Shown here: positions 1 through 34,598 of the stretch, in pieces
How the letters are laid out: each line of letters starts with the position of its first letter
Numbering within the stretch: the stretch's first letter is position 1
Source of the DNA: a bacterium
Lineage (GTDB): Bacteria > Bacteroidota > Bacteroidia > NS11-12g > UBA955
NCBI GenBank assembly: GCA_029945665.1
Contig: JAQSCZ010000010.1
Span: forward strand, 8,812-43,409
DNA: 34,598 nucleotides
Direction: 5' to 3'
Position numbers and translations under genes: made by a program
The notes under the pieces: model-generated
Databases searched by the model: none
Told to the model about the DNA's origin: nothing
What the model saw: only the letters and a program-made list of their open reading frames with translations

Positions 1-462
1 TTCAAAACTATTAATTACCCCACCTTCTGCTTTTATACTATCCATCATTTGCATGGCGCTCATGTGGTCGATACCTGGATCCAAGCCACATTCATTTAAA
101 AATATTAAATTTTTTTCCTTTGCTTCCTCGCTTAAAGCTTTCATCTCGTCAGAAATATAAGAGGCAGTACCTAGGTTTTTATGGTGTTTTAAACAAAGTT
201 TAGCAATGTGAATATGCAAGGCCGCTGGCAGCAAGGAAATAACCATTCTACATTTTCCCACCAATGGTTCAACTTTGTTTTGGTCGAAAATATCCAATTC
301 TTGAAAAGCAATGGATACTTGGTTTGTAATCTGCTTTTTCGCATACAAAATGTCCTTGTCACAAATTAAAAGTGATGTGTTGTTTTCTACACACCATTTT
401 TGAAGGTATTCAATTAAATATAAACTGCTGCGACCAGCGCCAAAGAGTAGGAGATTATTCAT
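1..462 (-). CDS. Saccharopine dehydrogenase family protein (N-terminal part; 3' end beyond the window)
   Basis: The 154 visible codons start at an ATG (460-462) and remain open to the window edge. The protein opens with MNNLLLFGAGRSS, a Rossmann-type nucleotide-binding start, and contains VISLLPAALH and NECGLDPGIDHMSAM. The latter is the signature of NAD(P)-dependent saccharopine reductase/dehydrogenase, which interconverts saccharopine with lysine or glutamate plus the semialdehyde. Known family members are about 400-450 residues, so roughly two thirds lies outside. A TAnnTTTG box (470-477) ends only 7 nt before the ATG, so the mRNA may be nearly leaderless. The family is clear; the exact reaction (lysine degradation or another saccharopine-like reductase) cannot be fixed from this fragment. 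Confidence 0.85.
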   Translation of the reverse strand, partial: MNNLLLFGAGRSSLYLIEYLQKWCVENNTSLLICDKDILYAKKQITNQVSIAFQELDIFDQNKVEPLVGKCRMVISLLPAALHIHIAKLCLKHHKNLGTASYISDEMKALSEEAKEKNLIFLNECGLDPGIDHMSAMQMMDSIKAEGGVINSFE

Positions 463-469
463 TGCGGAG

Positions 470-477
470 CAAAGGTA
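470..477 (-). promoter_or_regulatory. -7 promoter box for the saccharopine dehydrogenase gene
   Basis: The minus strand reads TACCTTTG, a perfect match to the Bacteroidota -7 consensus TAnnTTTG, 7 nt before the ATG. No good TTTG was found at the expected -33 distance, so only the -7 half is supported. Confidence 0.5.
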
Positions 478-551
478 CTTTTATAATTTTTGAAAATGTA
501 TATTTAATAGACGTAGTAATTTAAGATAAATTCTTGATTTGACTATCCGTT

Positions 552-2090
552 CTAAACCGCATTCGCACACACCATTCCATCTATCGCAGCGCTGACAATG
601 CCGCCTGCATATCCTGCACCTTCGCCACAAGGAAATAAGTTTTTAATTTCTGGATGTTGCAAATTTTCTTTGTTACGGGGTATGCGTACTGGCGATGATG
701 TGCGACTTTCTACACCTACGAGTACGGCTTCGCTTGTGCGATAACCATGCATGGTTTTTCCAAAATGTGTTAAGCCTGTTCGCATGGCTTTTATTATAAA
801 ATCTGGTAAAATATGTTTTAATTCTATGCTTTTAATGCCAGGTATATAGGAGCATTCGGGCAAAGTAGATGAGATTTTGTTTTGGATAAAATCTTCAACC
901 CTTTGCGCAGGGGCTATAATGCTGCCGGTACTTTGATAGGCTGTATGCTCAACGCTCTGCTGAAAAGCTAAAGCTGACAATGGTCCCATACCATATTGCG
1001 CTTGCCAATGTTTAGGCTCTACTGTAACTACCAATCCACTATTGGCAAAAGCGCCATTGCGTTTACTAGGGCTCCAGCCATTCACTACGGTTTCGTTTTT
1101 ATCAGTTGCCGCAGGTGCTATTATTCCACCAGGACACATACAAAATGAAAATACACCACAGCCTTCGGCTTGCGTTACAATACTATAAGCAGCTGGTGGC
1201 AAGTTTTCATCGCGTTTTATTTGTTTATATTGAATGGTATCAATAATGTGTTGAGGGTGTTCAATTCGCACGCCTAATGCAAAAGGTTTGGCTTCAACCA
1301 ATATTTTTTTGTCGTTCAATAAATGAAAAATATCGCGAGCGGAGTGGCCTGTAGCAAGAATGACAGCAGATACTGGGATTTCAGTATCGTTGTTGCACAC
1401 AATGCTTTCAATAGCGCCATCGACTATTTTAAAATCAGTTAATTTGGTGTCGAAATGTATTTCACCTCCATTGGCTAATATACTCTCACGCATTTTCTCA
1501 ATAATATGTGGTAATTTATTGGTGCCAATGTGCGGGTGTGCATCTATTAAAATATCTGCATTAGCCCCATATTGTACAAATGTTTGAAGCACTCTCTCTA
1601 CACTTCCTCTTTTTTTACTGCGGGTGTAAAGTTTGCCATCGCTGTATGTGCCTGCACCTCCTTCTCCAAAACAGTAATTACTTTCTGGATTAACCAATAA
1701 TTCTTTGTTAAGTGCAGCTAAGTCACGCCTTCTTTCTTTGACAGGTTTGCCACGTTCAATAATGATTGGCTGTATTCCGCGTTCTAGTAACTGAAATGCT
1801 GCAAAAATACCTGCCGGTCCACACCCAATAATAGCAACCTTCTGGCTAAATCCATTCTGTTTTATTTCAAATTGATTGACCGTTGATTCTGGGACTTCTC
1901 CATTTAGAAAAACATTCAGTTTTAAAACATAAACAATGGGTTTTTTTCTAGCATCAATCGAGCGTTTAATCAGCTGAATTGAATTTATATCACTAGCAAT
2001 ATGCGGCTGTGATAAGGCTACCGCATCCCTTGTTTTTTGTTCATCAAAAGCATCGGCTGGTAATAGTTTTATTTCAATTTCTAATGGCAT
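552..2090 (-). CDS. FAD-dependent dehydrogenase, COG2509 type
   Basis: About 512 residues. The start is set at the ATG giving MPLEIEIKLLP. A longer frame to 2126 exists, but its first codons overlap the predicted -7 promoter box (2124-2131), so they would lie upstream of the transcript. A Rossmann FAD motif (VAIIGCGPAGIFAA) begins near residue 97. It is followed by a Gly-rich segment, CFGEGGAGTYSDGKLYTRS, and a C-terminal FPCGEGAGYAGGIVSAAIDG, both typical of the 'uncharacterised FAD-dependent dehydrogenase' family related to geranylgeranyl reductase/BaiN-type flavoproteins. No membrane segment or signal peptide is seen, so it should be cytoplasmic. The substrate is unknown. It is divergent from the oxoamine synthase gene at 2257. 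Confidence 0.85.
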   Translation of the reverse strand: MPLEIEIKLLPADAFDEQKTRDAVALSQPHIASDINSIQLIKRSIDARKKPIVYVLKLNVFLNGEVPESTVNQFEIKQNGFSQKVAIIGCGPAGIFAAFQLLERGIQPIIIERGKPVKERRRDLAALNKELLVNPESNYCFGEGGAGTYSDGKLYTRSKKRGSVERVLQTFVQYGANADILIDAHPHIGTNKLPHIIEKMRESILANGGEIHFDTKLTDFKIVDGAIESIVCNNDTEIPVSAVILATGHSARDIFHLLNDKKILVEAKPFALGVRIEHPQHIIDTIQYKQIKRDENLPPAAYSIVTQAEGCGVFSFCMCPGGIIAPAATDKNETVVNGWSPSKRNGAFANSGLVVTVEPKHWQAQYGMGPLSALAFQQSVEHTAYQSTGSIIAPAQRVEDFIQNKISSTLPECSYIPGIKSIELKHILPDFIIKAMRTGLTHFGKTMHGYRTSEAVLVGVESRTSSPVRIPRNKENLQHPEIKNLFPCGEGAGYAGGIVSAAIDGMVCANAV

Positions 2091-2123
2091 ATATAAGGTC
2101 AGGTGTTTATCCTGAAAACGATG

Positions 2124-2131
2124 CAAAGGTA
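2124..2131 (-). promoter_or_regulatory. -7 promoter box for the FAD dehydrogenase gene
   Basis: The minus strand reads TACCTTTG (TAnnTTTG consensus). It predicts a leader of about 28-30 nt before the ATG at 2090 and argues against the upstream in-frame start. No convincing -33 box. Confidence 0.5.
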
Positions 2132-2203
2132 GTTAAATTTGGTAATAGGGAATGAAGGTGCTTGTTTCGTGTTTTATATATTGGTTAACAACAGTAACGT
2201 GAA

Positions 2204-2235
2204 TTTGCTATTCATTTTATAAATAATTACCTTTG
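2204..2235 (+). promoter_or_regulatory. Promoter of the alpha-oxoamine synthase gene
   Basis: TTTG (2204-2207), a 20-nt spacer, then TACCTTTG (2228-2235): a perfect match to the Bacteroidota TTTG-N19-21-TAnnTTTG promoter. The leader to the ATG would be about 15-18 nt. Confidence 0.75.
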
Positions 2236-2256
2236 CAGTCATAATAATTATACGCA

Positions 2257-3510
2257 ATGGCAGATATTTTTGAAAAGGTAAAGAAAAACATGGGTCCTTT
2301 AGGCGCTCACATCAAGGAAGCACACGGTTATTTTACGTTCCCCAAATTAGAGGGAGAAATAGGACCAAAAATGAATTTCAATGGCAAAGAAAAATTAAAT
2401 TGGAGTTTGAATAACTACCTTGGATTGGCCAATCATCCTGAAGTAAGAAAAGCCGATGCTGATGCTGCAGCCCAATATGGTATGGCTTACCCAATGGGTG
2501 CCCGTATGATGAGTGGTAACAGTAATCCACACGAACAATTAGAAAGAGAGTTAGCGGCATTTGTTGGTAAAGAAGATGCTATATTATTGAATTTTGGGTA
2601 CCAAGGGGTCGTTTCTATTATAGATGCAATGGTTGATAGACATGATGTTATTGTGTATGATGCCGAGTCTCACGCATGTATCGTAGATGGGGTGCGTTTG
2701 CATGCTGGTCATCGTTTTCAATACAAACACAATGATATGGAAAGTTGCGAAAAACAATTGCAACGCGCTACAAAATTAGTAGAGAAAAGTGGTGGTGGAA
2801 TTTTCGTTATTACCGAAGGTGTATTTGGTATGAGTGGTAACCAAGGTAATTTAAAGGGTGTAGTTGCTTTAAAAGATAAATACGATTTCCGTTTATTTGT
2901 TGATGATGCGCATGGTTTTGGTACCATGGGTAAAACAGGTAGTGGAACAGCCGAGGAGCAAGATGTAATAGAAGGGGTAGATTTACACTTCTCTACTTTT
3001 GCTAAATCAATGGCAAGTATTGGTGCATTTGTAGCCGGTCCAAAAATTATTTTAGACTTTTTACGCTATAACTTACGTTCTCAAATTTATGCTAAATCAT
3101 TGCCGATGCCATTGGTAGTTGGTGCTCTTAAACGTCTTGACTTGTTAAGAAGTCAACCTGAATTGAAAGCCAACCTTTGGAAAAATGTGAATGCATTGCA
3201 ATCTGGTTTGAAAGCGGCTGGTTTTGAAATCGGAACAACAACCACTCCTGTAACGCCTGTAATATTGAGCGGAACAGTAGCCGAAGCAACCCATTTAACC
3301 TTCGATTTAAGAGAAAATTATGATATTTTCTGTTCAATAGTAGTGTATCCAGTCATTCCAAAGGGCATCATTATATTGCGTTTGATTCCAACAGCGGTGC
3401 ATACCTTGGCCGATGTTGAGAGAACAATTAAAGCCTTTAAAGAAATTAAAGAAAATTTAGCGGCTGGTAAATATAACCACGAGAAGCTAGTAAACGCTGC
3501 AATCTCTTAA
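2257..3510 (+). CDS. Alpha-oxoamine synthase (serine palmitoyltransferase / 2-amino-3-ketobutyrate CoA ligase type)
   Basis: 417 residues, the usual length for PLP-dependent alpha-oxoamine synthases, which condense an amino acid with an acyl-CoA and release CO2. Visible features: NNYLGLANHP (substrate loop, near 52-61), SHACIVDG with His139 (stacks on PLP), FVDDAHGFGTMG with Asp216/Asp217 and His219, and STFAKSMASIGAFVAG with the PLP lysine at Lys250. SPT, KBL and BioF cannot be told apart safely by eye. In Bacteroidota an enzyme of this type commonly starts sphingolipid synthesis, so SPT is a reasonable first guess, but this sequence has an unusual N-terminal segment. A strong promoter lies directly upstream and no partner gene is adjacent. 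Confidence 0.85.
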   Translation: MADIFEKVKKNMGPLGAHIKEAHGYFTFPKLEGEIGPKMNFNGKEKLNWSLNNYLGLANHPEVRKADADAAAQYGMAYPMGARMMSGNSNPHEQLERELAAFVGKEDAILLNFGYQGVVSIIDAMVDRHDVIVYDAESHACIVDGVRLHAGHRFQYKHNDMESCEKQLQRATKLVEKSGGGIFVITEGVFGMSGNQGNLKGVVALKDKYDFRLFVDDAHGFGTMGKTGSGTAEEQDVIEGVDLHFSTFAKSMASIGAFVAGPKIILDFLRYNLRSQIYAKSLPMPLVVGALKRLDLLRSQPELKANLWKNVNALQSGLKAAGFEIGTTTTPVTPVILSGTVAEATHLTFDLRENYDIFCSIVVYPVIPKGIIILRLIPTAVHTLADVERTIKAFKEIKENLAAGKYNHEKLVNAAIS

Positions 3511-3578
3511 GGGAGAATCTGCAAAATAAGTTGTCCCTAAATTTCTGAAAGATTATAAAAAAATCATTCAAACAATTG

Positions 3579-4460
3579 ATGAATGCGTATTTCAATTTCA
3601 CCAAGGGTGAGAGAAATGCTTTTGTTTTTGTCGTAATTGTAATTTTAGTCATTGCTCTCGTTCCTTTTTTTTTATTTAACGAAAAGCCACCTAGTCAAGT
3701 GGAGTATACGCTCTTAGATGAAATCGAAGCGAGCAGCTCGGATACATTAAATAAAAAGGAGAATGGAGAGCAGTTTCAAGAATACCCTGAAAAGGTTTAT
3801 GATAAAAACAAGTTTCAATTTAATCCGAATACGGCGAGTGAAAAAGAGCTACAAGACTTGGGGTTTAAACCTTATATATCTCAGCGCATAGTTAAATTTA
3901 GAAACGCAGGTGGCCAATTTAAAATTAAATCTGATTTATATAAAATTTATGGCATCAACCCTGGTTTTGTTGAATCGATATTGCCATACGTCGATTTGCC
4001 TGAAGTAAATGAGCAAAAAGAGGGAAAATGGGTCGCTAAGGCTTATGCAAAACCCATAACACCCGAACTTATTGATTTAAATACTTGTGATACGCAAGCC
4101 TTAAATAGATTGCGCGGTATTGGCAATAAATTATCTCAAAGAATTGTAAGTTTCAGGGAAAAATTAGGTGGCTTTTATAGTTTAGATCAGTTGAACGAGG
4201 TATATGGTCTTCAGCCTGAAGTGATTGAAAATATTAAGCCTCGATTTAGCAATAATCTAATGCCCAATCGTTTTATAGAGATTAATTCCATCTCGGTGGA
4301 GGAATTGGGTCAGCATCCTTATGTAAAAAAAGCGCTTGCACAAATTATTATAAATTACAGAACGCAACATGGTCCGTTTAAATCAGTTGATGATTTGCTG
4401 AATGTCAAGGTATTAGATGAAAAAGCATTAGAAAAAATAAAAAATTACATAAAACTATAA
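3579..4460 (+). CDS. Membrane-anchored helix-hairpin-helix protein (ComEA-like, three HhH repeats)
   Basis: 293 residues from the ATG at 3579 (a TTG lies one codon upstream and is not needed). A hydrophobic segment spans about residues 14-33 after a short basic N-terminus, so this is an N-in anchor with the rest outside the cytoplasm. Three helix-hairpin-helix units follow at about 82-127, 167-212 and 235-290. The middle one is the most canonical (DLNTCDTQALNRLRGIGNKL, then RIVSFRE and GGF). HhH units of this sort bind DNA in ComEA and related DNA-uptake proteins. The role in competence is inferred from the domain only; no other competence gene is nearby. The gene follows the oxoamine synthase gene by 68 nt and could be co-transcribed. 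Confidence 0.8.
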   Translation: MNAYFNFTKGERNAFVFVVIVILVIALVPFFLFNEKPPSQVEYTLLDEIEASSSDTLNKKENGEQFQEYPEKVYDKNKFQFNPNTASEKELQDLGFKPYISQRIVKFRNAGGQFKIKSDLYKIYGINPGFVESILPYVDLPEVNEQKEGKWVAKAYAKPITPELIDLNTCDTQALNRLRGIGNKLSQRIVSFREKLGGFYSLDQLNEVYGLQPEVIENIKPRFSNNLMPNRFIEINSISVEELGQHPYVKKALAQIIINYRTQHGPFKSVDDLLNVKVLDEKALEKIKNYIKL

Positions 4461-4491
4461 AAAGATAATACATATTTAAGGTATTAATTTA

Positions 4492-4499
4492 TATTTTTG
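4492..4499 (+). promoter_or_regulatory. -7 promoter box for the acyl-CoA dehydrogenase gene
   Basis: TATTTTTG matches TAnnTTTG and ends 8 nt before the ATG at 4508, giving a leader of only a few bases. The expected -33 TTTG is not clear. Confidence 0.45.
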
Positions 4500-4507
4500 C
4501 AAAATAT

Positions 4508-5647
4508 ATGAATTTCGAGATTTCAGAAAGTCAGTTAATGATTAGACAGATGTGCAAAGATTTTGCAGATCGCAATATTCGTCCAAAAATGATGGAGTGG
4601 GACGAGGCTCAAACTTTTCCAGCAGAACTTTTCCATGAAATGGGAAAGCTCGGTCTTATGGGTATTTTGGTACCTGAAGAATATGGCGGAGCAGGTTTAG
4701 GTTATTTTGAATATGTTGATGCAATTGTTGAAATATCCAAAGTATGCGGTTCAATTGGTCTTAGCATGGCGGCCCATAACAGCTTGTGTACTGGACATAT
4801 TATGATGTTTGGTAACGACGAGCAAAAGAAAAAATGGTTGCCTAAATTGGCCAGCGGTGAGTGGATTGGGGCTTGGGGATTAACCGAAGCGAATACTGGG
4901 AGCGATGCTTTGCGCATGCAAGTAACTGCTCGCAAAGAAGGCGATGAGTGGGTTTTAAATGGTGCTAAAAACTGGATTACCCATGGTATCAGCGGTAATG
5001 TGGCTGTAGTATTGGCTAGAACAGGCGATTTGCTAGATTCTCATGGTATTTCTGCATTTGTAGTTGAAAGAGGAACCCCAGGTTTTAAAGCAGGTAAGAA
5101 GGAAAATAAATTGGGCATGCGTGCGAGCGAAACTGCCGAAATGATATTCGAAGAATGCAGAATACCTGCAAGTAATTTGTTGGGCAATGTAGGTGAAGGC
5201 TTTATTCAAGCCATGAAAATATTAGATGGTGGTAGAATTTCTATTGCAGCGCTCTCTTTAGGTATTGCAAAAGGTGCTTATGAAGCGTCTTTAAAATATG
5301 CGAAAGAACGCGAACAATTTGGTCAGCCGATTGCCAACTTTCAAGCCATTGGCTTTAAACTAGCCGATATGGCCATGCAAATTGAAGCGTCTGAATTGTT
5401 AATAAATGAAGCCAGTGATTTGAAAAACAACCACAAAAGTGTGACTAAAGTTTCGGCAATGGCTAAATATTATGCAAGTGAAACTTGTGTAAGAGTGGCG
5501 ACCGAAGGTGTACAAATTTTTGGCGGATATGGTTATACCAAAGATTTTCCGGTTGAAAAATATTACAGAGATAGCAAACTTTGCACCATCGGTGAAGGAA
5601 CCTCTGAAATTCAAAAATTAGTAATCTCAAGAGCCGTATTGAAATAA
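4508..5647 (+). CDS. Acyl-CoA dehydrogenase (short-chain/butyryl-CoA type)
   Basis: 379 residues, the standard length of a soluble acyl-CoA dehydrogenase. It catalyses FAD-dependent alpha,beta-desaturation of acyl-CoA in fatty-acid or amino-acid breakdown and passes electrons to ETF. Visible signatures: GAWGLTEANTGSDA (about 118-131, FAD contact), NGAKNWITHG, FGQPIANFQAIGFKLADM, QIFGGYGYTKDFPVEKYYRD, and a C-terminal GEGTSEIQ in which Glu363 occupies the catalytic-base position of short- and medium-chain enzymes. That places it with short-chain/butyryl-CoA rather than isovaleryl-CoA enzymes, whose base is elsewhere. The exact chain-length preference is not readable. Confidence 0.92.
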   Translation: MNFEISESQLMIRQMCKDFADRNIRPKMMEWDEAQTFPAELFHEMGKLGLMGILVPEEYGGAGLGYFEYVDAIVEISKVCGSIGLSMAAHNSLCTGHIMMFGNDEQKKKWLPKLASGEWIGAWGLTEANTGSDALRMQVTARKEGDEWVLNGAKNWITHGISGNVAVVLARTGDLLDSHGISAFVVERGTPGFKAGKKENKLGMRASETAEMIFEECRIPASNLLGNVGEGFIQAMKILDGGRISIAALSLGIAKGAYEASLKYAKEREQFGQPIANFQAIGFKLADMAMQIEASELLINEASDLKNNHKSVTKVSAMAKYYASETCVRVATEGVQIFGGYGYTKDFPVEKYYRDSKLCTIGEGTSEIQKLVISRAVLK

Positions 5648-5704
5648 TCAAAAAAGGCAAGTGATAGCAATAGCTTCAGATAAAAATAAAATTCTTATAA
5701 AATA

Positions 5705-5735
5705 TTTGTTATTAATTGAAATACTTGTATATTTG
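5705..5735 (+). promoter_or_regulatory. Promoter of rpsU
   Basis: TTTG (5705-5708), a 19-nt spacer, then TATATTTG (5728-5735): a full Bacteroidota consensus promoter. The predicted leader is about 22 nt and shows no Shine-Dalgarno-like AGGAGG before the ATG. Confidence 0.75.
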
Positions 5736-5761
5736 CCATCCTTAATTTTAACAAAAGTAAA

Positions 5762-5956
5762 ATGATTTATATTAGTGTAAAAGACAACGAAAACTTAGAC
5801 AAGTCTCTAAAAAAGTACAAAAAGAAGTTTGAAAAAATTGGCATTATGAAAGAGCTTAGATCTCGTCAAGCTTTCGAAAAACCATCTATTACACGTAGAA
5901 TGGAAGTTAGAAAAGCAGCATACCGTCAGTTTGTACAAAACGAAGCTGCTCAATAA
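5762..5956 (+). CDS. rpsU: 30S ribosomal protein bS21
   Basis: 64 residues, basic, with the bS21 pattern: VKDNENLDKSLKKYKKKFEK near the N-terminus, then the Lys/Arg-rich helix with SRQAFEKPSITRRMEVRKAA. In Bacteroidota ribosomes bS21 helps hide the anti-Shine-Dalgarno end of 16S rRNA, which fits the lack of SD sequences here. A consensus promoter lies upstream and a strong hairpin terminator (5980-6013) follows 23 nt after the stop. The order rpsU, tyrosine recombinase, hpf is one I recognise from Bacteroidota genomes. Confidence 0.97.
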   Translation: MIYISVKDNENLDKSLKKYKKKFEKIGIMKELRSRQAFEKPSITRRMEVRKAAYRQFVQNEAAQ

Positions 5957-5979
5957 ATCATAAATAATATTATATTAGC

Positions 5980-6013
5980 GTCCGATAATTCAAAATTGTC
6001 GGACCTTTTTTTT
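5980..6013 (+). terminator. Intrinsic terminator after rpsU, overlapping the start of the recombinase gene
   Basis: Arms GTCCGATAATT (5980-5990) and AATTGTCGGAC (5994-6004) pair with one T-G wobble and are followed by CTTTTTTTT (6005-6013). The only usable start codon of the downstream recombinase (TTG, 5996-5998) lies in the 3' arm. Confidence 0.85.
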
Positions 6014-6895
6014 ATATCGCAATTTGAAACCTATCTGGTTTCCGAGAAGAAAGTATCTCTTCATACCGCTACGGCCTATTTGAACGATCTTAAGCAATGT
6101 TTAGCATATCTTGAAAAGGAAATGGACATAAATGATGTGCAATCCATTACACACTTGCACATCAAAAGTTGGTTGGCTAATTTAATGCTTAATAAAATGA
6201 ATGCCAGCTCCGTTAACCGAAAGCTCTCGGCAATCAAAACGTATTATAAATATCTAATCAGGCATCAACTCGTTACCCTGAACCCAATGCTCAAGGTAAC
6301 TGCACCCAAGATGTCTAAGAAATTACCGACTTTTATCAATGAAACGAAAGTTGAAGAAATTTATGAGAAGGAGGGGATGAATGCTTCAGAAACGGATAGC
6401 GACACTGCTATAACCATGGCCAACGCTATATTTTCAACACTCTACCAAACGGGGGTGCGTTTAAATGAGCTTATCAATCTAAAAAAAACGAATGTAGACA
6501 TTGATAGAGCGACCATTAAAGTACTGGGAAAGAGAAATAAAGAACGCATTATTCCCATAACCGAAGAACTGAAATCTATTTTGCAGCCTTACTTATTAGA
6601 ATATCCAGAAAGCGAATGGGTGTTTAATACCCAAAAGGGTCAAAAGCTTTATCCAAACTATGTGTATAGGGTGGTTAAAAATTTGCTAAATCAATATACA
6701 ACGCTTAAGAAGAAAAGTCCGCATGTGCTCCGACATACTTTTGCAACCCACATGTTAAATGGTGGTAGCGACTTAAATGCCATAAAGGAGCTATTAGGGC
6801 ACGCAAACTTATCGGCAACGCAAATTTATACACACAATAGTATCGACCGCTTAAAAGAGGTTTACAATAAGGCCCATCCGAAAGGAAAGGAGTAA
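5996..6895 (+). CDS. Tyrosine recombinase, XerC/XerD type
   Basis: 299 residues, the normal Xer length. An N-terminal SAM-like core-binding domain (about 4-95) precedes the catalytic domain. The catalytic set is complete: Arg155 (TGVRLNEL), Lys179 (LGKRNKER), His243 and Arg246 (SPHVLRHTFATHML), His269 (LLGHANLSATQIY) and Tyr278. It should resolve chromosome dimers at dif or act similarly; adjacency to rpsU and hpf argues for the housekeeping Xer enzyme rather than an integrase of a mobile element. The start is odd: no ATG fits before the conserved FISQFETYLVSEKK segment, and the TTG chosen lies inside the rpsU terminator hairpin. Whether this protein is XerC or XerD is not decided here. Confidence 0.92.
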   Translation: MSDLFFISQFETYLVSEKKVSLHTATAYLNDLKQCLAYLEKEMDINDVQSITHLHIKSWLANLMLNKMNASSVNRKLSAIKTYYKYLIRHQLVTLNPMLKVTAPKMSKKLPTFINETKVEEIYEKEGMNASETDSDTAITMANAIFSTLYQTGVRLNELINLKKTNVDIDRATIKVLGKRNKERIIPITEELKSILQPYLLEYPESEWVFNTQKGQKLYPNYVYRVVKNLLNQYTTLKKKSPHVLRHTFATHMLNGGSDLNAIKELLGHANLSATQIYTHNSIDRLKEVYNKAHPKGKE

Positions 6896-7024
6896 TCGAT
6901 AAGTGACTTCTTAGGTCGATCATTGTCTAACTTTTAAACATAATTGATTTGCAATAATTTCATTTTCAGTATTTCGGAATGATTTTTGAACTTATTTAAA
7001 AAGCAAAACTTTTGTCGAAATTGT

Positions 7025-7055
7025 TTTGATTCATCAATAGAGTGTGCTATTTTTG
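7025..7055 (+). promoter_or_regulatory. Promoter of hpf
   Basis: TTTG (7025-7028), a 19-nt spacer, then TATTTTTG (7048-7055), a full consensus match. It lies about 235 nt before the hpf ATG, so the mRNA would have a long leader. Confidence 0.6.
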
Positions 7056-7288
7056 AAATAATACAAAATTAATTATTAATTTATAATGCAAATTTTCAAA
7101 CATCCTCTTCCTTTAAAATTTGTGAAAATCACGGTCTCAACTTTAATCCATTTTAATACGAAACAGTACACTCTAAAAACTCGATAGGACAGCCTCGCTT
7201 TTCCCAATTTCGGGAAACTTTTCTGTTCAATTAACCATAAGGTTACAATGAACAAACAACAATAAAACAAATAAAAAATAATTACCAC
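7056..7288 (+). promoter_or_regulatory. Long 5' leader of hpf with two small hairpins
   Basis: About 225 nt between the predicted transcription start and the hpf ATG contain no supported ORF. Two stem-loops are visible: TTTCCC/GGGAAA at 7200-7217 (6-nt loop) and TAACC/GGTTA at 7232-7245 (4-nt loop). A regulatory role is inferred only from length and structure; it does not match any riboswitch class I recognise. Confidence 0.35.
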
Positions 7289-7594
7289 ATGGAAATCGTA
7301 TTTCAAAACACCAACTTTAAAGCAGATAAGAAACTGCTTGATTTGATTGAAACTAAACTGAATAAACTTGAACATTTTTATGATAAAATAATAGATGCTT
7401 CTGTATACCTAAAAGTTCAGAAAACGGATGATAAAGTGAATAAAACATTAGAGATTAAAATGAACGTGTCGAATGCCATTCTTTTTGTAGAAGAGCAAGA
7501 CAAGACTTTTGAGATTGCACTTGATAAGGCCGAGGATTCCTTAAAAGCGCAATTGATAAAATATAAACAAAAAATAGTGCAACAAGCCCACTAA
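7289..7594 (+). CDS. hpf: Ribosome hibernation-promoting factor, short HPF/RaiA type
   Basis: 101 residues, the length of the short HPF/YfiA group. It begins MEIVFQNTNFKADKKLLDLI and has the family's beta-alpha-beta-beta-beta-alpha pattern, with KLNKLEHFYDKIIDASVYLKV and a Lys-rich C-terminal helix (EDSLKAQLIKYKQKI). It binds the decoding region of the small ribosomal subunit and silences ribosomes in stationary phase or stress. The gene has its own promoter, an unusually long leader, and a strong terminator directly after the stop, so it appears to be a single-gene transcript. It lacks the C-terminal extension of long HPF. Confidence 0.93.
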   Translation: MEIVFQNTNFKADKKLLDLIETKLNKLEHFYDKIIDASVYLKVQKTDDKVNKTLEIKMNVSNAILFVEEQDKTFEIALDKAEDSLKAQLIKYKQKIVQQAH

Positions 7595-7604
7595 TAGCAG
7601 ACAA

Positions 7605-7631
7605 CCCCGCACTTAAAATGCGGGGTTTTTT
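7605..7631 (+). terminator. Intrinsic terminator of hpf
   Basis: CCCCGCA (7605-7611) and TGCGGGG (7619-7625) pair perfectly around a 7-nt loop and run directly into TTTTTT. Confidence 0.92.
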
Positions 7632-7942
7632 GTGGCTTTTGTTTTCTTGTCAAAGCTGGCTTGGTATTTTTCTTGGTAATTTTTGAATTGCAACAAAAGC
7701 ATATTTTTTATTCATAACCTTTGATAACCGTCAAGGCTAATGATAATAACAGTTACAAGCGTTTTTAGCCTAAAAAATGTCTATTAAGCGCAAAATTACA
7801 AGTTACTGCGCTTCCAAAAGGAAGAGATGCAATAAAGTCAATGGTTTTCAAATGATTAATTAAAACTAGACTAACTAGGGCAGGTTAAAGCCAATGAATT
7901 AAATCTTACTAAAAAAAATCTTTTAAATCTGTGAATCAGAGG
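7632..7942. other. Intergenic stretch, nothing recognised
   Basis: About 310 bases between the hpf terminator and the end of the leftward baiN gene. I saw no ORF with family features, no tRNA and no strong hairpin; it is AT-rich spacer. Confidence 0.5.
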
Positions 7943-9188
7943 CTAGAGACTCAAATGCTCAGCTAGCACCCAAGCTTCGCTCCAAGCCGCTTGGAAATTA
8001 AAGCCTCCGGTGAGTGCATCAATGTTTAAGACTTCACCCGCAAAGTATAAACCAGGCACCAATTTGCTTTGCATGGTTTTAAAATCTATTTCTTTTAAAT
8101 CAATGCCACCTGCTGTTACAAATTCATCTTTAAAAGTACTCTTTCCTTTTACTTGTAATTGAAAAGCCGTTAAGCCTATGCATATTAGTTGTAGGTCTTT
8201 TTTAGAAATATCTGCCCAAGTCACTGTATCATTAATTAGAGTCGTTTGAACGAGTGCTTTCCAAAAAACGACTGGGTAAATTGTAAATTGATGTCGTGCT
8301 TACTTGTTTCTTTGGATTTAATTTTCTTTGTGCATTCAATACATTTAACACCGTTTCTTCCTTGGCTTCATCACAAAAATTAAGTGCAATATCAAATTCG
8401 TAATTCTGGTGGTTAAGCAAACGTGCCCCAACTGCTGAAAGTTTCAGTATGGCTGGTCCACTAAGGCCCCAATGGGTAAAAAGCAGTGACCCTTTTTGTT
8501 CTAAGTCAGCGGCATTCAAACCCAATTTTTTGATAAGGGTTTTCTCAACTTGTAATTTTACCGAAACATTCGGAATGGCTACACCCTGCAATTGTTGAAT
8601 AAGTGGATGTTGAATATTAAATGTGAATAACGACGGCACGGGGGCTACCAAAGTATGCCCAAATGTTTTGAGCAGTTGCCAAAAATAATTGCTGCTGCCT
8701 GTAGCTATGACAATTTGTTTGGCTTCTATCTGCTCGTTTTCGCCATGAATTATAAAAGAATGTTCACCCTTTTCGATCGATTGCACAGGGTAATTTATTT
8801 GAATTTTAATTTGATGCTTCTCACATTCATTCAAAAAACAATTGACGATAGTTTCCGAACTATCTGTAACAGGAAACATCCTTCCATCGCTTTCCGTCTT
8901 CAGTTCTACACCTTTCTCTTTGAACCATTGAATGGTTTCCGATGGCGCAAACTGATTAAAAATCGCGAGCAATTCCTTCTTACCCCTAGGGTAAAATGTT
9001 ATAAGGTCTTTAGGTGAAAAACAGGCATGTGTAACATTGCAGCGACCACCGCCACTAATTCGTACTTTACCTAAAACAGTTTTTGTTTTTTCTAATATAG
9101 CAACCTTTAAATGTGGGTGCTTTATTTTGATATTGATGGCTGCAAAGAAACCAGCGGCTCCTCCACCGATAACAGCAATATCTAACAT
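7943..9188 (-). pseudogene. BaiN/YhiN (HI0933-like) flavoprotein, interrupted by a one-base frameshift
   Basis: The N-terminal 318 codons (8232-9188) carry the Rossmann motif (AVIGGGAAGFFAA) and the family signature RISGGGRCNVTHA. The C-terminal part continues in another frame down to 7943 and carries VTAGGIDLKEIDFKTMQSK, GLYFAGEVLNIDALTGG and NFQAAWSEAW, also typical of the family. Deleting one T from the T6 run on the minus strand (A6 at 8273-8278) restores a single frame reading PSRFWKALVQTT and on into the C-terminal half, for a normal full length of about 414 residues. The family consists of FAD enzymes that reduce C=C bonds. Either the gene is recently broken or the base is a homopolymer sequencing error. 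It is the last gene of pssA-purS-baiN, 7 nt after purS. Confidence 0.88.
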
Positions 9189-9195
9189 CTTATCG

Positions 9196-9447
9196 TTATA
9201 TAGCTGAGATATGGATGTGGTAACTTTCCATCACCAAATTGGCCAACAATTTTTTGCAAGCATTTTCAGCTTGCTCTTTCGCAGCCATTTCGCTTTCTGA
9301 TTCAACTTCGTAATTAATATGTTTACCTACTCTCACATTGTCTAAGGTAGTAAAACCAATATTGTGCAATCCATTGGTTACGGCTTTACCTTGTGGATCT
9401 AATAATTCTTTACGCGGCATGATATCTATCTCTACTAAAAATTTCAT
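9196..9447 (-). CDS. purS: Phosphoribosylformylglycinamidine synthase subunit PurS
   Basis: 83 residues, the length of PurS. It begins MKFLVEIDIMPRKELLDPQG with the family motif KAVTNGLHNIGF, followed by VRVGKHI and ending in a short beta strand. PurS joins PurL and PurQ to form FGAM synthase, step 4 of purine synthesis; neither partner is in the window. The start codon overlaps the stop of pssA by 4 nt (ATGA, 9444-9447), so the two are probably translationally coupled. Pairing with a phospholipid gene is a matter of operon organisation, not shared pathway. Confidence 0.93.
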   Translation of the reverse strand: MKFLVEIDIMPRKELLDPQGKAVTNGLHNIGFTTLDNVRVGKHINYEVESESEMAAKEQAENACKKLLANLVMESYHIHISAI

Positions 9448-10148
9448 TTTTTCTTATTTGTTGCAAAATTAATGATAACTGAAGACAAAACATAAAAACA
9501 ATAAATGATTGGGATGGACAACCATTGAAATAAAAGTACAGCAAGGATTGAAAACCCTAGTAACATCAATTGTTGCCAATAATCTTTAAGCGGACCTTTT
9601 TTTAATTTTAAAGCAGGTAAAGGGATTTCGCTCACCAATAAAAGCGATATAATAGCACAAAAAAGAACAAAGTAAATACCGTTGGTAAAAATGCTTTCGA
9701 ATACTGCTGGATGACTAATGCGTATGAATGCCCAGGAGGCTACCATTACGCCAGTGATAGGTGTTGGTACACCAATAAAGGAAGTTGATTGGCGGGTATC
9801 TATATTGAATTTGGCTAAACGGTAAGATGAGAAAACTGCGAGTAATAAGAATGCGAATTTTTCGTAACCTAAATTGTAATGGATGCCGAATACATAGAGC
9901 ATAAAGGCAGGAGCAACACCAAATGTAACAAGGTCGGACAAGGAGTCTAATTGTTTACCAAGCTCGCCACTTACCTTAAATAATCGGGCCATAAAGCCAT
10001 CAAAAAAATCGAGCACAGTGGCCAGTAAAATAAACCAGGTGGCCCTTTCAAACTGACTGTCTGAAATAAGGATGATGGCAATAACGCCACAACACAGATT
10101 GCCTAGTGTAAAAAGATTGGGAATCTGTTTTTTGATAGCATCAAACAT
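9444..10148 (-). CDS. pssA: CDP-diacylglycerol--serine O-phosphatidyltransferase
   Basis: 234 residues with about six to eight hydrophobic segments. It catalyses CDP-diacylglycerol + serine to phosphatidylserine + CMP in the inner membrane, leading to phosphatidylethanolamine. The CDP-alcohol phosphotransferase motif is complete: Asp47, Asp50-Gly51, Ala54-Arg55, Gly64, Asp68 and Asp72 (DFFDGFMARLFK, then GKQLDSLSD). The opening KKQIPNLFTLGNLCCG matches bacterial type II (membrane) PssA. It is the first gene of the leftward operon pssA-purS-baiN and has a consensus promoter whose -7 box ends only 5 nt before the ATG. Confidence 0.93.
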   Translation of the reverse strand: MFDAIKKQIPNLFTLGNLCCGVIAIILISDSQFERATWFILLATVLDFFDGFMARLFKVSGELGKQLDSLSDLVTFGVAPAFMLYVFGIHYNLGYEKFAFLLLAVFSSYRLAKFNIDTRQSTSFIGVPTPITGVMVASWAFIRISHPAVFESIFTNGIYFVLFCAIISLLLVSEIPLPALKLKKGPLKDYWQQLMLLGFSILAVLLFQWLSIPIIYCFYVLSSVIINFATNKKK

Positions 10149-10153
10149 AGGAG

Positions 10154-10186
10154 CAAAAGTAAAGGGAAAAGGGTAGGTTTGCCAAA
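10154..10186 (-). promoter_or_regulatory. Promoter of pssA-purS-baiN
   Basis: On the minus strand TTTG (10183-10186), a 21-nt spacer and TACTTTTG (10154-10161) match the Bacteroidota consensus. Only 5 nt separate the -7 box from the pssA ATG, which predicts a leaderless or nearly leaderless transcript. Confidence 0.7.
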
Positions 10187-10257
10187 TACAGTCGATAAAT
10201 ATTGGAAATTTGATGAGATTTAGAAATGATTAACCCAAAGAATACATTTTATTTACA

Positions 10258-11286
10258 TTAATTAAATGCATTAATTTTTAAATAATTTTTGAGAAATATT
10301 TTATATGTCTTGCCCTCATATAAATACATAAATTCAATGTTGTCATTTTTAAATAAGTCTGCTTTTGTTAATTCAACTGGAATAAATTGAATGACTGATT
10401 TTTTAAGCATCTTAGAAAAAATGAAATAGTCATAATCAGCTCTTTTGTACTCAACGGAATTCATGCCATATTTTTTGACAGATGATTTGCGAAACGGATA
10501 AAATGAAATTATATTTGAGTCTATCTGCAAAGCGTCTAATGGCGCATATATCCAAATTTTGTCAACTGAAGGATTTGATTTTTTTATTATAGTATCCATA
10601 AGAGTAATGCAATACTTAAAATTGTTTTTCGAATATTCGTTAAATTTATGATGCCCATCAGTTAGTAAAAAATAAGTTTCCTTATTCAACATTTTTTGTC
10701 TTCTATACTCGGATAGGAGAAATTCGTAAGGAATAACTTTGTCAGAACGCTGCGAACAAAAAATGATCTTTTTTTCGACAATATTTTGATAATCTACCGT
10801 CTTCTGAAAATTACTGTATTGTGGATAGCCATTGAAAATAATTAATCCATCATACCGTTGAGGATTGTTGTAGAAAATTTGATAGGCACCTGTTCCTCCA
10901 TCTGAAAATCCAGTGAGAAATATTTTTGATTGGTCAGTATTGTTTATTTTAATCAATGTGTCAATGTATTGTTTGCCTTGGTCTTCTAGCCAATTAAATT
11001 CATTGTATGATATAGGTAAAATTAGATCGAAACCCGCATTATTAAAGGAAGCAATAAAATCCATATTATTTTCTAATAGGGTTTCGATATTTACGGGCGT
11101 GTTTTCTTTGCAGTTTTTATATTGACTGACGGCTCCATGCAAGAAAATGAGTAAGCCCTTTTTGGATATATTGCTAGGGGAAAAGTAATAGTAGAGTATT
11201 TGTTTATTTATTTCGACCTTGCGCAATTCTGCACCTTTCAAGTGCATAAAACTTACTAAGAAGAAAATTACTAAAAAGCGAATCAT
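10258..11286 (-). CDS. Secreted alpha/beta-hydrolase-fold protein
   Basis: 342 residues. A signal peptide is visible (MIRFLVIFFLVSFMHLKGA, cleavage near 19). The fold is suggested by GLLIFLHG (oxyanion region, His50-Gly51), the nucleophile elbow TGFSDGGTGAY with Ser128, a probable acid at Asp182 (SQRSDKVIP) and a His in TDGHHKF (212/213), so the triad looks complete. This resembles PHB-depolymerase/esterase or 'predicted peptidase' hydrolases. After about residue 235 there is a further 100-residue segment I do not recognise. The gene is more AT-rich than the housekeeping genes. It is the last of a four-gene leftward operon and starts 4 nt after the preceding stop. Substrate unknown. Confidence 0.7.
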   Translation of the reverse strand: MIRFLVIFFLVSFMHLKGAELRKVEINKQILYYYFSPSNISKKGLLIFLHGAVSQYKNCKENTPVNIETLLENNMDFIASFNNAGFDLILPISYNEFNWLEDQGKQYIDTLIKINNTDQSKIFLTGFSDGGTGAYQIFYNNPQRYDGLIIFNGYPQYSNFQKTVDYQNIVEKKIIFCSQRSDKVIPYEFLLSEYRRQKMLNKETYFLLTDGHHKFNEYSKNNFKYCITLMDTIIKKSNPSVDKIWIYAPLDALQIDSNIISFYPFRKSSVKKYGMNSVEYKRADYDYFIFSKMLKKSVIQFIPVELTKADLFKNDNIEFMYLYEGKTYKIFLKNYLKINAFN

Positions 11287-11290
11287 ATAA

Positions 11291-11770
11291 TTAAAAATCA
11301 GGACAACCCATTGGTTTAAATTTACGCACTTTTTTCTTTCTTCTGAATAAGCCCTTTTTTTCTTTTTTTACAACCCTGGTACTATCGCTTGTTTTTATTT
11401 TAGCTGTATTCATGTTTGGTGTCGACTTCACAGGAACGGCAATGGTGGTGCTGTCTTTTTTAGGGGTAACGGTTTGTGACTTCAAAGGTTTTACATTAAA
11501 CCCAAAGAAGGATAGGAGGGTAAGTAAATAGAACAGAAATTGCCTTTGATATGGCATTTTAGAATTTGGTTGCAGATGAGCCTCATTGAATATACCGCAT
11601 ATTCCGGGTTTTAAATTGGCAATTACTTCTTCAATGGTTTGATTGCTATAATCTATTATGGTTTTAGAACACGATTGGCAATGAAAATTCGAACCATTTT
11701 TTTGCAATCTGGAAATTAGCATAGGACAAGGGTTAGAAAGTTGTATCTTGTGATTTGTGTTCTCTTTCAT
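11291..11770 (-). CDS. Hypothetical membrane protein with N-terminal Cys motif (Bacteroidota family)
   Basis: 159 residues from the ATG giving MKENTNHKIQL; a longer frame to 11797 would overlap the upstream gene and is less likely. The N-terminal 60 residues carry NPCPMLISRLQKNGSNFHCQSCSKTIIDYS, abbreviated: Cys, then FHCQSCSKTIIDYS. This Cys...CxxC motif is shared by many Bacteroidota proteins and probably binds a metal or acts as a redox site. A hydrophobic helix follows (about 75-94), then a Thr/Ser/Lys-rich tail ending in a very basic stretch (GLFRRKKKVRKFK). The function is unknown. It sits 4 nt after the upstream 3-TM gene and 4 nt before the hydrolase gene. Confidence 0.6.
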   Translation of the reverse strand: MKENTNHKIQLSNPCPMLISRLQKNGSNFHCQSCSKTIIDYSNQTIEEVIANLKPGICGIFNEAHLQPNSKMPYQRQFLFYLLTLLSFFGFNVKPLKSQTVTPKKDSTTIAVPVKSTPNMNTAKIKTSDSTRVVKKEKKGLFRRKKKVRKFKPMGCPDF

Positions 11771-11774
11771 GATA

Positions 11775-12077
11775 TTAAATATGGTTATTAATTTCAATGG
11801 CGAGTAAAATAATAGCCATTATAAACAAAGATATGATAAAAATATTGCCTGTTATACCAATTTTGTTTTTGCGCTTTTCTATATAATCATTTGCCTTAAA
11901 AGTTATGCCATTTATCACACCTATTATTGAAAGTGAGAATGAACTTAATAGCAAGAGGCCAAGAAAAAATAGCATGTCAAATCCATCAATACTTAAAAAA
12001 TAGAATAAGGTTGCAAAAAATAAGAGTATAATGGAAGTTACAAACAAATTAAAAGCAACGGTTGGTGCATTTTTCAT
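11775..12077 (-). CDS. Hypothetical small integral membrane protein
   Basis: 100 residues with three hydrophobic helices (about 7-28, 34-56 and 73-93) separated by short loops; the second loop is basic (KANDYIEKRKNK). No family recognised. It starts 7 nt after the DUF4349 gene and ends 4 nt before the Cys-motif gene, so it belongs to the same leftward operon. The tight spacing is the best evidence that it is a real gene. Confidence 0.6.
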   Translation of the reverse strand: MKNAPTVAFNLFVTSIILLFFATLFYFLSIDGFDMLFFLGLLLLSSFSLSIIGVINGITFKANDYIEKRKNKIGITGNIFIISLFIMAIILLAIEINNHI

Positions 12078-12084
12078 TTGGTAA

Positions 12085-12975
12085 TTACGATTTGTTTTTC
12101 ATCCTTTTAAGAATGCGTCTTATCATTTTATACGCTATAAAAAGAATGAGCAGCCATGGCCATATTACAAATAAGCCGACAATAAAATCGACTAAGCCCG
12201 ACCATCCATTGCTTAATGCGCTCTTAATTCTTTCAGTAAATTTGTCTTTTTGTGCGGGCTTGTAAACATATTCTTTTGTCTTAAAGAGGGTAATAGTCAA
12301 AGTGCTAAAAGCCACTTGGTCGTTAAGGAATTTCAATCGTCCTTCTGAACTTTCTATTTCCTCTTGCAAGGTTCTTATATTCTCGTCTATGGATAAAATG
12401 TCTTCTATTTTTTGTGCCTTGGTTAATAGCTCTTGATAGCGTTTCATATACGCGCGCTTGTTTTCCAAGCGGGTAGCAATATCTAAATACTCTTCGGTAA
12501 CATCGCGTGCTTGAATATTCTTATTTGTAATTTCATCGCCACCGCTTTCAATACCACTGATTAGTTTTTCGAAATTTTCGGCAGGAATTCTAATTTTTAA
12601 TTCATAGCGAATTTGAGCGTCGTTGTTTTGTAAATCTTCCAATTCATAATAGGCATTCAAAGTTTTTAATAAAGCATCGAATCTTTTTTTAGATTCCGCA
12701 ATATTATCTGTTTTAATACCCATGGTACCGTCTTTGACAATTTTCTTCTGGGTAGTTGTTTGCTCTATTCGTAATTGATCAGGTATAGGTTCTCCTGTTG
12801 CATCGGTCCGCATTTCAAGCATTTTTGGATCCATTGCAGTTTGAACAGCGACAGGGGCAGCAGCCAAATGATCCGATTCGGACGATTTGAATGAATTGGA
12901 ATCTTGTTCGGGTTTGGCATTGTTGCAAGCCGAAAGAAGACTGGCAAAGACAACTACAAGAATAAAATGACGCAT
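12085..12975 (-). CDS. DUF4349 lipoprotein
   Basis: 296 residues from the ATG giving MRHFILVVVFASLLSAC, a lipoprotein signal with lipobox LSAC; the upstream in-frame Met (13014) would bury this signal and is rejected. The middle holds the DUF4349 pattern: KKIVKDGTMGIKTDNI, RIPAENFEKLISGI, then a long coiled coil (TRLENKRAYMKRYQELL to IESSEGRLKFLNDQ), and a closing beta strand AFSTLTITLF. A C-terminal hydrophobic helix with basic end (WPWLLILFIAYKMIRRILKR) would anchor it a second time. The domain's function is not known. It heads a four-gene operon. Confidence 0.85.
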   Translation of the reverse strand: MRHFILVVVFASLLSACNNAKPEQDSNSFKSSESDHLAAAPVAVQTAMDPKMLEMRTDATGEPIPDQLRIEQTTTQKKIVKDGTMGIKTDNIAESKKRFDALLKTLNAYYELEDLQNNDAQIRYELKIRIPAENFEKLISGIESGGDEITNKNIQARDVTEEYLDIATRLENKRAYMKRYQELLTKAQKIEDILSIDENIRTLQEEIESSEGRLKFLNDQVAFSTLTITLFKTKEYVYKPAQKDKFTERIKSALSNGWSGLVDFIVGLFVIWPWLLILFIAYKMIRRILKRMKNKS

Positions 12976-13193
12976 ATAAATTGATTTTTTATGTTTAGAC
13001 CAATAACTAAACAATGGGCAATTTAGTATATTTTAAATCAAATTTCCCACATAAAGGCATTTGATGTTTTTAATAAGTGTTTAATAGAATCGAAATTTGA
13101 AAGAAATTTTGGTGAACCGATTCCGCTTGCTAATAAGACACCAATTTAGCAATGGATCCGTATGGGAACTTATAACATATAAAATCAAGAAAT

Positions 13194-13226
13194 AAACCTT
13201 TAATCATACATGTTGATCAAAGGTTT
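13194..13226 (-). terminator. Terminator-like hairpin after the pseudo-receiver gene
   Basis: The plus strand arms AAACCTTTAATCA (13194-13206) and TGATCAAAGGTTT (13214-13226) are complementary at 12 of 13 positions. On the minus strand the hairpin lies just downstream of the gene ending at 13248 and is followed by an AT-rich tail, not a pure T run. Confidence 0.6.
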
Positions 13227-13247
13227 TCTATTCTATTAGATTATTTA

Positions 13248-13556
13248 TTAAGCAGCCTCTTTAGGCATTGCCGCTTCCATATCTGAAATCAAAGTGCCAA
13301 TCGCACCGAAGTGTTGGAAAATAATGATATCAGGATTCTTTTCTGTAAAAGCAGCTCTTAATTTAATGCCACTTTCTACTTCAATACCTCCACCTAATAA
13401 GGCCATGTCGAAGGTGTTGTTGTTGCACATTTCAATTGCATTCTCGTCGGTAATACTGCCTTTGCCTATCCAGTTTTCGTGCGCGTTGATTAGATGCAAT
13501 ACCTTTTCCATCGTCTCTTGATGACGACCAATTACTAATATTTGTTTTTTTGTCAT
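13248..13556 (-). CDS. Hypothetical protein with receiver-like fold, lacking the phospho-acceptor
   Basis: 102 residues. The alternation of strands and helices resembles a response-regulator receiver (KKQILVIGRHQETMEKVLHLI, then TFDMALLGGGIEVESGIKLR, then PDIIIFQHFG). The usual acidic pair after strand 1 is absent (VIGRHQ) and the phospho-acceptor Asp position reads LLGGG, so it cannot work as a normal phosphorylated receiver. The ATG overlaps the stop of the nitroreductase gene by 4 nt (13553-13556), indicating coupled translation. Role unknown; a partner or sensor of the nitroreductase operon is only a guess. Confidence 0.65.
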   Translation of the reverse strand: MTKKQILVIGRHQETMEKVLHLINAHENWIGKGSITDENAIEMCNNNTFDMALLGGGIEVESGIKLRAAFTEKNPDIIIFQHFGAIGTLISDMEAAMPKEAA

Positions 13557-14122
13557 ATCTGTTTAATAAATTCTGTTATGGGCTTTCTCACTCTTGGCGC
13601 CAATTCTCTCGATTTGAAAGGTTCTTCCAATTGTTCTGGGTCGCCTAAGTAACCCAAGGCTATAACACATGCTATTGCTTCGTTCACTTTAATTTGTAAA
13701 GCGTTTGTTAGCTGGTCGCGGTCGAAACCACCCATTGCGTGCGCTATCAGTCCCATTTCGGTGGCCTGTAAGAACAAGTGTGCATTGGCCATGCCTGTAT
13801 CGTGAAAAGCGGCCATGTTGGATTTGCCATTGCCTGCAAAATACTGGCGGGCGATTGATACAACCAAAATACTCGCATGTTTGGCCCACGGCTGATTGCC
13901 AGGTAATAAACAACTCACCAATAAATCGAATCCGGGTGTGTCCTTCTTAGCGTATATATATTCCCAAGGTTGCTCATTGCCCGCACTTGCAGCCCAACCT
14001 GCGGCTTCAAATAAGGTGTTTAAGTCCTTTTGTGAAATTTGTTTTTCGGAGAATGAACGGGCGCTCCAGCGCTTACGTATCAATTGGTTCACCGGATGAA
14101 CGGTGACGGCTTCTTTTGTCAT
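13553..14122 (-). CDS. Nitroreductase family protein
   Basis: 189 residues from the ATG giving MTKEAVTVHPVNQLI; the frame extends 5 codons further to a TTG that lies in the promoter box and is rejected. Nitroreductases are FMN enzymes that reduce nitro groups, quinones or related compounds with NAD(P)H. Signatures: IRKRWSARSFSEKQIS (FMN phosphate contact Arg-Ser-Arg-type motif), GWAASAGNEQPWEYIYA, and C-terminal GYLGDPEQLEEPFKSRELAPRVRKP, typical of the NfnB/MhqN-like members. Cytoplasmic. It overlaps the pseudo-receiver gene by ATGA. Substrate unknown. Confidence 0.9.
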   Translation of the reverse strand: MTKEAVTVHPVNQLIRKRWSARSFSEKQISQKDLNTLFEAAGWAASAGNEQPWEYIYAKKDTPGFDLLVSCLLPGNQPWAKHASILVVSIARQYFAGNGKSNMAAFHDTGMANAHLFLQATEMGLIAHAMGGFDRDQLTNALQIKVNEAIACVIALGYLGDPEQLEEPFKSRELAPRVRKPITEFIKQI

Positions 14123-14134
14123 TATAACTGTTTG

Positions 14135-14142
14135 CAAAGTTA
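14135..14142 (-). promoter_or_regulatory. -7 promoter box for the nitroreductase gene
   Basis: The minus strand reads TAACTTTG, a TAnnTTTG match 12 nt before the ATG at 14122. No -33 TTTG at the right distance. Confidence 0.45.
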
Positions 14143-14185
14143 GGTTAAAATAGGGGTATTTTTGTGATTATTTATGGATTTATTT

Positions 14186-15079
14186 TTACAATTGCATTGG
14201 CACTTCCATTAATAAAAATTCTGCCTCAGAATCGGCACTAATGGTTACTTTTTCAAAGTTCCACAAGCCATAGCCATCGCGGGTGTTTAATGCTTGTTCG
14301 CCCACTTTTATATCGCCGCTTAAATTAAAAATATACAAACCATTGCCCTTGCTTTTGATGGTATATTCTTTCGAAATACCTTTGTCAAATTTCGCTAAAT
14401 GGAACCATGCGTTCTGATGTATCCACACACCAGCATCATTGGCATTGGGCGATAGTATTTGCTGAAAAGTATTGTGGCGATCGGCTGCATTCGAGGTAAT
14501 TTGGTCGTAACGAGGGGTTACATTCTTTGTATTTGGGAACACCCAAATTTGCAAGAATTTTACCTTGCTGTCTTTGTTCTTGTTGTATTCGCTGTGCTGT
14601 ATGCCGGTGCCCGCACTCATTACTTGAATGTCGCCATTTTTAATAACTGTGACATTGTTCATGCTGTCTTTGTGCTCAAGGTCACCTTCTAATGGAATAC
14701 TAATAATTTCCATGTTGTCGTGAGGGTGATTGCCAAATCCCATGCCGCCGTCCACGGTGTCGTCATTAAGCACGCGCAAAGCGCCAAAGTGCATGCGTTC
14801 AGGATTGTAGTAATTAGCAAAACTAAATGTGTGTTTGCTGTGTAACCAGCCGTGGTTGGCATCGCCACGGGTTTCGGCTTTGTGTAAGATGGTATTTTCC
14901 ATGGTGATTGTATTGGTGTTTGGTAAGTGATTAAAACCTATGATTTGGTCGGGGTGGTTCAATTTTTCAATGGGTTGCAGTTCATCTATTTCATTAACAA
15001 TAACACTGCCCAATGTTGTAGAGGCTACGAAGGCGCCTGTTCCCATTAATCCTTTTCTTATAAAATTTTTGCGATCCAT
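14186..15079 (-). CDS. Pirin family protein with an N-terminal export-like extension
   Basis: 297 residues. The pirin domain (bicupin, iron-binding, some members quercetinases) starts near residue 60, with HSKHTFSFANYYNPERMHFG, then GFGNHPHDNMEIISIPLEG (His and Glu metal ligands), GDIQVMSAGTGIQHSEYN and a weaker C-terminal cupin. Most pirins begin at this point, but here about 59 residues precede it, with MDRKNFIRKGLMGTGAFVASTTLG, abbreviated: a KNFIRKG motif followed by a Gly/Ala/Thr-rich hydrophobic stretch. This resembles a Tat signal peptide of the Bacteroidota, although the twin arginine is Arg-Lys. An internal ATG at 14902 would give a standard cytosolic pirin, so the true start is open. 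Confidence 0.85.
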   Translation of the reverse strand: MDRKNFIRKGLMGTGAFVASTTLGSVIVNEIDELQPIEKLNHPDQIIGFNHLPNTNTITMENTILHKAETRGDANHGWLHSKHTFSFANYYNPERMHFGALRVLNDDTVDGGMGFGNHPHDNMEIISIPLEGDLEHKDSMNNVTVIKNGDIQVMSAGTGIQHSEYNKNKDSKVKFLQIWVFPNTKNVTPRYDQITSNAADRHNTFQQILSPNANDAGVWIHQNAWFHLAKFDKGISKEYTIKSKGNGLYIFNLSGDIKVGEQALNTRDGYGLWNFEKVTISADSEAEFLLMEVPMQL

Positions 15080-15369
15080 TGTGAGTGATTTGATATTACA
15101 AATTTACCACTATTGGATAGTCGTTTTCATTGACACAGGTTAAGGGATTTTTTGATTTCATGATTTTTTTTTTCAGTCACACATTGCCTGTCGAAGTGTT
15201 AGCATCGCCTATCGTTATCGGATGTAATATGAGTTTAGCCAATACCAGCTAACAGAGCCACGGGCGTTAAAGCCGTAGAAATTTCTATCATGAAAATGTT
15301 GAGAATTAGGAGAATTTATTTTCTCCAATCAAACCTTTGTCATTCGATTTTTAACTGTTGCGAATTTAC
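15080..15369. other. Intergenic stretch with a degenerate palindrome
   Basis: About 290 bases without a supported gene. It contains an imperfect palindrome CCACGGGCGTTAAAGCCGTAG (15258-15278, abbreviated: CCACGG / CCGTAG arms), similar in size to the REP-like palindromes elsewhere in the window, and a GGAGAA/TTCTCC hairpin at 15312-15330 that could end the leftward OmpA gene weakly. Confidence 0.35.
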
Positions 15370-17025
15370 CTACAGAGAAATAATTTTGAACTCCACTCGG
15401 CGATTATTCAATCGACCTGCTTCTGTGGCATTGCTATCTATAGGGGCTTTTTGTCCCATGCCTTTGTAGTTTAAACGGTCTTCTTCTATGCCTAAATCCA
15501 TTAAATAAGTGACTACCGCAAAGGCTCTATTAACTGAAAGTGTTTCATTGTTTTTAACAGTTCCCTTGTTGTCTGTATGCCCGCTTATTTCTACTACCAT
15601 CGTAGGGTAAGTGCGCATCAGCCCAACCAAACTATCCAATGTTTCGAAAGAACCTTCTAGCAATTCCCATTTATCGGTTTCAAATTGAATATTGCGCAGC
15701 ACTAAAGTTTGACCAACTTGTGGCGAAGTGTAAAATGTATTCACTGGAGCAATGGGTTCTATTTCTTCGGCCGTATCTTTTAAGTCGTATTTTAATTCAC
15801 AACCTTTTACATTGCAAGGCCATTCAACGCCTTCAGTTTGTTCCATTAAAACAACATCATCAATGTAATAATAAATCTCATCTGGATAGCGGTCGGAGGA
15901 CTTGTCAACCGGCGTTAATTTCAAAGCAGAATCTGGTGTAAAATTGCCAATGTATAAATAACGCTCACCACCTGTAGCAACAAAACTTCCAGATATCACC
16001 ATCCATTGATCGCGGCAACCTAAAGGTAAATTTTTATGGGTTTCTAATACCACGCCATTTTTAATGGCATCCCTTGCGTATTTAAAAACCATCAAGCCCT
16101 TGCTAAGTGTAACTCCTACCCCATTTACGGCAAAAGTATTTTCGAATTTTAACTTCAATTTGAATTGCATGTTATAGGTAACCCCTGCTTTTAATGGAGC
16201 TTTTAATTCGTTGCGCAATACTTCATAATTAACACCATATACGCGATAGCCTGCATAACAATTGTTTTTGTTATGGAAAATATCGGGAGTTTCATTTGCC
16301 GAACCCCAATACTTGGCATAAGGGTCGTCTTCGAATTTTATTTGGGCATTATGGCCATTGGGCGTTCTGCTTTCACTCATTTCAAAATCGGGATTGTTAA
16401 TTAAATTCAATGGATTGCCCACAGCCCATCGTTTTATTTTAATGGCAGAATTTACTATTGGATTGGCTTGTAAAAACTCATCATCTGTTAAACGAATATT
16501 TTCTTCGGCAAGCGGATCCGTTTTTTCGGCTTTTGAAAACACCCCTGGATCGCCATTTAATAATTGTTTGGGTGTTGTGCTATATTGATATTTTAAGAGG
16601 CCTTTTTTTTCTACTACATTTAAGTTGCCCATACTGTCTGCAACAATTCTTATGGTGTCATTGTCATGGGCAAAAAGACCGCTGTCTAAGAATTGTGTTT
16701 TTTGCACCATACCATTTACATACCATCGTTTAAATAATAAAACGGACGCGTCAGAGTAAAATGACCATTCGCCATTTTTGGTTGAAAATTCATTGGCGTA
16801 TTCATAATTGCCTTCGGCTTTTTTTACACCATCAATACTAAATAATTGCCACAAGCCTATGCGCACACTGGTAATGTATTTGCCACCATAAGTGGTTTTA
16901 TGGGTTACTTGTTTAACCTTGCCTTTGGCAATGCAATTACCATCACTATCGAACTGGCAATTGTTCTGAGCAAATGCATGAAAAGAGACACTGAATAAAA
17001 GGATACTTAAGTAAGTTTTTATCAT
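15370..17025 (-). CDS. OmpA-family outer-membrane protein with N-terminal YwqK/MORN-like and central beta domains
   Basis: 551 residues. A signal peptide (MIKTYLSILLFSVSFHAFAQ) is followed by a region with 'G-x-W-x-x-y' turns (SVRIGLWQLFSIDGVKKAEG, NGEWSFYSDASVL) like MORN/YwqK repeats (about 45-115). A central beta-rich part (about 205-400) resembles a carbohydrate-binding/galactose-binding module (LINNPDFEMS, YNMQFKLKLKF, YYIDDVVLM). The last 110 residues are the OmpA C-terminal peptidoglycan-binding domain: VEISGHTDNKGT, LSVNRAFAVVTYLMDLGI and GRLNNRRVEFKI. It is therefore likely anchored to the cell wall in the periplasm or outer membrane. Transcribed alone or after rnz (52-nt gap). Confidence 0.85.
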   Translation of the reverse strand: MIKTYLSILLFSVSFHAFAQNNCQFDSDGNCIAKGKVKQVTHKTTYGGKYITSVRIGLWQLFSIDGVKKAEGNYEYANEFSTKNGEWSFYSDASVLLFKRWYVNGMVQKTQFLDSGLFAHDNDTIRIVADSMGNLNVVEKKGLLKYQYSTTPKQLLNGDPGVFSKAEKTDPLAEENIRLTDDEFLQANPIVNSAIKIKRWAVGNPLNLINNPDFEMSESRTPNGHNAQIKFEDDPYAKYWGSANETPDIFHNKNNCYAGYRVYGVNYEVLRNELKAPLKAGVTYNMQFKLKLKFENTFAVNGVGVTLSKGLMVFKYARDAIKNGVVLETHKNLPLGCRDQWMVISGSFVATGGERYLYIGNFTPDSALKLTPVDKSSDRYPDEIYYYIDDVVLMEQTEGVEWPCNVKGCELKYDLKDTAEEIEPIAPVNTFYTSPQVGQTLVLRNIQFETDKWELLEGSFETLDSLVGLMRTYPTMVVEISGHTDNKGTVKNNETLSVNRAFAVVTYLMDLGIEEDRLNYKGMGQKAPIDSNATEAGRLNNRRVEFKIISL

Positions 17026-17077
17026 TTTGTAATTACAACGAAGAAAATGATAAATTATTATAAATGAAATATTGAGC

Positions 17078-18061
17078 TTAATTCAAATTTACCACTTGGC
17101 TAAATTCAATTGGTGTTTTTATTGCAGGTTCTGATGCCGCACCAGGTTCGATAGAAAATTTAAGTCCTTCAATAGCCAATGAAGTTTGACTAAATACTAA
17201 TTTAGCTTCTTGTAAAAGCGGATCTAAATTGTCGTAACGCGAAGAGAAATGGCCAATAATTAAATGATCGACTCCCGCATTTTGGGCAATAATACCGGCC
17301 TGTTCTGCTGTGCTGTGGAAACGCTCGGCGGCTTTGTCTTGCAAGGCTTCAAGGTATGTAGCTTCGTGGTAAAGCACCGTGCAATTTTTAACATGTTCAA
17401 CAATTTCTAAATCAAAAATTGTATCACTACAATAGGCGTAACTCCGCGATGGCTTAGGGTCGTAACTGAGCAATTGATACGCAATAATTTCACCTTGTTC
17501 GTTTTGGAAGTCTTCGCCAGCTTTTATATTTTTAAAAAATGAAATTGGAACTTGGTATTTTTCAATATTTTCAATATTCAATGAACGCTCCTTAGGCGCT
17601 TCTTTTAAAATAAAACCGGTACAGTGAATTTGATGTTTAAGCGGAAAAGTACTTAATTCAAAATGATTTGTTTTTAGAATAACTTCAGCTTTGTTGGGAT
17701 TTGTTGGATGAAAAATAATGTCGAATTCAGGTTGTTTGCCACCTTCTAACAATTGTAAATTAATAATTTGTTTAAGCTGAGGAGGGCCAATAATATGCAA
17801 AGCGTTTTTTCGGCCCATTAAATTCATTGATGAAATTAAACCAATAAGACCGAAGTAGTGATCGCCATGCAAATGACTGATACAAATATAATCCAATCCA
17901 GTATGGCGGATTCCTAATTGTATTAAACGCATTTGAGTGCCTTCACCACAATCTATCATGATTTTATCATGACCGAATTTTAGTATTTGGGCACTTGGAT
18001 TTCGATCTCTTGTGGGTGTTGCGCTGCTCGAACCGAGTATGTATAGTTCAGGTGCTGACAT
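17078..18061 (-). CDS. rnz: Ribonuclease Z
   Basis: 327 residues, the short RNase Z (ElaC) length. A metallo-beta-lactamase-fold endonuclease that trims tRNA 3' ends. Visible: ILGSSSATPT and DCGEGTQMRLIQLGI at the N-terminus, metal site SHLHGDHYFGL (His63, His65, Asp67, His68), YHEATYL with a further His, YCSDT with Asp, and the C-terminal IGHFSSRY. All expected zinc ligands are present. It is divergent from the SDR gene and upstream of the OmpA gene in the same direction. A near-consensus -7 box (TAAACTTG) sits 8 nt before the ATG. Confidence 0.95.
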   Translation of the reverse strand: MSAPELYILGSSSATPTRDRNPSAQILKFGHDKIMIDCGEGTQMRLIQLGIRHTGLDYICISHLHGDHYFGLIGLISSMNLMGRKNALHIIGPPQLKQIINLQLLEGGKQPEFDIIFHPTNPNKAEVILKTNHFELSTFPLKHQIHCTGFILKEAPKERSLNIENIEKYQVPISFFKNIKAGEDFQNEQGEIIAYQLLSYDPKPSRSYAYCSDTIFDLEIVEHVKNCTVLYHEATYLEALQDKAAERFHSTAEQAGIIAQNAGVDHLIIGHFSSRYDNLDPLLQEAKLVFSQTSLAIEGLKFSIEPGAASEPAIKTPIEFSQVVNLN

Positions 18062-18124
18062 AATTTATGCAAGTTTATCACTTTAATACAATTAATTTGA
18101 GCTTATCCCCCAAAAAAAAATCAT

Positions 18125-18132
18125 TATTTTTG
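18125..18132 (+). promoter_or_regulatory. -7 promoter box for the SDR gene
   Basis: TATTTTTG matches TAnnTTTG and ends 8 nt before the ATG at 18141. A TTTG exists upstream (18096-18099), but the 25-nt spacing, which includes an A9 run, is longer than usual. Confidence 0.45.
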
Positions 18133-18140
18133 TCGCAACA

Positions 18141-18905
18141 ATGAACTCAAAACCAATTGCTTTAATTACCGGAGCTACCTCTGGAATTGGTAAGGCCTGT
18201 GCTGAACTGCTGGCAACCAATAACTTCCAATTAATTTTAACAGGACGAAGAACAGAAAGGTTAGTAGAATTGAAACAGAATTTAGAAAAACAATTTGCTA
18301 TAAAAGTTTTAATTTTAACACTCGATGTCAGAAATCGCGAGGCTGTTGAATTGGCTTTTTCAAGTTTGCCAAAGGAATGGCAAAGTATTGATGTATTAAT
18401 TAATAATGCTGGTTTAGCAATGGGCTTATCATCGATTGAAAATGGCAATATCGATCATTGGGATACGATGATAGATACCAATTTGAAAGGACTTTTATAC
18501 GTGACTAAAAATGTGGTTCCTTATATGATAGAGCACAAAAAAGGGCATATTGTAAATGTTGGCAGTATTGCAGGCAAAGAAGTGTATGCCAATGGCAATG
18601 TATATTGTGCCACCAAACATGCGGTAGATGCTTTGAATCGCAGTATGCGTTTGGATTTGAGCAAATATCCAATCAGGGTTTCTGCTATTCATCCAGGTGC
18701 TGTAGAAACAGAGTTTTCTGTTGTGAGATTTGAAGGCGATGAAGTGAGAGCAAAAACAGTATATGAAGGATTTGAAAATTTAGTTGCAACCGATGTGGCC
18801 GAAGCAGTATGGTTTATGCTCAATCGTCCTCCTCATGTTAACATCAATGAAATGACCATTATGCCAACTGCCCAACCAATGGCAGGGGTTATTAATAGGA
18901 AGTAG
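18141..18905 (+). CDS. Short-chain dehydrogenase/reductase, YdfG type
   Basis: 254 residues, a classical SDR. NADP-binding motif TGATSGIGKAC (about 10-20) with TGRRTER just after strand 2, which favours NADP(H); NNAGLAMG; catalytic Ser (VGSIAG), Tyr and Lys in YCATKHAVDALN; and HPGAVETEFSVVRF. This set matches the YdfG-like NADP-dependent 3-hydroxy acid (serine/threonine) dehydrogenase group. The N-terminus fits the ATG chosen. The exact substrate is uncertain, since many SDRs share these motifs. Single gene, followed by the palindrome array. Confidence 0.9.
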   Translation: MNSKPIALITGATSGIGKACAELLATNNFQLILTGRRTERLVELKQNLEKQFAIKVLILTLDVRNREAVELAFSSLPKEWQSIDVLINNAGLAMGLSSIENGNIDHWDTMIDTNLKGLLYVTKNVVPYMIEHKKGHIVNVGSIAGKEVYANGNVYCATKHAVDALNRSMRLDLSKYPIRVSAIHPGAVETEFSVVRFEGDEVRAKTVYEGFENLVATDVAEAVWFMLNRPPHVNINEMTIMPTAQPMAGVINRK

Positions 18906-19000
18906 GGGGTAGTAGGTTGGATTAAAAAATATAAAAAGCCTTTAACTTAAATGCTTCAAAAATACTATGACATAATAAATTGTTTTCTATTGAAGGGTTA

Positions 19001-20031
19001 TGAATTCTGAGTGGCTTCAATTTGAATCGCGTCATATAATCAATGCATATTTAACAAACAGCATTCAACCACTTTGTGGTTGTTCATACTTGGTTGTATT
19101 TTGTTATTCATATTAAATCCCTCCGGGATTTCTCAATAGCGCAAAAATTAACTTACAATGATTAACTTAATAGCTAAAATAATTTCAAAAATTAAAACAT
19201 TAAAAGAAGCCTGAAGGGCTTCAATCTGAATAACATCGGTGCAGCCGATGAGAATGAAATAACGTGGAGCCCCAACCCTGAAAGGGTTGAATGTTGTTTT
19301 TGGATTTCGGAAAAGCCAATTACAGCCTACAAAATGCCGCATTTTGAATCCTGAGCGGCTTCAATTTGAATCGCGTCATATAATCAATGCATATTTAACA
19401 AACAGCATTCAACCACTTTGTGGTTGTTCATACTTGGTTGTATTTTGTTATTCATATTAAATCCCTCCGGGATTTCTCAATAGCGCAAAAATTAACTTAC
19501 AATGATTAACTTAATAGCTAAAATAATTTCAAAAATTAAAACATTAAAAGAAGCCTGAAGGGCTTCAATCTGAATAACATCGGTGCAGCCGATGAGAATG
19601 AAATAACGTGGAGCCCCAACCCTGAAAGGGTTGAATGTTGTTTTTGGATTTCGGAAAAGCCAATTACAGCCTACAAAATGCCGCATTTTGAATCCTGAGC
19701 GGCTTCAATTTCAATCGCATCATTTAACCAATGCATATTTAACAAACAGCATTCAACCACTTTGTGGTTGTTCATACTTCGTTATATTTTGCTATTCATA
19801 TTAAATCCCTCCGGGATTTCTAAATAGCGCAAAAATTAACTTACAAAAATTAACTTAATTGCTATAGTAATTTCAAAAATCAAGATATTAAAAGAAGCCT
19901 GAAGGGCTTCAATCTGAATAACATCGGTGCAACCGATGCGAATGAAATAGCTTGGAACCCCAACCCTGAAAGGGTTGAATTCTGTTTTTGTGTTTGCAGA
20001 AAAGCCAATAATAGCCCGCAAAAAAGCCGCA
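19001..20031. repeat. Three tandem copies of a 344-bp unit, each with six 17-nt palindromes
   Basis: Copies lie at 19001-19344, 19345-19688 and 19689 to about 20031. By eye, copies 1 and 2 differ at only 2 positions; copy 3 differs at roughly 30-35. Each unit holds six palindromes with 6-nt arms and 5-nt loops. In copy 1 these are 19002-19018 (imperfect), 19066-19082 (CAACCACTTTGTGGTTG), 19115-19131 (AAATCCCTCCGGGATTT), 19206-19222 (GAAGCCTGAAGGGCTTC), 19234-19250 (CATCGGTGCAGCCGATG) and 19273-19289 (CAACCCTGAAAGGGTTG). In copy 3 the arms of the five perfect palindromes are unchanged and only one loop base differs. A 64-codon minus-strand ORF repeats in each unit but is not convincing as protein. 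The flanks 18906-19000 and 20032-20101 show nothing else. Confidence 0.92.
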
Positions 20032-20101
20032 AATTTATCTTGTTCGAAAGCGTAAACCTGCGGCCTAATATCTGTAAAATGTTATTTTGATTAACCTGTT
20101 C

Positions 20102-21163
20102 CTATTTTTTAAATTTTGGATTTGTAATAAATTCAGTATCGGTTAATGTATTTAAAAATGCAATGATATCTTGTACATCTGCTGGATTTAATCTTCCCTT
20201 TTTAATGTTGTCTAAATTGGGGTCTAAATTAGCGGTGTATTTAAAACCTATATTGTAATGTTGAATACATTCTTCCAAGGTTTTAAATCTACCATCGTGC
20301 ATATAAGGACCAGTTAATGCAATGTTTCTCAACGAAGGTGTTTTAAACTTTCCATCATCCGTTGGATTCAATGTAATGCGTCCACGACCTATGTCAACAG
20401 GGATACTATCTAAGCCAGTATTGCGATATTCAAAATCACTGAAAGTACTACCAATGACATGGCAATGCGCACAGTCGCCCTTTTTCATATCGGTATACCA
20501 ACTCAATCCTCTTAATTCTTGAGGTGTAAAACTGGCGGTTCCAGCTTTCACTTGGTCATATTTACTATTGCCCGAAATTAAAGTACGCTCAAATTGCGCA
20601 ATCGCTTTCATTATCATGGCTGTACCAATTTTGTCGCCACCAAACACGCGTTTGAACAAGGCAGGATAGGTTGGGTGAGCATTTAATTCGGCCAATACAT
20701 TATTAAGGTCCTCATGCATTTCAACTGGATTTTGAATGGGCCCTATTACTTGTGATTCCAAATCTGCTGCGCCACCATCCCAGAAAAATTGTTTCTGATA
20801 ACCAAGGTTAACGAGTGGCATAGCATTTCTTGTGCCTATCAATTTATCAATACCTGTGCTGAATTGTACGCTACTGTCGCTAAATGAAAACGACTGTTTA
20901 TGACAACTAGCGCAGGACATCGTGTTATCTCCTGATAAAATTGGATCAAAAAATAATTGTTTGCCTAGTGCAACACCTTCTTCCGTCATTGGATTACTTG
21001 CAGGGATATCCATTGGAGGTAAACCATTCGGAATTTGCAAGACATAAGGCGTTAAGCCTGCAACTTGTTCATCGGGTGATTGTGATTTTTTACATCCAAC
21101 AATAAAGAGAATAAAGCAGAAACCAGCTAAGGATGCAATGATTAACTTATTGAGTTTATTCAT
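20102..21163 (-). CDS. Diheme MauG/cytochrome-c-peroxidase-like lipoprotein (MbnH-like)
   Basis: 353 residues. A lipoprotein signal ends at Cys24 (IVGCKKS). Two c-type heme motifs are visible: CASCH (84-88) and CAHCH (231-235), with the family patterns LGKQLFFDPILSGDNTMSC and GPIQNPVEMHEDL. The fold is that of the bacterial diheme peroxidase/MauG family, acting in the periplasm. Its stop-start junction with the MbnP-like gene (overlap by 1 nt, TAATG) points to the MbnP-MbnH system, in which the MauG-like enzyme oxidises a Trp of MbnP to kynurenine to build a copper site. Peroxidase activity against H2O2 is the alternative. It is followed by the 344-bp repeat array. Confidence 0.88.
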   Translation of the reverse strand: MNKLNKLIIASLAGFCFILFIVGCKKSQSPDEQVAGLTPYVLQIPNGLPPMDIPASNPMTEEGVALGKQLFFDPILSGDNTMSCASCHKQSFSFSDSSVQFSTGIDKLIGTRNAMPLVNLGYQKQFFWDGGAADLESQVIGPIQNPVEMHEDLNNVLAELNAHPTYPALFKRVFGGDKIGTAMIMKAIAQFERTLISGNSKYDQVKAGTASFTPQELRGLSWYTDMKKGDCAHCHVIGSTFSDFEYRNTGLDSIPVDIGRGRITLNPTDDGKFKTPSLRNIALTGPYMHDGRFKTLEECIQHYNIGFKYTANLDPNLDNIKKGRLNPADVQDIIAFLNTLTDTEFITNPKFKK

Positions 21164-21927
21164 TATTCTATTCGGTCTAAAATAAAGGCATCATAAAAAC
21201 TCAATTTTAAATTATCCATCCATGGAAAATCCTGATTACTGCTCGATTGGCGGTTGTAATCGACGTTGAAATCGACATTGGTAGGGGTGGTGTACAATTT
21301 ATTTAAATTGAATTTGAATAACACTTTTTTATCTACTCCATTTACGACTAAAGGCGCAGTTAATGGCATTTCAACAATTGTAAAAGCGCGATCGGTGGCA
21401 AAGTGAAAAACCAAAGATTTTGTCTGATTTGTGCTGTTTTTGAATTTACCTTCATGTTTGAAAAACACATAGCCTGTGTTCCAATCCCATATCATCCCTT
21501 TAGCAGGTTCTAAATCGCCATCTTGTGCACCTGTATGGTTGCGGTCTTGAGGAAGGCCAATGTTGAATACTATTTTCGTATAGGTGCCATTGGGAATATT
21601 AAGACCATTGATGACACAAGTAGACAAATCGGCTGCATTGATTAAATCGTAATTCTCAAGACTCACAAAAGTACTATCCGCTCTTACCAATTTCACATTG
21701 GTAACATAGTATTTTAATAAGTCTATTTGATACATATTGCCAGCAGCGTTCGTGTATTGCATTTTGCCAAATTCAATTGGCTGTCCATCAACTTCATTGC
21801 TAAATAATAGGTCAACATTTGCTGTAGATGGAATTGCTTTAGCAGGTTCTTCGGTTGTTTTTTTCTTGCAAGCCGTTAAAGAAACGAAGGCAATGAATGC
21901 CAAGCAAGTAATTTTTATAAAGTTCAT
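21163..21927 (-). CDS. MbnP-like periplasmic copper-binding lipoprotein
   Basis: 254 residues, lipobox at LTAC (Cys20). The body matches the MbnP family: LLFSNEVDGQPIEFG, YQIDLLKYYVTNVKL, TKIVFNIGLPQDRNHTGA, the conserved GMIWDWNTGYVFFKHEG (Trp147 and Trp149) and VLFKFNLNKLY. In methanotroph MbnP a Trp becomes kynurenine by MbnH and takes part in copper binding; which Trp here is equivalent needs an alignment. The gene lies 1 nt over the diheme gene and 77 nt downstream of the Cys-rich peptide gene, with a hairpin between them. Confidence 0.88.
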   Translation of the reverse strand: MNFIKITCLAFIAFVSLTACKKKTTEEPAKAIPSTANVDLLFSNEVDGQPIEFGKMQYTNAAGNMYQIDLLKYYVTNVKLVRADSTFVSLENYDLINAADLSTCVINGLNIPNGTYTKIVFNIGLPQDRNHTGAQDGDLEPAKGMIWDWNTGYVFFKHEGKFKNSTNQTKSLVFHFATDRAFTIVEMPLTAPLVVNGVDKKVLFKFNLNKLYTTPTNVDFNVDYNRQSSSNQDFPWMDNLKLSFYDAFILDRIE

Positions 21928-21939
21928 TTAAATTATTTT

Positions 21940-21984
21940 AAATTTTAAAAATAAACAGGAGCATCCGTTCGAAAACAGATGCTC
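21940..21984 (-). terminator. Hairpin with TTCG loop between the Cys-rich peptide gene and the MbnP-like gene
   Basis: On the minus strand GAGCATC-T-GTT and AAC-G-GATGCTC pair over 11 positions (one T-G) around a TTCG loop (21959-21984), followed by an AT-rich tail. Only 31 nt separate it from the MbnP-like ATG, so either mbnP depends on read-through or the hairpin is a partial terminator/RNA stabiliser. Confidence 0.75.
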
Positions 21985-22004
21985 ATGTCTAATTATAGGT
22001 TTAA

Positions 22005-22199
22005 TTATTTGCAGCAAGCGCAACCACATTCGCATTCGGTTCCTGAGCAAGAGTTGTCGCATGTACAAGCTACTTCGCATTTATCTGTGCCGCAGCAAGA
22101 GCCGTTGCAAGATGATTTGTTGTTTGCAGAGTATGCATATAAAGCGCCAGTGGTAGCAACGATGGCTAAAGTAGCCAATACAATTATTTTCTTTTTCAT
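22005..22199 (-). CDS. Cys-rich exported peptide, metallothionein-like
   Basis: 64 residues. A signal peptide covers about residues 1-24 (MKKKIIVLATLAIVATTGAL). The mature part of about 40 residues has 12 cysteines in C-CC, CxC and CC spacings (SSCNGSCCGT, EVACTCDNSC, ECECGCACCK) and almost no hydrophobic residues. This is the composition of a metallothionein, but an exported one. I do not recognise an exact family. It lies just upstream of the MbnP-MbnH-like pair and near a CDF exporter, so metal binding in the envelope is the likely role (inference). Confidence 0.75.
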   Translation of the reverse strand: MKKKIIVLATLAIVATTGALYAYSANNKSSCNGSCCGTDKCEVACTCDNSCSGTECECGCACCK

Positions 22200-22389
22200 T
22201 TTGATGTTATTTTATTTATTATTTGTTGTGCCTGAATGGTTACAGACGTTTTATTTGTCAATAGCAATATTGCCAATTAACGGGAAAGGGGAACCATGTC
22301 TATTATTGAATAGAACCTGAGTGAAAATTAGTTTAAAGCAATCAAATCCCCAAGTGGGTAAAAGGCTAAGTTAATTTTCTAAATAAAAA

Positions 22390-22791
22390 TCAAATTTGAA
22401 GCACGCGTTTTTGAATCAGAATTGGCACCGTGGGTGCTAGAGGATTCAAATCGAAATAAGAAACTTGTATTACGTTTAAATTTGTATTTAAACTGATTTT
22501 AGATAAATAGGAAGGAACAATTTTTTTGCAAAAATCTTTTAAGGAAATTGTTGATGCCTTTTGCAAACCTGGCACCGAATTAATAACAGTGCTGTAGGAA
22601 TGTGTGTGACAACAAGTAGATTTTTTTGAAGCCTTAATGCATGCACAACAATCTTTTCCTTGCTGAAAACCATTGTCTTTGAAATGAAGCGAAATGCTAG
22701 AAAAGACATCGCAACAAGTTGCAACCTCTACCTTTAATCCACTGCCAGTGAGTAGGAATAAAAAAGATAGTATGATGGCTTTTAATTTCAT
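22390..22791 (-). CDS. HYC_CC_PP-like Cys-rich exported protein
   Basis: 133 residues from the ATG (an upstream TTG in frame is not used). A signal-like hydrophobic start (MKLKAIILSFLFLLTGSG) is followed by Cys/His clusters: VATCCDVF, GKDCCACIKASKKSTCCHTHS, and a C-terminal Pro-rich end (LNPLAPTVPILIQKRVLQI). The layout fits the HYC_CC_PP family of Bacteroidota, small proteins often found beside heavy-metal transporters. It starts 13 nt after the CDF exporter gene, so the two are probably one operon. Function unknown; periplasmic metal binding is the simplest guess. Confidence 0.65.
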   Translation of the reverse strand: MKLKAIILSFLFLLTGSGLKVEVATCCDVFSSISLHFKDNGFQQGKDCCACIKASKKSTCCHTHSYSTVINSVPGLQKASTISLKDFCKKIVPSYLSKISLNTNLNVIQVSYFDLNPLAPTVPILIQKRVLQI

Positions 22792-22804
22792 TAACAATAC
22801 AAAT

Positions 22805-23728
22805 TTAGTGATTTATTTCTGATTTGCAATTTTTATATTCCATTTCTAAGGTAGCATGGTGAATGTTAATTAAGTGCAAGTTTTTTTTAAGTAAGGTCTT
22901 TATTTCTTCGGCTAAATCGGAGTTAATACACTCTTTAAATAATACATGGGCGGTCATGGCATTCTGACTGCTGCTAATTGGCCACACATGAATGTGGTGT
23001 AAATCGATGATGTGGTCATCCAATTGTTTTAAGGCTTTTATTTTATCGATACTAATATTGTCGGGCACTCCATCTAAAGACAATCGGATGGTTGTTTTTA
23101 GTAGCCGCCAAGTTGAAATTACAATAATGGCCATTATGCCGATACTAATCAGTGGGTCGAGCCACAGCCAATGGGCATAGTGAATAAGTAACCCACCAAC
23201 TACCACGCCTAAAGAAATAAGCGCATCAAGCATTAAATGTAAGTAGGCCCCGCGAATATTGATATCATTTTGGTTTTGTCTGAAAAATAATAAGGCACTT
23301 AGTGCATTGATAATAATGCCAATAAAAGCAATAATTGAAACGGTAAATCCATTGATATTGGTTGGATTGGCAAGGCGGTGAATGGCCGAATAGCCGATTC
23401 CACCAACGGCAATTGAGAGAATAATGGCATTGGCCATGCCTGCTAAAATCGTGCCTTTGCTAAATCCATAAGTAAATTTATCTGTAGGTTTTACTTCAGC
23501 CAATTTAAGAGCCAATACAGAAATAAGCAAACCTGCCACATCGCTTAAATTATGCCCAGCATCCGAAAGTAAAGACAGAGAATCTGTTGAAAAGCCAGCA
23601 ATGGCTTCTACTATCACAAATGCCAAGTTAAGGCCAATACCCACCAAAAATACTTTTGAAATTTGTTTGATTTCATGCTGGTGATCGTGGTGATGCTGAT
23701 GGTCGCTATCTTGAGAATGGTGGTGCAA
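22805..23728 (-). CDS. Cation diffusion facilitator (CzcD/ZitB-type metal exporter)
   Basis: 307 residues with a His-rich cytosolic N-terminus (His-Ser-Gln-Asp-Ser-Asp-His-Gln-His..., nine His among the first 18 residues), six membrane helices and a soluble C-terminal domain. Metal-site helices are visible: SLLSDAGHNLSDVAGL (helix 2) and YLHLMLDALISLGVVVGG (helix 5). The family exports Zn(II), Co(II) or Cd(II) in exchange for protons. The start is TTG: an in-frame stop immediately precedes it and no ATG exists until well inside helix 3. A TAnnTTTG box ends 7 nt before this TTG. First gene of a CDF/HYC_CC_PP-like operon. Confidence 0.9.
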   Translation of the reverse strand: MHHHSQDSDHQHHHDHQHEIKQISKVFLVGIGLNLAFVIVEAIAGFSTDSLSLLSDAGHNLSDVAGLLISVLALKLAEVKPTDKFTYGFSKGTILAGMANAIILSIAVGGIGYSAIHRLANPTNINGFTVSIIAFIGIIINALSALLFFRQNQNDINIRGAYLHLMLDALISLGVVVGGLLIHYAHWLWLDPLISIGIMAIIVISTWRLLKTTIRLSLDGVPDNISIDKIKALKQLDDHIIDLHHIHVWPISSSQNAMTAHVLFKECINSDLAEEIKTLLKKNLHLINIHHATLEMEYKNCKSEINH

Positions 23729-23735
23729 TTATTTT

Positions 23736-23743
23736 CAAAAATA
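23736..23743 (-). promoter_or_regulatory. -7 promoter box for the CDF exporter gene
   Basis: The minus strand reads TATTTTTG, 7 nt before the TTG start; this supports the TTG start and a very short leader. No -33 box at the right distance. Confidence 0.4.
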
Positions 23744-23792
23744 ATGGAAATATTTTACAACTAAATAGATGTTCTATTGTTTGTAATGTTGA

Positions 23793-24662
23793 ATGAACAC
23801 AACAATAAGAATGGGAGGTGTGCCTGAGCATTTTAATTTTCCGTGGCAATTGGCACAAGATTATGGCTTTTTTACCAAAGAGAATATTGATTTCAAATGG
23901 TCGTTTTACAACGCAGGCACTGGTGCCATGGTAAAAGCATTGGAGGCAGGAGAATTAGACATGGCCATATTGTTGACAGAAGGTGCAGTATCTGCTATCA
24001 TCAAAGGATTGCAGGCAAAAATTGTAAAGCAATACATTACCTCGCCTCTCATTTGGGGTATCCATACAGGCAATCATTCGGGCCTCGAAAATATTGGAGC
24101 ATGTGAAGGTAAAAAGTACGCCATAAGTAGATTTGGGAGTGGAAGCCATTTAATGGCAATGATAGATGCCGAAGTGCGCAATAAAAAAATTGAAGAACAG
24201 GATTTTGTTTTGGTTGAAAATATGCCAGGTGCTATACAGTCCTTGGAAGCTAATTTGTCTCAAGTTTTTTTCTGGGAAAAATATACCACCAAGCCGAATG
24301 TCGATTCTGGACTTTTAAATAGGATTGGCGAGTTTATAACACCTTGGAGTTGTTTTCAAATTGTGGCATCTAATCAAATATTAGAGCAACATCCTGAAAA
24401 AGTGGAGGCCATTTTAAAGACCATTAATTTTACTTGTAAGCAATTCATGACCGCAGACAATAGCATTGATATGATACTGGCCAATTTTGATATGAAACCC
24501 GAAGATGCCTTGGCTTGGTTTTACAGCACTGAGTGGAATACGGATTACAACGTGAGTGAAAAAATGCTAGAAAATGTGATGTATTCGTTGAAGAAGATTG
24601 GGAATATAGAGAAAGAGGTGAAGCCAATTGATTTGGTAGACAAATTGGTCACATTAATTTAA
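23793..24662 (+). CDS. Substrate-binding-protein-fold protein without signal peptide
   Basis: 289 residues. It opens TIRMGGVPEHFNFPWQLAQDYGFF, then YNAGTGAMVKALEAGELDMAIL, KQYITSPLIWGIHTG, KYAISRFGSGSHLMAMIDA and EANLSQVFFWEKYTT, matching the NMT1/SsuA-like periplasmic-binding fold as found in many Bacteroidota. No signal peptide or lipobox exists, and no permease or ATPase is nearby, so it probably acts in the cytoplasm as an enzyme or binding protein, as MqnA/MqnD do in menaquinone synthesis; it lacks the CCCFC motif of THI5. Ligand unknown. The last 94 codons are duplicated at 28004-28286. Confidence 0.8.
   Translation: MNTTIRMGGVPEHFNFPWQLAQDYGFFTKENIDFKWSFYNAGTGAMVKALEAGELDMAILLTEGAVSAIIKGLQAKIVKQYITSPLIWGIHTGNHSGLENIGACEGKKYAISRFGSGSHLMAMIDAEVRNKKIEEQDFVLVENMPGAIQSLEANLSQVFFWEKYTTKPNVDSGLLNRIGEFITPWSCFQIVASNQILEQHPEKVEAILKTINFTCKQFMTADNSIDMILANFDMKPEDALAWFYSTEWNTDYNVSEKMLENVMYSLKKIGNIEKEVKPIDLVDKLVTLI
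24355..24637 (+). repeat. Direct repeat, copy A: 3' end of the substrate-binding-fold gene
   Basis: 283 bp matching 28004-28286 without gaps at a constant offset of 3649 bp, with about 10 substitutions by eye. Both ends of the similarity are sharp. Confidence 0.92.
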
Positions 24663-24726
24663 AGAGAGATTAACAAAAAGCGGATTTATAAGTCCAATAA
24701 ATTTAATTTGTATTCAATTAATAGTT

Positions 24727-27048
24727 CTACCAAATAACAGTAATAGTTCCCTTCTTAGTTTGACTATTATTCGTGTTCACGGCTCTATATTTTACTATCC
24801 AAACATAAACACCTTGTGGAACTATAAAACCTTTAGAATATTTCCCATTCCAAGAAATTGTATTGTTATTGCTCTCATAAATAAGGCCGCCCCAGCGATT
24901 AAATATTTTTAAACTACAGTCTATTAAATCACAATTTGTAATGCCCGTAAATTCATCGTTAATGCTATTGAAATCAGGGCTAAATGAACTGGGAAAATAA
25001 ACATTACAATTGCAATCTTCAGCTGTTATTTTTATGCTATCATTCGAAATACATTCATTTTGTTTTATTTGTAATTTATAAACGCCACTTTTTAGAATCT
25101 GGATAGCATAAGTTGAATCACCAGTGTTCCATTTATATGCTCCATAGCTGATATTGCTGGGCGGGGTAAATAACATATTTCTACAAATTATAGTATCGTC
25201 TCCTAAATAGTTTTCAACTTTATGTAATATATTAATTGAGTCTTTTAAGGTGATACTTAAATGATCAATAAATGCTTTTATTTCAACTTGATAGGCTTCC
25301 GCATTTTTGTAAATATGAAAGATTAAAGATTGATTTAAATGGTCTATTTTGCCATCTCCAAAATTCCAAATTAGCGAATCTGCCCCAATATTATTAATAT
25401 TAAAAATGGTAGTGTCTCCTATGCAAAAGTTTTTTGTTTTGATTTTGCAATCGAAAGTTTTTATCCTAATTGTATCATAGGAATAGCACTTGTTTTCCAT
25501 TGCCCTAACCCAATAAATACCAGTTTGGTTAAGGCTCTTTATTTTTGAAGTGGTTGAATCATTCCATAAAACATTGGAATATTTAGTATTCAAATTAATG
25601 TTTAAAGTATCGCTGCTGCAAATAATAGTGTCATTGCCTAAGGCTGGTTTAATAATGTCATTAATATGTATAAGTTGCGTAAAAGTATCGTTTGTAAAAA
25701 GGGTATAGGTGTATGCTTTTATAAGGAAATCCCCAGTATCCTTATATTTGTGTTTTATTGAATAGATTTGTTTGTTGGTTATGGTATTTCCATCATCAAA
25801 ATCCCACTTTACAGAATCTGAGAATGTGTTAATCAGTTCACAATAAACAGTGTCATTTGAACAAATTGAATCTTTAATAATTAATTGTGGCTGGAAGTTT
25901 TTAGTATATATAGTGTTCATTAGACTGCCACAGTGGTTGCCTAATAAGTAATGAGCCTTATGTATGTAGTTACAAGAAATTCCCTTATTGTTTGGGAATT
26001 CGATTTCGGCAAGTGTATCTTGACTTTGAGTTCCATTGCCCAAGGAGATATAGATTTTATTATCTGGAGCTAATTCAAAATCTGATATGCGATATACTTC
26101 ATTTTTTTTTGCAGTAATTTCAAATCCAATGGAATCAATAATATTATAAGGTTTTAATAGACTAATTTCACATTGATATATTTTGGATTTGCCGATATTG
26201 TTTTGATTCCTAACCAAATATAAAAATTGATTGTTGGGCGAAAACTCCTTAATTAATGAACCATCTAAGCTATCAATAAATGCTCTTTCATTTATAATTC
26301 CATTCTTGTTATTAAAGTTTAATAAAATAAATGAATTTTTATTGTCACTTATATTGTAAGTGCTGTAGGCTAATAATTTGCCATTAGGCGACGGTTGTAT
26401 GCTTGTAAATAGGTTTGAATTACTATTTTTTATTCTAGTTTTAAATTTTTTTATAGTTTTATCTAGCCCATTTTGAGTTAGCTTGAAAACAAACATTGAG
26501 TCGTTATTGCTTGGTGGTAAACATATCCAAAAATCTCTTTTATTGTTATGCAATACTGCTGTTAGTATATTGCCATAGTTTTTTGTTAATAGCGTATTTT
26601 TACTCACTATTTTACCTCTTCCGCTATCTAAAGACATATCTACAATTGAATAACTAGCATCTCTTGCTAAACCATAGGTATTAGGCATGCCTGATGTAAA
26701 AATATAGTATATGTTTTTAGTACCAGGTTTTTTTAATATTATCTGACCTCTTGTAAATAGGTTGCCAAAAAGATTGTTTCCATTTTTCATAGTATCATGG
26801 TATCTGTTAAAAACAGTGATGCCATCTGTATAAAATAATAGGTTACCCAATGAGTCTGAGATTGAACTACACGTGTAATCCGAATATAAATTGGGATTAG
26901 AGTTTTGATAAACACTTATTTCAGCAGGCGATTTATTGAAATTAAATTCCATATTATAACCCAAACACCAGATATTATTTTCTTTTTGGGCATAGGTATT
27001 AAGATGTATAAAAAAGGCAAAAATCAGTATCGGATATCTTTTACTCAC
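24727..27048 (-). CDS. T9SS type B cargo protein (PKD domains, gliding-motility-type C-terminal sorting domain)
   Basis: 773 residues from a GTG start, giving a clean signal peptide (MSKRYPILIFAFFIHLNTYAQ, abbreviated: SKRYPILIFAFF...TYAQ). Longer frames exist, but the ATG at 27093 lies inside the terminator hairpin of the upstream gene. Residues about 25-370 form a repeat domain of the kind that begins NNIWCLGYNMEFNFN and contains SDSLGNLLFYTDGITVFNRY, common in Bacteroidota secreted proteins. Two PKD-like domains follow (VKWDFDDGNT, IWNFGDGK). The last 85 residues are the sorting domain: NVYFPSSFSPDFNSINDEF, LKIFNRWGGLIYES and VPQGVYVWIVKYRA. It should be exported by Sec, then by the type IX system to the surface or medium. 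Gene is AT-richer than its neighbours. Confidence 0.85.
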   Translation of the reverse strand: MSKRYPILIFAFFIHLNTYAQKENNIWCLGYNMEFNFNKSPAEISVYQNSNPNLYSDYTCSSISDSLGNLLFYTDGITVFNRYHDTMKNGNNLFGNLFTRGQIILKKPGTKNIYYIFTSGMPNTYGLARDASYSIVDMSLDSGRGKIVSKNTLLTKNYGNILTAVLHNNKRDFWICLPPSNNDSMFVFKLTQNGLDKTIKKFKTRIKNSNSNLFTSIQPSPNGKLLAYSTYNISDNKNSFILLNFNNKNGIINERAFIDSLDGSLIKEFSPNNQFLYLVRNQNNIGKSKIYQCEISLLKPYNIIDSIGFEITAKKNEVYRISDFELAPDNKIYISLGNGTQSQDTLAEIEFPNNKGISCNYIHKAHYLLGNHCGSLMNTIYTKNFQPQLIIKDSICSNDTVYCELINTFSDSVKWDFDDGNTITNKQIYSIKHKYKDTGDFLIKAYTYTLFTNDTFTQLIHINDIIKPALGNDTIICSSDTLNINLNTKYSNVLWNDSTTSKIKSLNQTGIYWVRAMENKCYSYDTIRIKTFDCKIKTKNFCIGDTTIFNINNIGADSLIWNFGDGKIDHLNQSLIFHIYKNAEAYQVEIKAFIDHLSITLKDSINILHKVENYLGDDTIICRNMLFTPPSNISYGAYKWNTGDSTYAIQILKSGVYKLQIKQNECISNDSIKITAEDCNCNVYFPSSFSPDFNSINDEFTGITNCDLIDCSLKIFNRWGGLIYESNNNTISWNGKYSKGFIVPQGVYVWIVKYRAVNTNNSQTKKGTITVIW

Positions 27049-27073
27049 AATAATTTCTAAAATCAAATATACT

Positions 27074-27112
27074 AAAAAAAAATTGGGAATCATTCTAAAA
27101 TGATTTCCCAAA
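27074..27112 (-). terminator. Strong hairpin terminator after the Cys-rich secreted protein gene
   Basis: The minus strand has TTGGGAAATCATT and AATGATTCCCAA (27083-27111, one bulge, 4-nt loop) followed by nine T. The plus strand side also has a T run, so it may work both ways. It separates the 27125 gene from the T9SS cargo gene and rules out the latter's upstream start candidates. Confidence 0.85.
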
Positions 27113-27124
27113 TTTTTTTGTTTT

Positions 27125-27637
27125 TTAAGGACAATGAATATCAATTGTAGCAGTATTTGATGTTGATGGATTATAAGAAACTGTGGCTTCAATTATGCCG
27201 CCTGGATTTGAGGGAGTAACACATCCTGAACAGGTCAGAAATGATGAGTAATTCTTAGATCCTCCAGGCCATGAACTAAATACACCCCATGGATTTGTAG
27301 TCCCAGTTAAATTTGAAGGATCTGCTATTAGGATAGCAGAGGGGCATTCGCAAGGGCCATCGCAAAATGATAAACAAGGGGCCGTGAAAGTTGTAACTCC
27401 AGGGGAACTAAAAGTGCCACTAGCAACACCACCTGCAGGATAGCTATGGCTACATGGATATTTTGTATAATCCCAAATAAGGGCAAATGGACAACTCGTG
27501 TGATTTATAACAGTGATAGTCATACAAGGTCCACCGCAACAGCCAGGTGAACAAGGTGTAACTTGAGAGTATGAGGTACTTTGATTGCCTATAACAAGGA
27601 TAAGAGCGATTAAAAGTTTATAAACTAGATTATTCAT
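27125..27637 (-). CDS. Secreted Cys-rich protein, unrecognised
   Basis: 170 residues. A signal peptide ends near residue 25 (MNNLVYKLLIALILVIGNQ, then TSYSQ). The mature part has 13 cysteines (CSPGCCGGPC, SCPF, YPC, APCLSFCDGPCECP, TCSGC, HCP) and many Gly, Ser, Pro and Thr, with MTITVINHTSCPFALIWDY reminiscent of small extracellular beta-sandwich proteins of Flavobacteriia. Disulfide-stabilised and extracellular is the likely picture; no T9SS domain is visible on it. It has its own terminator and lies with the T9SS cargo gene between the two direct repeats. Function unknown. Confidence 0.7.
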   Translation of the reverse strand: MNNLVYKLLIALILVIGNQSTSYSQVTPCSPGCCGGPCMTITVINHTSCPFALIWDYTKYPCSHSYPAGGVASGTFSSPGVTTFTAPCLSFCDGPCECPSAILIADPSNLTGTTNPWGVFSSWPGGSKNYSSFLTCSGCVTPSNPGGIIEATVSYNPSTSNTATIDIHCP

Positions 27638-27984
27638 TTTTTTTTGTATTATTAAATTTTATTGTTTGCGTTTTAAGTAATGGTTTTAATTTGGGCTTTT
27701 ATTTTTTGTTAATTTTCCATATTGTTTCTCCTTTCTTTTATGTAAAAATCATTTGACAAACTTATGTGTTGATTATCAATCAAAAATGCGTAAAACTACG
27801 CATTTTTTTTACGTAGTTTTACGTACGCAAAATAGGACAGCGCTGATATAATATTGGTAAACAACAGATTGCCCAAAATAAGCACGTTTAACTGAATATA
27901 AATTGATTGCTAATTTCCAGTAATTTAGAAAAAATGACACAAATTTGACTTAAGTTTTCGATTTTTTATTTGTGACATCCCTAA
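27638..27984. other. Intergenic stretch with nested inverted repeats
   Basis: About 350 bases, very AT-rich, without a supported gene. The notable content is the nested inverted repeat at 27782-27823 (listed separately). The rest shows nothing recognised. Confidence 0.5.
27782..27823. repeat. Nested inverted repeats with two alternative foldings
   Basis: AAAAATGCGTA (27782-27792) and TACGCATTTTT (27797-27807) are perfect 11-nt arms around AAAC. CGTAAAACTACG (27789-27800), which includes that loop, is also a perfect inverted repeat of CGTAGTTTTACG (27812-27823). The two hairpins exclude each other. The first could act as a terminator (T8 follows); the pair could also be a recombination or regulatory site. 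Confidence 0.8.
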
Positions 27985-28311
27985 ATGGAATTAAATTATT
28001 TGATTCAAATTGTGGCATCGAATCAAATATTAGAGCAACATCCTGAAAAAGTGGAAGCCATTTTAAAGACCATTAATTTTACTTGTAAGCAATTCATGAC
28101 CGCAGACAATAGCATTGATATGATACTGGCCAATTTTGACATGAAACCCGAAGATGCTTTGGCTTGGTTTTACAGCACCGAGTGGAATACGGATTACAAA
28201 GTGAGCGAAAAAATGTTAGAAAATGTGATGTATTCGTTGAAGAAGATTGGAAATATAGTGAAAGAGGTGAAGCCAATTGATTTGGTTTGGGACATGGTGA
28301 GTCTTAAATAG
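27985..28311 (+). pseudogene. Truncated duplicate of the substrate-binding-fold gene (C-terminal third only)
   Basis: An open frame of 108 codons: about 7 unrelated N-terminal codons (MELNYLI) joined to the C-terminal 94 residues of the protein encoded at 23793-24662, then a different short tail. Eight of the ten substitutions against copy A are silent; the other two change Asn to Lys and Glu to Val. It lacks the first lobe of the binding fold and the ligand cleft, so it is unlikely to function. The silent bias suggests the copy descends from an intact homologue that diverged under selection before truncation. Confidence 0.8.
28004..28286 (+). repeat. Direct repeat, copy B
   Basis: Matches 24355-24637 over 283 bp in the same orientation. 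The 3.4 kb between the copies contains the T9SS cargo gene, the Cys-rich secreted protein gene and the nested inverted repeats. Confidence 0.92.
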
Positions 28312-28321
28312 TTAGTGAAAT

Positions 28322-28340
28322 TAGTCAACTCAGTTGACTA
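28322..28340. terminator. Palindrome between converging genes
   Basis: AGTCAAC-TCA-GTTGACT, extended by T/A at each end, is a perfect short-loop palindrome between the truncated duplicate and the end of the M2 peptidase gene. A terminator for both sides is likely, but no long T run follows. Confidence 0.45.
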
Positions 28341-30158
28341 TTATAGTGTTTCAGGCAAGGTGTATTTTCTCCCCTTATTCTGCTTCTTTAAATACTCCAT
28401 CACAGGCATAAAATAATTGACCAATGCTTTGGCGCTTAAATCAGAACCTGTATTGTCTTTTAACATTTTTCTCCAATCGCCACTTGCTCCAGGGTACATC
28501 ATTTTTTGTAAGAAAGTTCCAATCTCTTTGTTGCCGTAATAATTGGTGGCATGTGGATCTTGGTGTAAAATGTTTTTTGCAATATGCTCGTGTACTTGAA
28601 ACAATAAAATATAAGACAATGCATAATCATAATACTGGGCAGCATCATCGTTGATATGGGTTTTGCTAGCCGCATCGCAGTAAGCATCGTTGCGCGCGCT
28701 TGGCGGTGTAATGCCTTGGTATTTACTTACCAAGTCCCACCAATGTTTGTTGTAGTCGGCTACTGGTAAATTGGCTGCATATAAATCGTGTTCATAATGG
28801 GTCATTACACCAGCGCTCCAAGGAATAAATACAATATAATTTAAAGCTTCTTTCAACAGTTGCATCGTGTCATTGGTCTTTACATCACCCGGTAGTAAGC
28901 CAATGCCAGATATAAATGGTTTTTGCATAGCGGCCAATCCCATCATACTGCCAAAAGCCTCGTGATAAGCGCGGTTGGCTCCACCTCTTAAAACATATGG
29001 CACATCTTTGTTGGAGTATGTTAAGTAATAATAGATATGTCCGAATTCATGGTGAGTCGTTTCGTACCATTCGCTGTTCGGTTCTATGCTCATTAGTGAA
29101 CGCACATCTTCTTTTAAATTCATGTGCCAAGCACTGGCATGGTTGTTTTTGCTATAACCTGCATCTGGCGCCAATGGAAATAAATCTGATTTTTCGTAAA
29201 ATGATTTTGGCAAAGGAGGAAAGCCAATACTCACATAAAAACGTTCGGCTTGTTCGCTGAACCATTCTTTTTGTTTTAGTTTTAAAACGCTGTCAAGGTT
29301 AAGGCCTGCCACATTTACCATCGCACTCCAATCTTGTCCCCAACGGTTGCTCAACCAATGGGCAGGTAAAGCATCGGGTACTTCTTTGGCCTTGTATTTT
29401 TTAGCCAGTTCGTAACGGGCCCAAGTGTGTAATTCTCTGTAAATAGGCCATACATCGCGAATCATCTCCTCGTTCATCTTCATCATCTCCTCTGTGGTCA
29501 TTCCATAATCACTTACTTGATAAGTAAAGAAATCGCTATAGCCCAAAGGTTTTACCGTTTGATTGCGCAACATTTGCAAATTGACTAATCCTTCTTTTAA
29601 AGTTTTACCAACTTCTTTACTGGCGGTCCAAGCCTGTTCACGCAATTTCAAATCATTCGATTCATTGAGTATTTTGTCAATATCATTGGTGCTTACTTTT
29701 TTACCATTCAACACAAAATTAAATCCAAATAAATTGCTGATTTGTTGGGTTTCCGCTTTAATGCGCTGCTCTACCATGTCTTTCATACTGGCAGGGTTAT
29801 TGGCTGCCGCATACAGTATAACATTCAATTGTTTTACTTGAATAGGTGTAAGCATGTCTTTTAATTTCAAATACACTTGTACGCTATCTATTACACTTTG
29901 ACTGCCTGTAAAAGCGGCCATGGCTTTATTGGCTTCGTCAGTAGCTTGAGCAGCCGATGAATCACCCTCTTTGATGTAGGTATTGCTTTTCCATTGTGCC
30001 TCGCTACTTACCGTATATAATTCTTGATAGACAGTATTGTAACTGTCTAGGAATTTTTGCACGCGCAGTTGAGCAACTGTATGTCTGTTGTCGGCTTTAG
30101 GAGCAGAGCTGCAAGCAGCTAATAAGGCAATTAAGCTGAGGTTAAAAAGTAGTTTCAT
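28341..30158 (-). CDS. M2-family metallopeptidase lipoprotein (peptidyl-dipeptidase A / ACE-like)
   Basis: 605 residues. The lipobox LLAAC (Cys16) predicts an outer-membrane or periplasmic lipoprotein. The zinc site is visible: TTHHEFGHIYYYL with His370, Glu371 and His374, followed by RGGANRAYHEAFGSMMGL with Glu400 as the likely third ligand. RGGAN...YHEA is characteristic of M2 (angiotensin-converting-enzyme-like) peptidases, and length and helix-rich composition agree. It would cleave dipeptides from the C-termini of oligopeptides. The N-terminal part is helical without other domains. Single gene; a -7 box lies 16 nt before the ATG. Confidence 0.9.
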   Translation of the reverse strand: MKLLFNLSLIALLAACSSAPKADNRHTVAQLRVQKFLDSYNTVYQELYTVSSEAQWKSNTYIKEGDSSAAQATDEANKAMAAFTGSQSVIDSVQVYLKLKDMLTPIQVKQLNVILYAAANNPASMKDMVEQRIKAETQQISNLFGFNFVLNGKKVSTNDIDKILNESNDLKLREQAWTASKEVGKTLKEGLVNLQMLRNQTVKPLGYSDFFTYQVSDYGMTTEEMMKMNEEMIRDVWPIYRELHTWARYELAKKYKAKEVPDALPAHWLSNRWGQDWSAMVNVAGLNLDSVLKLKQKEWFSEQAERFYVSIGFPPLPKSFYEKSDLFPLAPDAGYSKNNHASAWHMNLKEDVRSLMSIEPNSEWYETTHHEFGHIYYYLTYSNKDVPYVLRGGANRAYHEAFGSMMGLAAMQKPFISGIGLLPGDVKTNDTMQLLKEALNYIVFIPWSAGVMTHYEHDLYAANLPVADYNKHWWDLVSKYQGITPPSARNDAYCDAASKTHINDDAAQYYDYALSYILLFQVHEHIAKNILHQDPHATNYYGNKEIGTFLQKMMYPGASGDWRKMLKDNTGSDLSAKALVNYFMPVMEYLKKQNKGRKYTLPETL

Positions 30159-30174
30159 TTGAAATGATTTTTTA

Positions 30175-30182
30175 CAAACATA
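30175..30182 (-). promoter_or_regulatory. -7 promoter box for the M2 peptidase gene
   Basis: The minus strand reads TATGTTTG (TAnnTTTG), 16 nt before the ATG at 30158. -33 box not clear. Confidence 0.4.
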
Positions 30183-30304
30183 AATATTATATCTGTAAAA
30201 TAATGATAATACAATGTTATAATTATTTTAAAACGGTAGAGACCGTTCTGTTGGAATAATATTCGATTCAGGTTGGTCGTATTTCCCTGAAATAAAAAGG
30301 TGTT

Positions 30305-31774
30305 TTATATTGAAATAAAGGCTTTTGCTTTCAACAAAACAGGAGATAAAATCTCATCTTCATCTTTCGGCTGAACAGCTGCTGTGTAATGGCTTAAAAA
30401 GCTTTCTAAAATAGGCGATGTTTTAAGTGGTCGACGGTATTGAATAGCGCGCGCTGCCGTTACCATTTCAATAGCCAATACTTGCAATACATTTTCACAT
30501 ACTTTGTATAATTTGGTTGCACCATTGGCACCCATGCTTACATGGTCTTCTTGCCCATTGCTACTAACAATGCTATCGACACTTGCGGGGCTGCATAATT
30601 GTTTATTCTGACTAACAATACTCGCTGCTGTATATTGTGCAATCATGAGTCCACTTTCTAAACCGGGATTGTGACTTAAGAATGGAGGTAAACCTCTTAG
30701 TCCACTTATTAATTGAAATGTTCTGCGTTCAGAAATATTGCCCAATTCTGCCAAAGCCATGGCGGCAAAATCTAGACTTAAAGCCAAGGTTTGACCATGA
30801 AAATTTCCGCCACTTATAATCAAATCTTCTGCTTCAAAAATATTCGGATTATCGGTTACGGCATTTATTTCTCTTTCGAATATTTGTTCGGCATATCCAA
30901 TGGCATCTAGGCTAGCGCCATGCACTTGCGGGATACAACGGAAAGAGTAGGGGTCTTGTACTTGGATTTTTGTTTGTGAAATAATTTCGCTGCCTTGCAA
31001 CAATTGATGGATTGCGGCGGCTGTTTTTATTTGACCACTTTGGTTGCGGATAATATGGGTGTGGGCGAGGAAAGGTTCTACTCTCGCATCAAATGCATCA
31101 ATCGAAAGACTTGCAATGGTATTCGATTTTTCAATAATATTTTGAGCAGATAATAAACAATGCACCCCATAAGCACTCATAAATTGTGTGCCATTAATAA
31201 GTGCTAAACCTTCTTTCGGGCCAAGCGTTACAGCCGTTATTTGGTGTTTGTCTAATATAGTTTTTGCTGGTACCATTGCATCGCCTTCCCATACCATGCC
31301 TTCGCCAATAAGCGGTAGTGAAAGATGGGCCAATGGTGCTAAGTCGCCCGAAGCGCCGAGGGAACCTTGCTGATAAACAACCGGAATAATATCTAAATTG
31401 TAAAAATCAATTAAGCGTTGCACCGTTGCTAATTGCACCCCTGAGTAACCATAAGACAAAGATTGTGCTTTTAATAAAAGCATTAATTTTACAATAGATT
31501 GTGGCACATAATCGCCCGTACCACAAGCATGAGAACGCAATAAATTGTATTGTAATTGCCCCAATTGATCGTTGGGAATTACGGTGTTGCACAAAGAACC
31601 AAAACCTGTATTAATGCCATAAATCATGGAATTGCCATTGGCGATTTTCTTTTGCAGATAATTGTATGAATTATTAATTTTTACAATAGCGGCATCGCTT
31701 AAAGTTAATTTTTCGTTTGAATTTACAAAAGCCTGAATGGCAGCTAAGGTAAGTGGTTCGCCAATTTTTATCAT
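30305..31774 (-). CDS. hutH: Histidine ammonia-lyase
   Basis: 489 residues, close to the usual ~500. It converts histidine to urocanate and ammonia, the first step of histidine breakdown, using a self-made MIO group. The MIO triad is Ala141-Ser142-Gly143 in QQGSLGASGDLAPLAH. Other signatures: YGINTGFGSL (Tyr near 52), LLRSHACGTGDYV, NGTQFM, VTDNPNIF, SGGNFHGQTLALSLDF and SSNGQEDHVSMGANG. No hutU, hutI or hutF is in the window; the next gene upstream in the same direction is hisS, only 36 nt away on the unadjusted frame, so co-transcription is possible. Tyrosine ammonia-lyase is less likely given the set of motifs. Confidence 0.93.
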   Translation of the reverse strand: MIKIGEPLTLAAIQAFVNSNEKLTLSDAAIVKINNSYNYLQKKIANGNSMIYGINTGFGSLCNTVIPNDQLGQLQYNLLRSHACGTGDYVPQSIVKLMLLLKAQSLSYGYSGVQLATVQRLIDFYNLDIIPVVYQQGSLGASGDLAPLAHLSLPLIGEGMVWEGDAMVPAKTILDKHQITAVTLGPKEGLALINGTQFMSAYGVHCLLSAQNIIEKSNTIASLSIDAFDARVEPFLAHTHIIRNQSGQIKTAAAIHQLLQGSEIISQTKIQVQDPYSFRCIPQVHGASLDAIGYAEQIFEREINAVTDNPNIFEAEDLIISGGNFHGQTLALSLDFAAMALAELGNISERRTFQLISGLRGLPPFLSHNPGLESGLMIAQYTAASIVSQNKQLCSPASVDSIVSSNGQEDHVSMGANGATKLYKVCENVLQVLAIEMVTAARAIQYRRPLKTSPILESFLSHYTAAVQPKDEDEILSPVLLKAKAFISI

Positions 31775-31810
31775 ATAATTTGTTGGTGTACAAACACCCT
31801 TATTTGGTTC

Positions 31811-33163
31811 TTATAATTTTTGAAAGAAAACAGTTAAGGCCATCTTGTCAATTAATTCTTGTTCGCCTGTTAAAAGGTTTTTTAAAGCCAGTTGATTGTT
31901 TTTCATTTCATTTTCACCGACTATAACTGCCCATAGGATATTTTTTGCATTGGCATAATCCAATTGCTTTTTTAATTTAGAAGTATCTGGATAAACTTCT
32001 GTTTTTATACCATTCAATCTCAGTTCATCGGCCAGTGGTAAAGAATAAGCGAATGCACTTTCATCCATGCAACAAAATAAAACATCTGTAAAATTTGTGC
32101 CATCGGTAGGGAATAAATTCAACTCTTCCATGACATCATAAATGCGGTCGATACCAAAAGAAATGCCAATTCCCGAAATGCCTTTTAATCCGAAAATGCC
32201 GGTAAGGTCATCGTAACGACCACCGCCACTAATGCTGCCCATTTGAACACTGGTAGGCACTACTTCTAAGATACAGCCTGTGTAATAATCGAGACCACGG
32301 GCAAGGCTACCATCGAGGTAGACAAAATCGGTTTTTTGATCAAGTAAATTTAATAATTGATTCAAGTCTGACATTGCTTTTTTAGCATTCTCAGTATCGG
32401 GCAATGCATGCTGAATGGCCTCTAAATTAGCAGCATTGAAAGCCTGTTTATTGAGTAAAGACAAAATGATAGTTGATTGGACATCATTTAATCCCAAAGC
32501 GATTAGTTCATTTTTCACACCATCCATTCCAATTTTATCGGCTTTGTCAATTATAATGGTGATGGTTTTGAAATGTACCGAAACATCTGCTTTTTCGACT
32601 ACAGCTTCTAATAATTTTCTATGGTTAATTCTTATTTCAAAATCATTCAATCCAAGTTTAGAAAATACCTGTCTGTAAATTTTAATAAAATCGGCTTCGC
32701 ATAAAAGAGAGTTGGTGCCAAGCACATCGGCATCGCATTGCCAAAACTCACGGTAGCGGCCTTTTTGAGGTCTATCTGCACGCCATACGGGTTGCATTTG
32801 GTAGCGCTTAAAAGGAAAGGTCACCTCGTTTTGATTCATCACCACATAGCGGGCCAAAGGCACGGTTAAATCGTAGCGGAGGCCTTTCTCAGAGATGAGT
32901 GGTGTTAAAGATTTTGAATCAAATTTATCAGAATTTATATCTTTCAAATAATCGCCACTGTTTAGTATTTTAAACAACAATTGATCGCCTTCGGCACCGT
33001 ATTTACCAGTAAGGGTACTCAGGTTTTCCATACTTGGTGTTTCCAAAGGCATGAATCCAAATGATTGATAAACTTTCTCAATGGTATTGAGAATATATTT
33101 GCGTTTGGCCATTATTTTGGGGCCAAAATCTCTTGTACCTCTTGGTATACTTGGTTTGCTCAT
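31811..33163 (-). CDS. hisS: Histidine--tRNA ligase
   Basis: 450 residues from the ATG giving MSKPSIPRGTRDFGP; a longer frame to 33205 would run past the -7 promoter box and is rejected. Class II synthetase that charges tRNA-His. Motif 1 region PRGTRDF, motif 2 FKRYQMQPVWRADRPQKGRYREF with the family's FYQ/RYQ element, the histidine-specific LARGLDYYTG, SGGGRYDDL, and motif 3 GISFGIDRIYDVM are all present. A C-terminal anticodon-binding domain (about 350-450) follows, with TDVLFCCMD and a KKQLDYANAKN stretch. Probably first in a hisS-hutH transcript. Confidence 0.96.
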   Translation of the reverse strand: MSKPSIPRGTRDFGPKIMAKRKYILNTIEKVYQSFGFMPLETPSMENLSTLTGKYGAEGDQLLFKILNSGDYLKDINSDKFDSKSLTPLISEKGLRYDLTVPLARYVVMNQNEVTFPFKRYQMQPVWRADRPQKGRYREFWQCDADVLGTNSLLCEADFIKIYRQVFSKLGLNDFEIRINHRKLLEAVVEKADVSVHFKTITIIIDKADKIGMDGVKNELIALGLNDVQSTIILSLLNKQAFNAANLEAIQHALPDTENAKKAMSDLNQLLNLLDQKTDFVYLDGSLARGLDYYTGCILEVVPTSVQMGSISGGGRYDDLTGIFGLKGISGIGISFGIDRIYDVMEELNLFPTDGTNFTDVLFCCMDESAFAYSLPLADELRLNGIKTEVYPDTSKLKKQLDYANAKNILWAVIVGENEMKNNQLALKNLLTGEQELIDKMALTVFFQKL

Positions 33164-33191
33164 GCTTAGGGTTTCAATTAAAATCGCGTTG

Positions 33192-33199
33192 CAAAAGTA
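33192..33199 (-). promoter_or_regulatory. -7 promoter box for hisS
   Basis: The minus strand reads TACTTTTG (TAnnTTTG), 28 nt before the chosen ATG; -33 box unclear. Confidence 0.45.
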
Positions 33200-33314
33200 A
33201 GGCAATTTGTAATTATAGTTAATAGTTAATTGTTATTAGTTATTGAGTGTTGAAATTAGGAAGTTAGAAAATATTCTGTAAATGGTTTTATATTCGTTTT
33301 AAAATTTGAATACA

Positions 33315-33740
33315 ATGGGTTACGAAGTACATGTAGTAAGAAGAAATGATTTTGATAATTATGAAGAGGAATCAAATATAAGCATTCAAGAATGGAAGCA
33401 ATTAGTTGACACGTTTCCTGAACTAACTTGGGAGCAATTTGAAGGTGATACAAAGGTGTTAGATTATGAATATTCTTATTGGTTGGCCCATCCCGAAATA
33501 GATGAAAGCAACAGACCTTGGTTTCAATATTACAAAGGTACTATCTGCACAAAATGGGCAGATCCCGCTTGTCTTAAATTGTTATTAATGATGGCTGAAC
33601 ATTTGAATGCAAGGCTTGTTGGCGATGAGGGTGAGCAGTATACTATGAAGGAAATAAATAGATTGGAAGCGAACAGTAAATCGAGGTCTTCATCAACAGC
33701 TACTAATAAGAACAAGAAACCTTTTTGGAAGTTTTGGTAA
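33315..33740 (+). CDS. Hypothetical protein
   Basis: 141 residues from the ATG giving MGYEVHVVRRNDFDNYEEES; a TTG three codons upstream is not needed. The N-terminal 95 residues look like a compact acidic alpha/beta domain (SIQEWKQLVDTFPELTW, YWLAHPEIDES, PWFQYYKGTICTKWADPA, KLLLMMAEHLNARLVGDEGEQY). The tail is Lys/Ser/Asn-rich and ends KKPFWKFW. I recall similar 'GYEVHVVR' proteins as conserved hypotheticals in Bacteroidota but know no function. No signal or membrane helix. It is followed at once by REP-like palindromes and the transposase. Confidence 0.65.
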   Translation: MGYEVHVVRRNDFDNYEEESNISIQEWKQLVDTFPELTWEQFEGDTKVLDYEYSYWLAHPEIDESNRPWFQYYKGTICTKWADPACLKLLLMMAEHLNARLVGDEGEQYTMKEINRLEANSKSRSSSTATNKNKKPFWKFW

Positions 33741-33759
33741 AACAACCACGATTCATAAC

Positions 33760-33829
33760 CGACCCTGAAAGGGTCGTATACATGTAGCCTTGATATAACA
33801 GATATGATCCCCGACCCCGAAGGCGGTCG
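33760..33829. repeat. Two REP-like palindromes upstream of the Y1 transposase
   Basis: CGACCCTGAAAGGGTCG (33760-33776, perfect, 6-nt arms and 5-nt loop) and CGACCCCGAAGGCGGTCG (33812-33829, imperfect). A GTAG tetranucleotide lies between them (in catGTAGcc, near 33784). Confidence 0.85.
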
Positions 33830-33890
33830 CATATTAATTATTTCACAAAATTTATAATAAACATATTCAAAATTTATAAATTTGTCAAAT

Positions 33891-34376
33891 ATGTCAGGAA
33901 CGTTTTCTAAAATATACATTCAAATTGTATTTGCGGTTCAAGGTCGAAGATCGCTAATAAATCAGTCTTGGGAAGATGAATTATACAAATACATAACTGG
34001 AACAATAACAAATAAACAACAGAAATTATTAGCTATTAATGGTATGCCAGATCATGTTCATATTTTAATTGGAATGAAACCTTCTTGTTGCTTATCTGAT
34101 TTGGTAAGAGAGATTAAAAAATCTTCAAACGATTTTATTTGCGAGAAAAATTTTTGTAGAGGAAATTTTAATTGGCAGGAAGGATTTGGAGCTTTTTCAT
34201 ACAGTCCAAATGATTTGAATCGTGTAATAACCTATATACAAAATCAAAAAACACATCATCAAAAAAGTATGTTTAAGGATGAGTATCATACAATGCTTTC
34301 AGAGTTCGAGATAGATTTCAAAGAGGAGTATTTATTCGAATGGATAGACGATAACCCTCTCGACCACAATGCTTAG
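33891..34376 (+). CDS. Y1/HUH transposase, REP-associated (RAYT-like, IS200/IS605 superfamily)
   Basis: 161 residues from the ATG giving MSGTFSKIYIQIVFAVQGR; a TTG three codons upstream is not needed. The catalytic parts are complete: HUH motif in NGMPDHVHILIG (His55, His57) and the candidate nucleophile Tyr115 in RVITYIQNQKTHHQK. WQEGFGAFSYS is typical of the Bacteroidota IS200-like group. Such single-strand transposases nick and join DNA at hairpins. No TnpB-like gene is nearby, and flanking palindromes in opposite orientations with GTAG tetranucleotides fit a domesticated REP-associated enzyme rather than a simple IS200. Start codon, length and motifs indicate an intact gene. Confidence 0.92.
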   Translation: MSGTFSKIYIQIVFAVQGRRSLINQSWEDELYKYITGTITNKQQKLLAINGMPDHVHILIGMKPSCCLSDLVREIKKSSNDFICEKNFCRGNFNWQEGFGAFSYSPNDLNRVITYIQNQKTHHQKSMFKDEYHTMLSEFEIDFKEEYLFEWIDDNPLDHNA

Positions 34377-34385
34377 ATGAATATA

Positions 34386-34403
34386 CGACCACCTTCGGGG
34401 TCG
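34386..34403. repeat. Inverted REP-like palindrome just after the transposase
   Basis: CGACCACCTTCGGGGTCG is the reverse complement, with one change, of the palindrome at 33812-33829. The transposase gene is therefore bracketed by REP-like elements in opposite orientation. Confidence 0.8.
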
Positions 34404-34420
34404 TTTCATGTTATATGACT

Positions 34421-34598
34421 GTTTCCATGACCCCGAAGGCGGTCGAATCATTGTAGCTGCGGTCGAATCATTGTAGCAAAATATCATCATGTTTCCACGA
34501 CCCCGAAGGCGGTCGAATCATTGTAGCTGCGGTCGAATCGTTGTAGATAAAATACCATCATATTTCCACGACCCCGAAGGCGGTCGAATCATTGTAGC
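34421..34598. repeat. 70-71-bp tandem repeat containing REP-like palindromes, cut by the window end
   Basis: Units begin at 34421, 34491 and 34562. Each starts with a TTTCCAYGA segment joined to a CCCCGAAGGCGGTCG palindrome (34428-34445, 34498-34515, 34569-34586), then AATCATTGTAGC. The second half of the palindrome and its GTAG tail is repeated (CTGCGGTCGAATCATTGTAG) within the first two units. The array continues past the window. Confidence 0.88.

Follow-up and report, generated by a model that had tools for sequence, protein, structure and literature searches.

The closest described systems to the locus reported here are the IS200/IS605 elements and the REPtrons, in which a TnpA-REP (RAYT) enzyme accompanies REP, REPIN or BIME palindromes. 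One account of the biochemistry of both states that single strands are recognised by the enzyme in folded form and that cleavage sites are selected through a short stretch 5' of the palindrome (PMC8266576). For the TnpA-Y1 enzymes of subclass 1.2, the published table gives ‘no’ under REP, and the text describes the subclass as ‘generally’ without typical IS200 end structures; the automatic REP search in the same study required GTAG/GTGG (Quentin 2018, PMC6006769). Short palindromic repeats tagged with GTAG or CGTC are also described, the CGTC type being reported from Bacteroidetes (Di Nocera 2013, PMC3733652). In the open-licence literature, we found no tie between a repeat family of the kind described below and subclass-1.2 transposases.

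The window, by which we mean the whole stretch of 34,598 nucleotides analysed here, contains an array that probably consists of three tandem non-coding hairpin units of an IS200-like element lacking its transposase gene at this site, with a subclass-1.2 TnpA-Y1 (HuH, Y---Q--HH) as the cognate enzyme. Its parts are given below, together with a second transposase gene in the window; E values come from R1, a covariance model of the tag-hairpin cassette.

19001-19344, plus strand: unit copy 1 of the transposase-less element, from the repeat finder and the alignment of copies.
19345-19688, plus strand: unit copy 2.
19689-20031, plus strand: unit copy 3, diverged, with its last ~37 nt passing into flanking DNA.
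19066-19082, repeated at 19410-19426 and 19754-19770, no strand: hairpin H1 (CAACCAC-TTT-GTGGTTG).
19084-19132, repeated at 19428-19476 and 19772-19820, plus strand: plus cassette, with a decayed H2, the TATTCANATT tag and H3 (19115-19131); R1 E ~3e-7.
19205-19251, repeated at 19549-19595 and 19893-19940, minus strand: minus cassette, with H3' (19206-19222), the tag and H2' (19234-19250); R1 E 7e-8 to 8e-9.
19273-19289, repeated at 19617-19633 and 19961-19977, no strand: hairpin H1' (CAACCCT-GAA-AGGGTTG).
19330-19346 and 19674-19690, no strand: junction palindrome CAAAATGCCGCATTTTG, in copies 1 and 2 only.
33897-34376, plus strand: second subclass-1.2 Y1 transposase gene, 14 kb away and outside the array, of the same enzyme group and with its own, different palindromes.

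A preliminary description of this DNA, made from its letters, had proposed a 344-bp array in which only the palindromes are conserved. Tandem Repeats Finder bears out the period and the copy number (3.0 copies at 19001-20031, as assembled in a draft of 126 contigs), and copies 1 and 2, estimated to differ at about two positions, differ at exactly two (unit positions 6 and 12). Copy 3 is more diverged than the 30-35 differences first suggested, with 50 relative to copy 2; 25 of these fall in unit 1-307 and the other 25 in 308-344, where copy 3 leaves the repeat. Five 6-5-6 palindromes, at unit positions 66, 115, 206, 234 and 273, are common to all three copies, whereas the sixth that had been ascribed to every copy (CAAAATGCCGCATTTTG, unit position 330) lies across the junction between units and is missing from copy 3. 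The estimate that palindromes make up about 30% of the unit is accordingly right when the sixth is counted and too high for the five kept in all copies, which make up 25%. The claim that a single change falls within a palindrome holds for unit 1-307 (1 of the 25 differences there, at position 244, with P 0.002 in a hypergeometric test); this G-to-A change replaces a T-G pair by T-A, so that the stem grows from 6 to 7 bp. Restricting conservation to the palindromes was too strong, however, as the tags between them are conserved as well. With Watson-Crick pairs only, a 7-bp stem with a 3-nt loop is present in three of the five palindromes in copies 1 and 2 and in four of five in copy 3, and the array holds 10 of the 15 hairpins in the window that have a stem of at least 7, a loop of 3-5 and at least three G/C.

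No open reading frame of 80 or more codons overlaps the array, and no Y1 gene lies in 18906-20101, so the intact TnpA by which an IS200/IS605 element is recognised is absent from the array itself. By eye, the left flank (18906-19010) seemed to contain what is left of a transposase, but the resemblance was no better than in shuffles. The window contains no tRNA. Around the second transposase gene (33740-34598, continued in L035 1-210), palindromes of a different kind precede the gene, and a 70-bp tandem array (CGACCCCGAAGGCGGTCG...) follows it and reaches a scaffold gap of 100 N at the end of the window. Elsewhere in the window, ~100 C-terminal residues of the frame at 23793-24662 recur nearly unchanged ~3.3 kb downstream as a 108-aa open reading frame (27985-28311).

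Searching the genome at the DNA level with the 344-bp unit yields mainly close copies. On contig C55, parts of the unit at 92-93% identity flank an open 147-aa Y1 transposase gene, with H3'-H2'-H1' upstream and H1-H3 downstream, and an adjoining shortened copy has lost all of the gene but its final 28 codons (C55:1215-1298, residues 120-147). Hairpins H1 and H1' of the window are the counterparts, respectively, of the first hairpin 3' of the transposase gene and of the hairpin directly upstream of it in relatives. Moreover, R1 matches each 344-bp unit twice, once per orientation (E 3e-7 to 8e-9). Thus, each unit joins two half-ends in mirror arrangement, H1-(H2)-tag-H3 and H3'-tag-H2'-H1', with the gene missing and H2 of the plus side decayed.

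Cassettes of this type are dispersed. R1 has at least 40 matches in this genome (E <= 0.01), on 12 contigs and at 13 sites, a lower bound because 150 of 2309 first-look candidates were scored. Among the matches listed, 37 lie more than 1 kb from a transposase gene and three, all on C55, lie within 1 kb. Outside contigs C10 and C55 there are 31 matches; 27 of the 28 examined are intergenic, and one is in a 105-aa open reading frame on the opposite strand. Tandem arrays make up several of the sites, the periods being 63, 110, 112, 132 and 585 bp. An exact H3-cassette pattern had suggested a non-dispersed family (5 sites here; 4 of 59 genomes), a result overturned by the covariance model. The genome-wide check of arm changes put forward in the preliminary description gives the outcome expected of a structural element: dispersed copies show paired changes, with 13 of 15 pairs changed on both sides among 39 distinct copies, the window's included. 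In this alignment, which was fitted to the R1 model and leans towards structure, 93.9% of cells are paired and the covariation score is 0.42 vs 0.14. Two further kinds of repeat were seen in passing. An 11-copy array of 112 bp on contig C36 (L025 2256-3490) has cassette-like hairpin pairs in each unit, with TATAGATATT in place of TATTCANNTT, perhaps a variant of the tag. The arrays in L253 (~1558-1588 and ~2150-2175) and L252 (~1551-1581, ~2193-2215 and ~2750-2775) are accompanied by an adjacent palindrome, ACATACC...GGTATGT, whose runs of A and T give it the look of a terminator working in both directions; imperfect versions occur in L255, L025 and L024.

The same site in related genomes connects the array to a transposase. 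We searched 17 genomes of the genus for the orthologous site; in 12 of these, the best matches to the flanking SDR and cytochrome-c peroxidase genes were on different contigs, and the comparison covers the rest. In G006 and G005, the region between the two genes holds a Y1 transposase gene followed by these palindromes, whereas G011 has no element there, only ~150 bp separating the two genes. Together with the window, these genomes present one site in three states: gene plus hairpins, empty, and hairpins only. G011 may have lost the element instead of never having had it. In G014, the transposase gene and palindromes adjoin the peroxidase gene, and the SDR gene is 5.5 kb further on. The transposase gene has one internal stop in G005 and is open in G006, in G014 and at C55.

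What kind of enzyme is this? The proteins match Pfam Y1_Tnp in four of four cases and score above the cut-off of the NCBIfam IS200/IS605 model (NF033573) in five of five, whereas the RAYT model gives the same five only 24-34 bits against a cut-off of 80. They also match solved TnpA chains in the PDB, among them that of IS608 and others, some of which are from ISDra2. For a broader view, we used 104 loci, comprising the best 80 of 230 confirmed relatives, from one genome-contig scan of Bacteroidota and a few other phyla, and 24 of the 30 loci from the window's own order (omitted were L118, L119 and L121, which are L039, L038 and L040; L120, the genome's own C55 gene; L125; and L143). Among these 104, DH[VIL]H is present in 94, WQ in 101 and Y---Q--HH in 103 (the exception is L096), and the class-2 motif Y---NP is in none. 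The motifs DH[IV]H, WQ and Y---Q--HH, with a length of ~148 aa, thus assign the enzyme of the relatives to subclass 1.2, in line with the published description of that subclass (DH[VI]H, WQ, Y---Q--HH, ~150 aa, Bacteroidetes; Quentin 2018, PMC6006769). Some close enzyme relatives come from records named Cloacimonadota (L050), Hydrogenedentota (L102), Neomarinimicrobiota (L104) and Melioribacter (Ignavibacteriota; L077), which suggests horizontal spread or binning errors; L050, L102 and L077, but not L104, carry tag-anchored hairpins.

Hairpins crowd around these genes. With a hairpin defined by a stem of at least 7 and a loop of 3-5, the 46.1 kb that lie no more than 300 nt from the gene at the best 80 of 230 loci contain 276 hairpins, vs 64 in the 239 kb more than 1200 nt away; 100 dinucleotide shuffles of the near regions give a mean of 4.6 and a maximum of 12, and the far intergenic control has 1.0 hairpins/kb. 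Contrary to the published entry for subclass 1.2 (PMC6006769), at least one hairpin lies within 300 nt in 73 of the 75 loci from this set that have both flanks present, and 49 of the 75 have hairpins on both sides; L067 and L079 have none in either flank over that distance. The 24 further loci from the window's own order are poorer in hairpins (31 in 14.3 kb near vs 4 in 25.8 kb far), with 14 having a hairpin and 10 having none. The typical order is mirrored, H3'-H2'-H1'-gene-H1-H2-H3, although single hairpins are often absent, and (C/T)TATTCAnnTT lies between H2 and H3.

The tag and the hairpins are in register with one another. Taking the first tag within 250 nt on each side irrespective of pairing, and counting as a hairpin at least 6 of 7 pairs, we found a hairpin at a fixed distance in 34 of 45 cases downstream and 35 of 43 upstream, vs shuffled means of 0.6-0.7; this test was run on the 104 loci, and its counts rest almost wholly on L038-L117, with one row (L139) from the order set. 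At least one tag-anchored hairpin lies within 700 nt in 58 of the best 80 of 230 loci and in the other 22 there is none over that distance. In 48 cassettes drawn from tags within 350 nt of the same 80 loci, 14 of 15 pairs have changed on both sides (168 cells), and the covariation score is 0.62 vs 0.19 when shuffled and <=0.09 when slid. The percentage of paired cells in this alignment is inflated because rows were chosen for at least six pairs per hairpin; the anchor test is its unfiltered counterpart. G-T pairs occupy 12 of 469 paired cells (pairs 2-7, unfiltered rows) vs 39 G-T cells when the 3' letters are reshuffled, and this rarity points to a palindrome at the DNA level more than to RNA.

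These properties overlap with those of known systems without coinciding with any. As in REPtrons (PMC6006769 and PMC8266576, as far as these describe them), a Y1 HuH gene lies between small palindromes arranged in inverted pairs, copies are dispersed between genes (at least 40 R1 matches in this genome) and form tandem clusters, and a short conserved tag adjoins the hairpins. By contrast, the REPtron enzymes are described as class 2 (Y---NP), whereas the enzyme here is class 1 (Y---Q--HH). Nor are the feet of the hairpins enriched in GTAG/GTGG, a tag that 4 of 277 hairpins carry at a distance of 0-2 nt from either foot, vs 157 of 5000 random spans and no palindrome in the window (the total of 277, against 276 above, is taken to reflect the skipping of flanks under 30 nt in the flank count). 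The constant TATTCAnnTT, placed between two hairpins with up to three different hairpins per side, is a further difference from REPtrons. Of the features of canonical REPs, the family thus has palindromes foldable on one strand and dispersed extragenic copies, and lacks the GTAG/GTGG 5' foot and a cognate class-2 TnpA-REP (Y---NP); as in REPINs and BIMEs, each 344-bp unit has one plus and one minus cassette. With IS200/IS605 elements such as IS608 and ISDra2, it shares the catalytic family and hairpins at both ends, but its two ends nearly mirror each other, each bears several hairpins, and tandem units without the gene are also present. Like the GTAG/CGTC-tagged repeats as reported (PMC3733652), it consists of short palindromes with a tag, but neither of those tags is at the foot of any palindrome in the window, and CGTC is at the foot of 2 of 277 hairpins near enzyme genes.

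Repeat and enzyme also occur together across genomes. Among 296 genomes of the phylum, 36 have an R1 match (E <= 1e-3) and 133 a match to the enzyme profile (E <= 1e-10). All 24 genomes with R1 at E <= 1e-5 are enzyme-positive vs 109 of 272 others (Fisher P 1e-9, in a test that treats related genomes as independent), as are all 18 with at least five R1 matches; at E <= 1e-3, the enzyme is present in 30 of 36 and absent in G147, G195, G210, G211, G293 and G305. Species used to build R1 possibly recur among the 296 genomes. In G369, G318, G310, G373 and G123, for example, cassettes lie within ~130 nt on either side of the enzyme gene, minus on the left and plus on the right. Under strict filters, with 20 candidates scored per genome, 109 of the 133 enzyme-positive genomes have no R1 match at E <= 1e-5, and R1 therefore seems to be the tag type of one clade, not of the whole subclass. 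In the enzyme tree, which has few columns and a bootstrap that has not settled, a single clade of 83 rows, strongly supported, takes in every one of the 58 tag-positive loci; the tag is in 0 of 21 rows of the other clade, where hairpins are fewer and different (for example, CGACCCC-ttc-GGGGTCG).

Several other origins for the array deserve consideration. It could be a by-product of mutation, with template-switch (quasipalindrome) correction keeping the hairpins perfect, slippage generating the array and no enzyme now acting. Perfect stems with few G-T pairs, the recent duplication of copies 1 and 2, and the genome's further tandem arrays (periods from 63 to 585 bp) would all be expected, but such correction accounts neither for the constancy of the TATTCAnnTT tag nor for the hairpins' recurring order and their placement about the transposase, and we regard this origin as unlikely.

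It is quite unlikely that the hairpins act instead in transcripts, as structured RNAs or bidirectional terminators serving in termination or mRNA end protection, with an incidental or secondary link to the transposase. Compensatory changes fit RNA equally well, 27 of the 28 examined sites lie between genes, and two other arrays have an adjacent ACATACC...GGTATGT palindrome with T runs. In addition, when 18900-20101 is scanned with a terminator consensus, nine sites score as terminator-like vs 1.0 in shuffles; every one of them lies in the array, with H1 and H3' read on the minus strand and H1' on the plus strand in every copy. However, the sequence trailing H1 and H1' is no more than T-rich and is interrupted (AATGTTGTTT), this tail is not kept in the family, and H1' in relatives is mostly followed by A-rich letters, so the likeness to terminators may be a side effect. 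The rarity of G-T pairs and the lack of any Rfam match in the window at the gathering threshold also argue against a role in RNA, which would leave the mirrored placement about the transposase gene and the co-occurrence unexplained. The structured RNA entertained in the preliminary description has thus become less likely, even with nine terminator-like hairpins in its favour.

In E. coli, REPs serve as binding sites for gyrase, IHF and Pol I. That the array binds a nucleoid or regulatory protein, the remaining option of the preliminary description, is nevertheless very unlikely, as variation in arm sequence between hairpins would argue against a sequence-specific duplex binder, for all that the array comprises intergenic tandem inverted repeats and that REPs, in one account (PMC8266576), are thought to acquire host roles.

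The best reading of the hairpins, their tag and compensatory variation, their tight placement at the gene, their dispersal and their co-occurrence with the enzyme is a REP/BIME-like family that subclass-1.2 transposases would process, working like a REPtron and not like a canonical REP. A REP/BIME-like element with a Y1 transposase was among the options first listed, and it is now well supported by cassettes flanking the Y1 genes of relatives, at this same site among others, and by the paired arm changes of dispersed copies; mobilisation is what we infer from them. By analogy with IS200/IS605 elements and REPtrons, the enzyme would bind the hairpins on single-stranded DNA, and the constant tag next to them could serve as guide or cleavage site. 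Candidate guides are the letters before H3 (nnTT in 48 of 48 cassettes, mostly nATT) and before H1 (mostly nATT), with TATTCA as the candidate cleavage region. The enzyme could then copy or excise units as in those systems, and the pair of plus and minus cassettes would be the mobile unit. Tandem gene-less units could arise through deletion of the gene together with strand-transfer or slippage between repeated hairpins, and would represent a non-autonomous form that the open C55 enzyme could move in trans.

More broadly, we lean slightly towards the proposal that the whole of subclass 1.2, thought to be partnerless, has a phylum-wide repeat composed of mirrored multi-hairpin half-ends with a constant, single-stranded TATTCAnnTT tag, and that the REPtron lifestyle arose independently in class 1, gene-less tandem units being the main mobile form there. 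A named but unexplained enzyme subclass gains a likely DNA substrate and an exact, testable motif, and a single site offers a ladder from empty, through gene plus hairpins, to hairpins only. The family may account for intergenic hairpin arrays in 24 to 36 of the 296 sampled Bacteroidota genomes, and it suggests that domestication of Y1 enzymes into repeat-spreading systems has taken place in class 1 as well as in class 2.
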